NCBI GenBank assembly: GCA_947074345.1
Contig: CAMTPH010000002.1
Coordinates: forward strand, 1-64,000
DNA length: 64,000 bases
From: an uncultured Bacteroides sp.
GTDB taxonomy: Bacteria; Bacteroidota; Bacteroidia; Bacteroidales; Bacteroidaceae
Direction: 5' to 3'
Under the pieces are notes generated by a model, which saw nothing but the letters and a program-made list of their open reading frames with translations, searched no databases and was not told the DNA's origin. This document shows, in pieces, positions 1 to 64,000 of this stretch. Within the stretch, counting starts at the first letter, position 1. The number at the start of each line of letters is the position of its first letter. Made by a program: the position numbers and the translations under genes.

Positions 1-2
1 AG

Positions 3-1109
3 TTGATGGTAAAAATCGTACATGACGAATTGACTCAATTGATGGGTGGTGAAACCGTTGATGTTAATCTTGATGGTAAACCTGCTGTTATCTTGATGTC
101 TGGTCTTCAAGGTTCGGGTAAAACTACTTTCTCGGGCAAGTTGGCGAAGATGTTGAAAAGCAAAAAGAATCGCCGTCCATTGCTTGTTGCTTGCGACGTT
201 TACCGTCCTGCAGCTATCGAACAGCTACGTGTTCTTGCTGAACAAATCGATGTACCTATGTACTCTGAACCTGATAGCAAAAGCCCGGTTCAAATTGCAA
301 AGAATGCAATTCAAGAAGCTAAAGCTAAAGGTTACGATCTTGTAATCGTCGATACAGCCGGTCGTTTGGCTATCGATGAAGACATGATGAACGAAATCAC
401 CGCTATCAAAGATGCTATCAATCCAAACGAAATCTTGTTTGTTGTAGACTCTATGACAGGTCAAGATGCTGTAAACACAGCTAAAGAATTTAACGACCGT
501 CTTGACTTTAACGGTGTAGTTCTTACTAAACTTGATGGTGATACTCGTGGTGGTGCTGCGCTTTCTATTCGCTCTGTTGTAAACAAACCTATTAAGTTTG
601 TTGGTACAGGTGAGAAACTAGATGCAATCGATCAATTCCACCCTTCACGTATGGCAGACCGTATCTTGGGTATGGGTGACATCGTATCGTTAGTAGAACG
701 TGCACAAGAGCAATATGACGAAGAAGAAGCTAAACGCCTTCAAAAGAAAATTGCTAAGAACCAATTTGACTTCAACGACTTCTTGAGCCAAATCGCTCAA
801 ATCAAGAAGATGGGTAACTTGAAAGACCTTGCTTCTATGATTCCTGGTGTAGGCAAAGCTATCAAAGATATCGATATTGACGACAATGCATTCAAAAGCA
901 TCGAAGCCATCATTCACTCTATGACTCCAGCCGAACGTAGCAATCCTGAAATATTAAACGGATCTCGCCGTAGTCGTATCGCCAAAGGTAGTGGTACAAC
1001 TATTCAAGACGTAAACCGCTTATTAAAACAGTTCGAGCAGACTCGCAAAATGATGAAGATGGTTACAGGTAGTAAAATGGGCAAAATGATGCCTAAAATG
1101 AAAAGATAA
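3..1109 (+). CDS. ffh: Signal recognition particle protein Ffh (SRP54), 5' truncated by window edge
   Basis: SRP54 GTPase motifs [46 protein letters not shown]; Met-rich M-domain C-terminus. Confidence 0.97.
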
Positions 1110-1130
1110 TTTCAATACCTTATATAATAA

Positions 1131-1172
1131 AAGGCTGAATAATGTAAAATGCATTGTTCAGCCTTCTTTTTT
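1131..1172 (+). terminator. Intrinsic terminator downstream of ffh
   Basis: AAGGCTGAA...TTCAGCCTT stem followed by CTTTTTT. Confidence 0.8.
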
Positions 1173-1287
1173 ATCTACTGCAAATCCCAATAAACAGCTT
1201 CTAACAAATTAAATCTTAAAAGTATATACAATTTGCAGTGTTCATTATTTTTTCTAATTTTGTTTATCACTATATTAAATCACAAAT

Positions 1288-2169
1288 ATGAATCTTATTG
1301 ATGGAAAAGCTATTTCAGACATTGTAAAGCAAGAGATTGCTGCTGAAGTAGCAGAGATTATTGCTGCAGGAGGTAAACAACCTCACTTAGCAGCTATCTT
1401 AGTAGGCCACGATGGTGGTAGCGAAACATATGTTGCTGCCAAAGTAAAAGCTTGCGAAGCTTGTGGCTTTAAATCGTCATTAATACGCTACGAAGATAAT
1501 GTGACCGAAGAAGAACTATTAACTAAAGTAAAAGAACTAAATGAAGACTCAGACATAGATGGCTTTATTGTTCAATTACCTCTTCCTAAACACATCTCGG
1601 AACAAAAAGTAATCGAAACAATCGATTATAGAAAAGATGTCGATGGATTTCACCCAATCAACGTAGGTCGTATGTCTATCGGCCTTCCCTGCTATGTATC
1701 TGCTACTCCTAATGGTATTCTTGAATTACTTAAAAGATATAACATAGAGACTTCTGGTAAGAAATGTGTTGTACTGGGTAGAAGTAATATCGTAGGCAAA
1801 CCAATGGCTGCACTTATGATGCAAAAAGCTTATCCAGGTGATGCTACAGTTACTGTATGTCATAGCCGCTCTAAAGACTTAGTAAAGGAATGCCAAGAAG
1901 CAGATATTATTGTTGCTGCATTAGGACAACCAAACTTCGTTACAGCCGATATGGTAAAAGAGGGTGCAGTTGTAATAGACGTAGGTACAACTCGTGTACC
2001 TGATGCTTCAAGAAAATCAGGTTTCAAACTAACTGGTGATGTTAAGTTTGACGAAGTAGCTCCAAAGTGCTCTTACATAACTCCAGTACCTGGTGGTGTA
2101 GGACCAATGACAATTGTATCTTTAATGAAGAATACATTATTAGCTGGAAAGAAAGCTATTTATAAATAA
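1288..2169 (+). CDS. folD: Bifunctional methylenetetrahydrofolate dehydrogenase/cyclohydrolase
   Basis: FolD motifs [58 protein letters not shown]. Confidence 0.97.
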
Positions 2170-2175
2170 AATATG

Positions 2176-2215
2176 GAACACGGTTTATTAGCTTTTCGTT
2201 TAATAAACCGTGTTC
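2176..2215 (+). terminator. Strong hairpin between folD and the CapA-like gene
   Basis: 15-bp perfect stem GAACACGGTTTATTA/TAATAAACCGTGTTC. Confidence 0.7.
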
Positions 2216-2233
2216 TTCTAATTCTATTGTACT

Positions 2234-3367
2234 ATGAAAAGAATAATCCCCATTGCCTTACTACTTCCTCTCCTATTCTGTGGATGGCAATTAAGATCAG
2301 TAGAAGAAAACGTTCAGACAAACAAGTGCGATTCTATTACACCTATTCCTAAAAGGACCATCACTCTTTTATTTGCGGGCGACTTGATGCAACATCAGTC
2401 ACAAATAGATGCAGCCAAAACAGCAACAGGTTATGACTACAGTGATTGTTTCAAGTACCTTACTAATGAAATTGCTACTGCTGATGTAGCCATAGGCAAT
2501 CTTGAAGTTACGTTAGGAGGAAAACCTTATGCAGGCTATCCTATGTTTAGCGCACCCGATGAATATCTGTATGCAATAAAGGATGCAGGATTTAATATTC
2601 TTCTCACAGCAAACAATCACTGCATGGATAGAGGTAAAGCCGGATTAGAACGAACGATAGATAAACTAGATTCTCTTTCGCTAGGTTATCTTGGCACCTA
2701 TGTGAATCCTGAAGCAAGATTAAAACAATATCCATACTTAATAGAACAAAACGGCTTTCGCATTGCTCTATTGAATTACACATACGACACCAATGGCATT
2801 AATGTCATTAGTCCGAATGTTGTAAACTATATCGACAAAGAACTAATAGAGGTAGATATAGAAAAGGCTAAATCAATGAAACCTGATGCAATCATCGCCA
2901 ATATGCATTGGGGAGAAGAATACATTTCACTGCCTTCCAAAAAACAAAAAGAGTTAGCCGATTGGTTATTATCAAAAGGTGTAGATCATATTATTGGTGG
3001 ACATCCACACGTTATTCAACCAATGGAGCTCCGCAAGAATAATTTAAATGAACAAGACAACATTGTTGTATACTCTTTAGGTAATGTAATATCGAATATG
3101 TCTAAACGTGGAACAGATGGCGGTGCATTATTTAAGATGACTTTAGAGAAAGATAGCACAGTTAGAGTAGCTGATTGTGGCTATAGTTTGGTATGGACAG
3201 ACCGTCCGATTATATCCGGTAGAAAAAATTATATTTTATATCCGATGAATTGTGCAACAGACTCGCTGAACGAATCTTCACGTAACAAGCTGAATATCTT
3301 TAAGAAAGACTCAAAAGAGCTACTAGAAGCCAATAACGTCGGAATAAAAGAGTATTTTTTCTACTAA
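2234..3367 (+). CDS. CapA-family (PGA_cap) metallophosphatase-like protein
   Basis: LLFAGDLMQHQSQ, IGNLEVTLGG, TANNHCMDRG, MHWGEEY, IIGGHPHVIQPME motifs; N-terminal signal peptide. Confidence 0.9.
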   Translation: MKRIIPIALLLPLLFCGWQLRSVEENVQTNKCDSITPIPKRTITLLFAGDLMQHQSQIDAAKTATGYDYSDCFKYLTNEIATADVAIGNLEVTLGGKPYAGYPMFSAPDEYLYAIKDAGFNILLTANNHCMDRGKAGLERTIDKLDSLSLGYLGTYVNPEARLKQYPYLIEQNGFRIALLNYTYDTNGINVISPNVVNYIDKELIEVDIEKAKSMKPDAIIANMHWGEEYISLPSKKQKELADWLLSKGVDHIIGGHPHVIQPMELRKNNLNEQDNIVVYSLGNVISNMSKRGTDGGALFKMTLEKDSTVRVADCGYSLVWTDRPIISGRKNYILYPMNCATDSLNESSRNKLNIFKKDSKELLEANNVGIKEYFFY

Positions 3368-3383
3368 AAAAAGTGCTCTAAAG

Positions 3384-3414
3384 TTTGCAGTTTAAAACAA
3401 AAGCCCTATCTTTG
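3384..3414 (+). promoter_or_regulatory. Bacteroidota-type promoter for tRNA-His
   Basis: TTTG (3384-3387) - 19 nt - TATCTTTG (3407-3414), matches the TTTG/TAnnTTTG consensus. Confidence 0.65.
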
Positions 3415-3442
3415 CACCGCGTTTGAGAGATAACGCAAACAT

Positions 3443-3520
<78 letters not shown>

Positions 3521-3530
3521 TCAAAACATA

Positions 3531-3566
3531 AACCTGTAAGTTTTAACAAACTTGCAGGTTTTTTTT
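3531..3566 (+). terminator. Intrinsic terminator after tRNA-His
   Basis: AACCTGtAAGTTTtaacAAACTTgCAGGTT followed by T-run. Confidence 0.8.
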
Positions 3567-3601
3567 ATACATTTGTACCCATAAATTAATCTACATATTT
3601 A

Positions 3602-3796
3602 ATGTCTATGGGAAATAAAAGATTCACTCGCTCATCATCTAACAAGATGATTGGAGGTGTTTGCGCAGGCATAGCCAATTATTTTGGTTGGGATGTATCT
3701 ATCGTTAGAGTTGTTTATACGCTAGCAAGTATATTCACAGCTTTCAGTGGAGCCATCGTTTATATTATTCTATGGATTATCATACCTGAGAATTAA
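3602..3796 (+). CDS. PspC domain small membrane protein
   Basis: RSSSNKMIGGVCAGIANYFGWDVSIVRVVY...ILWIIIPEN, typical PspC domain. Confidence 0.93.
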   Translation: MSMGNKRFTRSSSNKMIGGVCAGIANYFGWDVSIVRVVYTLASIFTAFSGAIVYIILWIIIPEN

Positions 3797-3814
3797 CCAA
3801 AAGCGCGCTTTAAC

Positions 3815-3853
3815 AACAAGCCCCTGTTAGCGTATACTAACAGGGGCTTGTTG
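3815..3853. terminator. Bidirectional terminator between convergent pspC-like and dnaX genes
   Basis: CAAGCCCCTGTTAG cgtata CTAACAGGGGCTTG perfect stem with flanking A/T. Confidence 0.8.
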
Positions 3854-3880
3854 TTTGATATTGTTTCAAAAGCTTATATT

Positions 3881-5704
3881 CTAATAAAACTCTAGATCAA
3901 AGACCTTTTTCAACTGAACTAATGCTTCGTTCTTCTCAGCCATCATTTTAAATTTATCAACTCTGCTGATAGGACGAGAACTTTCAACTGCTTCATTTAC
4001 GCGTACAACCATCTTAATTTTACTATTACGCAAAGAAGTACGCATGTAGTTTTGAAACGTAGAAATCAACGAAGTAAATTCCTTAGCTACAATTTCGTTA
4101 TCTACAACCACCTCAAAACTTACCCCATCATTCAATAAGGTAGGTCTGATAAGCTGCATTCGCTTCATCAAAGCATCTTGCTCTTTTGATAATTGAGCAG
4201 CATATGCTTGCCAATAGAAGTTTATATCCTTCTCATTAAAGATATAATCCTCTTGTGGGGCAGCGCTAGCTACAGAAGAGCGATTAACCGCACCTGTTGA
4301 GACCTCATCTCTTTTGGGAGCAGATTTAATAGACAACCCAATAGATGATTTATTCATCGTAGGAATCTTTTTCTCTGCATTAGTAGATGACTGAGGTTTA
4401 ACTTCGGGAGCACTGCCACCTGCAACTTTTGGTGTTACATTATAGGCAGATACAGAATCGGAAGCAACTGAATTATTGTTGGCAGCCGAAGTTGCAGTTT
4501 GTACTTGCGTAGCAGACTGCGTCGAACTCTGAGAAAGCTGAGCACTCTCAGTGTTGAATACTGGTTTTAATATTTTCTTAGGGCGACGCCCACCACTCAC
4601 ATCATCATCTTCAACCAAACATTGAGCTACCTGAATAATAGCCAGCTCAACAAGCAAGCGTTTGTTTTTGCTTGCACGATAATTCATATCACAGTCATTA
4701 CATATTTTCAATGCACGATACAAAAATGGAACTGCACATTTTTGAGATTGCTCTTGGTATCTCGCTTTGATACTAGCACCCACTTCCAATAATGAAAGAG
4801 TTGCCGGATCTTTGCTAACCAACAAATCACGAAAGTGAGATGCCAAACCGGTTATAAAATGGCTACCATCAAATCCTTTATTCAATACATCGTTAAAGAG
4901 AAGCAAAGAATCACTCACCTTATTTTCGAGCAAGAAATTTGTCAGACGGAAGTAATACTCATAGTCCAATACATTTAGATTCTCGATAACTGTGTTGTAA
5001 GTGATGTTACCACCAGTAAAACTAACTACTTGGTCAAAGATAGACAGGGCATCACGCATACCGCCATCAGCCTTCAATGCAATAACATTCAAAGCTTCAG
5101 TTTCTGCATTCACACCTTCGGTAGTTGCTACATAAGATAAATGCTGTACGGTATCTTCAACACTGATACGGTTGAAATCGTATATCTGACAACGCGATAA
5201 GATTGTTGGAAGAATCTTATGCTTTTCGGTCGTTGCAAGAATAAATATAGCATGCCTAGGTGGCTCTTCGAGCGTTTTAAGAAACGCATTGAAAGCAGCT
5301 TGCGACAACATATGAACCTCATCAATAATAAACACTTTGTATTTACCGATTTGAGGCGGGATACGAACCTGCTCTACCAACGATTTAATATCGTCTACCC
5401 CATTATTGGATGCAGCATCCAATTCATGAATGTTATAAGAACGTTGTTCATTAAACGCTACACAAGACTCACAAGCATTGCATGCTTCTCCATCAGCATT
5501 TGGCGATAAGCAGTTGATGGTTTTAGCAAAAATACGTGCACAAGTAGTTTTACCAACTCCACGTGGTCCACAAAAAAGATAAGCGTGAGCTAACTTTTGC
5601 GAAGCAATGGCATTTTTAAGTGTTGTGGTAAGTGATAATTGCCCAACAACCGATTTAAAGGTCGAAGGACGATATTTACGAGCAGATACTATATAATTTT
5701 CCAT
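3881..5704 (-). CDS. dnaX: DNA polymerase III subunit gamma/tau
   Basis: SARKYRPSTFKSVVGQ, FCGPRGVGKTTCARIFAKTINC, EVHMLSQAAFNAFLKTLEEPP, SRCQIYDFNRI. Confidence 0.96.
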   Translation of the reverse strand: MENYIVSARKYRPSTFKSVVGQLSLTTTLKNAIASQKLAHAYLFCGPRGVGKTTCARIFAKTINCLSPNADGEACNACESCVAFNEQRSYNIHELDAASNNGVDDIKSLVEQVRIPPQIGKYKVFIIDEVHMLSQAAFNAFLKTLEEPPRHAIFILATTEKHKILPTILSRCQIYDFNRISVEDTVQHLSYVATTEGVNAETEALNVIALKADGGMRDALSIFDQVVSFTGGNITYNTVIENLNVLDYEYYFRLTNFLLENKVSDSLLLFNDVLNKGFDGSHFITGLASHFRDLLVSKDPATLSLLEVGASIKARYQEQSQKCAVPFLYRALKICNDCDMNYRASKNKRLLVELAIIQVAQCLVEDDDVSGGRRPKKILKPVFNTESAQLSQSSTQSATQVQTATSAANNNSVASDSVSAYNVTPKVAGGSAPEVKPQSSTNAEKKIPTMNKSSIGLSIKSAPKRDEVSTGAVNRSSVASAAPQEDYIFNEKDINFYWQAYAAQLSKEQDALMKRMQLIRPTLLNDGVSFEVVVDNEIVAKEFTSLISTFQNYMRTSLRNSKIKMVVRVNEAVESSRPISRVDKFKMMAEKNEALVQLKKVFDLEFY

Positions 5705-5853
5705 GTGTCGAAAATCCTCTCTTTATGATATGACTTTTTGCAAATGTACACAAAATATACGTAAGTATATACTTTGAAATACTAAGTTTTGGTAATCAAA
5801 TATTAAGTTATTAAACAAGAAATCTTATCTTTGCAATAAGATAAAAAGTGTGT

Positions 5854-6150
5854 ATGAACAGTTTAATGGCTTTTTGGAACCTTGTACGTAAAAACAAGTA
5901 CACTATAACAATTGCTTTGTTTACTTTTATTATTGTTTTCGTCGACGAGAACAGTATGATACGCCGCATGAGTTATTCAAATGAAATAAGTAGATTGAAA
6001 GAGGAAATCGAGAGGTATCGCAAAGAATACAATGAGAGTACCAATAAATTAATCGAACTCAACAGCAACCCCGAAGTCATTGAACAGATAGCACGCGAAA
6101 AATATCTGATGAAAAAGTCTAATGAAGACATTTACGTATTTGAAGATTAA
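5854..6150 (+). CDS. FtsB/DivIC-like septum formation initiator family protein
   Basis: Short single-TM protein with coiled coil, EQIAREKYLMKKSNEDIYVFE C-terminal motif; start moved to ATG 5854. Confidence 0.85.
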   Translation: MNSLMAFWNLVRKNKYTITIALFTFIIVFVDENSMIRRMSYSNEISRLKEEIERYRKEYNESTNKLIELNSNPEVIEQIAREKYLMKKSNEDIYVFED

Positions 6151-6153
6151 TTT

Positions 6154-6501
6154 ATGAAGCAATTTATCAATGCCCTATTCACGATAGGTGCAATCATGGC
6201 TCTTGCGGGAGCTGTTTTATATATCACAGACCTAAAAGAGTACGCTCCATATATTTACACCATTGGTGCCGGATTTGTAGCTCTTGCTCAAATAAACACT
6301 CCCTTACAAGCAACAAGCAAGATATTAAAACGCTTGCGCATTCAGCAAATATTTGGTGCAATAGCTTTAGTATTAACCGGAGCATTCATGTTTTTCACTC
6401 ATAACAACGAATGGATTGCCTGCTTAACTATCGCTGCAATTCTTGAACTTTACACATCATTTCGCATTCCTCAAGAAGAGGAAAGAGAGAACAATAAGTA
6501 G
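6154..6501 (+). CDS. Conserved small integral membrane protein of unknown function
   Basis: ORF of 115 aa with several hydrophobic segments, 3 bp after the FtsB-like gene. Confidence 0.75.
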   Translation: MKQFINALFTIGAIMALAGAVLYITDLKEYAPYIYTIGAGFVALAQINTPLQATSKILKRLRIQQIFGAIALVLTGAFMFFTHNNEWIACLTIAAILELYTSFRIPQEEERENNK

Positions 6502-6522
6502 ACTTCTTAATCTCATATATAC

Positions 6523-6566
6523 AAGCAGTACATACAGTCGCATCAGACTATATGCACTGCTTTTTT
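6523..6566 (+). terminator. Intrinsic terminator after 6154-6501
   Basis: AAGCAGT...GACTATATGCACTGCTT followed by TTTT. Confidence 0.7.
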
Positions 6567-6655
6567 GTTGCGTTATATACGAGAACATCTGTTAGGTACT
6601 AGTAAACCATAACCAAGCCTAATCATACAATAACATCAAGCCACTAAAGCAAAGC

Positions 6656-6719
6656 GATAACTGTTAACAGTTATCATACTAAACATATAAATTCAACACG
6701 ATAATAGTTAACAATTATC
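6656..6719. repeat. Pair of 20-bp GATAAC-type palindromes, starts 44 bp apart
   Basis: GATAACTGTTAACAGTTATC (6656-6675, perfect palindrome) and GATAATAGTTAACAATTATC (6700-6719). Confidence 0.9.
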
Positions 6720-6748
6720 ACATCACATGTAACTATATACAATGAAGA

Positions 6749-6778
6749 AAGCGGTACTTGATTTCTCAAATACCGCTT
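6749..6778 (-). terminator. Terminator for OmpH-like gene
   Basis: AAGCGGTACTTGA tttc TCAAATACCGCTT. Confidence 0.65.
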
Positions 6779-6806
6779 ATTAAGTATATCTTTAATTATA
6801 GTATAA

Positions 6807-7418
6807 TTATTTCTTTGCAGCAGGATTATATCTTGCGTTCAATCCGTCAACGATTTCGTTAGTGATATTCATTGATTTGTCAGCATAAAGCAAGTTATCA
6901 AAACCTGTGTTGCTAAAAATCATGTTATAACCTTTGTTAGCGTTGTAAGCTTGAATAAAGTTATTGATAGAATCACGAAGTTGAAGATTATTCTTAGCTG
7001 TTTCAGTAGCCAACTCATTGCTCAATTTAGTGCTTAAATCTTGCAAGTCTTGTTGTGCTTTCATCAAACGGTTATATTCTTGTTGAGCTCTTTCTGGAGA
7101 GATAAAAGCGTTGCTTTCATATTTCTTTTGGAATTCTTTTTGGTCTTTCTCAAGAGTATTCGCTTTTTGGTTAAGAGTCATACGAATATTCTCTTCTTTC
7201 TTCATCATTGCTTCATTAAGATCAATGCAGAAATTATATTTAGTAAGAAGCGAATCAACATCTACATAAGCCAATTTAAGTTCGCCAGTTGCAACAGGCG
7301 CCGCTTCACCAGCGTGAGTTGAAGTTGTTTTTGTGTCAGTACTACCTGCGCATTGAGCAAACAATGAAACAAATGCAACAGCAGCAAAACCATTGATGAG
7401 GTAAGTTAATCTCTTCAT
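6807..7418 (-). CDS. OmpH/Skp family periplasmic protein, possible lipoprotein
   Basis: KLAYVDVDSLLTKYNF, coiled-coil, NLQLRDSINNFIQAYNANKGYNMIFSNTGFDNLLYADKSMNIT. Confidence 0.88.
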   Translation of the reverse strand: MKRLTYLINGFAAVAFVSLFAQCAGSTDTKTTSTHAGEAAPVATGELKLAYVDVDSLLTKYNFCIDLNEAMMKKEENIRMTLNQKANTLEKDQKEFQKKYESNAFISPERAQQEYNRLMKAQQDLQDLSTKLSNELATETAKNNLQLRDSINNFIQAYNANKGYNMIFSNTGFDNLLYADKSMNITNEIVDGLNARYNPAAKK

Positions 7419-7448
7419 AATTTGATAAGAATATAGTTTTTTAAATAA

Positions 7449-7682
7449 TTAATTCATATTATCGTTTAAGGCTTTTTCTATGTCTTCAATAGAAAACTTG
7501 CGTTTGCGTTGCGCCATCCGGTCTTGAGATTGCGCACAACTAATGCCGCGTTCGGTTAACGCCTTATTTCCACTAACATGGCCATTAGGAAATTTTGCTC
7601 GTTTCGAGAAAAGCATTTTAATTCCCAATAATAGTATACAAATAGCAACTATTAACAATGTAAACAATAGCGTATAAAGCAT
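7449..7682 (-). CDS. Small conserved membrane protein
   Basis: One N-terminal TM then GNKALTERGISCAQSQDRMAQRKRK; ATG at 7682 preferred over the longer ORF at 7760. Confidence 0.65.
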   Translation of the reverse strand: MLYTLLFTLLIVAICILLLGIKMLFSKRAKFPNGHVSGNKALTERGISCAQSQDRMAQRKRKFSIEDIEKALNDNMN

Positions 7683-7842
7683 TTCTATTAATTTTGTGAA
7701 TGCAAAGATAGACTTTTGTATGAACTCTGATACTTTTTTGTCATAAAAATAAAGGCTCAACGTTTGTTTGTGATTTTATTTAACAGTAGCAATTAAGGTT
7801 TGAGGATTTTTTAACAGTAATTGATAATTAAAAACAATAATC

Positions 7843-9303
7843 ATGAAAGAACAACAACTAAAACCGGCTGGCGTGTTTCAATACTTCGCCGAAATCTGCG
7901 CAGTACCGCGTCCATCTAAAAAAGAAGATAAGATAATTGCCTACTTAAAAGAGTTTGGCCAAAAACATAATTTAGAAACAAAAGTTGATGAAGCAGGAAA
8001 TGTTTTAATCTGCAAACCAGCTACTCCAGGCAAAGAAAACCTAAAAACGGTTGTACTACAATCGCACATCGATATGGTTTGCGAAAAAAACAATAACGTT
8101 GAACATGACTTTCTTACAGATCCAATCAAAATAGTAATTGACGGTGAATGGATGACTGCCGATGGTACAACACTAGGTGCCGACAACGGTATTGGTGTAG
8201 CTACCGAATTGGCTCTTTTGGCTGATAAAACCATTGAACACGGTCCGATAGAATGCTTGTTTACTGTTGACGAAGAGACTGGTTTAACAGGTGCATTCGC
8301 TTTGCAACAAGGTTTCTTCGATGCTGACATCCTTTTAAATCTTGACTCTGAAGATGAAGGCGAAATCTTTATTGGTTGTGCAGGTGGTATCGACTCTGTT
8401 GCAGAATTCAAATATTCAGAAATTGATGTACCCGAAGGATACTTCTTTATGCGTGTTGAAGTAAAAGGCCTTAAAGGTGGACACTCAGGTGGCGATATTC
8501 ATTTAGGTAGAGGTAATGCCAACAAGATATTGAACCGTTTCTTAAGCAGAATTGCTGCTGATTACGATATGTATCTTTGTGATATCGATGGTGGTAACTT
8601 AAGAAATGCAATTCCTCGTGAAGCTTATGCAATCTTTGCTGTCCCAGCATCTGCTAAACATGATGTACGCACTGCATTAAACATCTTTACTGCAGAGATT
8701 GAAAATGAGTTGTCGGTTATCGAACCAGATATTAAATTGATTCTTGAATCAGACACTACAGTTCATAAAGCATTCGACCGCGATACAACCGATCGTTTAT
8801 TGAAAGCTATTTATGCTGCACCTCACGGTGTATTTGCAATGAGTCAAGATATGCCGGGATTGGTTGAAACTTCTACAAACCTAGCTTCAATCAAAGTTAA
8901 ACCAGGCAATATTATCAGAATTGAGACAAGCCAAAGAAGTTCTATTCTATCTGCTCGCAATGATATGGCAAACACTGTACGTGCCGTATTCAACTTAGCT
9001 GGTGCTAATGTTACATTTGGTGATGGATATCCAGGATGGAAACCTAATCCAAACTCTGAGATACTTGAAGTTGCTCAAAAATCATACAAAGAACTATTTG
9101 GTGTTGATGCTAAAGTGAAAGCGATCCATGCAGGATTAGAATGTGGTTTATTCTTAGATAAATATCCTCATCTAGATATGATCTCTTTTGGTCCTACATT
9201 AACAGGTGTACACTCACCTGATGAGCGCATGCATATACCTTCAGTAGAAAAGTTCTGGCTTCATTTGCTTGATATATTGGCAAATATCCCCGCTAAGAAA
9301 TAA
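7843..9303 (+). CDS. pepD: Aminoacyl-histidine dipeptidase (cytosolic non-specific dipeptidase)
   Basis: QSHIDMVCEKN, TLGADNGIGVA, FTVDEETGLTGA, GGHSGGDIHLGRGNANK, HAGLECG. Confidence 0.96.
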   Translation: MKEQQLKPAGVFQYFAEICAVPRPSKKEDKIIAYLKEFGQKHNLETKVDEAGNVLICKPATPGKENLKTVVLQSHIDMVCEKNNNVEHDFLTDPIKIVIDGEWMTADGTTLGADNGIGVATELALLADKTIEHGPIECLFTVDEETGLTGAFALQQGFFDADILLNLDSEDEGEIFIGCAGGIDSVAEFKYSEIDVPEGYFFMRVEVKGLKGGHSGGDIHLGRGNANKILNRFLSRIAADYDMYLCDIDGGNLRNAIPREAYAIFAVPASAKHDVRTALNIFTAEIENELSVIEPDIKLILESDTTVHKAFDRDTTDRLLKAIYAAPHGVFAMSQDMPGLVETSTNLASIKVKPGNIIRIETSQRSSILSARNDMANTVRAVFNLAGANVTFGDGYPGWKPNPNSEILEVAQKSYKELFGVDAKVKAIHAGLECGLFLDKYPHLDMISFGPTLTGVHSPDERMHIPSVEKFWLHLLDILANIPAKK

Positions 9304-9327
9304 TAAAAGAACGTTTTAATCGTTTAT

Positions 9328-9359
9328 TTAGGCACAGATGGAATTCTATCTGTGCCTAA
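9328..9359 (+). terminator. Terminator hairpin after pepD
   Basis: TTAGGCACAGAT ggaattct ATCTGTGCCTAA; the track ORF start at 9338 lies inside this hairpin. Confidence 0.7.
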
Positions 9360-9376
9360 TTTTGTACACACATCAT

Positions 9377-10801
9377 ATGAAGATAAAGTCTCTTTTCCCA
9401 TTTTTCTTTCTTGCAATTTGTCTATCTATAATAGCTTCGTGCGATGATTTGGATAATTATTCAACCAACCCTTCGCATACGCTTACTTTTTCGCACGATA
9501 CTTTATATATGGATACTATCTTGACAGGAGTTGGTACATCGACACATATATTAAAAGTATACAATCCCAACAAAGAGGCATTACTTATTTCGACCATCCA
9601 ATTAGCCGATGCTGCCAATTCAGGGTTTCGAATCAATGTAGATGGCATCAAGGGAGACTTCTTTAGAGATATCGAAATTCGCGAAAAAGATAGCCTATTT
9701 GTGTTTGTCGAAGCAACACTTAATCCACAAGATAGCGACGAACCTATTTTCAAGAAAGACTCTATCGTTTTCACCACTAACGGTATTCAACAGAACATCA
9801 AATTGATGGCTTTTGGACAAGACTACATTGCTTTTCGTGGGAAAGAGATTAGTACCGATACATTGATCAACTCTCAACGCCCTATAGTTATATATGATAG
9901 TTTGGTTATTAAAGAGAATGCAAAACTAACTTTAGCAGAAGGTGTACGCTTCTATTTTCATGGCAAATCGGGTATTCAAGTATACGGACAAATCGAAGCA
10001 CTTGGTTCGTTAAACAAACGAGTTCAGTTTCGCGGTGATCGAACAGATAATATGTTTTCACATTTACCGTACGATAGACTTCCTGGTCAATGGGATGGTA
10101 TAAAGATACACAGCAGTAGCTATGATAACATATTTGATTTTGTTGATATCCATGGTGGCATTTTTGGAATATATTGCGATTCGGCAAGCGTAGAGCAACA
10201 AAAGCTAACCGTAACAAACTCAATTATTCATCAAGTATCAGGCGATGGTCTAAGAATGACCAATTGTAAAGCAACTGTCGCTAATAGCCAAATAAGCAAT
10301 GCGGGAGGATATTGTGTAAACATCCTAGGAGGTGAATACGATTTCGTTCACTGTACACTAGCCAATTACTACAGCTGGGATATTCGTCGTGGAGTAGCAT
10401 TGCGTTTTTCAAATACAGCTAACAGCATTCCACATCCTATTAATTCAATGGCATTTCGCAATTGCCTAATCAGTGGTTCTTCAAGAGATGAAATCAGTGG
10501 TGTTAGATCTGAGATTGAAGATGTTCCATTCAATTATTACTTCTCTTATTGTGTAATCAATTCAGTAGTCGAAGAGAATGAAAATATCGTAGAGGTACAA
10601 TGGAAGAAAGACGATAACTTCGCATTACTAGACAGCAAAGAACAAAATTATAATTTCAATATTAACTCAGAATCGAGAGCTATTAATTCAGCACTTTATC
10701 AAGATGCTTTAGCTTATCCTTTCGATTTAAATGGAAATCCTCGTTTGAACGATGAAGCACCTGATGCAGGTTGCTATGAATATATAAGCGAAGAATTATA
10801 A
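9377..10801 (+). CDS. Surface lipoprotein with probable right-handed beta-helix
   Basis: Lipoprotein signal MKIKSLFPFFFLAICLSIIASCDD; repeated VTNSIIHQVSGDGLRMTNCKATVANSQISN pattern; LNGNPRLNDEAPDAGCYEY C-terminus. Start moved from 9338 to 9377. Confidence 0.8.
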   Translation: MKIKSLFPFFFLAICLSIIASCDDLDNYSTNPSHTLTFSHDTLYMDTILTGVGTSTHILKVYNPNKEALLISTIQLADAANSGFRINVDGIKGDFFRDIEIREKDSLFVFVEATLNPQDSDEPIFKKDSIVFTTNGIQQNIKLMAFGQDYIAFRGKEISTDTLINSQRPIVIYDSLVIKENAKLTLAEGVRFYFHGKSGIQVYGQIEALGSLNKRVQFRGDRTDNMFSHLPYDRLPGQWDGIKIHSSSYDNIFDFVDIHGGIFGIYCDSASVEQQKLTVTNSIIHQVSGDGLRMTNCKATVANSQISNAGGYCVNILGGEYDFVHCTLANYYSWDIRRGVALRFSNTANSIPHPINSMAFRNCLISGSSRDEISGVRSEIEDVPFNYYFSYCVINSVVEENENIVEVQWKKDDNFALLDSKEQNYNFNINSESRAINSALYQDALAYPFDLNGNPRLNDEAPDAGCYEYISEEL

Positions 10802-11850
10802 TGATAAAACACACCTTTCTTTTAGCGATATCTCTAATACTATTATTTTCTACCCAAACAGTTGCTCAAACCGATTCAATAAGGTTTAGAGTTATGTTTT
10901 GGAATGTAGAAAATCTATTCGACACCAAACATGATTCGCTAAAGAATGATTATGAATTCTTGCCTGATGCAACTCGTCATTGGACTTACAAACGATACAA
11001 GAAGAAGATTAATGATGTGGCACGTGTTATCGCAGCAGTAGGCGATCAATCAATTCCTGCTTTAGTTAGTTTATGCGAAGTAGAGAACGATAAGGTTCTT
11101 CAATCGCTCGTTCACTATTCACCCTTAAAAGAGCAAACATATCGATATGTGTTAACCGATTCGCCAGATGAACGAGGCATCAACATTGCCCTACTCTATC
11201 AGCGCAATCTTTTCAAACCAATAAAAACCAAGAGTATACGGATACCACAAATAGATAATGTAAGCCGTCCTACAAGAGATATACTTTATGTTTGTGGCAT
11301 GACAATAACCACTGATACACTTGATGTATTCGTAGTTCACTATCCTTCAAAATCGAGTGGAGCAAAAGAGAGTGAGCCTTACAGGTTACATGTTGCTAAC
11401 AAGCTACGCACACAGGTAGATAGCCTCAACGCTATTAGACAAACACCCCGAATCATAATCATGGGTGACTTCAATGATACACACAACAGTCGCTCTATAG
11501 CGCAAGTATTAGATGCACAAGCTATAAACGAGAGCGCAGAACCAAACAACTTATATCTGCTTCTTGCCAATCAGGTGAAAGGAAACCGTAACCTCGGCTC
11601 TTATAAATACAAAGGGAGATGGCAATTGATTGATCACATCATTGTTTCGGGCAACTTGCTAGACACAACATCCACTTGTTACACATCACAAGAGTTAGCT
11701 CATATTGCAGATTTCGAATTCCTTCAGACTGATGATTTAAACTATGGAGGCAAACAACCATTTCGCACCTATCACGGCATGAAGTATTTAGGAGGATTTA
11801 GCGACCACTTACCCATCTATACAGACTTCATTTTCAAATTCGATTACTAA
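10801..11850 (+). CDS. Endonuclease/exonuclease/phosphatase family protein
   Basis: RVMFWNVENLFDTKHD, SLCEVEND, IIMGDFNDTHNS, FSDHLPIYTDF. Confidence 0.92.
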   Translation: MIKHTFLLAISLILLFSTQTVAQTDSIRFRVMFWNVENLFDTKHDSLKNDYEFLPDATRHWTYKRYKKKINDVARVIAAVGDQSIPALVSLCEVENDKVLQSLVHYSPLKEQTYRYVLTDSPDERGINIALLYQRNLFKPIKTKSIRIPQIDNVSRPTRDILYVCGMTITTDTLDVFVVHYPSKSSGAKESEPYRLHVANKLRTQVDSLNAIRQTPRIIIMGDFNDTHNSRSIAQVLDAQAINESAEPNNLYLLLANQVKGNRNLGSYKYKGRWQLIDHIIVSGNLLDTTSTCYTSQELAHIADFEFLQTDDLNYGGKQPFRTYHGMKYLGGFSDHLPIYTDFIFKFDY

Positions 11851-11858
11851 GTAATGCA

Positions 11859-12488
11859 TTATTGAAGCTGAGTGATATAATCGACTATTACGGCTATAGA
11901 TTCCTGCTCTTTCTTGCTCAAAGCATTGTAACTATCACTTAACACAGCATTGCTTTGCAATAAACCTTTCATGTATTTACGATTAACCCTTACGACTTTT
12001 GTTTCATCGCTTGAGATGATATAGCACGATTGTTTCTCATTGTTATCTGTTGCCGTAACTTTACCATCGTCAACTCTAAAGGTGAAACCCGAACCCGTAG
12101 TACGTTTCGGAGTAGATTGTTGCACTTTATTGGCAACAAAGAAAACATCACCATTATTAAGGCGATAAGCTTTAGCAAAGCCGTTACCCAATGCATTGTT
12201 TTGATATTTTAAAGAACGGCAATTAACAAAAAGCGAATCATCACAAAGTATGAAACGAGCATTTTGTTTAATCTGTTTGCCCAAAGCCTCATCACTAGCA
12301 TTGATTTTTAGATCAGCACCACCCGTCCACATCTTATCTGTTGCACTTCTTTTCTCAATAGACACCGAATTGACATCAACCCAATTATCTTTAACCAAGT
12401 CAGAGTAGCTAGATGCATATTTGCATTGCGCATTGATTGATACAGCCGTCATCATCAAAACAGAGGCCGTTAATAGTAATTTTCGCAT
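11859..12488 (-). CDS. Secreted protein of unknown function
   Basis: 209 aa with signal peptide MRKLLLTASVLMMTAVSINAQ. Confidence 0.75.
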   Translation of the reverse strand: MRKLLLTASVLMMTAVSINAQCKYASSYSDLVKDNWVDVNSVSIEKRSATDKMWTGGADLKINASDEALGKQIKQNARFILCDDSLFVNCRSLKYQNNALGNGFAKAYRLNNGDVFFVANKVQQSTPKRTTGSGFTFRVDDGKVTATDNNEKQSCYIISSDETKVVRVNRKYMKGLLQSNAVLSDSYNALSKKEQESIAVIVDYITQLQ

Positions 12489-12543
12489 AGATTAATGTAG
12501 AATAAAGATTATAAGTTTTAGAAAGAACGATAACTATAAAAGT

Positions 12544-12579
12544 AAAGGGGAGATATCACCAAAGCAATAACTCCCCTTT
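12544..12579 (-). terminator. Terminator after fba
   Basis: AAAGGGGAG...CTCCCCTTT. Confidence 0.65.
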
Positions 12580-12600
12580 CAAGTATCTTAAATCAAAAGA

Positions 12601-13605
12601 TTAGTCTACTAATTTATTATCAGAGCCTAATACGTTGATGATTTTTTCTTTGTACAATTTTTCCATATTGTCACGAGCAGGACCTAAGTATTTACGTGGA
12701 TCGAACTCAGCTGGTTTGTCAGCAAATACTTTGCGGATTGCAGCAGTCATAGCCAAACGGCTATCAGAGTCAATATTGATTTTGCAAACAGAAGATTTAG
12801 CAGCTTTACGCAATTCTTCTTCTGGAATACCGATAGCAGCTTTCAATGCACCACCGTTAGCGTTAATGATTTCAACTTCTTCTTGTGGAACTGAAGAAGA
12901 ACCGTGAAGTACGATTGGGAAACCTGGAAGTTCTTTCATTACACCATCCAATACGTCGAATGCCAATGGAGGAGGAACCAAGCGACCTGTTGCTGGATCA
13001 ACGTGACATTGTTCTGGAGTAAATTTGAAAGCACCGTGAGAAGTACCAATAGAGATAGCCAAGCTATCGCAACCTGTTTTAGTAACAAAGTCAACTACTT
13101 CAGCAGGGTCAGTATAAGTGTGGTGATCAGAAGATACTTCATCTTCAACACCAGCCAATACACCAAGTTCGCCTTCTACAGTTACATCAAATTGGTGAGC
13201 ATAATCAACCACTTTTTTAGTAAGAGCTACGTTTTCTTCGTATGGAAGGTGAGAACCATCAATCATAACTGAAGAGAATCCCATATCGATACAAGACTTA
13301 CAAGTTTCGAAAGAATCACCGTGGTCTAAGTGAAGTACGATTTCTGGGTTTTGGCAACCTAATTCTTTAGCATAAGCTACAGCACCTTCTGCCATATAAC
13401 GAAGTAAAGTTTGGTTAGCATATTGACGAGCTCCTTTAGAAACCTGAAGGATTACTGGAGATTTAGTTTCAACAGCAGCTTTAACGATGGCTTGCAATTG
13501 TTCCATGTTGTTAAAGTTGAAAGCAGGGATAGCATATCCGCCTTTCATAGCCTTTTCAAACATCACTTTTGTGTTTACTAGGCCTAAATCTTTGTAGTTA
13601 ATCAT
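12601..13605 (-). CDS. fba: Class II fructose-bisphosphate aldolase
   Basis: GYAIPAFNFNNMEQLQAI, HLDHGDSFE, SVMIDGSHLPYEEN, GELGVLAGVED, LHGSSSVPQE, NIDSDSRLA. Confidence 0.96.
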   Translation of the reverse strand: MINYKDLGLVNTKVMFEKAMKGGYAIPAFNFNNMEQLQAIVKAAVETKSPVILQVSKGARQYANQTLLRYMAEGAVAYAKELGCQNPEIVLHLDHGDSFETCKSCIDMGFSSVMIDGSHLPYEENVALTKKVVDYAHQFDVTVEGELGVLAGVEDEVSSDHHTYTDPAEVVDFVTKTGCDSLAISIGTSHGAFKFTPEQCHVDPATGRLVPPPLAFDVLDGVMKELPGFPIVLHGSSSVPQEEVEIINANGGALKAAIGIPEEELRKAAKSSVCKINIDSDSRLAMTAAIRKVFADKPAEFDPRKYLGPARDNMEKLYKEKIINVLGSDNKLVD

Positions 13606-13896
13606 ATTGTTTAAAAGTTTATTTGTTAGTGAATAAAATTCTACGCAAAATTAGATATTATCGGTTGAATACAAAATCAAACGAAAGAAATATATCAGCT
13701 AAACATGCCTTTTAAAGCAAAAATATTATGATTATTCTTCAGTTTCTATCCATTTGTAATCTCGATATAGCAAAGTCAAGAATTACAATAGAACATTTAT
13801 ATAAAAGCTTCTATTTGCCATACAAAACAATTTATATCTATTAATACAACCAAGCACATATATATTGACCGATTTGCCATTAAACATAAAGCATCT

Positions 13897-13960
13897 GATA
13901 ACTGTTAACTATTATCAGATTAAATGTATATAGATAGCATGATAACAGTTAACAGTTATC
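13897..13960. repeat. Second pair of 20-bp GATAAC-type palindromes, starts 44 bp apart
   Basis: GATAACTGTTAACTATTATC (13897-13916) and GATAACAGTTAACAGTTATC (13941-13960). Confidence 0.9.
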
Positions 13961-14268
13961 GAATTGCCCATTATTGTGCGCAAGAGAACTGTAACTAAAG
14001 CATTGCAGCCTGTATAGTATAATAGAGTTGAATATATTATATGAAATGAATGATCATTAAAAAGAGCAGCCATTGTTAGATTGAAATAGGCTATTCTTAT
14101 CTCTAAAAGAAACATTTATTAATAGTTAAACAAGTCTATGTGCCTATTTTTTTGATTGTTTCTTTTTCTAATTCAAAGAATACCATTATCTTTGCAACCT
14201 GAAAATAGACCATTACACTATTCTTACCAAATAGTAAACGATATAATAATTAAAAAATAAATACTAAA

Positions 14269-14520
14269 ATGAAAAAGGATCTTCATCCAGAATCATACCG
14301 TCCGGTAGTATTCAAAGATATGTCAAATGGTGATATGTTTTTGTCTCGTTCAACTGTAAACACTAAAGAAACAATTGAATTCGAAGGTGAAACTTATCCA
14401 TTGGTTAAAATTGAAATTTCTAACACTTCTCACCCTTTCTATACAGGTAAATCTACATTGGTAGATACAGCAGGACGTGTTGATAAGTTCATGAGCCGCT
14501 ACGGTAACCGTAAAAAATAA
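14269..14520 (+). CDS. rpmE2: Type B 50S ribosomal protein L31
   Basis: [50 protein letters not shown]; zinc-ligand cysteines absent. Confidence 0.96.
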
Positions 14521-14542
14521 GTTATTACTTTTAAGTAATAGC

Positions 14543-14585
14543 AAAAAGAGAAAGGATATCTACTTAGATATCCTTTCTCTTTTTT
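14543..14585 (+). terminator. Terminator after rpmE2
   Basis: AAAAAGAGAAAGGATATC...GATATCCTTTCTCTTTTT. Confidence 0.85.
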
Positions 14586-14605
14586 GTATATATACCATCA
14601 TAAAA

Positions 14606-14647
14606 AACTCTCCCTCAATATCGTCAATACAATATTGAGGGAGAGTT
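14606..14647 (-). terminator. Terminator after the GH13 amylase gene
   Basis: AACTCTCCCTCAATAT cgtcaataca ATATTGAGGGAGAGTT. Confidence 0.85.
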
Positions 14648-14668
14648 AAAATAACAACTAAAACTAAC

Positions 14669-17407
14669 TTATCTAACTATTTTGCAGGTTTGAACCCTAC
14701 CATCTTCCAATGTTACTCGTGCAACATATATGCCAGGCAACAAAGTAGAGAGGCTCACTGTATTACAATCAGTATCTTGGCGAGCAAGCATACCATTGGC
14801 AGCGTAAACTTCAACCAAAGAAGCATCGCCCTCAATGATTAACTCATCGGTAGTTGGGTTGTAGAAAACGACTTGCATATTTTGCATGACTTCATCTTCG
14901 ATGCCAGTAGTAGTTGGTCTGAAATTAGTATATAGCTTATAACTATTGGCAGAAACTGGGATAGAGTTAGCTTGAGTCGTTGAAGCGATAGTCAATGCAT
15001 TATCTTCGTTCTTGTATTCATACCAAGTACCGGTTTTAGGGAATGTGGTCGATAAGTTTCTATCACTATCTGTAAAGTTGCCTACCACAACAAACGCTTT
15101 GTCGCCATTGTATGCCGAAATTGTTCTACCGGTATTCCAATATGCCTCAGTAGCGCGCCAGCTAAATGTAGTAGATGACGAGAACAACTCTGGATAAGAT
15201 TTACGCAAAGCCATCAACTCACTATAAGTATTGTATAGTTTACGACGAGATGCTACATCATAATAGTTCCAATAGATAGGTTTTTCGCCTGTGCGTCCGT
15301 TGTAATCAATGGAAATATCATATCCTAATTCTCCAAATTGCCAAATAAGTTTTGGGCCGGGCACCGTAAAGAAGAATGCTGCATTTGCAGCCGCTTGACT
15401 CATACGAGAATCCAAACTGGTTTTAATGATACCATTACCATATGTTTTAGCTTTATATGAAGTTCTTTCCTCATCATGACTCTCCATATAGCCTATTAAG
15501 CTACCGGCAGGCATATTTTGATTAGCAGCATAGAGACCTGTAAAGCCGCTTCCAGCAGAGAATCCCATAGCCGATTGACAGTAAGCATAGTTTGAATTTC
15601 GCCATAACATGATGCCACTCTCGCCTAATTCTTTCTCTTCTGTCGTACCACTAGTTAAATGTTCGAAGATAATATACGATTTAGAATCACGCTTCCATAC
15701 CTCATTTGCCATTCTACGTAGGTTTGCAATACGAGCAGCATCATAATCATTGGCCCATCCAGTATGTTTGGTATTTGAGAAACCTTTGGTGAAGTCATAA
15801 CGGAAACCATCTACTTTGTACTCATTAATCCAAAAACTAGCTACACTATCAACTAATGCTTTGGTATAAGTACTTTCATGATTAAAATCATATCCCCATT
15901 GCAAGTCAGTATTCGCTATATTTGATTCTTGATTATACCAAGGATTGTTGGCAGATGGGCGACCATCACTATCACGATATAGCTGATAGAACGGAGATTG
16001 ACCGAAACTATGATTTAACACCAAGTCCATAATCACCGCAATACCGTTAGCATGACATTCATCAACAAATGCTTTTAAATCGTCTTTTGTTCCGTAGTAT
16101 TTATCAGGAGCAAAATAGAACGACGGATTATATCCCCAACTGCTGTTGCCTTCGAACTCATTAACAGGCATCAAATGGATAGCATTAATACCAAGAGCTT
16201 TGAGGTAATACAACATTTCCATTGCACCTTTATATGTATGACTAACTGTAAAATCACGAATCAACAACTCGTATATCATCAGTTGTTCTTTATCAGGCTT
16301 CACAAAGTTAGTAGTCTTCCATTGATAAGGAGTTTGCCCTGTTTGAAGTACAGAAACAATACCTTCAGCTTTGCCGGTAGGATATTTCTTCAAGCCCGGA
16401 TAAACAGATTCAGAAATATATGAGTCGTTCCAAGGATCAAGAACTTTCTCTGTATATGGATCGGCTATCGTAATCTCTTGGTCAACTACATATTGAAATG
16501 CATACTCTTTACCTTTTTCGAGACCTTTAAGCGTTAACCAAAAGTATTCGCCGTCTTGCTTCATCTGATAATTGGTGCTGTATGTCCAGTCATTGAAATC
16601 ACCAATCACATACACATTCTTCTTACCTGGTGCTTGAAGAACCAATGTAGCTTCATTATCATTCACATAATTAATACCCGGACGAGCACTTCTTGGTTTA
16701 GTTTCTTGAGTGGTTTCATCCAACACATTGATTGTCATTACATCTTCTGTTGTAACATCATTGATAGTGGCAACTGCTTTCAATGTCACGTTACCAATCT
16801 TATTGAAAGTATAAGAAGTAGAAAGTTCAGTCACACCATTGGTCGAAGCTATTTGACTATCATCAACAAACAACTTTATATTAGAAGATATAGAAGCTAC
16901 AGCTTTCAATTGTACTGATTCGCCTTTTAAGAACGTAGTAGACGTAGGCTGTTCTAAACGAACAGTCAATCCTGACTCATAAACTTTTACAAAGATATCT
17001 TTGCCTCCAGTGTCTTTTCCCTCTTTCGTTCCTGTTGAGTTTCTAAAGACAAAGGCCATCTGTAGAATCTTTTCTCCGGCAGGTACTCCATAATAACTAC
17101 GCATGCTAGGAGTTATGGTTAATTGCCACTTATCATTTCCTAACGAAGTCATTTTGTATTTAGCTTGGTTTACACTCCAAGACGGAGCATACTTCCAATT
17201 TCCACCACTTATATCAGTAATAACACCGGTATGTGCATACATATCGCCAGTATGACCTGATAAACCAGCAGTACCTAACGATGCATCGAATATGACTGTT
17301 ACTTCATCATCCTCAGTAGGAAAAGCAGGTAGAGTAGTTACAATTTGCGCATTTAAATAAGAAAGACATAAGATTAAGTTAATAAAAATGCAAAAGAGTT
17401 TTTTCAT
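14669..17407 (-). CDS. Secreted GH13 alpha-amylase with N-terminal Ig/E-set-like domains and C-terminal T9SS-type sorting-like domain
   Basis: GH13 motifs VIMDLVLNHS, GFRYDFTKGF, ESHDEERTSY; signal peptide without lipobox Cys; C-terminus YNPTTDELIIEG...VEVYAANGMLARQ...LSTLLPGIYVARVTLEDGRVQTCKIVR. Confidence 0.92.
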   Translation of the reverse strand: MKKLFCIFINLILCLSYLNAQIVTTLPAFPTEDDEVTVIFDASLGTAGLSGHTGDMYAHTGVITDISGGNWKYAPSWSVNQAKYKMTSLGNDKWQLTITPSMRSYYGVPAGEKILQMAFVFRNSTGTKEGKDTGGKDIFVKVYESGLTVRLEQPTSTTFLKGESVQLKAVASISSNIKLFVDDSQIASTNGVTELSTSYTFNKIGNVTLKAVATINDVTTEDVMTINVLDETTQETKPRSARPGINYVNDNEATLVLQAPGKKNVYVIGDFNDWTYSTNYQMKQDGEYFWLTLKGLEKGKEYAFQYVVDQEITIADPYTEKVLDPWNDSYISESVYPGLKKYPTGKAEGIVSVLQTGQTPYQWKTTNFVKPDKEQLMIYELLIRDFTVSHTYKGAMEMLYYLKALGINAIHLMPVNEFEGNSSWGYNPSFYFAPDKYYGTKDDLKAFVDECHANGIAVIMDLVLNHSFGQSPFYQLYRDSDGRPSANNPWYNQESNIANTDLQWGYDFNHESTYTKALVDSVASFWINEYKVDGFRYDFTKGFSNTKHTGWANDYDAARIANLRRMANEVWKRDSKSYIIFEHLTSGTTEEKELGESGIMLWRNSNYAYCQSAMGFSAGSGFTGLYAANQNMPAGSLIGYMESHDEERTSYKAKTYGNGIIKTSLDSRMSQAAANAAFFFTVPGPKLIWQFGELGYDISIDYNGRTGEKPIYWNYYDVASRRKLYNTYSELMALRKSYPELFSSSTTFSWRATEAYWNTGRTISAYNGDKAFVVVGNFTDSDRNLSTTFPKTGTWYEYKNEDNALTIASTTQANSIPVSANSYKLYTNFRPTTTGIEDEVMQNMQVVFYNPTTDELIIEGDASLVEVYAANGMLARQDTDCNTVSLSTLLPGIYVARVTLEDGRVQTCKIVR

Positions 17408-17426
17408 AATATTGTGTTTTAAATTA

Positions 17427-17461
17427 AAGGGCCAACCAAAGGTTTTTCTTAATTGGCCCTT
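17427..17461 (-). terminator. Hairpin between SusD-like gene and amylase (attenuator or RNA-processing candidate)
   Basis: AAGGGCCAA...TTGGCCCTT inverted repeat in the intergenic gap. Confidence 0.5.
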
Positions 17462-17538
17462 ATTTGATAAATATATAAACTTTATTTAATTGTTAATACT
17501 ATTGACTTCATATTTCTTTAAAATTTATCCAGTACAGT

Positions 17539-19182
17539 TTAATATCCAGGGTTCTGTACCAACATCGGATTTAAATTAAGAATTCTAGATTCGATAGGGA
17601 AAACAGTTGTATATCCATTGCTCTCGCCAGGCAGTTGTGGGCGATCAGTATACGCATCGATAAACGTACCAAATCGAACCATATCTTGTCTACGATGTCC
17701 TTCCCAAGCTAATTCACGCATACGTTCTGCTAATATATTATCAAGCGTAGCCGGTAAATCAACTGGAGTAGCACCAGCACGAGAACGTACAGCTTGCAAA
17801 TCAGCATCACCACTACTACCATTGCGCACATTGGCTTCGCTACGCATCAATAAAACATCGGCAAATCTAAACAGTACTATATCATTGCTTTGCAACTTAC
17901 CATCATTAGTAGCTGCCACATCGAGTTCATACTTAAACATACGCGCACCAGCAGTCTTTTCATTTGGCTGATTAGATAAATCTAACATAACATCTTCGGC
18001 CACATAGTCCAGATAGCTACCATCATCAAGTTTAATGTACTCGCCATTTGGTCCCTTTACCATACCGTAATAATACGAAAGCGCAAAACGAGGATCCTGA
18101 CTAGTAGTGTTATAACCAAAAGCATCTAAAACCTCCAATGTAGCGCTTGAGCCATTCCATCCGCCTTGTCCGTAAGCCAGTCCTTGATTGTAGTGACGTG
18201 AACGAACTAGGTAAAAGAACTCATTAGTATATAATGTAGGATCCATCGGAATAGTAAAGATGTTCTCGACAGATGATTCATTGTTAGTTGAGAAGTTAGC
18301 TGCAAAACTTGATTCAAGTTTGTAGCCAAATGTATTTTCTAGTATATCGCAGTACGCTATCGTCGCTTCCCAAGCATTCATTGACTTGCCATTAACAGTA
18401 ATCATGATGCTTGAACCATCAGGTTTCGAACCATCAGTCCAGTTATTATCCGAATAGATCTCTGCATTCAACGCTAACTTTGCAAGCAAGAAGTAAACTA
18501 CAGGTTGAGTAATACGACCATAATATTCGCCTGTTTGATTGCTATGGGCTGTGCTTAAACTACCCACAGTTTCTTGCAATTCATTTATTACAAACTTATA
18601 TACGTCATTTCTCTCTGACTGAACAACATCTTTAATCTCCACATCCGATGAAGTAACAAGTGGTATTCTACCATATAAATCTAATAGATAATAATAGAAC
18701 ATTGCACGAAATGCACGCACTTCAGCTAAGTAAGGAGGAATAGCTGTATTACTCGGATTTTCATCCAAAATAGATTGCATCTTGTCTATCGATTGATTGG
18801 CAAGAACTACCACCTTATAAAGATAATTCCACGAAGAATATATTAAATCATTGTTTACTCCCCAATTGTGTTGGAATATGTTTCTCCAAGCACCACCATC
18901 ATTCCAGTCACCACCGCGTGTAGGAATCATCGCCTCATCGGTTGTGAAAGTATTTAAATCATAGATACCACGGTCGGTTCCTTGCAAACCACTACCACCC
19001 CAACTTGCACCTACTTGCGTATAAAGAGATGCTACAGCTGTAAGATACACTAACATTGGCGTAGAGTAAGCTTGATCTTCGGTAATCTTATCTTTAGGAT
19101 GCTCCTCTAAAAAAGAGCTACAAGAAGAAAAAGCAAAAGTAACAGCTGCAATCAGCATACTATATAAAGCATATTTTTTCAT
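17539..19182 (-). CDS. SusD/RagB family outer-membrane nutrient-binding lipoprotein
   Basis: Lipoprotein signal FAFSSCSSFLEE, EVRAFRAMFYYYLLDLYGRIPLV, LFRFADVLLMRSEA, RMRELAWEGHRRQDMVRFG. Confidence 0.95.
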   Translation of the reverse strand: MKKYALYSMLIAAVTFAFSSCSSFLEEHPKDKITEDQAYSTPMLVYLTAVASLYTQVGASWGGSGLQGTDRGIYDLNTFTTDEAMIPTRGGDWNDGGAWRNIFQHNWGVNNDLIYSSWNYLYKVVVLANQSIDKMQSILDENPSNTAIPPYLAEVRAFRAMFYYYLLDLYGRIPLVTSSDVEIKDVVQSERNDVYKFVINELQETVGSLSTAHSNQTGEYYGRITQPVVYFLLAKLALNAEIYSDNNWTDGSKPDGSSIMITVNGKSMNAWEATIAYCDILENTFGYKLESSFAANFSTNNESSVENIFTIPMDPTLYTNEFFYLVRSRHYNQGLAYGQGGWNGSSATLEVLDAFGYNTTSQDPRFALSYYYGMVKGPNGEYIKLDDGSYLDYVAEDVMLDLSNQPNEKTAGARMFKYELDVAATNDGKLQSNDIVLFRFADVLLMRSEANVRNGSSGDADLQAVRSRAGATPVDLPATLDNILAERMRELAWEGHRRQDMVRFGTFIDAYTDRPQLPGESNGYTTVFPIESRILNLNPMLVQNPGY

Positions 19183-19194
19183 AATTGCATTCTT

Positions 19195-22161
19195 TTAAAA
19201 GTTAATACTAAGACCTAAAGAGTAAGTTCTTGAGAGCGGATAGAAACGTTTATCGTCTATACCTAAATCTCCACTTACAACAGAACTGTTAATCATTGGC
19301 GACAAACCGGAATAACTTGTTATGGTCGCTAAGTTATTTACTGAGAAAGTAACTCGTAGACTCTTCAGATATTTCATCTTTCTACAATCCAGATTCCATC
19401 CTACAGTAACATAGTCGAAGTGTAAGTAGTCTCCTTTTTCCAACCAATAGTCTGTAACAGTTTGATCCATGATATTTCTGCTTGGTGCATCTTTCATCAC
19501 ATTATACGTTGGATATTGCTCCATATTCATATATGTAAGCGATGTACCATTATAAATCTTTTGACCAAACGCACCATTCATTTGCAATACAACATCAAAC
19601 TGTTTCCATTTGAAGTTGATATTGGCTCCTAAATAAGTCTTAGGCATAGCCTGACCTGCAATATATCTATCGGCACCATCTTCATAGTTGATACCATCTT
19701 TGCCATCTATATCTAATGTTTTGTAAACATAGCCACCTTTAGATGCATCATATTCCAAACCATCGCTCTTAGGGAGATAGAATACACCTACCGGTTGTCC
19801 CACTAATTGATAGATTATCTGATTAGCTCCACCAATGAAACCTGCACCATTCATACCACCTAAACTCATGTATTGAGTAGGAGTCAATTCTTGTCCCATG
19901 TAGTTGCCTGATAGCGATAATAGTTTATTTCTTTGGAAAGAGACATTGGCATTAATACTCAATTCCATATCTTTATTTCGAAGAGGAACTACACCAATAG
20001 CCAACTCTATACCCGTATTTCTCATCGAGCCTAAGTTTGCCAATAATCTATCGAAAGCAAATGGAGGTACAGAAACATTGTAAGTATAGAGCAAGTCATC
20101 TGTTTTAGAGTTGTAATAGTCAAAAACAAAAGTCAACCGTTCTTCAAAGAATCCTGCATCAATACCTATATCAAATGTCTTCTTGATTTCCCATTTCAAG
20201 TCGGGATTATAGTTTTGTACAATAGCCGGAACGATATAAGGAGTACCGTTAACAGTGGTACTTTTAAAAGGTTCGTATAGCAATAAAGAGTTATAAGAGC
20301 TAATGGCATCTTGATTACCAGCCCATCCATAACCAGCTCTCAGTTTCAAGTTACTTAAGAATGAGACATCTTTCAAGAAAGCCTCTTCTTTAAGTACCCA
20401 AGCAGCAGAAGCAGATGGGAAGAATGCCCATTTATTATTGCTACCAAATTTAGAAGAAGCATCACCGCGAGCATTCACGGTAAAGATGTATCGATCATCA
20501 TACGAGTAGTTGAAACGACCCATGAATGAAACCAAACTAGAGTTGTTGTAATAAGAGGTCATATCGCCCCATCGTAAGATAGCACCGGCCTTCATATTAT
20601 TATAACCAAAATCATCAGTCATAAAACCGGTAACAGTTTCTCCAAATCCCGTATTGATAAGTTTTTGAATTTCTCCTAATCCTAAGAAGTTAAGATAGTT
20701 TTTACCAATTGCCTTCTTGTAAGTAAGCATTAAGTTACCAAGCAATGCTTGCGATTTATTATCACCTCTATAAGCTTCGCCACGACTACCTTGCCCCGCT
20801 TTAATAGTCATTGGTATATATTTCTTGTTCTCCTTTACATTGTAGGTAAATGACCCGAATGCACTAACTTTCAAATCATTTGTGATAGAGTAAGTAATGC
20901 GCGCGTTGGTATTGATATAGGCATTAGACTCGCGGTCGTTGATTTCTAATCTACCTAACGGATTTTGCACTTCGTTTGCATTGGCGTTTTCATCCCATAA
21001 GCCTTCTGCATTTTTATGATTGGGAAATGTAGGGTTGTATGCAGCAGCCGAATAGAATGTTTTTTGATAATCATTCAAGTATTTATTTTGCTTTAACGAA
21101 GCAAATATGCCCACTTCAAGTTTCAACTTATTATTGAACATATTCTGCATGGCATCAAACTTGGCGGTATAGTTGCGCATCCAGTTATCTTTCACGATAC
21201 CTTTCTGATCAATCACCCCTACCGAAACACGATAGTTACCATCTTCATTACCATTTGAAAAAGAGATACGATGATTTTGAATATATCCTGTATGTTGCAG
21301 TTCTTTGATAAAGTTAGTACTCGCACCCATATCCAGGATATTGATACCTCTTTGTTGCGCAACACTTCTGTATTGAGCCGCACTAAGCATATCTAGGTTT
21401 CTATATACACTTTCTATACCGAAGCTACCATCATAGCTCAAGCTTTTCACACCGCTTTTACCCTTTACGGTAGTTACAACAATAACACCCGATGCACCAC
21501 GCGAACCATACTGAGCTGTTTCTGAAGCATCTTTCAATACAGTAAAGTTATCGATGTCGGCTGGAGAAATGGCATTTAACATGGCTAAGTCGGCAAATAC
21601 ACCGTCGATAATAACCAGTGGGTCATTACCACCAGTCAATGAAGTTGTACCACGAATACGAATGGAGTTAGAAGCAGTAGGGTCGCCACCAGTCTTTGCA
21701 ATGTTCACTCCTGCAACCTTGCCTTTCATAGCTGCTAGCGGATTGGCAACAACTCCAGAGTTCATCTCTTCGCGCCCCACTTTTTGAACAGCACCCGAGA
21801 TAGTTCGCTGGCTACCGGTAGCATAACCAATTACAACCACATCATCAATAACCTGAGAATCTTCTTGTAGTGTAATGTCAACAACAGGAGCAGCTTTAAC
21901 TTCCTGTGTTATATATCCTACATAACTAACAGAAATCATAGAACCTTCGGGAGCGCTTAGCGTGAAATTACCATCTAAATCGGTAATTGTGCCAACACTG
22001 CTACCTACTACCATTATATTAGCTCCGATGATAGGCTCACCATAAGCATCTTTTACATTTCCTTTTATAGAAATATCCTGGGCATATACACCCAACGACA
22101 AGAACATCCCCATCAGCAAGGGAAGTAACTTTACATATATCCTTAAATTTATCTGCTTCAT
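19195..22161 (-). CDS. SusC/RagA family TonB-linked outer membrane protein
   Basis: KGNVKDAYGEPIIGANIMVVGSSVGTITDLDGNFTL, DDVVVIGYATGSQRTISGAV, GGNDPLVIIDGV, DASETAQYGSRGASGVIVVTT; start moved to Met at 22161. Confidence 0.95.
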   Translation of the reverse strand: MKQINLRIYVKLLPLLMGMFLSLGVYAQDISIKGNVKDAYGEPIIGANIMVVGSSVGTITDLDGNFTLSAPEGSMISVSYVGYITQEVKAAPVVDITLQEDSQVIDDVVVIGYATGSQRTISGAVQKVGREEMNSGVVANPLAAMKGKVAGVNIAKTGGDPTASNSIRIRGTTSLTGGNDPLVIIDGVFADLAMLNAISPADIDNFTVLKDASETAQYGSRGASGVIVVTTVKGKSGVKSLSYDGSFGIESVYRNLDMLSAAQYRSVAQQRGINILDMGASTNFIKELQHTGYIQNHRISFSNGNEDGNYRVSVGVIDQKGIVKDNWMRNYTAKFDAMQNMFNNKLKLEVGIFASLKQNKYLNDYQKTFYSAAAYNPTFPNHKNAEGLWDENANANEVQNPLGRLEINDRESNAYINTNARITYSITNDLKVSAFGSFTYNVKENKKYIPMTIKAGQGSRGEAYRGDNKSQALLGNLMLTYKKAIGKNYLNFLGLGEIQKLINTGFGETVTGFMTDDFGYNNMKAGAILRWGDMTSYYNNSSLVSFMGRFNYSYDDRYIFTVNARGDASSKFGSNNKWAFFPSASAAWVLKEEAFLKDVSFLSNLKLRAGYGWAGNQDAISSYNSLLLYEPFKSTTVNGTPYIVPAIVQNYNPDLKWEIKKTFDIGIDAGFFEERLTFVFDYYNSKTDDLLYTYNVSVPPFAFDRLLANLGSMRNTGIELAIGVVPLRNKDMELSINANVSFQRNKLLSLSGNYMGQELTPTQYMSLGGMNGAGFIGGANQIIYQLVGQPVGVFYLPKSDGLEYDASKGGYVYKTLDIDGKDGINYEDGADRYIAGQAMPKTYLGANINFKWKQFDVVLQMNGAFGQKIYNGTSLTYMNMEQYPTYNVMKDAPSRNIMDQTVTDYWLEKGDYLHFDYVTVGWNLDCRKMKYLKSLRVTFSVNNLATITSYSGLSPMINSSVVSGDLGIDDKRFYPLSRTYSLGLSINF

Positions 22162-22314
22162 GCAATCGAATATTAAAGTTAACATTATTAATAATTCATT
22201 TCCAACCTATAGAAAACTGATGCAAAGGGGAAAAGTTCTTAATCGTACGGCAAAAATAGATTTATTAACACAAGGATAAAGACTCGGATTATTCAAAAAG
22301 CCTATAAGCAAATT

Positions 22315-22326
22315 GCAAACGTTTGC
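22315..22326. promoter_or_regulatory. Candidate LacI-family operator between divergent susC-like and lacI-like genes
   Basis: Perfect palindrome GCAAACGTTTGC with central CG, typical of LacI/GalR-family operators. Confidence 0.65.
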
Positions 22327-22420
22327 GCTTATATTCAAATTATATTATATTGCATAAAAAAGATATATTTCATTAATCGGTTATTTTTGTAAAATCGAAA
22401 CATACTTTTTAAAGTAGATA

Positions 22421-22452
22421 TTTGTTATGTCTCGATAATTCATATACCTTTG
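22421..22452 (+). promoter_or_regulatory. Candidate promoter of the LacI-family gene
   Basis: TTTG (22421-22424) - 20 nt - TACCTTTG (22445-22452). Confidence 0.6.
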
Positions 22453-22472
22453 ATTGAAACTATTTTATTACC

Positions 22473-23483
22473 ATGAGTAAACCGCAGATTACTATTAAAG
22501 ACATTGCACGCGAATTAGGTGTGTCTCCTTCTACCGTATCTAGGGCCTTGAAAAATAATCCTGACATTAGCGAAGAAACTAGAAAACTTATCCATCAATA
22601 TGCAAAAGAGCACAACTATAAACCCAATACTTTGGCTTTAAATCTGCGTACGAGCCGTTCAAACACGATTGGCGTTATTGTGCCACAATTGATTCATCAT
22701 TTTTTCTCTTGTGTGCTGAGTGGTATCGAAGAAGTTGCAGCCAAAGCAGGATATAATATATTGATAGCTCAAAGCAATGAGAAGTATGATCAAGAAGTAA
22801 AAAACATTCATGCCTTTCTTGGAGCACGAGTTTGCGGTGTTATTTCTTCGTTAGCTAAAGACACATCTAGCTACGAGCATTATCAAGAACTTATCGATAA
22901 CAATATACCCATTGTATTTTACGACCGTATTTGTCCGAACATCAACACCGGAAGAGTTGTTGTTGATGATTATGCAGGAGCTTTTGCAGCTGTTGAATAT
23001 ATGATTCAGACTGGTTGCAAACGAATATTCTTTTATAGCGCTGATTCTCATCTTGAAATCTCTAAAAACAGAAGAAATGGCTATTTAGATGCGATGCGCA
23101 AATATAAGATTCCGGTAGACGATAGCATGATTAAAATGTGTGATACGCGTGAACTTGCCATTGCCATAACGCCAGACATACTTGAAATGAAAGATAGACC
23201 CGATGGTTTTTTTGCTATCAACGATGAAACAGCTTCGGGCATTTTGTATGCATGCAAATTGATGGGGTTTCGTGTACCCGAGGAGATTTCTATTTGTGGA
23301 TTTACCGATGGAGCTATTGCTCAAAATACGGATCCAAAACTAACAACGGTAGAACAACATGGTGAAGAAGTTGGTAAATCGGCTATTCACCTTTTAATCG
23401 ATAAGATTGAAAATAGCGATGTAAGCAAAAATACCAATAAGATTGTTAGAACTAACTTAGTGGTAAGAGGAACTACTAAGTAA
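22473..23483 (+). CDS. LacI family transcriptional regulator
   Basis: ITIKDIARELGVSPSTVSRALKNNPDISEETR HTH; periplasmic-binding-like effector domain. Confidence 0.96.
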   Translation: MSKPQITIKDIARELGVSPSTVSRALKNNPDISEETRKLIHQYAKEHNYKPNTLALNLRTSRSNTIGVIVPQLIHHFFSCVLSGIEEVAAKAGYNILIAQSNEKYDQEVKNIHAFLGARVCGVISSLAKDTSSYEHYQELIDNNIPIVFYDRICPNINTGRVVVDDYAGAFAAVEYMIQTGCKRIFFYSADSHLEISKNRRNGYLDAMRKYKIPVDDSMIKMCDTRELAIAITPDILEMKDRPDGFFAINDETASGILYACKLMGFRVPEEISICGFTDGAIAQNTDPKLTTVEQHGEEVGKSAIHLLIDKIENSDVSKNTNKIVRTNLVVRGTTK

Positions 23484-23553
23484 GATAATATAAGTTACCT
23501 ATAAATGACTTTAAAGTAATATGATTGATAAAATAAAGATATGTAACCATAAA

Positions 23554-23636
23554 AACATCCCCATGTTGTTACACACAACACCCGGATGTTTTACACCACA
23601 ACATCCCCATGTTTTCATACACAACATCCGGATGTT
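23554..23636. repeat. Four-unit palindromic array, 23-bp period
   Basis: AACATCCCCATGTT (23554), AACACCCGGATGTT (23577), AACATCCCCATGTT (23600), AACATCCGGATGTT (23623); 9-nt spacers. Confidence 0.92.
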
Positions 23637-23777
23637 TTCACACATCAATCTACACAAATACCCTTTTAATTATTATCAATCAACATCTTACATCTAAAAA
23701 ACAACCATACCAAGATATAGGATAAAAGAAAGGAACTAATTAGAATCAAAAATTAAAACTATTAAATACTCAATATC

Positions 23778-25103
23778 ATGAAAAACAAACCCGATTTAAG
23801 TTTTTGGAAATTATGGAATATCAGTTTCGGCTTTTTTGGTGTACAGATTGCTTATGCACTACAAAGCGCAAATATCAGCCGTATTTTTGCGACTCTAGGA
23901 GCCGACCCACATAGTTTGAGCTATTTTTGGATACTTCCTCCACTTGCAGGCATCATTGTTCAACCCATTATTGGTTCTGCTAGCGACCGCACTTGGACAC
24001 GTTTTGGCCGTCGTATCCCTTATCTGTTTGTTGGATCATTGGTAGCAGTATTAGTAATGTGTTTGTTGCCCAATGCAGGTAGTTTTGGTATGGCAGTAGG
24101 TACAGCTATGACCTTTGGACTTATAGCGTTGATGTTTCTTGATACTTCTATAAACATGGCCATGCAACCATTTAAAATGTTGGTAGGCGATATGGTAAAC
24201 GAGAAACAAAAAGGATTGGCTTATTCTATTCAAAGTTTCTTATGCAATGCCGGCAGTCTAGTAGGCTATCTATTCCCTATCATCTTTACATGGATTGGTA
24301 TAAGCAATATAGCCGAAAAAGGCACTGTGCCTAATACGGTTATCTATTCGTTTTATATAGGTGCTGCAATCTTAATATTGTGTGTTATTTACACGGTAGC
24401 CAAGGTTAAAGAGATGCCTCCAAAAGAGTATGAAGAGTTTCATGGTATCACTGCCGACGAGAAGAAAGAGAAAAGCGATATATTCTCATTATTGAAACAT
24501 GCCCCTAAAGTATTCTGGACTGTAGGTTTGGTACAGTTCTTTAGCTGGGCTGCCTTTATGTATATGTGGACTTATACCAATGGTGCTATTGCCGATACTG
24601 TATGGAATACGCATGATACTCAAGCGGCAGGCTACCAAGAAGCCGGCAACTGGGTTGGTGTATTGTTTGCCGTACAAGCTATTGGTTCTGTATTGTGGGC
24701 CATTGCTTTGCCTCAATTCAAATCTCGCAAGTTTGCTTACTCACTTAGTCTTGTTTTAGGAGGTATCGGGTTTATATCAACATTCTTCTTCCACGATGAA
24801 TATATGTTATTTATCTCGTATGCTTTGATTGGTTGTGCATGGGCGGCTATGCTTGCAATGCCTTTCACTATCTTGACTAATTCAATATCTGGCAAAAATA
24901 TGGGCGCTTACCTAGGACTGTTTAATGGTACTATTTGTATTCCTCAAATTGCCGCTGCTCTTGTGGGTGGATTGTTGTTACACATTGTTGGTGGACGACA
25001 AATCAGCATGTTAGTATTGGCTGGTGTATTATTGATAATAGGTGCTTGTTGTGTAGTGTTCATCAAAGAAACTATTGCTCATCAAGACGAGAAGAAAGCC
25101 TAA
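23778..25103 (+). CDS. MFS transporter, SLC45/MalA-like (maltose/maltooligosaccharide candidate)
   Basis: WNISFGFFGVQIAYALQSANISRIFATLGADPHSL, PPLAGIIVQPIIGSASDRTWTRFGRRIPY. Confidence 0.88.
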   Translation: MKNKPDLSFWKLWNISFGFFGVQIAYALQSANISRIFATLGADPHSLSYFWILPPLAGIIVQPIIGSASDRTWTRFGRRIPYLFVGSLVAVLVMCLLPNAGSFGMAVGTAMTFGLIALMFLDTSINMAMQPFKMLVGDMVNEKQKGLAYSIQSFLCNAGSLVGYLFPIIFTWIGISNIAEKGTVPNTVIYSFYIGAAILILCVIYTVAKVKEMPPKEYEEFHGITADEKKEKSDIFSLLKHAPKVFWTVGLVQFFSWAAFMYMWTYTNGAIADTVWNTHDTQAAGYQEAGNWVGVLFAVQAIGSVLWAIALPQFKSRKFAYSLSLVLGGIGFISTFFFHDEYMLFISYALIGCAWAAMLAMPFTILTNSISGKNMGAYLGLFNGTICIPQIAAALVGGLLLHIVGGRQISMLVLAGVLLIIGACCVVFIKETIAHQDEKKA

Positions 25104-25125
25104 AAAACAAACCATAATCATATTA

Positions 25126-25161
25126 AATAATGCATTACTTCTTAGTAATGCATTATTTTTT
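25126..25161 (+). terminator. Hairpin terminator after MFS gene
   Basis: AATAATGCATTACT tctt AGTAATGCATTATTTTTT. Confidence 0.75.
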
Positions 25162-25201
25162 GTACCTTACACCACTGTAATCTTATTCAACACAAGGACT
25201 T

Positions 25202-27508
25202 ATGAAAAGGTATATCAAAGCTAACGAATGGAGTATAATAGAAGATGAATTTCATGCAACACAATTAAGAGCATCCGAAAGTATTTTCAGTCTTGGAAAT
25301 GGCCGCTTTGGGCAACGCGGATTCTTTGAAGAGACATACAGTAGCGACAGTTTACAAGGATCGTATGTAGCAGGAGTTAGCTTCCAAGATAGAACTAAAG
25401 TTGGTTGGTGGAAGAATGGTTACCCCCATTATTTCTCTAGAATACCCAATGCGCCCAACTGGAGTGGCATATATGTAAGGCTTATTGACGAAGAGGTTGA
25501 TTTGGCAGTGTGGGATCTAAAACAGTTTACACGTAGTCTTGACATGAAGACTGGCATTTCATACCGCGAGTTTGAAGTTACTTCGCCTAAAGGACATAAA
25601 CTCAAAATTCACGTTGAACATATCAATAGCATGGATAATCAAAATATCTGTGCTATCAAGTATAGTGTCACTTCTATTAACTATGAAGGAAAAATATCAC
25701 TTGTACCTTATCTTAATAGCGATGTAGCTCACGAGAGCGCTAACTTCAATGATAAAATGTGGGACACGCTACGTGCTGAGACCAATCATGAATATGCATA
25801 TATTTGGGTACAAACAAAAAAGAGAGATACACAGATATGTTGTGCCATGACATATCATTTCTATAAGAATAGCAAAGAGGTAACAACTAGTCCTATTAAA
25901 ATAGAAAAGGAAAAGTTAACCGGGTTTAGTGTTGGAGCAGATGTTAAACCCGATGAGCGTGTTACACTTATTAAATATGTTGCTATTGTATCGTCGTTGT
26001 ATTGCGATAAATATAATATTGTAGAGGAAACTATTCACCAAAGCAAAAATGCTAAGAAACTTGGTTGGACTTCTTTGATTGAAGCTCATAGTCTTAAATG
26101 GGATGAGATATGGAATGCCAGCGATGTAGTGATAGAAGGTGATCTAGAAGCGCAACAAGGAATACGTTATAACATATTTCAATTAAACCAAAGTTATCGT
26201 GGCGATGATCCGCGCTTAAATATCGGTCCTAAAGGATTTACAGGAGAGAAATATGGTGGAAATACTCAATGGAATACAGAGCTTTGCTGTGTACCTTTTT
26301 TCTTACTATCAACATCAGATGATACAGCAAAAAATCTTTTATTATATCGCTACAATCAATTGCCAAAAGCAATAGATAATGCAAAGAAATTAGGATTTAA
26401 GGATGGTGCTGCTCTCTACCCTATGGTAACATTTTATGGTGAAGAGTGTCATAACGAATGGGAAATAACATTCGAAGAAATTCACCGTAACAATATCATT
26501 GTATATGCTATTATGCAATACATAACAATGACAGGCGATGAGCGCTTTCTTGCAGATTATGGATTGGAAATGATGATTGCTATTTGTCGCTTTTGGAGCC
26601 AACGTATTTCTTTTTCTACTCCTAAACAAAAGTATGTGATTCTTGGTGTTACAGGTCCAAACGAATATGAGAACAATGTTGACAACAACTGGTACACCAA
26701 CTATTCATGTATCGAAACATTGAAATCTACAATCAATGCTATTGATGAGGTATCAAACAAATTTCCTGATGTATACAAAAAGATAAGTGATAAAACACAG
26801 TTCAATTATCAAGAGACAGAACTGTGGCGTAAGATGATTAAAGAAATATATCTTCCAGAAGATGATAAGCTGAATATATTTGTACAACACGATGGCTACT
26901 TAGACAAAGAGCTTAAGACAGTAGATGATATTCCTAAAGAAGAAAGACCTATCAATCAACATTGGTCTTGGGATAGGATATTGCGTTCATGTTATATAAA
27001 GCAAAGCGATGTACTATTAGGAATCTATCTCTTTTATCCCAATTTTGAGTTCGAGAAAATAAAAAGTAACTTTAATTTCTATGAATCGCGTACTCTTCAT
27101 GAGTCGTCATTATCACCTTATATACATTCAATATTAGCAGCACGTATTGGAGATGTAAACAAAGCATACAGATTATTCTTGCATGCCACACGTTTAGATT
27201 TAGATGATTATAACAACGAACTTCAAACAGGTCTTCATATAACAAGTATGCCCGGTAGTTGGTTAGCCATCGTTCAGGGATTTGCCGGAATGCAAATCAT
27301 TGAAAACAACTTATGTTTTAACCCAATTATACCAAATGAGTGGAAAAGTTATTCTTTTAAATTAAACTACAGAAAAAGAAATTTAAGAATTAACATCAAA
27401 AAAAATGAAGTTCAAATAGAACTATTCGAAGGTAAAGATTTGAACATAAGAGTTTATAAATCTGTTTATTCAGTAAGCAAAAGTAAAATATTAAGCATTC
27501 AAATTTAA
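25202..27508 (+). CDS. GH65 glycoside phosphorylase (maltose phosphorylase-like)
   Basis: RASESIFSLGNGRFGQRGFFEE, ECHNEWEITFEEIHRNN, GVTGPNEYENNVDNNWYTNY, GLHITSMPGSWLAIVQGFAG. Confidence 0.9.
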   Translation: MKRYIKANEWSIIEDEFHATQLRASESIFSLGNGRFGQRGFFEETYSSDSLQGSYVAGVSFQDRTKVGWWKNGYPHYFSRIPNAPNWSGIYVRLIDEEVDLAVWDLKQFTRSLDMKTGISYREFEVTSPKGHKLKIHVEHINSMDNQNICAIKYSVTSINYEGKISLVPYLNSDVAHESANFNDKMWDTLRAETNHEYAYIWVQTKKRDTQICCAMTYHFYKNSKEVTTSPIKIEKEKLTGFSVGADVKPDERVTLIKYVAIVSSLYCDKYNIVEETIHQSKNAKKLGWTSLIEAHSLKWDEIWNASDVVIEGDLEAQQGIRYNIFQLNQSYRGDDPRLNIGPKGFTGEKYGGNTQWNTELCCVPFFLLSTSDDTAKNLLLYRYNQLPKAIDNAKKLGFKDGAALYPMVTFYGEECHNEWEITFEEIHRNNIIVYAIMQYITMTGDERFLADYGLEMMIAICRFWSQRISFSTPKQKYVILGVTGPNEYENNVDNNWYTNYSCIETLKSTINAIDEVSNKFPDVYKKISDKTQFNYQETELWRKMIKEIYLPEDDKLNIFVQHDGYLDKELKTVDDIPKEERPINQHWSWDRILRSCYIKQSDVLLGIYLFYPNFEFEKIKSNFNFYESRTLHESSLSPYIHSILAARIGDVNKAYRLFLHATRLDLDDYNNELQTGLHITSMPGSWLAIVQGFAGMQIIENNLCFNPIIPNEWKSYSFKLNYRKRNLRINIKKNEVQIELFEGKDLNIRVYKSVYSVSKSKILSIQI

Positions 27509-27618
27509 TATTAGTTAATTTTATCATAACATAATATTCACTTATTACTTATTAAATTATAGTATTTATACTTTTGCTGTTTATTAATATAAACAAACGA
27601 TTTGTAATCAATAAAAGT

Positions 27619-28671
27619 ATGAAGAAAAATTTAGCAATCATGTTTACAGTTGCTTTAATGTTTGCTGCTTGTGGGCAAAAGAAAAAAGAGGCACCTGATT
27701 TTATTCGTCCCGTTAAAACAGCTATTGTAGAATCTAGCACTGAAATCAATAAAGATTTTTCGGGAATTGTAGAAGCTGTTGAATATGTAAAACTAGCCTT
27801 TAGGGTAAATGGACAAATTATTGATTTTCCTGTTATCGAAGGACAAAAGGTAAAGAAAGGACAATTAATTGCTGCAATAGATCCTAGAGATATAGCACTT
27901 CAATATGCTGCTGATAAATCTGCATATGAAACTGCTGCTGCACAATTAGAACGTAACAAAAGACTTCTTGAAAGACAAGCAGTATCAGTACAAGATTACG
28001 AGATTAGTGTTGCCAACTATCAAAAAGCTAAATCGGCTTTCGAGTTATCTACAAACAACATGAATGACACAAGATTGCTTGCTCCATTCGATGGTTCTAT
28101 CGAGAAAAGAATTGCAGAAAACTACCAAAGAGTAAATGCCGGAGAAGGTATTGTTCAATTAGTAAACACTAATAAATTACGCATCAAATTTACTATCCCT
28201 GATGCATATATTTATTTATTAAGTGCGAAAGATCAAAAGTTCATGGTAGAATTTGACACTTACAAAGGTCAAGTATTTAATGCTGTACTAGAAGAATATC
28301 TTGATATGTCTGCTGACGGTACAGGTATCCCTGTTAGTATAGTTATTGACGATCCTGCATTCGAAAAAATTAAGTATGATGTAAAACCAGGCTTCACTTG
28401 CAGTATTCATTTTTCTGCTAATGTAGGTTCATTTATCGAAGAATCGATGACTGTTGTACCACTTAGTGCTATATTCTGCGAAAGCGAAGGTTCACAATTG
28501 TATGTATGGATACTAAATGGCAATAAAGTAGAACGCCGTAAAGTAAATGTATTGACCCCAACCGGAAATTCGAGTGCTTATGTTACACATGGTTTAAAAC
28601 CAGGTGAGAAAGTAGTCGTTGCTGGAGTTTATCAAATTGTAGAAGGCGAAACTGTGAAAGAGCTTAATTGA
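27619..28671 (+). CDS. RND efflux periplasmic adaptor (membrane fusion protein), lipoprotein
   Basis: MKKNLAIMFTVALMFAACGQ lipobox; IAAIDPRDIALQYAADKSAYETAAAQLERNKRLLERQAVS; LLAPFDGSIEKR. Start moved to 27619. Confidence 0.92.
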   Translation: MKKNLAIMFTVALMFAACGQKKKEAPDFIRPVKTAIVESSTEINKDFSGIVEAVEYVKLAFRVNGQIIDFPVIEGQKVKKGQLIAAIDPRDIALQYAADKSAYETAAAQLERNKRLLERQAVSVQDYEISVANYQKAKSAFELSTNNMNDTRLLAPFDGSIEKRIAENYQRVNAGEGIVQLVNTNKLRIKFTIPDAYIYLLSAKDQKFMVEFDTYKGQVFNAVLEEYLDMSADGTGIPVSIVIDDPAFEKIKYDVKPGFTCSIHFSANVGSFIEESMTVVPLSAIFCESEGSQLYVWILNGNKVERRKVNVLTPTGNSSAYVTHGLKPGEKVVVAGVYQIVEGETVKELN

Positions 28672-28743
28672 TAAAACTATAAAAACGTGTATTTACACTT
28701 ATTTTTAATTCTATAGGTCTATACATTATATTAAAATACAATT

Positions 28744-31700
28744 ATGAATTTAGCCAAATATTCATTAGACAACACAAAGGTTATCTACTTCTTTTTAGCC
28801 GTGCTGCTTATCGGTGGATTCTTTTCATTCGATAAACTAGGTAAGAAAGAAGATGCTCCTTTCGTTATCAAAACAGCTGTTATCATGACACGATATCCAG
28901 GTGCTGAACCAGCTGAAGTAGAACGACTGATAACCGAACCTATCTCTCGCGAAATACAAAGTATGAGCGGAGTATATAAAATCAAATCAGAGTCAATGTA
29001 TGGACTCTCTAAGATTACATTTGAATTACAACCTTCATTGTCAGCATCAATTATTCCTCAAAAGTGGGATGAGTTGCGTCGTAAGGTATTAAATATTCAA
29101 CCTCAACTACCTAGTGGAGCATCTACCCCAACTGTATCTGATGACTTTGGGGATGTATTCGGTATATATTACGGTTTAACTGCCGATGATGGATTTACTT
29201 ATGAAGAACTAAGAGATTGGTCTGAACGCATCAAAACGCAAGTAGTAACTGCCGATGGGGTAATGAAAGTTGCAACCTTTGGCGTTCAAACAGAAGTTAT
29301 AAACATCTATATTTCTGTAAACAAACTTGTTGGTATGGGAGTCGATCCTAAACAACTGGCTTCTTTGTTACAATCTCAAAATCAAATTATAAATGCAGGC
29401 GAAGTAAATGCAGGGGTACAACAACTAAGAATACTTGCTAATGGTGTATTTACGCAAGTAGAAGACATTAAGAGTCAAGTTATTACTACCAATGCAGGTC
29501 AAGTTAAAATAGGAGATATAGCTACAGTTGAAAAAGGATATATGGATCCTCCATCAACTATCATGCGTGTAAATGGTAAACGTGCTATTGGTATTGGTAT
29601 ATCTACCGACCCTACACGAGATGTAGTATTAACCGGTAAGAACGTAGATGCTAAGTTGCAACAGGTTCTTCCATTAATACCACTCGGTATTGAACTTGAA
29701 CCTTTATATCTAGAAAACGTAATTGCAAAAGAGGCAAATGATGGATTCGTATTAAACTTGATTGAATCATTGTTGATTGTTATCGTCATTATCATGATGG
29801 TAATGGGACTAAGAGCTGGATTCTTGATTGGTACTTCTCTTATTTTCTCAATTGCGGGTACACTATTAATAATGTCTATTGTAGGTGTAGGGCTTAATCG
29901 AACTTCACTGGCTGGGTTTATTATCGCGATGGGTATGTTGGTAGACAACGCCATTGTGGTAACCGATAATGCTCAAATTGCAATAGCACGTGGTATAGAT
30001 AGAAGAAAAGCACTGATAGATGGAGCAACTGGTCCACAATGGGGATTACTTGGAGCAACATTTATTGCGATTTGTTCATTCTTACCATTATACTTAGCAC
30101 CATCGGCTGTAGCTGAAATCGTAAAACCATTATTTGTTGTATTAGCAATCTCTCTTAGTTTAAGTTGGGTATTAGCTTTATCTCAAACAACAGTATTTGG
30201 TAACTTTATTCTTAAAGCTAAAGCAAAAAATGCTGGTAAAGATCCTTATGATAAACCATTCTATCATAAGTTCTCGAAACTATTACGTGCACTTATCAAA
30301 AGAAAGGTTTTAACTCTAGGCACAATGGTGCTATTGTTCATCGCCTCATTAGTAGGAATGGGATTGATGCCTCAGAACTTCTTCCCATCAATGGATAAAC
30401 CATATTATAAAGCAGATGTATTTTATCCAGATGGTTATAGCATAAATGATGTAGCCAATGAGATGAAACAGGTTGAAGAGCATCTATTAGGCATGCCAGA
30501 AGTGGAAAAAGTATCTATTACTTTTGGTAGTACTCCATTGCGTTACTACTTAGCATCAACATCTGTTGGTCCTAAACCTAACTTCTGTAGTATACTTGTA
30601 GAATTAAAGAGCAGTAAATATACGATTGATCACGAGGCTAAATTTGATACTTATATGAGAGAGAATTATCCAAGTGCGATAACACGTACTTCTCTCTTCA
30701 AATTATCTCCTGCAGTTGATGCTGCAATCGAAATCGGTTTTATAGGAAATAATGTAGACACATTAGTTATGCTGACTGATAAGGTGATTGAGATCATGTA
30801 TCAAAATCAAAACCTTATTAATATTCGTAACTCATGGGGAAACAAGATTCCTGTATGGAAACCTATGTATAGTCAAGAACGTGCGCAACCATTGGGTATC
30901 TCACGTCAAAGCATGGCACAAAGTATTCAAATCGGTACAAACGGTATGACTATCGGAGAATATCGCCAAGGTGACCAAGTATTGCCTATTTTATTAAAAG
31001 GTGCAAATGCTACTGATTCATTCAAGATTAATGATATACGCACATTGCCTGTATTTGGAACTAGTACAGAAGCTACGACACTCGAACAAATTGTCAATGA
31101 CTTCGACTTGTTATATCAATTCAGCAATTACAAAGACATTAATCGCGAAATGGTAATGATGGCTCAATGTGATGCACGAAGAGGATTCAATACAATGGCT
31201 GCTTTCAACGAAATTTGGAATCAAGTGAAAGATATGGAAGTACCTGAAGGTTATGTTATGAAGTATTTTGGCGAACAAGAAAGTCAAGACGAATCAAATG
31301 CTGCTTTGGCTGAAAACTTCCCATTAATGTTCTTCTTAATGTTTACAGTACTATTATTCTTATTCAGAACATATCGTAAACCTACTATAATCATTTTAAT
31401 GTTGCCACTTATCTTTATCGGTGTTGTACTAGGATTGTTCTTATTGAATAAATCGTTAGACTTCTTTGCAACTCTAGGTTTATTAGGGCTAATCGGAATG
31501 AATATTAAGAATGCCATTGTACTCGTAGACCAGATAGGTATTGAAATGAAATCTGGTAAAGCACCAGCCGATGCAGTAATTAGTGCTACAACGAGTCGTA
31601 TTGTACCTGTTGCAATGGCTTCAGGAACAACAATTCTAGGTATGTTACCATTGTTGTTTGATGCAATGTTTGGTGGTATGGCAGCTACAATTATGGGTGG

Positions 31701-31776
31701 TCTATTAGTAGCATCAGTTCTAACGTTGTTCGTTTTGCCAGTAGCATTTTGCGCTATTCATAAAATTAAAGCATAA
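28744..31776 (+). CDS. RND family multidrug efflux transporter (AcrB/MdtC-like)
   Basis: About 1010 aa; MTRYPGAEPAEVERLITEPISREIQSM; GLNRTSLAGFIIAMGMLVDNAIVVTDNA; SRIVPVAMASGTTILGMLPLL. Confidence 0.96.
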   Translation: MNLAKYSLDNTKVIYFFLAVLLIGGFFSFDKLGKKEDAPFVIKTAVIMTRYPGAEPAEVERLITEPISREIQSMSGVYKIKSESMYGLSKITFELQPSLSASIIPQKWDELRRKVLNIQPQLPSGASTPTVSDDFGDVFGIYYGLTADDGFTYEELRDWSERIKTQVVTADGVMKVATFGVQTEVINIYISVNKLVGMGVDPKQLASLLQSQNQIINAGEVNAGVQQLRILANGVFTQVEDIKSQVITTNAGQVKIGDIATVEKGYMDPPSTIMRVNGKRAIGIGISTDPTRDVVLTGKNVDAKLQQVLPLIPLGIELEPLYLENVIAKEANDGFVLNLIESLLIVIVIIMMVMGLRAGFLIGTSLIFSIAGTLLIMSIVGVGLNRTSLAGFIIAMGMLVDNAIVVTDNAQIAIARGIDRRKALIDGATGPQWGLLGATFIAICSFLPLYLAPSAVAEIVKPLFVVLAISLSLSWVLALSQTTVFGNFILKAKAKNAGKDPYDKPFYHKFSKLLRALIKRKVLTLGTMVLLFIASLVGMGLMPQNFFPSMDKPYYKADVFYPDGYSINDVANEMKQVEEHLLGMPEVEKVSITFGSTPLRYYLASTSVGPKPNFCSILVELKSSKYTIDHEAKFDTYMRENYPSAITRTSLFKLSPAVDAAIEIGFIGNNVDTLVMLTDKVIEIMYQNQNLINIRNSWGNKIPVWKPMYSQERAQPLGISRQSMAQSIQIGTNGMTIGEYRQGDQVLPILLKGANATDSFKINDIRTLPVFGTSTEATTLEQIVNDFDLLYQFSNYKDINREMVMMAQCDARRGFNTMAAFNEIWNQVKDMEVPEGYVMKYFGEQESQDESNAALAENFPLMFFLMFTVLLFLFRTYRKPTIIILMLPLIFIGVVLGLFLLNKSLDFFATLGLLGLIGMNIKNAIVLVDQIGIEMKSGKAPADAVISATTSRIVPVAMASGTTILGMLPLLFDAMFGGMAATIMGGLLVASVLTLFVLPVAFCAIHKIKA

Positions 31777-31802
31777 GGTTTAATTATTTAATCAGTATAA
31801 AG

Positions 31803-33095
31803 ATGAAAATTAAAATATTATCATTCATTTTGCTCGGTTTCAGTTTAAACCTTGGAGCACAAGAAGGGTTTATGAGCCTTGAAGAGTATCGTGAACGCGT
31901 AGAAGCATACAGTCAAGTGCTCAAGCAACAGAAGTTGCAAGCAGTTGGCAGTAGAGAAGCGCGTAAAGTTGCTCATACAGGATACCTTCCTCAAGTAGAT
32001 ATTGCAGGTAATGGAACGCTCAATTTAAGAAACCCTGATATATGGAGTGGCCCTGTGGGACAAGTAAGAAGTTATACATTTCAAGCTCAAGCAGTAGTTA
32101 CACAACCATTATATGCAGGCGGTTCTATCAATGCTAAATATAAAGTAGCTAAAGACAATGAGAAGTTAGATCAACTAAGTGTTGAAATGACCATTAATCA
32201 GATTAATTATCAGAGTGACTCGTATTATTGGAGTGCTTCGGCCGCTTATGCAACTCTTCATTCGGCTATGATGTATGAAAACATCGTAAAAGAGCAATAT
32301 ACTCTTATTAATGAAAGATTCACCCAAGGAGCAATCAGCCGTACAGATTTGCTTATGATTTCAACTCGTTTGAAAGAAGCTGAGTTGCAATTAATCCAAG
32401 CTCGTCAGAGTTATACATTAGCGTTGCAAAAGCTAAACATATTAATGGGTGTAGCCCCAAATGCTCCTGTAGAGAACTTGAGTGCTATTAACATACCATG
32501 CGAAGATATTCAATTAATGAATCTTGACGAAGTCTTGAATAGAAGACCTGAATACGAACAGTCTTTTATTAATATTCATAAATATGAAGTACAACGCAAA
32601 GCGGCTCTTAGCCAATATAATCCACAAGTTAGTATGTCTGTTGCTGCAGGATGGTTTACAATGAGTCCAAACTTTGGGTTCCCTACTCCATTTACTCCGA
32701 TAGCTAGCATGAATGTTTCTATTCCAATCTTTAGATGGGGCGCACGATTTAAAACCAATCGTGAGCAGAAAGCATATATCGCTATCCAACAGTTACAACA
32801 AAGCTATATAGCTGATAATATTAGTCAAGAGCTATCTGCTGCTACTACAAACCTAACAGAAACGTCTAAACAAGTAGATACAGCTGAATCTACTATTGCG
32901 GTAGCTAAAGAAAATCTTGATTTAATAACATACTCTTATAACGAAGGAAATGCTACAATGGTAGATGTATTGTCGGCACAGCTTTCGTGGTTGCAATCAC
33001 AAAACAATCTTATCAATGCTTTACTATCGCAAAAGATGGCTGTAGCAGACTATAAGAAAGTGATTAGTACAGATGATGAAATGGAAAATCAATAA
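31803..33095 (+). CDS. TolC family outer membrane efflux protein
   Basis: Signal peptide; paired outer-membrane efflux repeats (VTQPLYAGG, VSIPIFRWG); position after RND pump. Confidence 0.93.
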   Translation: MKIKILSFILLGFSLNLGAQEGFMSLEEYRERVEAYSQVLKQQKLQAVGSREARKVAHTGYLPQVDIAGNGTLNLRNPDIWSGPVGQVRSYTFQAQAVVTQPLYAGGSINAKYKVAKDNEKLDQLSVEMTINQINYQSDSYYWSASAAYATLHSAMMYENIVKEQYTLINERFTQGAISRTDLLMISTRLKEAELQLIQARQSYTLALQKLNILMGVAPNAPVENLSAINIPCEDIQLMNLDEVLNRRPEYEQSFINIHKYEVQRKAALSQYNPQVSMSVAAGWFTMSPNFGFPTPFTPIASMNVSIPIFRWGARFKTNREQKAYIAIQQLQQSYIADNISQELSAATTNLTETSKQVDTAESTIAVAKENLDLITYSYNEGNATMVDVLSAQLSWLQSQNNLINALLSQKMAVADYKKVISTDDEMENQ

Positions 33096-33111
33096 TTAGA
33101 TTACCATAAAC

Positions 33112-33154
33112 GAATAAAGCTCCATTCTCTATATGAGAATGGAGCTTTATTCGT
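33112..33154. terminator. Bidirectional terminator between convergent tolC-like and oadB-like genes
   Basis: CGAATAAAGCTCCATTCTC/GAGAATGGAGCTTTATTCG perfect stem. Confidence 0.85.
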
Positions 33155-33175
33155 TTATATACCTTTATCTAATGA

Positions 33176-34414
33176 CTATCCTCCTAAGAAAGATATAAGT
33201 ACACCTGCTGCTACGGCCGAACCGATTACACCAGAGATATTACTTGCCATACAATATTGCAGTACATGGTTTTTTGAATCATATTTCAAGGCTATTTCAT
33301 TGGCTACACGACTAGCCATTGGCACAGCACTTAAACCTGTTGCACCAATCAATGGATTAATCTTACGTGTAGAGAATAAATTGAATAGTTTTACAAAGAA
33401 GATACCCCCAGCAATACTTAACGCAAATGCTAAGAAACCACCAACAATGATACCTATAGTAGTCCAATCTAAAAAGGCTTCGGCAGTCATAGTAGCACCA
33501 ACCGATAAACCTAAAAAGATTGTTGCTGTATTCATAATGCTATTTGATGCAGCATCAAATAAGCGGAATGTAGAGCTACCAATCTCTTTAATAAGATTAC
33601 CAAACATCAACATACCAATCAAAGGTACCGCAGTAGGCACAAACATAGCAACCACTGTAGTAACAGCTATAGGAAATATGATTTTAAGTACTCGCATGTT
33701 CTTAATCTCATTTCCTGAAGGATGCATTTTCTCTTGTTCTTTCATATTGATGCTAAGTTCCTTTTTAGTACATAGCAAACGAACAACAGCCGGAATGATT
33801 ACCGGAACGAGTGCCATATAAGAGTAAGCTGCAATAGCTACCGGTCCTAGCAAATGAGGAGCAAGTTTGATGGTAGTAAAAATAGCCGTTGGGCCATCAG
33901 CTCCACCAATAATACCAAGCGATCCTGCTTCTTTGGGAGTAAAACCAATTAATATAGCAACCAACAATACAGTAAAGATACCTAACTGTGCAGCAGCTCC
34001 AAAAATAGAAAGACGAAGATTGCGCAACATTGGACCAAAATCGGTCAATGCACCTACCCCCATAAAAATGATTGGAGGTAAGAATCCAGTCTTAATCAAC
34101 ATGTAATACAAGAAGTTCATAATACCTAATTCATGAGCTATTTCATGCAAAGGCATTTCCCAAATGTTTTTCATAACACCATGTACCATGACCATTCCGT
34201 TCTCGTCAGCTTGAACAACACCCATCTCACCACCAGGGAAGTTAGCCAACAGTATACCAAAAGCAATAGGAACCAATAAAAGAGGTTCGTATTGTTTCTT
34301 AATACCAAGATAGAGAAGAACAAATCCAATAAGGTACATGATTAAAAACTGCGGTTCAGCAAAGATGTTGCTGAAGGCAGTCATATTATATAATTTATCT
34401 AAAATTTCTTCCAT
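33176..34414 (-). CDS. Na+-pumping decarboxylase beta subunit (OadB/MmdB-like)
   Basis: IFMGVGALTDFGPML, LGIIGGADGPTAIFTTIKLAP, FGNLIKEIG, GATGLSAVPMASRVA. Confidence 0.93.
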   Translation of the reverse strand: MEEILDKLYNMTAFSNIFAEPQFLIMYLIGFVLLYLGIKKQYEPLLLVPIAFGILLANFPGGEMGVVQADENGMVMVHGVMKNIWEMPLHEIAHELGIMNFLYYMLIKTGFLPPIIFMGVGALTDFGPMLRNLRLSIFGAAAQLGIFTVLLVAILIGFTPKEAGSLGIIGGADGPTAIFTTIKLAPHLLGPVAIAAYSYMALVPVIIPAVVRLLCTKKELSINMKEQEKMHPSGNEIKNMRVLKIIFPIAVTTVVAMFVPTAVPLIGMLMFGNLIKEIGSSTFRLFDAASNSIMNTATIFLGLSVGATMTAEAFLDWTTIGIIVGGFLAFALSIAGGIFFVKLFNLFSTRKINPLIGATGLSAVPMASRVANEIALKYDSKNHVLQYCMASNISGVIGSAVAAGVLISFLGG

Positions 34415-36249
34415 TATCCTATAGTCATTAATACATCATCTTCAGAAACAGTCTCTCCTGAGTTTGCACAAATAGAAGTAATAGTACCGGCAAACTCAGC
34501 TCTGATGGCATTGTAAGTTTTCATAGCCTCAACATAACAAAGCACATCACCCTCTTGTACGATATCACCTACCTTCAAAGGAGCCTCTTGTGTATTCTTA
34601 GTCAAGAAGAATTTACCTTCTAATGGAGACAACACCTCTTTGCCTTGACCTGGTATTGGAGTTGGTGCTCCTTCGCTTGCAGCAGGCAAAGCAGCTTCAC
34701 CATAAGCTACAGTTACTTTGTAAGCTTGACCATCAACTTGAACAGTCAATGTTTTAGGTTTAGCATCTTCGAGTGGAGATTTATCTCTTTCACGTTTACG
34801 TTTATCTACATCTTCCAAGAAATCTTCTTTCGCCTTACCGCTTCTGAAAGCTTCGTATTGAGCCGGATGCATAGCATATTCAAAGAGTTCTTCATCATCT
34901 TCTCCGCAGTCCCATTTATTCTCTTTCATCAGTTTACGATATTTATCCAATGCATCGGGATAGTTATCTTGAGGATTGCCTGTAAAGAACTTACGTCCTT
35001 CGCGCTCGGCCTTTTCAATAATCTCGGGAGCAAGATCACCAGGTAACATACCTGCTTTACCCAATATCATATCCCAAATATCATCAGCAATCATTCCCCA
35101 GCGTTCTTTGCCTTTTTCCATAGCAATTACGTTCATCATGGCCAAATTCTTAACATATTGACTGAATGGTGTAACCAATGGAGGATAACCCACACGTGGC
35201 CACACATAAGCAACTTCATTAAAGAGTTTGATAAGTAGTTGGTCTTGTGTCATAAATGGCAAGTTGTGCTTAGCCTTATATTTATTGATAGATTCAAGAT
35301 TAGCCTCTAAGTCAGTCATCAAGCTACCCATCATACCTCCTGGCAACCCAGGACCAAGCAATAAAGAGTTCATCAAACGGTTTTTAGGGCTGATGTATAG
35401 TCCTAAGAAGTCATCCATAAATTCTTGAATCAAAGCACGAACCTTCATATAAGCTTCCATGTTGATTTCAGGAACTTTAAATCCAGCATCCTTCAACATA
35501 GCCTGTACACTTATAAGGTCGGCATGACCAGTACCCCAAGAAAGAGGTTCCATACCTACATCAATATAATCACATCCGGCTTCGCAAACCTCTAGAATGC
35601 TTGCCATATTTAATCCAGGGCCTGCATGACTATGATATTGAATTGCTATATCAGGATATTCAGCTTTAATATTGGCAACAATTTTGCCCAAAGAAACAGG
35701 GCGACCAACACCTGCCATATCTTTAATGCAAATCTCGTCCGCCCCTAATCGTATTAATTCCAAAGCCATTTCGGTGTAATACTCAACCGTGTGGATGGGC
35801 GAATGTGTGATACAAAGTGAGCATTGCGAAATCATTCCCGCTTCTTTAGCATAGACTATCGAAGGAGCGATATTGCGTATATCATTTAAACCACAAAAAG
35901 TACGTGTGATATCTGTGCCTTGTGCTTTCTTTACTTTATAAAATAACTTACGTACATCGGCAGGTACAGGACTCATGCGTAGACCATTCAAGGCTCTATC
36001 GAGCATATGTGTTTGAATACCGGCATCATTAAATGGTTTAGTCCATTTGCGAACAGCTATATTAGGATTCTCACCAAACAATAAATTGACTTGTTCGAAG
36101 CCTCCACCATTAGTTTCAACACGAGCAAAACAGCCCATTTCAATAATAGCAGGAGCTACTTTTAGCAGTTGATCTACACGAGGAACATACTTACCGGCAC
36201 TTTGCCACATATCCCTGAATACCAAACTGAATTTTATTTCTTTCTTCAT
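34414..36249 (-). CDS. Oxaloacetate decarboxylase alpha-like / pyruvate carboxylase subunit B-like biotin protein
   Basis: HMGL-like carboxyltransferase fold (QCSLCITHSPIHTVEYY, IKDMAGVG, QYHSHAGPG) plus C-terminal biotinyl domain VEAMKTYN. Confidence 0.93.
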   Translation of the reverse strand: MKKEIKFSLVFRDMWQSAGKYVPRVDQLLKVAPAIIEMGCFARVETNGGGFEQVNLLFGENPNIAVRKWTKPFNDAGIQTHMLDRALNGLRMSPVPADVRKLFYKVKKAQGTDITRTFCGLNDIRNIAPSIVYAKEAGMISQCSLCITHSPIHTVEYYTEMALELIRLGADEICIKDMAGVGRPVSLGKIVANIKAEYPDIAIQYHSHAGPGLNMASILEVCEAGCDYIDVGMEPLSWGTGHADLISVQAMLKDAGFKVPEINMEAYMKVRALIQEFMDDFLGLYISPKNRLMNSLLLGPGLPGGMMGSLMTDLEANLESINKYKAKHNLPFMTQDQLLIKLFNEVAYVWPRVGYPPLVTPFSQYVKNLAMMNVIAMEKGKERWGMIADDIWDMILGKAGMLPGDLAPEIIEKAEREGRKFFTGNPQDNYPDALDKYRKLMKENKWDCGEDDEELFEYAMHPAQYEAFRSGKAKEDFLEDVDKRKRERDKSPLEDAKPKTLTVQVDGQAYKVTVAYGEAALPAASEGAPTPIPGQGKEVLSPLEGKFFLTKNTQEAPLKVGDIVQEGDVLCYVEAMKTYNAIRAEFAGTITSICANSGETVSEDDVLMTIG

Positions 36250-36279
36250 ATTTCTCTGATTCTATCGTATTAAATTAAG

Positions 36280-36537
36280 TTACATTTTCTCGATTTTGGT
36301 AATTTTACCCTTACTCTGAGTAACTACATTTACTGCAGCGGTAATAGCTGCAAGAATGTTTCCGGGAATAGGAGCAGGAGTTTTTGCCTGTTTTGGAGGA
36401 GCCACCTCTTCGGCTGGAACGTATTTATTAACAAGTATTGTTAGCAGTTTACCAAGTATGATGATTACTAGCAATATAATAAATACAGTAACCATACCTA
36501 CGGCCATCAGCCTAAAAGCTGTGCTAAGATTTTCCAT
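36280..36537 (-). CDS. OadG-like decarboxylase gamma subunit
   Basis: Small single-TM protein with proline/alanine-rich segment, upstream of OadA-like gene. Confidence 0.82.
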   Translation of the reverse strand: MENLSTAFRLMAVGMVTVFIILLVIIILGKLLTILVNKYVPAEEVAPPKQAKTPAPIPGNILAAITAAVNVVTQSKGKITKIEKM

Positions 36538-36672
36538 ATGATAATGTATTATTGATATTAAATGATTAATTTAAATTTTGCCCAAATTAGCAATAATTTA
36601 GATATATATTAACATTTACAAAGATAAAAATTGCTAAATAACATATGGAGTTCACAAATAAATGACACAAAA

Positions 36673-36712
36673 AAAAGGATTAGCAGCCTATTATAAAGCT
36701 ACTAATCCTTTT
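36673..36712 (-). terminator. Terminator after prfC
   Basis: AAAAGGATTAG...CTACTAATCCTTTT. Confidence 0.75.
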
Positions 36713-36736
36713 ATAAATCTTTCAACAACTAGTCTG

Positions 36737-38311
36737 TTAGAATTCGCTCGAGAAGTGGAATTTAATATTTTTGAAATCCATCTGAGCCATTTGCAACACA
36801 TAGTTAGAGTCGGCAAGGAATACATCTCTACCCTCTTTATCTTTTGCCATGAATTGATATTTACGCTTCTTGAATGCTTCAAGTTCTGCTTGATCATCAC
36901 TTTCAATCCAACAAGCTTTGTATAGACTGATTGGTTCCCAGCGACAAGATGCATTGTATTCGTTCAACAAACGATATTGGATAACTTCGAACTGAAGTTG
37001 ACCTACTGTACCGATAATCTTGCGACCGTTGAATTGATTAACAAACAACTGAGCCACCCCTTCGTCCATCAATTGGTCGATACCTTTAGCCAATTGTTTT
37101 TGTTTCATTGGATCTGCGTTCTCAATGTATTTAAACATTTCAGGAGAGAAACTTGGCAAACCACGGAAGTGAAGCATTTCGCCTTCGGTCAATGTATCAC
37201 CAATCTTGAATGTACCATTGTCTGGCAAACCGATAATATCTCCTGCATAAGCCTCATCAATCGTTGTTTTGCGTTGAGCCATAAACTGAGTAGGCGAAGA
37301 GAAACGCATGGTCTTATTGTGACGCACATGCGTATAGGGAGCATTACGAGTAAACTTACCAGAGCAAATCTTACAGAATGCGATACATGAACGGTGATTA
37401 GGGTCGATGTTGGCTGTAATCTTGAAGATGAAACCAGTAAACTTAGGCTCATCAGGACGAACTTCACGCTCTTCGGCTACTACAGGACGAGGACTTGGTG
37501 CGATTTCTACAAAGCAGTTCAATAGTTCTTGTACACCAAAGTTGTTTAGTGCAGAACCAAAGAATACCGGAGCACACTCACCATTTAAATAAGTTTCTTG
37601 ATCGAACTCAGGATATACACCTTCGATTAGCTCAAGATCCATACGCAACTTATCAGCAAGTGTTTCGCCGATGTGGTTGTCCAGTTCTGTAGAGTTAACA
37701 TCCACTTCAACCTTCTCTGTTACCATCTGTTTTGATGGTTGAAATAGGTCGAGTTTATTCTCATATATATTATATACCCCTTTGAAACGAGCCCCTTGTT
37801 CGATAGGCCATGACAAAGGACGTACTTTAATCATTAATTCCTCTTCAAGTTCATCAAGCAAATCGAATGGATCTTTACCTTCGCGGTCCATTTTATTAAC
37901 GAAAATGATTACCGGAGTATTACGCATACGACAAACTTCCATCAGTTTGCGTGTTTGAGTTTCCACCCCTTTTGCACCGTCTACTACAATGATTACACTA
38001 TCTACAGCAGTAAGTGTGCGATATGTATCTTCAGCAAAGTCTTGGTGACCGGGAGTATCAAGAATATTGATTTTATAATCTTGGTAATCGAACTCCATCA
38101 CAGAGGTTGTTACCGAAATACCACGTTGCTTCTCGATTTCCATCCAGTCAGACGTAGCAGTCTTTTTAATTTTATTGCTCTTCACAGCACCTGCCACTTG
38201 AATCTGTCCACCAAAAAGAAGTAACTTTTCAGTCAACGAAGTTTTACCGGCATCAGGGTGAGCAATGATGGCGAATGTACGCCTTCTTTGTATTTCGTTT
38301 AAATTTGCCAT
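36737..38311 (-). CDS. prfC: Peptide chain release factor 3
   Basis: [57 protein letters not shown]; start moved to 38311 ([11 protein letters not shown]). Confidence 0.95.
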
Positions 38312-38337
38312 TCGATTATAATCGTCAGTAATAATAT

Positions 38338-39192
38338 TTATTGGTTTAATAGTGAGATACACTGAGCCAAGCTCTTTTCCCAATGAGGTATCTCAACACT
38401 ATAAGTCTCTTTAATTTTTGTTTTATCCAGCACTGAGAAGTGCGGACGTGTAGCTTTTGTAGGATAATCGACGCTGTGAAGCGGAAGCAATTCACATCCT
38501 TCGATACCTGCAATGCGATGTATTGCAACGGTAAAGTCATACCAAGAGCATACTCCTTCGTTGCTAAAATGATAAATGCCAGGCACAAACTCTTTGTTGA
38601 GGATAGCGAATATAGCTATTGCCAAATCGCGTGCATAAGTCGGAGTTCCTACTTGATCGAATATCACACCTAGTTTATCTCTCTCTCGGCCCAATCGTAA
38701 CATTGTTTTCACGAAGTTATTGCCAAAAGTAGAATACAACCAAGATGTACGAATAATGACCGATTGAGTACAAGCCTTCAGAACAGCATCCTCTCCAGCC
38801 AGTTTCGTATAACCATATACAGACTCCGGACAAGTTAAATCGGTCTCTACATAAGGCAGATAAGATTTACCATTGAAAACATAGTCGGTAGATATTTGAA
38901 TCATGGCAGCTCCATTTTGTTGAGCAGCCTTAGCTAAGTATCCGGGAGCGATGTGATTAATTTGATCGCAAGCATCTTTATGATCTTCAGCACTGTCTAC
39001 TGCCGTATATGCAGCACAGTTTATAATAAGTTGAATTGCATTGGTTAGAACAAACTCATTGACAGCCTGTTCATCGCATATATTCAACTCTTGCACATCG
39101 GTAAAGAAATAAGTATGATTAGGATAGGTATCGGCCAATAATTTAATTTCATTACCTAACTGTCCATTGGCTCCGGTAATAAGTATATTCAT
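38338..39192 (-). CDS. rfbD: dTDP-4-dehydrorhamnose reductase
   Basis: [58 protein letters not shown]. Confidence 0.94.
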
Positions 39193-39194
39193 AA

Positions 39195-39737
39195 TTATTC
39201 TTCGAATTTCAATTCACCTTTTTTCTCTTTATCGTAGTAGTTAGCAAGCATTGACAAGAAACTGCTGATAGCATCAATTGCCTTTGCAGTCTCTTCGCTG
39301 ATTGTTTTCTTTTGAAGACGCAATAAGAAGATACCATATAGAGCCTCAAAACAAGTTTCAAGTTCTGGTTCTTCCTTGTTACCATTTTTACTTCGCAACT
39401 CAACTATAAAAGGCAACGCCTTAAAATAGGCTGCACTATAAAAAGGAAATTTCGATGAAGCTATGAGTTGTTTGTGCAAATCGGTCAATTGAATAATAAC
39501 ATTCTTATTAATCTGCAAATGACCATGCTCAACTACCCCTTCATCGCGCATCATATCAATAAGCTCTTTGTACCATGTGCGCACCTCTTCTTTACCCTCT
39601 TCAGGATATCGAGCAATGATCGAATCTTCCATTGCATCCAAGTCACACTTGTTTGCACGAATTAAGTCTTCGACTTGCCACATATAGATAAGATATTCAG
39701 CGATATTTCTTTCGCGAAGTTGTTGGGCCAATTTCAT
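39195..39737 (-). CDS. DUF4924-like conserved protein
   Basis: MKLAQQLRERNIAEYLIYMWQVEDLIRAN...; family name from memory. Confidence 0.75.
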   Translation of the reverse strand: MKLAQQLRERNIAEYLIYMWQVEDLIRANKCDLDAMEDSIIARYPEEGKEEVRTWYKELIDMMRDEGVVEHGHLQINKNVIIQLTDLHKQLIASSKFPFYSAAYFKALPFIVELRSKNGNKEEPELETCFEALYGIFLLRLQKKTISEETAKAIDAISSFLSMLANYYDKEKKGELKFEE

Positions 39738-39766
39738 CTCGTTTTCTCCTATTTAAAAGATTCCTA

Positions 39767-40420
39767 TTAATATAATGATTCGCCAAGCAAAGTATATATC
39801 AAACCACCTATTGATACAACCATTACAATTGTACCGATGATGCGATTTAAAATCCAAATGCCACGCAAGTTGAATTTCTTTCGTAGTTTATTCACACAAA
39901 ATGTGATACCCAACCACCAAGCCAATGCCCCAATAGCAATACCTAAATATCCTGAGATAGTCTCAGAAAGCAATACACCGGGTTGCAAGAAAGAAAATCG
40001 GGCAAAAAGACCAATAAACAAGAAAATGATAAGCGGGTTTGAAAGTGTTACCAAAAAAGCAGTAACAAAGTTATGCAGATAAGTGCCCTTACTTGAAGAT
40101 ACGGGACGTATAGACTGCACCGGATTGCTTCGGAATGTATAAATACCAAAGATCAGAAGCATGACACTACCCAATAACTGTAAGTAAAATATATTTTTAT
40201 CTATATAATCAAAGATAAAACTCATGCCATAACCGGTAAGCAAAGCATAAGCAATATCGCTAATTGATGCACCTAATCCGGTTATAAAGCCATACCATCG
40301 TCCTTTATTTAATGTTCTCTGTATACACAATACGCCAACAGGCCCCAAAGGCGCAGATACAATGACGCCAATAGCAAAACCTTTTATTAATATATCTAAT
40401 ATAGTAACTGTTTCAAGCAT
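39767..40420 (-). CDS. LysE family translocator
   Basis: GFAIGVIVSAPLGPVGVLCIQRTLNKGRWYGFITGLGASISDIAYALL. Confidence 0.92.
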   Translation of the reverse strand: MLETVTILDILIKGFAIGVIVSAPLGPVGVLCIQRTLNKGRWYGFITGLGASISDIAYALLTGYGMSFIFDYIDKNIFYLQLLGSVMLLIFGIYTFRSNPVQSIRPVSSSKGTYLHNFVTAFLVTLSNPLIIFLFIGLFARFSFLQPGVLLSETISGYLGIAIGALAWWLGITFCVNKLRKKFNLRGIWILNRIIGTIVMVVSIGGLIYTLLGESLY

Positions 40421-40625
40421 GCCGCAAATATCGTACTTTTTTACGAGAACATGTTAAATTGTTAACGTTTTTTCGAGCATCTGTATTATACTATCTCGAT
40501 TTTAATCAAACATTTAATACATAACACATCTTCGACAACACCGATAATAAAGTTATTCGTTCATCTATTTATAAACAGTAGCCAAAGAATAAGAGTTCAT
40601 TCTGAGAGATAGAATCAGCTACTTC

Positions 40626-40709
40626 TTGCCACCCTATTGACAATGTTTTGCCAACCCACTGGCAAGAGTTTGCCTATATGATGGCAAAACATTGCCAGTG
40701 GGTTGGCAA
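40626..40709. repeat. Four-unit palindromic array, 22-bp period
   Basis: TTGCCACCCTATTGACAA (40626), TTGCCAACCCACTGGCAA (40648), TTGCCTATATGATGGCAA (40670), TTGCCAGTGGGTTGGCAA (40692). Confidence 0.92.
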
Positions 40710-40861
40710 CAACTTCTTTTTGTTGTTTAATGATTTTAGCTGACTACTTTATAATTTATTTATAAAACAGGATGACTGATATTTGGTTATTCTTAAACAA
40801 GATTGACTTATCAAACGTCTGACATTAAATTTAGCAAACTATAATTTAATCTGTTTTATTT

Positions 40862-40890
40862 TTTGCCACCAATGAAATTGTCTATCTTTG
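40862..40890 (+). promoter_or_regulatory. Candidate promoter of purL
   Basis: TTTG (40862-40865) then TATCTTTG (40883-40890), spacing 17, shorter than usual. Confidence 0.45.
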
Positions 40891-40948
40891 CGGCCGAAAA
40901 GGAAGTCGCACTTTTCAAGTGTAAAAACATAATAACGACATATACAAC

Positions 40949-43900
40949 ATGATTCTTTTTTTCAGAACTCCCGCTACAAGCGTGATTGCCGTAGAAAGCA
41001 GTCAACCAATCAGTCAGGAAGACAGTAAAAAACTTTGTTGGCTATTTGATAATGCCACAGTCGAAAACGAAGACGATTTAAAAGGTTACTTCGTAGGTCC
41101 ACGTCGCGAAATGATTACTCCTTGGAGTACCAATGCGGTAGAAATCACTCAAAACATGGGAATCGACGGCATCATCCGCATCGAAGAATACTTCCCGGTA
41201 AAAGACGAAAACGCTGAGTTTGACCCAATGCTTCAACGCATGTATCACGCTCTTGACCAAAACGTTTTCACTACTAATCGCCAACCAGAACCAATTCTTT
41301 ACATCGAAGACCTTGAAGCTTACAACGAGCAAGAAGGTTTAGCTCTTTCTAAAGAAGAAATGGACTATCTGAAAAAGGTAGAAGGTGACTTAGGTCGTAA
41401 ATTAACAGACTCTGAAGTTTTTGGTTTCGCACAAATCAACTCGGAGCACTGCCGTCACAAAATCTTTGGTGGAACTTTCGTTATCGACGGAGTTGAACAA
41501 GAATCATCTCTTTTTGCGATGATCAAAAAGACTACTAACGAAAATCCTAACCGTATTGTATCGGCTTATAAAGATAATGTAGCCTTTGCAGAAGGTCCGG
41601 TTATCGAGCAATTCGCACCTGCCGATCATTCTAAATCAGACTATTTCCAAATTAAAGATATCAAGAGTGTGATTTCTCTTAAAGCAGAAACTCACAACTT
41701 CCCTACCACTGTAGAGCCTTTCAATGGTGCTTCAACTGGTACTGGTGGCGAAATTCGCGACCGTATGGGTGGAGGTAAAGGTTCATGGCCTATTGCAGGT
41801 ACTGCAGTTTACATGACTTCTTACCCACGTACAGATGTAGATCGCATTTGGGAAGAGACTCTTCCTGTTCGCAAATGGTTATACCAAACTCCTGAGCAAA
41901 TCTTAATCAAGGCTTCAAACGGTGCCAGCGATTTCGGAAACAAATTCGGTCAACCACTTATCTGTGGTTCTGTATTGACTTTCGAACATGCCGAAAACGA
42001 TGAAGTTTACGGTTTCGACAAAGTTATCATGCTTGCCGGTGGTGTAGGTTATGGTGCTAAACGCGACTGTTTGAAAGGTTCGCCAGAAACAGGCAACAAG
42101 GTTGTATTGATTGGTGGTGATAACTACCGTATCGGTCTTGGTGGTGGTTCTGTATCATCTGTAGACACAGGTCGTTACAGCAGCGGCATTGAGTTGAATG
42201 CTGTACAACGTGCCAACGCAGAGATGCAAAAACGTGCTTACAATGTAGTTCGTGCTCTTTGCGAAGAAGAAAACAACCCGGTTGTTTCTATCCATGACCA
42301 CGGTTCGGCCGGACACGTAAACTGTCTTTCTGAACTTGTTGAGGAGTGTGGTGGTGTAATCGATATGAGCCAATTGCCTATCGGCGACAAAACTCTTTCG
42401 GCTAAAGAAATCATTGCTAACGAATCGCAAGAACGTATGGGTCTTCTTATCAAAGAAGAAGCTATCGACCATGTACGCAAGATTGCTGAACGCGAACGCG
42501 CTCCGATGTATGTAGTTGGTGAAACTACCGGAGATCACCGTTTCTCGTTCCAACAAGCTGATGGTGTTCGTCCATTCGACTTGGCTGTAGAACAAATGTT
42601 TGGCTCATCGCCAAAAACATATATGATTGACAAAACTGTTGAGAGACATTATGCAATGCCTCAATACGAATTGTCTGATCTTCATGAATACTTGACAAAC
42701 GTGCTTCAACTTGAAGCTGTGGCTTGTAAAGACTGGTTAACTAACAAGGTAGACCGTTCGGTTACAGGTAAGATTGCTCGCCAACAATGTCAAGGTGAAA
42801 TTCAATTGCCATTGAGTGACTGTGGTGTAGTTGCACTCGACTTCCGTGGCGATAAAGGTATTGCTACTTCTATCGGTCATGCTCCACAAGCTGCATTGGC
42901 CAATCCTGCTGCCGGTTCTGTATTGGCAGTAAGCGAAGCGCTTACCAACTTAGTATGGGCTCCATTGGTAGATGGTATGGATACTATCTCGCTTTCGGCT
43001 AACTGGATGTGGCCTTGCCGTTCTCAAGAGGGTGAAGATGCTCGTCTTTATACTGCTGTTAAGGCATTGAGCGATTTCTGCTGCACACTTCAAATCAATG
43101 TACCAACAGGTAAAGACTCATTGTCAATGACTCAAAAATATCCTGATGGCTCTAAAGTTGTTTCTCCTGGAACAGTAATCGTTTCGGCGGGTGCAGAGGT
43201 TTCTGATGTGAAGAAAGTAGTATCTCCTGTAATGGTAAACGATGCTAAATCGACTTTATATCATGTTGATTTCAGCTTTGACACATTGAAATTGGGTGGT
43301 TCTGCTTTTGCTCAATCATTGGGCAAAGTAGGCGACGATGTTCCAACTGTACAAAACGCTGAATACTTCCGCGATGCATTCTTGGCTGTTCAAGAATTAA
43401 TTCATAAAGGTTTGATTCTTGCTGGACACGATATCTCTGCAGGTGGTTTAATCACTGCTCTACTTGAGATGTGTTTCGCTAATGTTGAAGGTGGTATGGA
43501 GATTGATTTAGACAAAATCAAAGAAAACGATTTAGTAAAAATCTTATTCGCCGAAAACCCAGGTATCGTTATCCAAGTAGCTGATAAAAACAAAGAAGCT
43601 GTTAAGAAGATTCTTGAAGATGCAGGTATTGGCTTTATCAAATTGGGTAAACCAAGCGAAGAGCGTCATATCATGGTATCTAAAGAGGGTGCTACTTATC
43701 AATTTGGCGTAGATCATATGCGCGAAGTTTGGTATTCATCTTCTTACCTACTCGACCGTAAACAATCAATGAACGGTTGCGCTAAGCAACGTTTTGAAAA
43801 CTATAAGATGCAACCATTAGAGTTCGCATTCATGCCTGAGTTCACTGGTAAGCTTTCTCAATTTGGCCTTACTCCTGAACGTCGTACTGCAAGTGGTGTT

Positions 43901-44653
43901 CGTGCTGCTATCATTCGCGAAAAAGGAACTAACGGTGAACGCGAAATGGCTTATTCATTATATCTAGCAGGTTTCGACGTGAAAGATGTTACAATGACTG
44001 ACTTAATCAGTGGTCGCGAAACATTGGAAGACGTAAACTTGATTGTATATTGTGGTGGATTCTCTAACTCAGACGTTCTTGGTTCGGCTAAAGGCTGGGC
44101 AGGTGGTTTCTTGTTCAACCCTAAAGCGAAAGAGACACTTGATAAATTCTATGCTCGCCAAGATACATTGTCTCTAGGTATCTGTAACGGATGTCAGTTG
44201 ATGATGGAATTAGGTCTTATCAATCCAGAACATGAGAAGAAGGGCAAGATGCTTCACAACAACTCACACAAGTTTGAATCTACTTTCGTTGGAGTTACTA
44301 TCCCAACAAACCGCAGCGTTATGTTCGGTTCATTGAGTGGAAGCAAATTGGGTATCTGGGTTGCTCATGGTGAAGGCAAATTCTCTCTTCCTTACGAAGA
44401 AGACAAATACAATGTGGTTGCTAAATACTCTTACGATGAGTATCCTGCTAATCCAAATGGCTCTGACTATTCGGTAGCTGCTTTGGCAAGCGAAGATGGT
44501 CGCCACTTGGCAATGATGCCTCACTTAGAAAGAGCTATCTTCCCATGGCAAAATGCATATTATCCAGCTGATCGTAAGAACAGCGATCAAATCACTCCAT
44601 GGATGGAAGCATTCGTTAATGCACGTCTTTGGATTGAAGATAAAACTAAATAA
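40949..44653 (+). CDS. purL: Phosphoribosylformylglycinamidine synthase
   Basis: Large single-chain FGAM synthase: INSEHCRHKIFGG, KAETHNFPTTVEPFNGASTGTGGEIRD, LGICNGCQLMMELG glutaminase domain. Confidence 0.97.
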   Translation: MILFFRTPATSVIAVESSQPISQEDSKKLCWLFDNATVENEDDLKGYFVGPRREMITPWSTNAVEITQNMGIDGIIRIEEYFPVKDENAEFDPMLQRMYHALDQNVFTTNRQPEPILYIEDLEAYNEQEGLALSKEEMDYLKKVEGDLGRKLTDSEVFGFAQINSEHCRHKIFGGTFVIDGVEQESSLFAMIKKTTNENPNRIVSAYKDNVAFAEGPVIEQFAPADHSKSDYFQIKDIKSVISLKAETHNFPTTVEPFNGASTGTGGEIRDRMGGGKGSWPIAGTAVYMTSYPRTDVDRIWEETLPVRKWLYQTPEQILIKASNGASDFGNKFGQPLICGSVLTFEHAENDEVYGFDKVIMLAGGVGYGAKRDCLKGSPETGNKVVLIGGDNYRIGLGGGSVSSVDTGRYSSGIELNAVQRANAEMQKRAYNVVRALCEEENNPVVSIHDHGSAGHVNCLSELVEECGGVIDMSQLPIGDKTLSAKEIIANESQERMGLLIKEEAIDHVRKIAERERAPMYVVGETTGDHRFSFQQADGVRPFDLAVEQMFGSSPKTYMIDKTVERHYAMPQYELSDLHEYLTNVLQLEAVACKDWLTNKVDRSVTGKIARQQCQGEIQLPLSDCGVVALDFRGDKGIATSIGHAPQAALANPAAGSVLAVSEALTNLVWAPLVDGMDTISLSANWMWPCRSQEGEDARLYTAVKALSDFCCTLQINVPTGKDSLSMTQKYPDGSKVVSPGTVIVSAGAEVSDVKKVVSPVMVNDAKSTLYHVDFSFDTLKLGGSAFAQSLGKVGDDVPTVQNAEYFRDAFLAVQELIHKGLILAGHDISAGGLITALLEMCFANVEGGMEIDLDKIKENDLVKILFAENPGIVIQVADKNKEAVKKILEDAGIGFIKLGKPSEERHIMVSKEGATYQFGVDHMREVWYSSSYLLDRKQSMNGCAKQRFENYKMQPLEFAFMPEFTGKLSQFGLTPERRTASGVRAAIIREKGTNGEREMAYSLYLAGFDVKDVTMTDLISGRETLEDVNLIVYCGGFSNSDVLGSAKGWAGGFLFNPKAKETLDKFYARQDTLSLGICNGCQLMMELGLINPEHEKKGKMLHNNSHKFESTFVGVTIPTNRSVMFGSLSGSKLGIWVAHGEGKFSLPYEEDKYNVVAKYSYDEYPANPNGSDYSVAALASEDGRHLAMMPHLERAIFPWQNAYYPADRKNSDQITPWMEAFVNARLWIEDKTK

Positions 44654-44680
44654 CCAACGTTATTTATCAAAAACTTTCAT

Positions 44681-44718
44681 AAAAGGTTCTTGTACTGTAA
44701 TAGTACAAGAACCTTTTA
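44681..44718 (+). terminator. Terminator after purL
   Basis: AAAAGGTTCTTGTACT gtaat AGTACAAGAACCTTTT. Confidence 0.85.
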
Positions 44719-44903
44719 TATTTCAACACTATAACTATGTTTTTCTTTCAGACTACAATAAAAACTACATAATTTAATGTAAATATTAAAATATAGCCAT
44801 CTTTTCTATAAAGAAAATAAATTTATATAATTTATAATTATTACTTTTGTAATGCAAACAAACTTTCTTTATAGATTCAAGATAACCTATAACTCTTTTA
44901 CAT

Positions 44904-47900
44904 ATGAGATATTACTTTTTATTATATTTCATAATTATATCAATTCCTTCATTAGCCCAATCATTCAAATATATTGGCCCTGAAGAGGGACTGAGCAATA
45001 GAAGAGTTTATCACATCGAAAAAGACCAAAAAGGATTCATGTGGTTTCTTACTCGCGAAGGTATAGATCGCTATGACGGTAAGAATATCAAAAACTATAA
45101 ACTACAAGATGGATTTGATGAAGTAAAACCTATATACTCTCAATGCTGGATGCATACAGATGGAGTAGGTAATCTTTATGTTGTAGGTAATGAAGGTAGG
45201 CTCTTTAAATACGATAATATATATGATCTATTTAAAATAGTCTATCGCACTCCTAAAATCACAACAGACAATGATAAACTTGCAAAGATTAATTATAGCT
45301 TTATTAATCCGAATAATACCATCTGGTTGTGCACTGACAAGTTTATTTATATATGGAATATAGCTACAAAAAGATCTTCAATTGTAGCAAATTCAAATAA
45401 CTTCCAAGTAAAAAGTATTGCTCCCATAAACGAAACTCACTATTTTATCGGAACAAACGATGGGTTACACTATGCCGAATTAATAAATGATTCATTAAAA
45501 TCTTTAGAGGTAACTAACATTGTTATTGATAACCAAAAAATACCTGTTAGCTCTTTATATTATGATAAAGAAAATGATAAACTGTTGGTAGGAACACCTG
45601 GATATGGAATAACAGTTATTAAAAACCTTAAAGACTTAAATAGCAAAGATGCATTCATCATTGATGGGACAAGCATCAATTCATTTGAAGAATATATTAA
45701 CAATCAACTATTAATATCAACTGATGGTAATGGTGTATATATTATGAATAAAGACACCGAGGAGACAAAGCCATTTTTAGTTACCAATCATGATTCAGAA
45801 ATTGGAATGAACGGCAATACTATAAAGGATCTATTAGTTGATGAAGAAAATAGAATCTGGATGTGTAATTTCCCAATGGGGGTAACGATATACGAGAAAG
45901 GATTTTCAAATTATAAATGGATTAAACATTCTATAGGCAATAGACAATCAATAGTTAATAACAGAATTAGTGCCATAACTAAAGATAGTGAAGGCGATAT
46001 TTGGTTTGCTACAAGCAACGGTATCAGTCTTTATAAAACCAATGATAACAGCTGGCACTCCTTTTATAGTTCGTTTGATAATCATAATAATACTTGTATA
46101 CAATTTCTAAGTATTAATGAAGTAAGCCCAGGTGTTATCTGGACTACCGGTTATGATTCGGAAATATATAGCATCAATAAAAAGGATTTCAAAACTAATA
46201 CAGTAAAACTAAATCATAGCGTTGACAAGATTAGCAATCCAGATAGCTATATCAGATCAGTATATAAAGACAGCGAAAGTAATATATGGCTAGGCGGAGA
46301 ACATAGACTTAGAAAAGTAAACCCGATTACTCTTGATGTTGAACTTTATGACATTCCAAGAACAATATGTATTATCGAAAAGGATCACAAACATCTTTGG
46401 ATAGGTACAATGAATGGGTTATTCTTATTAAATAAGAATAGCAAAGAGTTAACTCCCATCACAATACCTGCCGAATCTAATTATATCTACTCCTTATTGC
46501 AGAATGATCAAGGTCAACTATATATTGGAACTAGTGGTTCAGGATTGTTGATATATTCTCACGAAACTAACGAGTTTAATCACTTTCATACTAATAACAC
46601 ATCATTAATATCAAACAGCATTTGTACAATTCTATCGAATGAAGATTATTCTGAAATTATTATTGGTACAGAGAATGGATTGACAAGGTTTTATCCTAAC
46701 GAAAAAAGATTTAGAAACTGGACCAAAGATCAAGGATTAAAACCTATCTACTATAATTCAAGTTCGGGTGTTTATTGTGGCAATAACTATTATATCTTAG
46801 GAACCAATGATGGGGCTATCTTATTTGAAAGAAGTTCAGAGAACCCGAAGTATTATAAAAATAAGATGGTGTTATCTGATTTCAGGTTATTTTATGAAAC
46901 AGTATATCCAGGCGACAAGAACTCTCCATTAATCAATAATATAGATGATACAAAATCTATTACATTAAATCATAATCAAAATATCTTTTCTTTAGAGATA
47001 TCTTCGATAAATTATACATACCCATCGGATGTATTATACACATGGAAGCTTGAAGGGTTTTATAACAAGTGGCGTAGATTAGGAAAAGACAACATCGTAA
47101 GATATACCAATTTAAGTCCAGGCAAATATAAACTACATATTAGAGCTGTGTCTAATGAAAACAAACAAATAGTACTTGAAGAAAGATCTATTGATATCAA
47201 CATTAAAAAGCCTATATGGAAAACGATTTGGGCTTATATCATTTATTGTCTGTTATTAGCTTATATTGCAGCTATGATAATGAGATTCCTCTACATGAGA
47301 AAACAAAAAGATATCTCAAATGAGAAGATTCAATTCTTTATTAATTCTGCACATGATATTAGAACACCTTTAACCTTGATAAAAGCTCCACTCGAAGAAA
47401 TACGAGAAAAGGAACTTCTTACTCATAATGGTATGTCTAATGTGAATGTGGCTTTAAGAAACGTAAACTCATTACTACGTTTAACTACAAATCTGATAAA
47501 CTTCGAAAGGACAGATGTATACTCATCTGACTTATATATTTCAGAAAATGAACTTAATAGTTACATCACAGATATATTTCAAACATTTAGATCTTTTGCT
47601 AATTCTAAAGATATAACCTTTACTTACGAAAGTAATTTCAAATTTCTAAATGTATGGTTCGATAAAGATAAAATGGATTCTGTTTTAAAGAATATAATAT
47701 CGAACGCATTAAAATATACACCCAACAATGGTGAAGTCCATATTATAGCAACCGAGAGCAATGATAATTGGACAGTAGAAGTTCAAGATACAGGCATAGG
47801 TGTACCTGCTAGTGAACAAAAAAGATTATTTAAAACTCACTTTAGAGGATCAAATGCAGTAAACTCAAAAATAACAGGAAGCGGCATAGGTTTAATGCTT

Positions 47901-48917
47901 GTTTGGAAATTAGTACGTTTACATGGTGGTAAAACTCAATTCTCGAGTGTTGAGTCAAAGGGAAGTAGCATGAAGATTACAATCCCTAAGAAGTCATCTA
48001 AACTTAACAAAGCACACATTGCGAAGAAAAGTAAGGACACTAGTTTTGTTACAGACATTGATTCTTATGATGAACCAACTAATAATTATCAAGATGTTAA
48101 ACAAAATCTAGAGCATGAAAATCAACGTATACTAATTGTTGAGGATAATGATGAACTTAGAACCTATTTAAAAAACACATTATCAGAAGTATATATTATT
48201 CAAACTTGTGAGAATGGCAAAGATGCATTGACAATTATCAAAGAATATAAACCAAACCTTATTATTTCTGATATTATGATGCCAGAACTAAGAGGTGATG
48301 AACTTTGTAAAATTGTAAAGAGCAATATTGAGACATCTCATATACCTGTTATACTTTTGACTGCATTAAGTGATGAGAAAAGTATATTAGACGGTATCAA
48401 TATTGGGGCAGACGAATATATTACTAAACCATTTAATATTGGTATTCTTAAAGCAACAATTACAAACATATTAACCAATAGGGCGCTCTTAAATAAAAAA
48501 TATACTAATTTTGAATCGCAAGAAGAAGAGCCAAGCATCAACTACACTTCAGATATTGATTGGAAGTTTATCGCAGCTGTTAAGAAAAGCGTAGAAGACA
48601 ATATGGATAATCAAGCCTTCAATGTAGACATCTTATGTAACTTGTTAAATATGAGTCGCACTAGTTTCTACAATAAAATAAAGGCATTAACCAACCAAGC
48701 TCCCGCTGATTATGTTAGATTGATACGTTTAAACAGAGCAGCAGCTCTACTCAAAGAGAGAAAATATTCTATTATAGAGATTGCTGAGATGACTGGCTTC
48801 AATGATGCTAAATACTTTAGAGAAGTATTTAAAAAACATTTCAAAGTAAGCCCTAGCAAATATGCCAAAGAGGATACTGAAGAAAAAGCAAAAAAGGATA
48901 TAGATAAAATAGAATAA
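44904..48917 (+). CDS. Hybrid two-component system sensor/regulator (HTCS) with AraC-type output
   Basis: Beta-propeller sensor repeats, Y_Y_Y-like region, TM, HDIRTPLTLIKAPLEEI, receiver ILIVEDNDELRTYL...ISDIMMPELRGDEL, AraC HTH. Confidence 0.95.
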   Translation: MRYYFLLYFIIISIPSLAQSFKYIGPEEGLSNRRVYHIEKDQKGFMWFLTREGIDRYDGKNIKNYKLQDGFDEVKPIYSQCWMHTDGVGNLYVVGNEGRLFKYDNIYDLFKIVYRTPKITTDNDKLAKINYSFINPNNTIWLCTDKFIYIWNIATKRSSIVANSNNFQVKSIAPINETHYFIGTNDGLHYAELINDSLKSLEVTNIVIDNQKIPVSSLYYDKENDKLLVGTPGYGITVIKNLKDLNSKDAFIIDGTSINSFEEYINNQLLISTDGNGVYIMNKDTEETKPFLVTNHDSEIGMNGNTIKDLLVDEENRIWMCNFPMGVTIYEKGFSNYKWIKHSIGNRQSIVNNRISAITKDSEGDIWFATSNGISLYKTNDNSWHSFYSSFDNHNNTCIQFLSINEVSPGVIWTTGYDSEIYSINKKDFKTNTVKLNHSVDKISNPDSYIRSVYKDSESNIWLGGEHRLRKVNPITLDVELYDIPRTICIIEKDHKHLWIGTMNGLFLLNKNSKELTPITIPAESNYIYSLLQNDQGQLYIGTSGSGLLIYSHETNEFNHFHTNNTSLISNSICTILSNEDYSEIIIGTENGLTRFYPNEKRFRNWTKDQGLKPIYYNSSSGVYCGNNYYILGTNDGAILFERSSENPKYYKNKMVLSDFRLFYETVYPGDKNSPLINNIDDTKSITLNHNQNIFSLEISSINYTYPSDVLYTWKLEGFYNKWRRLGKDNIVRYTNLSPGKYKLHIRAVSNENKQIVLEERSIDINIKKPIWKTIWAYIIYCLLLAYIAAMIMRFLYMRKQKDISNEKIQFFINSAHDIRTPLTLIKAPLEEIREKELLTHNGMSNVNVALRNVNSLLRLTTNLINFERTDVYSSDLYISENELNSYITDIFQTFRSFANSKDITFTYESNFKFLNVWFDKDKMDSVLKNIISNALKYTPNNGEVHIIATESNDNWTVEVQDTGIGVPASEQKRLFKTHFRGSNAVNSKITGSGIGLMLVWKLVRLHGGKTQFSSVESKGSSMKITIPKKSSKLNKAHIAKKSKDTSFVTDIDSYDEPTNNYQDVKQNLEHENQRILIVEDNDELRTYLKNTLSEVYIIQTCENGKDALTIIKEYKPNLIISDIMMPELRGDELCKIVKSNIETSHIPVILLTALSDEKSILDGINIGADEYITKPFNIGILKATITNILTNRALLNKKYTNFESQEEEPSINYTSDIDWKFIAAVKKSVEDNMDNQAFNVDILCNLLNMSRTSFYNKIKALTNQAPADYVRLIRLNRAAALLKERKYSIIEIAEMTGFNDAKYFREVFKKHFKVSPSKYAKEDTEEKAKKDIDKIE

Positions 48918-49474
48918 TGAATATATATTTAGAATCATTCGGTATATTTTTTAAGATTGGAGCTTTCACGATTGGCGGTGGCTATGCGATGGTTCCATTA
49001 ATAGAGAATGAAATTGTAACAAAAAGAAAATGGCTAAGTCAAGATGATTTTATGGACTTATTAGCCATCTCTCAGTCTGCTCCCGGTATATTAGCAGTAA
49101 ACATCTCCATCTTCATTGGGTATAAGTTAAGAGGCATTCGTGGCAGTATGGTAACTGCATTGGGAACAATACTTCCCTCGTTCCTTATAATATTAGCGAT
49201 TGCTTTATTTTTTAGTAACTATCAAGATAATGTATATATTGAGCGAGTATTTAAAGGCATTCGTCCAGCAGTAGTAGCGTTAATTGCTGCACCTACCTTT
49301 ACAATGGCCAAGTCTGCAAAGATTAACAGATATACGATATGGATACCTGTAATATCTGCTTTATTAATTTGGTTGCTCGACTTCTCACCAATCTGGATTA
49401 TACTTATGGCAGGTATAGGCGGATTTGTATGGGGTAAATGGGGAGTAGGATTTTATAATAAACTAAGAAAATAG
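48917..49474 (+). CDS. Chromate transporter family protein, half 1
   Basis: FFKIGAFTIGGGYAMVPLIENEIV, LLAISQSAPGILAVNISIFIGYKLRG. Confidence 0.92.
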   Translation: MNIYLESFGIFFKIGAFTIGGGYAMVPLIENEIVTKRKWLSQDDFMDLLAISQSAPGILAVNISIFIGYKLRGIRGSMVTALGTILPSFLIILAIALFFSNYQDNVYIERVFKGIRPAVVALIAAPTFTMAKSAKINRYTIWIPVISALLIWLLDFSPIWIILMAGIGGFVWGKWGVGFYNKLRK

Positions 49475-49483
49475 AAGCATATC

Positions 49484-50035
49484 ATGATATACCTACAATT
49501 ATTTTATACGTTCTTTAAAATCGGATTGTTCGGTTTTGGTGGTGGTTATGCCATGCTTTCAATGATACAAGGCGAAGTTGTGACTCGTTATGGATGGCTT
49601 ACCGCACAAGAATTTACAGATATTGTGGCTATTAGCCAGATGACACCCGGACCAATTGGTATCAATGCAGCTACTTATGTAGGTTTCACTGCAACAGGAA
49701 GTGTTTTAGGATCTATATTGGCTACATTTGCAGTTATTCTTCCATCGTTTATATTGATGTTGACTATCAGCAAATTCTTCTTGAAATATCAGAAACATCC
49801 TGTAGTAGAAGCTGTATTTAGTGGATTGCGACCAGCCGTAGTGGGTTTATTGGCATCGGCTGCACTGGTATTGATGACAAATGAAAACTTTGGTTCGCCA
49901 ACCAATGATACTTATCAATTTATTGTCAGTGTTGTTATCTTTTTAATTGCATTTATAGGAACCCGTAAGTATAAGGTAAATCCTATATTAATGATATTGG
50001 CATGCGGTCTAGCAGGATTCTTCTTATATATGTAA
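49484..50035 (+). CDS. Chromate transporter family protein, half 2
   Basis: FFKIGLFGFGGGYAMLSMIQGEVV, IVAISQMTPGPIGINAATYVGF. Confidence 0.92.
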   Translation: MIYLQLFYTFFKIGLFGFGGGYAMLSMIQGEVVTRYGWLTAQEFTDIVAISQMTPGPIGINAATYVGFTATGSVLGSILATFAVILPSFILMLTISKFFLKYQKHPVVEAVFSGLRPAVVGLLASAALVLMTNENFGSPTNDTYQFIVSVVIFLIAFIGTRKYKVNPILMILACGLAGFFLYM

Positions 50036-50042
50036 GAAGAAT

Positions 50043-50219
50043 CTAACTCTCTTTTTTCTTTTTCAATCGGCCACTCTTCTTCAACGCTTCGGTAATAATC
50101 CATTGAAGCTGACCGTTTGTACTACGAAACTCATCGGCTGCCCATTTCTCGATAGCATCCATTGTTTCGCTATCTACACGGAGTACAAAACTCTTTGTTG
50201 AAGATTCTTTTTTAGCCAT
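50043..50219 (-). CDS. Small Arc-like (ribbon-helix-helix) DNA-binding protein, 58 aa, absent from supplied ORF track
   Basis: Reverse-strand translation MAKKESSTKSFVLRVDSETMDAIEKWAADEFRSTNGQLQWIITEALKKSGRLKKKKES*. Confidence 0.82.
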   Translation of the reverse strand: MAKKESSTKSFVLRVDSETMDAIEKWAADEFRSTNGQLQWIITEALKKSGRLKKKKES

Positions 50220-50222
50220 ATT

Positions 50223-51506
50223 CTATTGCACTAACTTACCGTTGATAAAGTTGACAATATCCATTATTACATATTGAGCAACAGGAGCATAGTTATTATA
50301 TTCCAATGGAGTCGATTTACCTGAACCCTCTTGCATCATATGGTTTAGTTTTGGATATGATTTAAATTGAGCATTTTTATTTTGTCTCAATCCCATGCGC
50401 CAATTACCAAAATCTTGCATAGTTACCTGATAATCTCTCTCGCCTTGCAATATCAATATAGGTAGTTTTAGCTTCTTAGCTGTCTCGACAGAATTGTAAG
50501 CTGATTGAAAGTCACGATAACTTTGTGGTAAACTACTCATTATTTTATCTGCTTCAGCTTTCGCATCTACTTGTTTTCCATTCAACGAGGCCAAATAAGT
50601 TATTTGATCAATAAGCGTTTCTTGGAAATCGCGTGTCAAACCAGCCAAAGAGATTATCCCTGCAAGTTTGTCCGCATCACCTGCTTTCTCCGCTATACGA
50701 GGAACAAGAGTTCCACCTAAACTATGACCTAACACATATACGCGATTGCCATCAATACCCGGCAATGTTTTAGCCAATTCGGTAGCAGCAATAGCATCAT
50801 CAACAACCTCATCATCGTATGTAAACGACTCTACGCTAGTCATTGCCTCACCCTTATATACATAAGTTCTCTTATCATAACGTATCACAGCTATGCCTTG
50901 TTCCGCCAATCCCCATGCTAATTCACGAAAAGGTTTAAGAGGACCGATTGTCTCATCTCGATCGTGTGGGCCGGAACCATGCACCAATATAACCACCGGT
51001 ACATTTCCAACAACATCTTTAGGCATAGACAAAGTACCGGGAAGCTGAAACTTCCCGGAATTAATTACGATATCTTTTTCTTCTACTTTCGTTTTATCAA
51101 GCTCTTTGCCCTGAAAAGAAACTTGTGGAGCAGGTGCAGGTTTAAAATGTATGCCCGAACACAAACCATCTTCATTAATCACAACTACTAATTGAAGCGT
51201 GTAGTTTGCAAACTTCAAATCAACATAATAAATTGGAGAACCACCTATATCACCGGTCTTCCATTCTCCTTGCGATTCAAACTTACCCACTTGAGCCTCC
51301 AATTGTCTCCACATGATACTAAATGCTTGTGCAGTAACATGGCTTTGCACATCAGAATTACACTCTTTCCAAGCGTTTTCACCTTCACCAGCTTTAATCC
51401 ATTCTAGCATTTGTTGCGCTTTCTTTAGTCCATCGGCATTAACTTGAGCCACAAGCATACTAGAAAATAAACTAGCTATAAAAAGCATCAATACACATCT
51501 TTTCAT
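50223..51506 (-). CDS. Secreted alpha/beta hydrolase with N-terminal DUF3887-like domain
   Basis: VILVHGSGPHDRDETIGPLKPFRELAWGLA, VLGHSLGGTLVPRIA, LPILILQGERDYQVT. Confidence 0.9.
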   Translation of the reverse strand: MKRCVLMLFIASLFSSMLVAQVNADGLKKAQQMLEWIKAGEGENAWKECNSDVQSHVTAQAFSIMWRQLEAQVGKFESQGEWKTGDIGGSPIYYVDLKFANYTLQLVVVINEDGLCSGIHFKPAPAPQVSFQGKELDKTKVEEKDIVINSGKFQLPGTLSMPKDVVGNVPVVILVHGSGPHDRDETIGPLKPFRELAWGLAEQGIAVIRYDKRTYVYKGEAMTSVESFTYDDEVVDDAIAATELAKTLPGIDGNRVYVLGHSLGGTLVPRIAEKAGDADKLAGIISLAGLTRDFQETLIDQITYLASLNGKQVDAKAEADKIMSSLPQSYRDFQSAYNSVETAKKLKLPILILQGERDYQVTMQDFGNWRMGLRQNKNAQFKSYPKLNHMMQEGSGKSTPLEYNNYAPVAQYVIMDIVNFINGKLVQ

Positions 51507-51517
51507 AATACAATATA

Positions 51518-52474
51518 TTAATGATTCAAAGTACCCGTATTCAAAACCGGTTGAGCAGCCTCATCAGCACACAATACAACTAAAAGGTTGCTTACCATAG
51601 CAGCTTTCTTATCTTCATCCAATTCAACAATCTCTTCATCAGAAAGTTTCTTTAATGCCATCTTTACCATACTCACAGCACCTTCTACTATCTTTTCGCG
51701 TGCAGTAATAATAGCAGATGCTTGTTGACGACGCAACATAACCGCAGCAATCTCTGGAGCATAAGCCAGATAGTTGATACGAGCTTCAATTACTTCCATA
51801 CCAGCCATTGCCAAACGTTCATTTAGTTTTTGCACTAAAAGTTCATTTACCTCTTCACCATCAGAGCGAAGTGTAATTTCGCGTGTATTCACATCACTAT
51901 CATCATAAGCAAACATACCGGCTACTTGTCTAAGAGCAGCATCACTTTGAATTTTTACAAAGTTTTCGAAAGCACCCATTCTACCGGCAACAGTAACAAC
52001 AGCAGCTTGTCCTTGTGTTCCCATAGCCATCGTTTGCGAATCAATTTCGAACAAAGCCTTATAGGTATCTTTTAGTTTCCATACCAAAACAAGACCAATT
52101 AATATAGGATTACCAATTTTATCATTTACTTTAATTGGTTCAACATCGAGGTTACGCGCACGAAGCGATACTTTCTTTGCTGCAAGAAACGGATTTACCC
52201 AGAAGTAACCTGTTTGAGTAAATGTACCCACATATTTACCGAAAAACACCATGGCACGTGCTTCATTAGGCTCTAACATAATAAAACCACAAAATCCGAT
52301 GAATGCACACACAAGAGCAACAACGGCTAAGACTTTAACAAAAACATCAAAGCCAGAAGATCCAATAGTAAAGAAGAATGAAGTAACAGATGCTGCGATA
52401 ACTATTAAAATTACAAATAGCATTACAAATCCACTTACTTTAAAACCGTTAAATTCAATTTCTTTCATATTCAT
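51518..52474 (-). CDS. SPFH domain/band 7 family protein
   Basis: LEPNEARAMVFFGKYVGTFTQTGYFWVNPF, VSLRARNLDVEPIKVNDKIGNPI, RRQQASAIITAREKIVEGAVSMV. Confidence 0.92.
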   Translation of the reverse strand: MNMKEIEFNGFKVSGFVMLFVILIVIAASVTSFFFTIGSSGFDVFVKVLAVVALVCAFIGFCGFIMLEPNEARAMVFFGKYVGTFTQTGYFWVNPFLAAKKVSLRARNLDVEPIKVNDKIGNPILIGLVLVWKLKDTYKALFEIDSQTMAMGTQGQAAVVTVAGRMGAFENFVKIQSDAALRQVAGMFAYDDSDVNTREITLRSDGEEVNELLVQKLNERLAMAGMEVIEARINYLAYAPEIAAVMLRRQQASAIITAREKIVEGAVSMVKMALKKLSDEEIVELDEDKKAAMVSNLLVVLCADEAAQPVLNTGTLNH

Positions 52475-52671
52475 ATAATTTAATTTAATGATATCATTTT
52501 GATATCACAAATATATCAACCTCTATAATAACAACAAAATAAAAAGAGATAAAACAGAAACAAACTTATGTTAATAAACGTTATGTATTAAGTACATACA
52601 ATAACTATGTAAAACCTTAATGTAAATAATATCTAATAAAACAAACTAATTTTATAATAAATCTCTATCTA

Positions 52672-54936
52672 ATGATGAAATTAAAAAACTTCAAACCGCA
52701 TTTAGTAGTAGCCATTGCTACAGGATTATTCCTTTTTAATAGTTGTACGGAAAACCTGAAAGACGATTTTGACTTAGACAAAGCCAAAGAAGTATTTGAT
52801 GAAACCTTCCCTATTAAAAACGTGGACCCAAATCATGATTGGAAAACTACTCAGAAAAAAACAATCAATGTTAGATCTTATGGTGATGTAGGAGAAACTT
52901 ATCGAATCACCGTATTCGACAGTAATCCTTTAGATACTAAAGCCAGTGCAAACATGCTTATACATGGATATGTAAGCAACAGTTTAGTGTTAAACACACC
53001 TTTCGACTGTCCTACCATTCAAAAGAGTGTCTTTGTAATGCGTACTGACTCGAAGAATCGAAGCATTGTGAAACATGTACTTGTTGACGATAACATTACC
53101 AATGTAACTTTTGGTGCTCCACAAGTAGCAAGTCGTGCAAATACAAGGACCGATGATGTAGTTATAGAAACTCAAGAAGCGCCTTTCAGTCTAGATGAGC
53201 TAAATACCGCTATGGCCAATGCCATTGAACTGACTGAAGGCGTGATACTCGAACCAAGTAGCGTGTACAAGATATCTGCCGGAACAACTTTCACCTCGTA
53301 TATACAAAGTTGGAAAGTGGGATCAAATAGAACTAAAATATTAGTTTACGGTAAATGGGAATATCCTACAAAGCAGAGTTCAGGCAATTCTGGTTACTTA
53401 GGAATTGAAGCTGGAGTAGACATCTGCATTATGCCTGGTGGCGAATTGGCAGTACCAACTGATAGCGAGATGAAATTCAATAACTCATCACGTTTAGTTA
53501 ACTATCCTAATGGTAAGATAAGCGGTGATTGCATATACTTAGCAAACGGTTCTAGCAATATAATGAACTATAATGTAGGAGATATCACGCTTAAACAATT
53601 GCATATAGATACTAATGGTTATCTATACAATTGTAGTACGATGAATGTAGAGTATCTAAATTTCCAGAACAATGCCATTTTAACCAATCAAGGCAAATTG
53701 ATAATAGATCATTCGAGCGAACATTGTGTGGTGCGCAACAACTGTTACTTTATAGCCGATGTATTTAGCGGACATTTAGTGTTAGGCAAAAATAGTGCTG
53801 CCGAGTTCAATAAATACAATCAACGTTTATCTGGTGGCGATTGGGGCAGAACATTGACCATGAGTAGCAACTCAATGCTGACTGTAAAAGAGGATGCTAT
53901 GTGGTCGGGAGCTACATTTACCGGCCCATCAAACGGATATGCTTTAATAAAAACAGGAAAAGTATTGGGCGCAAATAGCTTTAGCCATTCGGGCAATATC
54001 TATTATGAAGTAGAAGAGTTCGGTTTCGACCTCAACGATCCTTATAATGATGCAAGATACATTGCAGGTATCGAGTTCAGTAAATGGGGAGAAGCTCCAT
54101 TGGCTATTCCAGCAGGTGACTGTACAGGAGAAGGTAATACACCTGGTGACGGAGGAGATGAAATTGAATATAAGCCAATGACTTATACCTATGCATTCGA
54201 AGATAACTACCCCAATATGGGCGACTATGATATGAATGACTTAGTTATCGATGTTGCTATTGATTATGAATTAAATCCGACTACCAATAAGCCAAAGAGA
54301 ACATTATTGAATGTAACAATCAAAGCAGTTGGTGCAACAAAACAGTTGGGAGCTGGTCTCAGAATTATTCGAAAAAACCTAAATCATCCTTATGCTGAAT
54401 ATGGAATAATGTCTTTAAATGGTTTAACCATAAACGATTTGTTCATTGCTCCTTCTTACTTTAATTCGTTTGAAAGCATGAGCACATATCCAACATTTGG
54501 ATTATTCGGCAATGCCCATTATCTATTGGGACAAGATACAAGTAAAATGCTGAATACCGGTTTGGTAAAAGTAGATGATAAAGAAGTTACGAAACTCACA
54601 GTCTATATATGGCACGAAAATCGAGATGATGTAGAACTATTTACGAAAGACGATCTAGATGTTTTCATTGGATACAAAGGTACAGGTACGAAGAGAACAG
54701 AAGTTCATCTATATGAATTTAGCCAATATGGTTCTACGCCAAATGGAGAAACACATGATAACATAGCTGCCGCAGCAGGCAACAAAACTTGGGCACTATG
54801 TATACCAAACTTCAGATACCCTAGAGAGTATGTAAGCATCAAAGATGCATATCCTATGTTCGAAGGTTGGGCGCAAGACCGCAATACCAATCAAGATTGG
54901 TACCTACATCCTATCGAAAGTAAGGTGTATAATTAG
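52672..54936 (+). CDS. LruC domain-containing lipoprotein (DUF4842-like)
   Basis: Lipobox FLFNSCTENL; C-terminal TYAFEDNYPNMGDYDMNDLVIDVAIDYEL and HLYEFSQYGSTPNGE...IPNFRYPREYVSIKDAYPMFEGWAQD. Confidence 0.85.
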   Translation: MMKLKNFKPHLVVAIATGLFLFNSCTENLKDDFDLDKAKEVFDETFPIKNVDPNHDWKTTQKKTINVRSYGDVGETYRITVFDSNPLDTKASANMLIHGYVSNSLVLNTPFDCPTIQKSVFVMRTDSKNRSIVKHVLVDDNITNVTFGAPQVASRANTRTDDVVIETQEAPFSLDELNTAMANAIELTEGVILEPSSVYKISAGTTFTSYIQSWKVGSNRTKILVYGKWEYPTKQSSGNSGYLGIEAGVDICIMPGGELAVPTDSEMKFNNSSRLVNYPNGKISGDCIYLANGSSNIMNYNVGDITLKQLHIDTNGYLYNCSTMNVEYLNFQNNAILTNQGKLIIDHSSEHCVVRNNCYFIADVFSGHLVLGKNSAAEFNKYNQRLSGGDWGRTLTMSSNSMLTVKEDAMWSGATFTGPSNGYALIKTGKVLGANSFSHSGNIYYEVEEFGFDLNDPYNDARYIAGIEFSKWGEAPLAIPAGDCTGEGNTPGDGGDEIEYKPMTYTYAFEDNYPNMGDYDMNDLVIDVAIDYELNPTTNKPKRTLLNVTIKAVGATKQLGAGLRIIRKNLNHPYAEYGIMSLNGLTINDLFIAPSYFNSFESMSTYPTFGLFGNAHYLLGQDTSKMLNTGLVKVDDKEVTKLTVYIWHENRDDVELFTKDDLDVFIGYKGTGTKRTEVHLYEFSQYGSTPNGETHDNIAAAAGNKTWALCIPNFRYPREYVSIKDAYPMFEGWAQDRNTNQDWYLHPIESKVYN

Positions 54937-55014
54937 ATAAATAAGATAAAGCAATTAGATTAAATACGTAGATTATCATAAGCAATCTAATAGACATATA
55001 CACTTAACCAACAA

Positions 55015-55097
55015 AACACCCGGATGTTTTACACAACAACATCCGGGTGTTTTACATAACAACATCCCCATGTTTTAATAGACAACATGGGGATGTT
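55015..55097. repeat. Four-unit palindromic array, 23-bp period (related to 23554-23636)
   Basis: AACACCCGGATGTT (55015), AACATCCGGGTGTT (55038), AACATCCCCATGTT (55061), AACATGGGGATGTT (55084). Confidence 0.93.
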
Positions 55098-55212
55098 TTA
55101 CTGATTAACTTACTTACAACAATCAAATAACTAACTATTTCGACAACACTATTGCACTATCAATGAGCAATATAGATAGAACAATAGCATACCAAAACAT
55201 TGCTATCCTGAA

Positions 55213-56499
55213 TTATACTTTATCTAATGCCTGGGTCAAGTCTTCCAAAATATCATCGATATGCTCTGTACCGATAGATAAACGCACAGTACCCGGATAG
55301 ATTTCTTGCTCTTCTAGCTCCGTTGTATTCAACTGCGAGTGGGTTGTAGTGGCAGGATGAATCACCAGCGATTTAACATCGGCTACATTGGCCAAAAGCG
55401 AGAATATCTCTAAGCTATCAATAAAACGATGTGCCTCTTCTTGTCCACCATCTATCTCTATAGTGAAGATAGAGCCGGCACCATTGGGGAAATATTTATT
55501 GTAACGTACATTATCTGGATGAGAAGACAACGAAGGGTGATTTACCTTTTTCACTTTCGGATGCTTTTCTAAAAACGCTACCACTTTCAAGGCATTCTCT
55601 ACATGGCGTTCAACACGTAGCGACAAAGTTTCTAGACCTTGCAACAAGATGAAAGCATTGAAAGGACTGATAGCAGCACCTGTATCGCGCAATATAACGG
55701 CACGGATACGTGTAACAAAAGCGGCTGGTCCGGCAGCATCAACGAAACGAGCGCCATGGTAACTTGGATCTGGCTCTGACAATTGAGGGAATTTACCCGA
55801 AGCTACCCAATCGAATTTACCAGAGTCAACAATCACACCACCAAGCGATGTGCCATGTCCGCCAATAAACTTAGTAGCCGAGTGTACTACGATATCAGCG
55901 CCATGCTCAATAGGGCGAATCAAATAAGGAGTACCAAACGTATTGTCGATAATCAAAGGTATATTGTGGCTATGAGCAATCTCGGCTACTGCCGCGATGT
56001 CGATAATATTTGAGTGAGGATTGCCAAGTGTTTCAATAAACACAGCCTTTGTGTTGGGTTGTATAGCATTCTCGAAATTCTCTAAGTTAGTAGGATCAAC
56101 AAACGTAGTTGTTACCCCACGAGTAGGGAATGTATGAGCCAACAGGTTGTAAGAGCCGCCATAGATAGTCTTTGCAGAAACAATATGATCTCCGGCACGG
56201 GTAATGTTTTCGAAAGCATATGTTACAGCCGCTGCTCCAGATGCAACTGCCAATGCAGCTACTCCACCTTCGAGAGCAGCCACACGTTTCTCGAATACAC
56301 TTTGAGTTTCGTTAGTCAAACGACCATAGATATTGCCTGAATCGCGCAAAGCAAAACGATCGGCTGCATGAGCAGAGTTGTTAAATACGTAAGATGTAGT
56401 TTGATAGATAGGCACTGCACGTGCACCTGTCACTGCATCAGGTTGTTCTTGTCCCACATGTAATTGTAGAGTCTCAAAACGTAAATTCTTTGTTGCCAT
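55213..56499 (-). CDS. metY: O-acetylhomoserine aminocarboxypropyltransferase / sulfhydrylase
   Basis: [77 protein letters not shown]. Confidence 0.94.
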
Positions 56500-56676
56500 A
56501 ACTGTATATCTTTTATGTTATTATTTTATCTATTATTTTCTTGCAAAGTTATAGTATACAGATATATCAAACAATATATTCGATAAATAAGGAAAATAAC
56601 ACTATATTTGTGTACAATATCAGAAAAATAAATCTATTAAGACTCTAAAAAGAGCCTTTTAAAAGAATTTCATTCT

Positions 56677-57150
56677 ATGGCAGCTTCAGCAGACAAATTA
56701 GACAAAGTAGATTTGCAAATATTGCGCACGTTGCAAGACAATGCACGTCTCACAACCAAAGAACTTGCTTCGCGAGTTAGTCTATCATCAACACCCGTTT
56801 TCGAACGCCTCAAACGCTTAGAAAACAATGGTTACATCAAGAAATATATTGCAGTACTCGATGCCGAAAAGCTAAATCAAGGCTTTGTAGTATTTTGCAA
56901 TGTAAAGCTCACAAGGCTAAACAGAGACATTGCCGCCGATTTCGTGAAGATTATCCAAGACATTCCCCAAGTTACCGAGTGCTATAATATATCGGGCAAT
57001 TTTGATTATCTGCTCAAGATACACGCACCCAACATGAAGTATTATCAAGAGTTCATATTGAATGTGCTTGGCACAATTGATAGCCTCGGCTCGATAGAGA
57101 GTACCTTCGTTATGGACGAAGTAAAACACGCCTATGGCATACATATATAA
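56677..57150 (+). CDS. Lrp/AsnC family transcriptional regulator
   Basis: LDKVDLQILRTLQDNARLTTKELASRVSLSSTPVFERLKRLENNGYIKKY. Confidence 0.96.
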   Translation: MAASADKLDKVDLQILRTLQDNARLTTKELASRVSLSSTPVFERLKRLENNGYIKKYIAVLDAEKLNQGFVVFCNVKLTRLNRDIAADFVKIIQDIPQVTECYNISGNFDYLLKIHAPNMKYYQEFILNVLGTIDSLGSIESTFVMDEVKHAYGIHI

Positions 57151-57263
57151 AAGATAATTAAAAGTAGAGTCAACTCCGTTTATATTATCAAATAAGTAGA
57201 GTAAAGGTAGATAATGAGGCCGTCTTTTTAGTACTTTTGCAGCAAGTAAAAAGATATGTATAT

Positions 57264-58049
57264 ATGACGAAAGCACTTTTTTTTGATATTGACGGAACTC
57301 TTGTTAGTTTCGGCACTCACTCTATTCCCGAATCAACTATCGAAGCCTTGAAAGCGGCTAAGAACAATGGACATAAGATATTTATATCAACCGGTCGCCC
57401 TAAAGCTATCATCAATAATCTAAGCCAGATACAATCACTCGGCATTATCGATGGTTATATTACGATGAACGGTGCCTATTGTTTTGTTGGCGATAAGGTA
57501 ATTTATAAGAGTGCTATACCACATAATGAAGTGATGGAGTTAGGACATTTTTGCGAAAAGCATAACTATGCCTGCATCTTTGTTGCCGAACATACTATTT
57601 CTGTTTGTCAACCAAACCATTTGGTAAAAGAGATTTTCTATGACTACCTACATGTTGACGAAATCCCTACTAAGACATTGGCAGATGCTACCAACTCTGA
57701 TATATTTCAGATTACTCCTTTCATTACAGCTGAACAAGAAACAGAGATTCATCACGCCATTCCTAACTGTGAGATAGGTAGATGGTTTCCTGCATTTGCC
57801 GATATTACAGCTATTGGCAATACCAAACAAAAAGGTATCGACGAAATCATTAACTACTTCGGTATTAAATTAGAAGATACAATGTCTTTTGGCGATGGAG
57901 GCAATGATATCAGTATGCTTCGCCATGCAGCTATTGGTGTTGCTATGGGCAACGCTAATGATGATGTAAAAGCAGTAGCCGACTATATCACCACTTCGGT
58001 AGACGAAGATGGAATTAAAAACGCATTAACTCATTTCGGAATCATTTAA
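57264..58049 (+). CDS. Cof-type HAD-IIB family hydrolase
   Basis: KALFFDIDGTLVSF, ISTGRPKAI, KGIDEIINYFGI, MSFGDGGNDISMLRHAAIGVAMGNA; start moved to 57264. Confidence 0.94.
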   Translation: MTKALFFDIDGTLVSFGTHSIPESTIEALKAAKNNGHKIFISTGRPKAIINNLSQIQSLGIIDGYITMNGAYCFVGDKVIYKSAIPHNEVMELGHFCEKHNYACIFVAEHTISVCQPNHLVKEIFYDYLHVDEIPTKTLADATNSDIFQITPFITAEQETEIHHAIPNCEIGRWFPAFADITAIGNTKQKGIDEIINYFGIKLEDTMSFGDGGNDISMLRHAAIGVAMGNANDDVKAVADYITTSVDEDGIKNALTHFGII

Positions 58050-58063
58050 AAAGGAACAACACA

Positions 58064-60067
58064 TTGAGCAAGCACACCATTGATACCAATAATAAAGAGT
58101 TTCAAGACGCATTGAATCTTATACAGTATACTCGCCAGTCAGTTTTCCTGACCGGCAAGGCTGGTACGGGTAAGTCAACCTTCTTGCGTTACGTGTGTGC
58201 CAATACCAAAAAGAAACATGTGGTATTAGCTCCTACCGGTATTGCTGCTATCAACGCAGGCGGTAGTACGATGCATAGTTTCTTTAAACTTCCTTTTTAT
58301 CCGTTATTGCCCGATGATCCTAACTTTAGCTTGCAAAAGAATAGGATTCATGAGTTTTTTAAATATTCTAAGGCGCACCGCAAGCTCATAGAACAAGTAG
58401 AACTTGTTATCATTGATGAGATATCGATGGTGCGTGCCGATATTATTGATGCGGTAGATAGAATACTACGTGTCTACTCTCGCAATCTACGCGAACCATT
58501 TGGCGGGAAGCAAATTCTATTGGTGGGCGATGTATTTCAATTGGAACCGGTTGTTAAGAGCGATGAACGCGAAATACTAAACCGCTTCTACCCTACTCCC
58601 TATTTCTTTGACGCACGTGTATTCAAAGAAATTGATTTGGTGTCGATAGAACTTCAAAAAGTGTATCGTCAAACCGATTCTGTTTTTATTAATGTGTTAG
58701 ACCACATCAGAAACAATACAGCCAATGCTGCCGACTTACAGTTGCTAAACACACGCTATGGCTGCCAAGTTGAAGAGGTAGAAAAGGATATGCATATCAC
58801 TCTTGCTACACGTAGAGATAATGTTGATTTCATTAATGATAAGAAGTTGGCCGATTTGCCGGGCGAACCAATCGTATTTAAAGGTACAATAGATGGCGAT
58901 TTCCCCGAAAACAGTTTGCCTACCTCCAAAGAATTGGTATTGAAAGTAGGCGCACAGATTATCTTTATCAAGAACGATTATGAAAAGCGATGGGTAAATG
59001 GAACCATTGGTACTATATCGGGCATAGATGAGGAGGGAACTATCTATGTGATAACCGACGATGGCAAAGAGTGTGATGTAAAACTTGACTCATGGCGCAA
59101 CATTCGCTATAAATATAATGAGGAGAAAAAGGAGATTGAAGAGGAAGTGCTAGGCACTTTTACTCAATATCCTATCCGATTGGCATGGGCTATCACTATA
59201 CACAAAAGCCAAGGACTGACTTTCAGTAAAGTGGTTATTGACTTTGGTGGTGGTGTATTTGCCGGTGGACAAGCATATGTGGCTTTAAGCCGTTGTACTT
59301 CATTGGATGGTATCCAGCTTAAAACACCTATCAATCGTTCTGACATCTTTGTTCGTCAAGAGATTGTTAACTTCTCTACGCGCTTTAACAATCGCCAAGC
59401 CATAGACAAAGCATTGAAGCAAGCACAAGCCGATGTGCAATATGTAGCTGCTGTTCGCGCATTCGATAAAGGCGATATGGAAGAGTGCTTAGAACAATTC
59501 TTCTTAGCTATCCACTCTCGCTATGATATCGAGAAACCAGTACCAAGACGCTTTATTCGCCGTAAACTACAGGTAGTAAATAAGCTGAAAGAAGAGAACA
59601 ACCTGCTGAAACAACAAATGAAGGAACAGCAAGAGTTATTAAAGAATTATGCCTACGAATATCTGGCAATGGGTAATGAGTGTATTACTCACGCACACGA
59701 TAGAAAGGCGGCTCTTGCCAACTACAATAAAGCGCTTCAACTTTATCCTGAATATGTAGATGGTTGGGTGAGAAAAGGTGTAACGCTAACCGAACTCAAT
59801 GAATACATTGAAGCGGAGGAGTGTTTCAACAAAGCATTACAAATAGCACCCGCTAGTTTTAAGGCTTACTACAATCGTGGCAAACTTCGTTTGCTTTCTG
59901 ATAACACAGAAGGGGCTGTAGTTGATTTGGACAAAGCAACTTCACTAAAACCAACTCATGCCACAGCGCACGAGCTATTTGGCAATGCTTTAGAGAAAGC
60001 AGGAAGCGAAGATTTAGCTCAACTCCAATGGCGGATAGCTAAAGAGCTACGCAAAAGGAAAAAGTAA
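58064..60067 (+). CDS. Pif1/RecD-like helicase with C-terminal TPR repeats (TTG start)
   Basis: LTGKAGTGKSTFLRYVC, VVLAPTGIAAINAGGSTMHSFF, IIDEISMVRADIIDAVD, AITIHKSQGLTF, YVALSRC; C-terminal ALANYNKALQLYPEYVDGWVRKGVTL and following TPRs. Confidence 0.92.
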   Translation: MSKHTIDTNNKEFQDALNLIQYTRQSVFLTGKAGTGKSTFLRYVCANTKKKHVVLAPTGIAAINAGGSTMHSFFKLPFYPLLPDDPNFSLQKNRIHEFFKYSKAHRKLIEQVELVIIDEISMVRADIIDAVDRILRVYSRNLREPFGGKQILLVGDVFQLEPVVKSDEREILNRFYPTPYFFDARVFKEIDLVSIELQKVYRQTDSVFINVLDHIRNNTANAADLQLLNTRYGCQVEEVEKDMHITLATRRDNVDFINDKKLADLPGEPIVFKGTIDGDFPENSLPTSKELVLKVGAQIIFIKNDYEKRWVNGTIGTISGIDEEGTIYVITDDGKECDVKLDSWRNIRYKYNEEKKEIEEEVLGTFTQYPIRLAWAITIHKSQGLTFSKVVIDFGGGVFAGGQAYVALSRCTSLDGIQLKTPINRSDIFVRQEIVNFSTRFNNRQAIDKALKQAQADVQYVAAVRAFDKGDMEECLEQFFLAIHSRYDIEKPVPRRFIRRKLQVVNKLKEENNLLKQQMKEQQELLKNYAYEYLAMGNECITHAHDRKAALANYNKALQLYPEYVDGWVRKGVTLTELNEYIEAEECFNKALQIAPASFKAYYNRGKLRLLSDNTEGAVVDLDKATSLKPTHATAHELFGNALEKAGSEDLAQLQWRIAKELRKRKK

Positions 60068-60228
60068 TTCTTAAATCGATTTACCCACTAATTTCCTCCA
60101 AATTAACTTTTTATTGAGTATATAGACTCTTTCTCTGAACAATTTGTTAATTTTGTTTCTTATTATAATATATTTATTTTCAATAATATAGTAACAATGA
60201 TAAGAAGCAAATCCTTAACAAACTGTAT

Positions 60229-60843
60229 ATGCTATTAAAATTATATGATAAGAATAATAATCCGCAAGACATACAAGAGGTTGTGGATATATTAAATGAT
60301 GGAGGATTGATAATCTATCCTACAGATACCATGTACGCAATAGGTTGTCATGGATTAAAAGAGAGAGCTATTGAGAAAATATGCCGTATAAAGAATATAG
60401 ATGCTCGCAAGAACAATCTTTCTATTATATGTTACGACCTTAGTAGTATCAGCGAGTATGCCAAAGTAGACAATACCGTTTTTAAATTAATGAAAAGAAA
60501 CCTTCCTGGTCCGTTTACATTTATCCTAAATGGAACAAACAGACTGCCTAAAATATTCAGAAATAGAAAAGAGGTAGGTATTCGTATGCCCGACAATAAC
60601 ATTATCCGCGAGATAGCGCATATGCTTGATGCACCTATAATGACTACCACCCTTCCTAACTACGAAGATGATGATCATGAATATACCACTAACCCCGAAC
60701 TGATTGAAGAGAAATATGGTTCGATGGTAGATTTAATAATCGATGGAGGAATTGGCGGAATAGAAGTATCGACAATTGTAGACTGCACTACAACGCCAAT
60801 TGAAATAACAAGACAAGGCAAAGGTATTCTTGAAGAAGGGTAA
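60229..60843 (+). CDS. Sua5/YciO/YrdC family protein
   Basis: VVDILNDGGLIIYPTDTMYAIGCHGLKERAIEKICRIKN, LPGPFTFILNGT, VGIRMPDN. Confidence 0.93.
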   Translation: MLLKLYDKNNNPQDIQEVVDILNDGGLIIYPTDTMYAIGCHGLKERAIEKICRIKNIDARKNNLSIICYDLSSISEYAKVDNTVFKLMKRNLPGPFTFILNGTNRLPKIFRNRKEVGIRMPDNNIIREIAHMLDAPIMTTTLPNYEDDDHEYTTNPELIEEKYGSMVDLIIDGGIGGIEVSTIVDCTTTPIEITRQGKGILEEG

Positions 60844-60872
60844 TATCTCCATATATTAAAACATATATAAAC

Positions 60873-60911
60873 AAAAAGTCCATTTACATGATATCACGTA
60901 AATGGACTTTT
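60873..60911. terminator. Bidirectional terminator between convergent genes
   Basis: AAAAGTCCATTTACNTG...CACGTAAATGGACTTTT hairpin. Confidence 0.8.
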
Positions 60912-60933
60912 ATATTGTTTAGACTATTCGTCC

Positions 60934-62622
60934 TTATTCGATTACAGCACCAATACCATCTTCGAATCTACTATCTTTAATAGAGAAATCTCCAGCAGTA
61001 GGATTAGTGAACAAGTCATCAGAAGTACCAGCATATGATTGACAACCTTTGAATGCATTGCTACCAAAGATACCATCAACAGTCATATATGAATTCTCAA
61101 CAACTGGAGTTTGACCACGAACACCACGTGATTTAGAGCTCCAAACTTCATTATCAACTACAGCTGTATATGTCTTAGCCAAGATAGAATTGTTGAATGT
61201 AACATTTGGGCCTAAGCCAGCTTTACCAGCATCAACCAAATAACGTCCATCACCAATGTAGTTATATAATGTACAGTTATTGAATTCAATGTTATCAACA
61301 TTTGCTAAAACAGAACCACTTGATTTGTGCATCAAGATACCATTGTGTCTCAATGTATTCAAGATAGTGTTGTTGAATTTGATAGAAGTAACAGTATAAG
61401 TATTACCATCTAAAGTAATAAATGCATAGTTACCAGAACCTTGATTGTTTACTGCGCAATTGTCGAATGTTAGTTCATCAACTGTAATAGCTTTTGAATC
61501 TTTGAAACGAACAATACTACGAGCGAAGTTATTAAGAGTTACATTTGTAAATGAAACCTCGTTAGCAGAAGCATCAGCACCTTGGTTGAATAGGTATTGA
61601 GCACCAGCATCATTGATGTTTAAGTTCACAAAACGAATGTAACCATGAACACCACCCATGATAACTTCTTTCTCCATATTCAAGACTGCTTTAGAATCAC
61701 CTTCAGCACCGTAGAATGTGATAGACATACCTGCTGGGATGATTAAACCACCTGCATCGCCTGTATTAGGGTCAACACCAACAATGTTGTATTCTGTAGC
61801 ATCAGCAAAACGAACAGTTACACTACTCAAAGAAGAGTATTTGTTCAATGAGTCTTGAGTCAATGTTTCACCTGCAGCAAGACGAATGATGTGTTGCGCT
61901 TCTGGCAATTCCATACGAGTAGTAGCTGTACGAGTACCACGCTTATGACCATTGTTAAGAATAGTAATTTGGTAACCTGTAGAACCTTTCAAACCTGTAA
62001 TAGTAGCAGTACCATTAGCAATGTTATCAGAAGTCAAATCGATAGTTTGCAAATCACCCAAAAGTGTATTACCAGCTTCATCGCTACCCAATACTTCAGC
62101 ATAAGTAATGTGAGTTGCAGCAGCACCAGCTTCCCAAGTCAATACAATAAAGTCTTCACCTCTATCAGATGCAGGAATAGAATTCAAGATGTTTTCTGAT
62201 TTAGTATTGAATGAGAATTTCTCTAAATAACCCCAATGAGATTGTGTAGTTACATCAGAACAAGCTTTCACACGAACGAAGTATTTTGTATCACTGTTCA
62301 AGTTTATAGCAGTGTAAGTAGAGCTAGTAATACTTGCATCTTGACCAAATACTAGAGAGTTTGCACGAATCTCTTCGTTTAACCCATAAAGTGAGTCAGT
62401 GCTCAACTCAACCACATAATAATCTGAACCTGGATAAGCTTTCCAAGTAAGTTCAACATCAGTTTTATCAGGTGATGCGCTCAAACCCGTAGGGCTGAAT
62501 AAACGATCGTAACTAGAATCAGTTTCCCAATCGTTAATATCATTACATGATGTAAGTGTAGAGGCAGCCAAGAGCATAAAAGCTCCTGACATTGCCATCA
62601 TATATTTATTATTCAATTTCAT
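60934..62622 (-). CDS. Lipoprotein with fibronectin type III domains and beta-helix region (DUF4957/DUF5123-like)
   Basis: Lipobox LTSCNDINDW; Fn3-like GLSASPDKTDVELTWKAYPGSDYYVVELS; beta-helix-like IEFNNCTLYNYIGDGRYLVDAG; downstream of SusD. Confidence 0.8.
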   Translation of the reverse strand: MKLNNKYMMAMSGAFMLLAASTLTSCNDINDWETDSSYDRLFSPTGLSASPDKTDVELTWKAYPGSDYYVVELSTDSLYGLNEEIRANSLVFGQDASITSSTYTAINLNSDTKYFVRVKACSDVTTQSHWGYLEKFSFNTKSENILNSIPASDRGEDFIVLTWEAGAAATHITYAEVLGSDEAGNTLLGDLQTIDLTSDNIANGTATITGLKGSTGYQITILNNGHKRGTRTATTRMELPEAQHIIRLAAGETLTQDSLNKYSSLSSVTVRFADATEYNIVGVDPNTGDAGGLIIPAGMSITFYGAEGDSKAVLNMEKEVIMGGVHGYIRFVNLNINDAGAQYLFNQGADASANEVSFTNVTLNNFARSIVRFKDSKAITVDELTFDNCAVNNQGSGNYAFITLDGNTYTVTSIKFNNTILNTLRHNGILMHKSSGSVLANVDNIEFNNCTLYNYIGDGRYLVDAGKAGLGPNVTFNNSILAKTYTAVVDNEVWSSKSRGVRGQTPVVENSYMTVDGIFGSNAFKGCQSYAGTSDDLFTNPTAGDFSIKDSRFEDGIGAVIE

Positions 62623-62650
62623 AATTTCAACTAAGTATTAAATAGTTTGA

Positions 62651-63991
62651 TTAATTAGAGAAACCATAAGAGTTACTCAAAGTACCATTAGAAGCAGAAA
62701 TAGTAGTTGAACCAATAGGCATCAAATATCTATTTTTTACTGTTTCATTTAAACCAGCACTAATTCTAGGCAACTTATCGTTCAAGTTTTGTGGGTTAGA
62801 TGTTGTTAATTCCGCTCCCCAGAAAGTAGCACTTGTCCAACCTTCAGATGCAAGACCAGCCAATTCTGCTTGCTCATCTTTTGTTGCATACCATTGAACA
62901 GTTGACATATCGATTGTACCACCATCTTCTTTATATTGGAAGTAAAGTTTAGCTGGGTACTCTTCTAGTTGAGCAACATAATCTTCTTTCATTTGATCGA
63001 TTTTAGCTCCCAACAAATTCCAGCGAATCAAGTCAAACTTACGGTAACCTTCACCAACAAGTTCCCATGCATTTTCATCAACAATAGCATTGAAGAATGC
63101 ATCTTTGTCAGCAGGGATAGAAGCAATATATGACTCAGCTTGAGCTTTATTAGCAGAAGCATAAGCACGTGTATGGACAGCAGCCAATGCTTGACGAGCT
63201 GACATACCTGCACCACCTACAGCTTCAGGACCATACAACTCATTCATAACTTCAGCATACATCAAAAGCACATATGAATAACGCATCTTAGTTACGTTGA
63301 TACCAGACATCCATTTAGCTTCACCAGCAGCAATAGCTTTAGCACGCCAAGTTTCACTCATTTTACGGATATCCCATTTACCAACATACATTTCAAATGG
63401 TTTATTGCTATCAAAACTTTCTACGATTTTACCATTAGTCTCTTTCAATACATAAGGAACACAAGTTAAATCACGACGTAAGTCAGTTTTATTAAATGAC
63501 CAGAAGTAAGGAGCAGGTAGTTTAACCTTACCAGATGAGTTACCTTTAGCACCGTATTGAGTAGAAGAACCATTGATACGTACACCTACTGTGTAGCCTA
63601 GCTCACCACTAATACTCAATCCCATAGGAATTTCGAAGATATTTTCGCGGTAAGTATTATCAAGTTCCAATTGATTTACCTTATACCAATGATTTTCGAT
63701 AGAAGGATTCAATTGGTGACGACCTGAATTAATCAAAATATTCAAGTGAGTCAATGCTTTGTTATACAAAGCTGTACGTTCCTCTTCACCTGGACGTTGA
63801 GTTGGGTATGCAGTTTCACCATTAGCAGCTGTTTCATAGCCTGGTTTTGATTCTTCACGAATAGCCCAACCAGCACGAGTCATAGCAATGTTAGCAAGCA
63901 ATGAGTGTGCATAACCTTTAGTTACATGTTCAGTTGAAGTATTACCAGCCCATGGCAAGTTTTGTGCTGCATCTTCTAAATCTTCAATCAA
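62651..63991 (-). CDS. SusD/RagB family protein, N-terminus beyond window edge
   Basis: AHSLLANIAMTRAGWAIRE, KMRYSYVLLMYAEVMNEL, ENAWELVGEGYRKFDLIRWNLLG. Confidence 0.9.
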   Translation of the reverse strand: MIEDLEDAAQNLPWAGNTSTEHVTKGYAHSLLANIAMTRAGWAIREESKPGYETAANGETAYPTQRPGEEERTALYNKALTHLNILINSGRHQLNPSIENHWYKVNQLELDNTYRENIFEIPMGLSISGELGYTVGVRINGSSTQYGAKGNSSGKVKLPAPYFWSFNKTDLRRDLTCVPYVLKETNGKIVESFDSNKPFEMYVGKWDIRKMSETWRAKAIAAGEAKWMSGINVTKMRYSYVLLMYAEVMNELYGPEAVGGAGMSARQALAAVHTRAYASANKAQAESYIASIPADKDAFFNAIVDENAWELVGEGYRKFDLIRWNLLGAKIDQMKEDYVAQLEEYPAKLYFQYKEDGGTIDMSTVQWYATKDEQAELAGLASEGWTSATFWGAELTTSNPQNLNDKLPRISAGLNETVKNRYLMPIGSTTISASNGTLSNSYGFSN

Positions 63992-64000
63992 GAAATCTAA

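Follow-up and report, generated by a model that had tools for sequence, protein, structure and literature searches.

A tandem array of near-palindromic units

The window analysed here, a 64,000-nt stretch of DNA from an uncultured Bacteroides sp. (contig CAMTPH010000002.1), contains an array of short repeated units at 55015-55097, placed between convergent genes, one of which is metY. A gene for an Lrp/AsnC-like regulator (56677-57150) lies some 1.6 kb from this array, on the upstream side of metY. An earlier note, made from the letters alone, had described four units starting at 55015, 55038, 55061 and 55084, and both these positions and the unit sequences it gave are exact. The homologous array that it mentioned some 31 kb away was located at 23554-23636, and also has four units at a 23-bp pitch (Table 1).

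Table 1. Positions in the window of the array, its units and flanks, and the second array
Feature	Positions	Strand	Sequence or properties
Array	55015..55097	.	four 14-bp units, exact 23-bp pitch, 9-bp spacers, 83 bp
Unit 1	55015..55028	.	AACACCCGGATGTT
Unit 2	55038..55051	.	AACATCCGGGTGTT; site type of unit 1, opposite strand
Unit 3	55061..55074	.	AACATCCCCATGTT
Unit 4	55084..55097	.	AACATGGGGATGTT; site type of unit 3, opposite strand
Right flank	55098..55167	.	weak register-locked base preferences to about 70 nt (array family of this genome)
Left flank	54945..55014	.	preferences of the right flank, as reverse complement
Second array	23554..23636	.	AACATCCCCATGTT, AACACCCGGATGTT, AACATCCCCATGTT, AACATCCGGATGTT; 23-bp pitch

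The units of both window arrays are near-palindromes of 14 bp, and the genome to which the window belongs (3.1 Mb in 183 contigs, 84% complete) contains many more of them. A pattern describing two adjacent units has 68 matches per strand, compared with 0 for a reversed control, and the array family is thus far beyond chance. The earlier note had proposed a search of the genome and its relatives for further copies, and these are numerous: we extracted 24 arrays from this genome, 20 of them with exactly four units and 4 that are degenerate or cut by contig ends.

The 20 complete arrays comprise 80 units. When these are read on both strands, AACA and TGTT never vary, T or C stands at position 5 and A or G at position 10, and the four central bases are CCGG, CCCC or GGGG; there are just four site types. 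Whereas the units are almost invariant, 38 of the 60 spacers in these arrays are distinct, and the 9-bp spacer retains a T as its second base and an A as its eighth in 119 of 120 readings. Weak, register-locked base preferences also extend beyond the units. The flanks of this genome's arrays carry 0.195 bits of information out to approximately 70 nt, compared with 0.059 +/- 0.006 bits in phase-shuffled flanks, and the corresponding values in other Bacteroides are 0.091 and 0.034 +/- 0.004 bits. A period of 11 bp in these flanking preferences, which would favour wrapping of the DNA, is no more than suggestive (p = 0.08 and 0.20). The array at 55015-55097 has no match in Rfam.

The hairpins are not selected

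The earlier note considered that the array could fold as two adjacent hairpins, for which a tandem bidirectional transcription terminator was the plainest explanation, and that paired changes within each hairpin suggested maintenance of complementarity. The inverted pairs are real (their arms are of 16 bp and 14 bp, with loops of 9 nt), RNA from the array is predicted to fold strongly on both strands (z about -9), and a location between convergent genes is where a bidirectional terminator might be expected. However, complementarity between neighbours is at chance level: over the 20 complete arrays, 7 of 40 unit 1/unit 2 and unit 3/unit 4 pairs are perfectly complementary, and the expectation from shuffling of the units is 7.07 (p = 0.58). 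Because only four site types exist, and all are near-palindromic, complementary neighbours are unavoidable, and the 'perfect hairpins' of this array are not selected.

Other properties also speak against a terminator. Predicted folds vary from array to array: one forms adjacent hairpins, another a single long nested hairpin, and mixed shapes also occur. There are 0 terminator-like sites in 54900-55260, where no T tract follows a G+C-rich stem. Finally, the arrays are not confined to convergent gene ends, as many are in promoters or between divergent genes. At 100 loci outside this genome, the flanking genes are convergent at 26, divergent at 25 and in the same direction at 49, and among 18 arrays in this genome, 6 are divergent and 2 convergent. 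A role as a terminator is therefore very improbable. What stands of the earlier interpretation is its alternative, four phased sites on DNA, along with its remark that strict phasing and a second array call for more than a terminator.

Distribution in the genus and beyond

Within the genus, 121 genomes were sampled, and 21 of them contain exact AACA-type triplets of units, with 0 hits for the reversed control; a sample of 394 genomes from the order yielded no triplets beyond the genus. A looser pattern, four copies of ACA-N6-TGT at a 23-bp pitch, was searched against GTDB species; the matches listed include many Bacteroides and Parabacteroides, as well as metagenome-assembled genomes (MAGs) labelled Kiritimatiellae, Treponema, Desulfobulbaceae and others, in which the outer bases differ. 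Some of these matches (L065, L080, L082, L116 and others) are simple perfect repeats, which may be unrelated to the array family. Near-perfect 23-bp tandem repeats of the CACAGCCTGCTGTG type, seen in MAGs of Prevotellaceae and Odoribacteraceae (L080, L082 and L124), may likewise be another kind of repeat. At two further loci, L091 and L104, the outer flanks of the array are long inverted repeats (TTTCAATCTCGT ... ACGAGATTGAAA and TTAAGTATGGGACTG ... CAGTCCTATACTTAA).

The array beside metY is present in the close relatives G497 and G459 and absent in G476 and G004. Three species retain it, even though their nearby noncoding DNA can no longer be aligned. Relatives have other unit sequences at an unchanged 23-bp pitch; G476, for example, uses one species-specific unit type genome-wide. 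Since units are near-invariant, spacers are variable, and the units of relatives differ at the same pitch, the arrays look like DNA sites that are read by a protein.

We also considered a phage origin, and rejected it. A phage collection yielded a single match, to a 5.4-kb contig that is unannotated and carries chromosomal genes, and there was no plasmid match. A GenBank entry labelled 'Bacteriophage sp.' (MT838576.1, our locus L155) has glycoside-hydrolase-like genes and a five-unit array, and resembles a Bacteroides chromosome.

An HU-HIG protein is the candidate reader

We retrieved array loci from many species and clustered the neighbouring genes by similarity, without a prior guess. The third largest cluster is an HU-family protein found at 10 loci (9 distinct proteins, those at L148 and L194 being identical), and the array is 5′ of its gene at all 10. 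The protein matches the Pfam family HU-HIG (PF18291; E about 1e-16 to 1e-22) and the NCBIfam family HU_rel (TIGR01201), and by profile and predicted fold it is thus a member of the HU/IHF superfamily. The B. fragilis-like protein is predicted by AlphaFold2 to have an HU fold (core confidence above 90, mean 77), and the solved structures that the model best resembles are 4fmr (B. vulgatus), HU and IHF, in agreement with sequence searches. No transposase is prominent among the recurrent neighbours at these loci. The presence of an Lrp-like gene near metY had first suggested an octameric wrapper of the Lrp type, an idea that was dropped once the clustering had pointed to HU-HIG.

The gene and the arrays tend to occur in the same genomes. 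Using the B. fragilis-like copy as query and a threshold of at least 134 bits, which we chose with the scores in view, where the list showed a clear break, close HU-HIG homologues are present in 20 of the 121 genomes. Of the 21 genomes that bear arrays, 16 belong to these 20 (p = 2e-12, treating the 121 genomes as independent). When only the 71 near-complete genomes are counted, 14 of 15 array-bearing genomes carry a close homologue (p = 4e-11, with genomes again treated as independent). Near-complete genomes also include one (G490) with an array and no close homologue, and three (G032, G436 and G018) with an HU-HIG gene and no AACA triplets, which have promoter arrays of a variant motif.

The surroundings of the gene further single out HU-HIG. 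In nine genomes (G472, G014, G017, G201, G451, G446, G486, G459 and G484), the array-linked HU-HIG gene directly precedes mraZ-rsmH, although in two of these, G484 and G459, it precedes rsmH alone, no mraZ frame having been picked. In six others (G434, G510, G438, G022, G018 and G470), it follows an unrelated channel-like gene, and the array is still upstream. (The mraZ, rsmH, sigma-factor and channel-like genes were named by reading their sequences.) As HU-HIG is present in both contexts, it is the common factor, and MraZ is not. From these associations, we predict with considerable confidence that the HU-HIG protein reads the arrays.

In the window genome itself, we found no close HU-HIG homologue in the 84%-complete assembly. 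However, contig C4 of this genome starts with a degenerate array followed by a sigma-factor gene that is 88.6% identical to the G472 gene preceding the array and HU-HIG. Since the contig thus begins at the syntenic array and sigma-factor gene, the HU-HIG gene is probably just off its end. Beside this degenerate array (L044), a gene for an ECF-type sigma factor occurs twice in tandem, at 379-879 and 1286-1648 of C4.

HU-HIG paralogues have their own promoter arrays

A test that presupposes no motif gave a similar picture. In 28 HU-HIG promoters, direct repeats peak at a lag of 23 (mean z 7.6, control -0.2), and other lags are near 0, except 22 and 44. In a separate set of 20 HU-HIG promoters the mean z is 6.7, and lag 23 is the best in 16 of 20. 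Within the relevant clades of the genus, a four-unit palindromic array with a 23-bp pitch is directly 5′ of most HU-HIG genes. The paralogues share this pitch, and the palindromes differ between them: AACATCCGGATGTT, GACACCCGGGTGTC, TAGACCCGGGTCTA, TTGATATATATCAA, GAGTTGCACAACTG and GACATGCACATGTC. In other families of the order, approximately 13 of 29 promoters have arrays, mostly with a 22-bp pitch, and for distant HU-HIG paralogues the 23-bp promoter array is often absent, or 21-22 bp is used. Where an HU-HIG gene carries such an array in its promoter, it is likely to be autoregulated through it.

Some genomes contain two array families. G486 has a second family, of the ACACCCGGGTGT type, at positions 5687, 225473, 768930, 1221846 and 2054991 of contig C2 and 68442 of C3; one of these arrays adjoins a second HU-HIG gene, and several copies have near-identical spacers, as if recently copied. 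In G472, GACA-type arrays at positions 1211067, 1556643, 2899123 and 5174076 of contig C1 occur beside the AACA type, and one of them lies in front of a second HU-HIG gene (at 1210581). For this second gene, the lag test on a 501-bp stretch was not significant.

Arrays tend to lie near the replication origin in relatives

The origin could be placed in four relatives of the window genome, for which GC skew (in 20-kb pieces) and parS sites agree; the window genome, being fragmented, was not used. Against a null of uniform position, the distance from array to parS is 0.51 Mb in G451 (1.11 Mb expected; p = 0.0011), 0.65 Mb in G472 (1.30 Mb; p = 0.015), 0.57 Mb in G486 (0.99 Mb; p = 0.005, with contig order assumed) and 0.68 Mb in G017 (0.89 Mb; p = 0.15, not significant, with contig order assumed). 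The combined p for the four relatives is 1.5e-5, or 2.2e-4 without the HU-HIG promoter arrays. The dnaA gene is a poor marker of the origin here: it is 0.5-1 Mb from the GC-skew/parS origin in G451, G472 and G017, and its use leads to one-sided array distributions. Its use as an origin marker in these bacteria has likewise been warned against (PMC10197239). The same study found by Hi-C an origin domain in Bacteroides caecimuris, and no known condensin in Bacteroidetes (PMC10197239).

Given that arrays precede the HU-HIG gene in relatives and that their scatter favours the origin, HU-HIG binding is probable. We consider it likely, though less so than the identity of the reader, that the 23-bp-pitch arrays are HU-HIG sites for four dimers, and that they are autoregulatory operators that have been dispersed as origin-proximal chromosome sites. 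Each array would then be a composite site for four dimers of a sequence-specific HU-HIG protein (PF18291); from the symmetry of the units and their copy number, we infer one dimer per 14-bp palindrome. The dimers would be stacked about two helical turns apart, probably bending or wrapping the DNA, with weaker contacts in approximately 60-70 bp on either side. At HU-HIG promoters the array would mediate probable autoregulation, with a private palindrome for each paralogue. In the clade of the window genome, the paralogue heading the mraZ-rsmH (dcw) cluster may have spread its array to about 6-25 intergenic places, which are densest around the origin. The role we favour for these dispersed arrays, tentatively, is in chromosome organisation or coupling to division, akin to that of Noc or MatP sites. 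A fuller model, in which Bacteroidales HU paralogues each have a private four-site address with a 23-bp pitch and regulate themselves through it, and in which addresses scattered around the origin either mark an origin domain or link the position of the nucleoid to division via mraZ-rsmH, is more tentative still.

Two alternatives would give the dispersed arrays less to do. They could be merely operators, by which HU-HIG (or MraZ) regulates nearby genes with no role at the level of the chromosome. The HU-HIG promoter is indeed the clearest functional context, and about three quarters of arrays face at least one gene start; moreover, mraZ, which encodes a DNA-binding protein, adjoins HU-HIG in much of the clade. 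However, the array at 55015-55097 is between convergent genes, the 100 loci elsewhere exhibit no promoter preference, and a plain regulon would not predict clustering near the origin, while MraZ as reader leaves unexplained the arrays before HU-HIG genes that are unlinked to mraZ. We therefore regard this alternative as unlikely. Somewhat less likely again is that the dispersed arrays are selfish or passive repeats (MITE- or REP-like), which spread by copying and are functionless outside the HU-HIG promoter. This would fit their patchy distribution over species (21 of 121 genomes), the inverted flanks in some species and the near-identical spacers of the second family in G486. On the other hand, copying of whole arrays would not produce the almost invariant units of this genome with 38 of 60 spacers distinct. 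The genome-wide, species-specific unit type of G476, the retention of array position where noncoding surroundings are not retained, and the bias towards the origin all argue against it as well.

Comparison with known systems

HU proteins are usually regarded as non-specific DNA benders. HU and IHF are both dimers that bend DNA, HU being largely non-specific and IHF recognising single sites. In the literature that we searched, we found no tandem arrays in which four palindromes stand together and each paralogue has its own. If our model is correct, such four-site addresses would represent an unreported, sequence-specific layer of chromatin in a dominant gut lineage, and the promoter rule would predict the binding sites of many HU-HIG paralogues from sequence.

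The sites of Noc (NBS), SlmA (SBS) and MatP (matS) resemble the arrays in being short, dispersed, palindromic and strongly biased along the origin-terminus axis, and in having a link to a division gene cluster. As with Noc, the arrays are biased away from the terminus half, lying nearer to parS than uniform placement would give in three of the four relatives (p = 1.5e-5 for all four combined). They differ in that the linked protein has an HU-HIG fold and that sites come in fours at a fixed pitch, and a division or membrane role for them is a candidate one. ParB or Noc itself as reader was rejected, as the units are not parS, separate parS sites exist in the same genomes and the linked protein is HU-HIG. 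A family of origin-proximal sites with a candidate protein would offer a testable entry to the Bacteroides origin domain (see PMC10197239).

Several repeat families are superficially similar. REP/BIME elements with RAYT are also dispersed, intergenic and palindromic, whereas the arrays have no noted GTAG/CGTC tag, come as four units at a 23-bp pitch, and the gene linked to them encodes an HU protein, not a Y1 transposase. The BrickBuilt minisatellite/MITE of Porphyromonas gingivalis shares with the arrays a 23-nt tandem period, dispersal, intergenic location and occurrence in Bacteroidales. It has the consensus AGAYCATARTATCCTCTCRTRTG without spacers, repeat numbers that reach at least 18, a leader and tail, and IS-like terminal repeats (PMC4596501). 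We rejected its identity with the arrays, as BrickBuilt lacks their 14-bp palindromes, variable 9-bp spacers and grouping in fours (PMC4596501).

The only published mention of the array family that we found is a typing locus of B. fragilis (PMC7585543). This VNTR locus, TR1 (AACATCCGGATGTTTTAATATAT; 23 bp, 4 units, non-coding), serves as a typing marker only, with no function given, and its copy number is said to vary among isolates (PMC7585543). Judged by its sequence, TR1 is a member of the array family, and it resembles the HU-HIG promoter array of G472.
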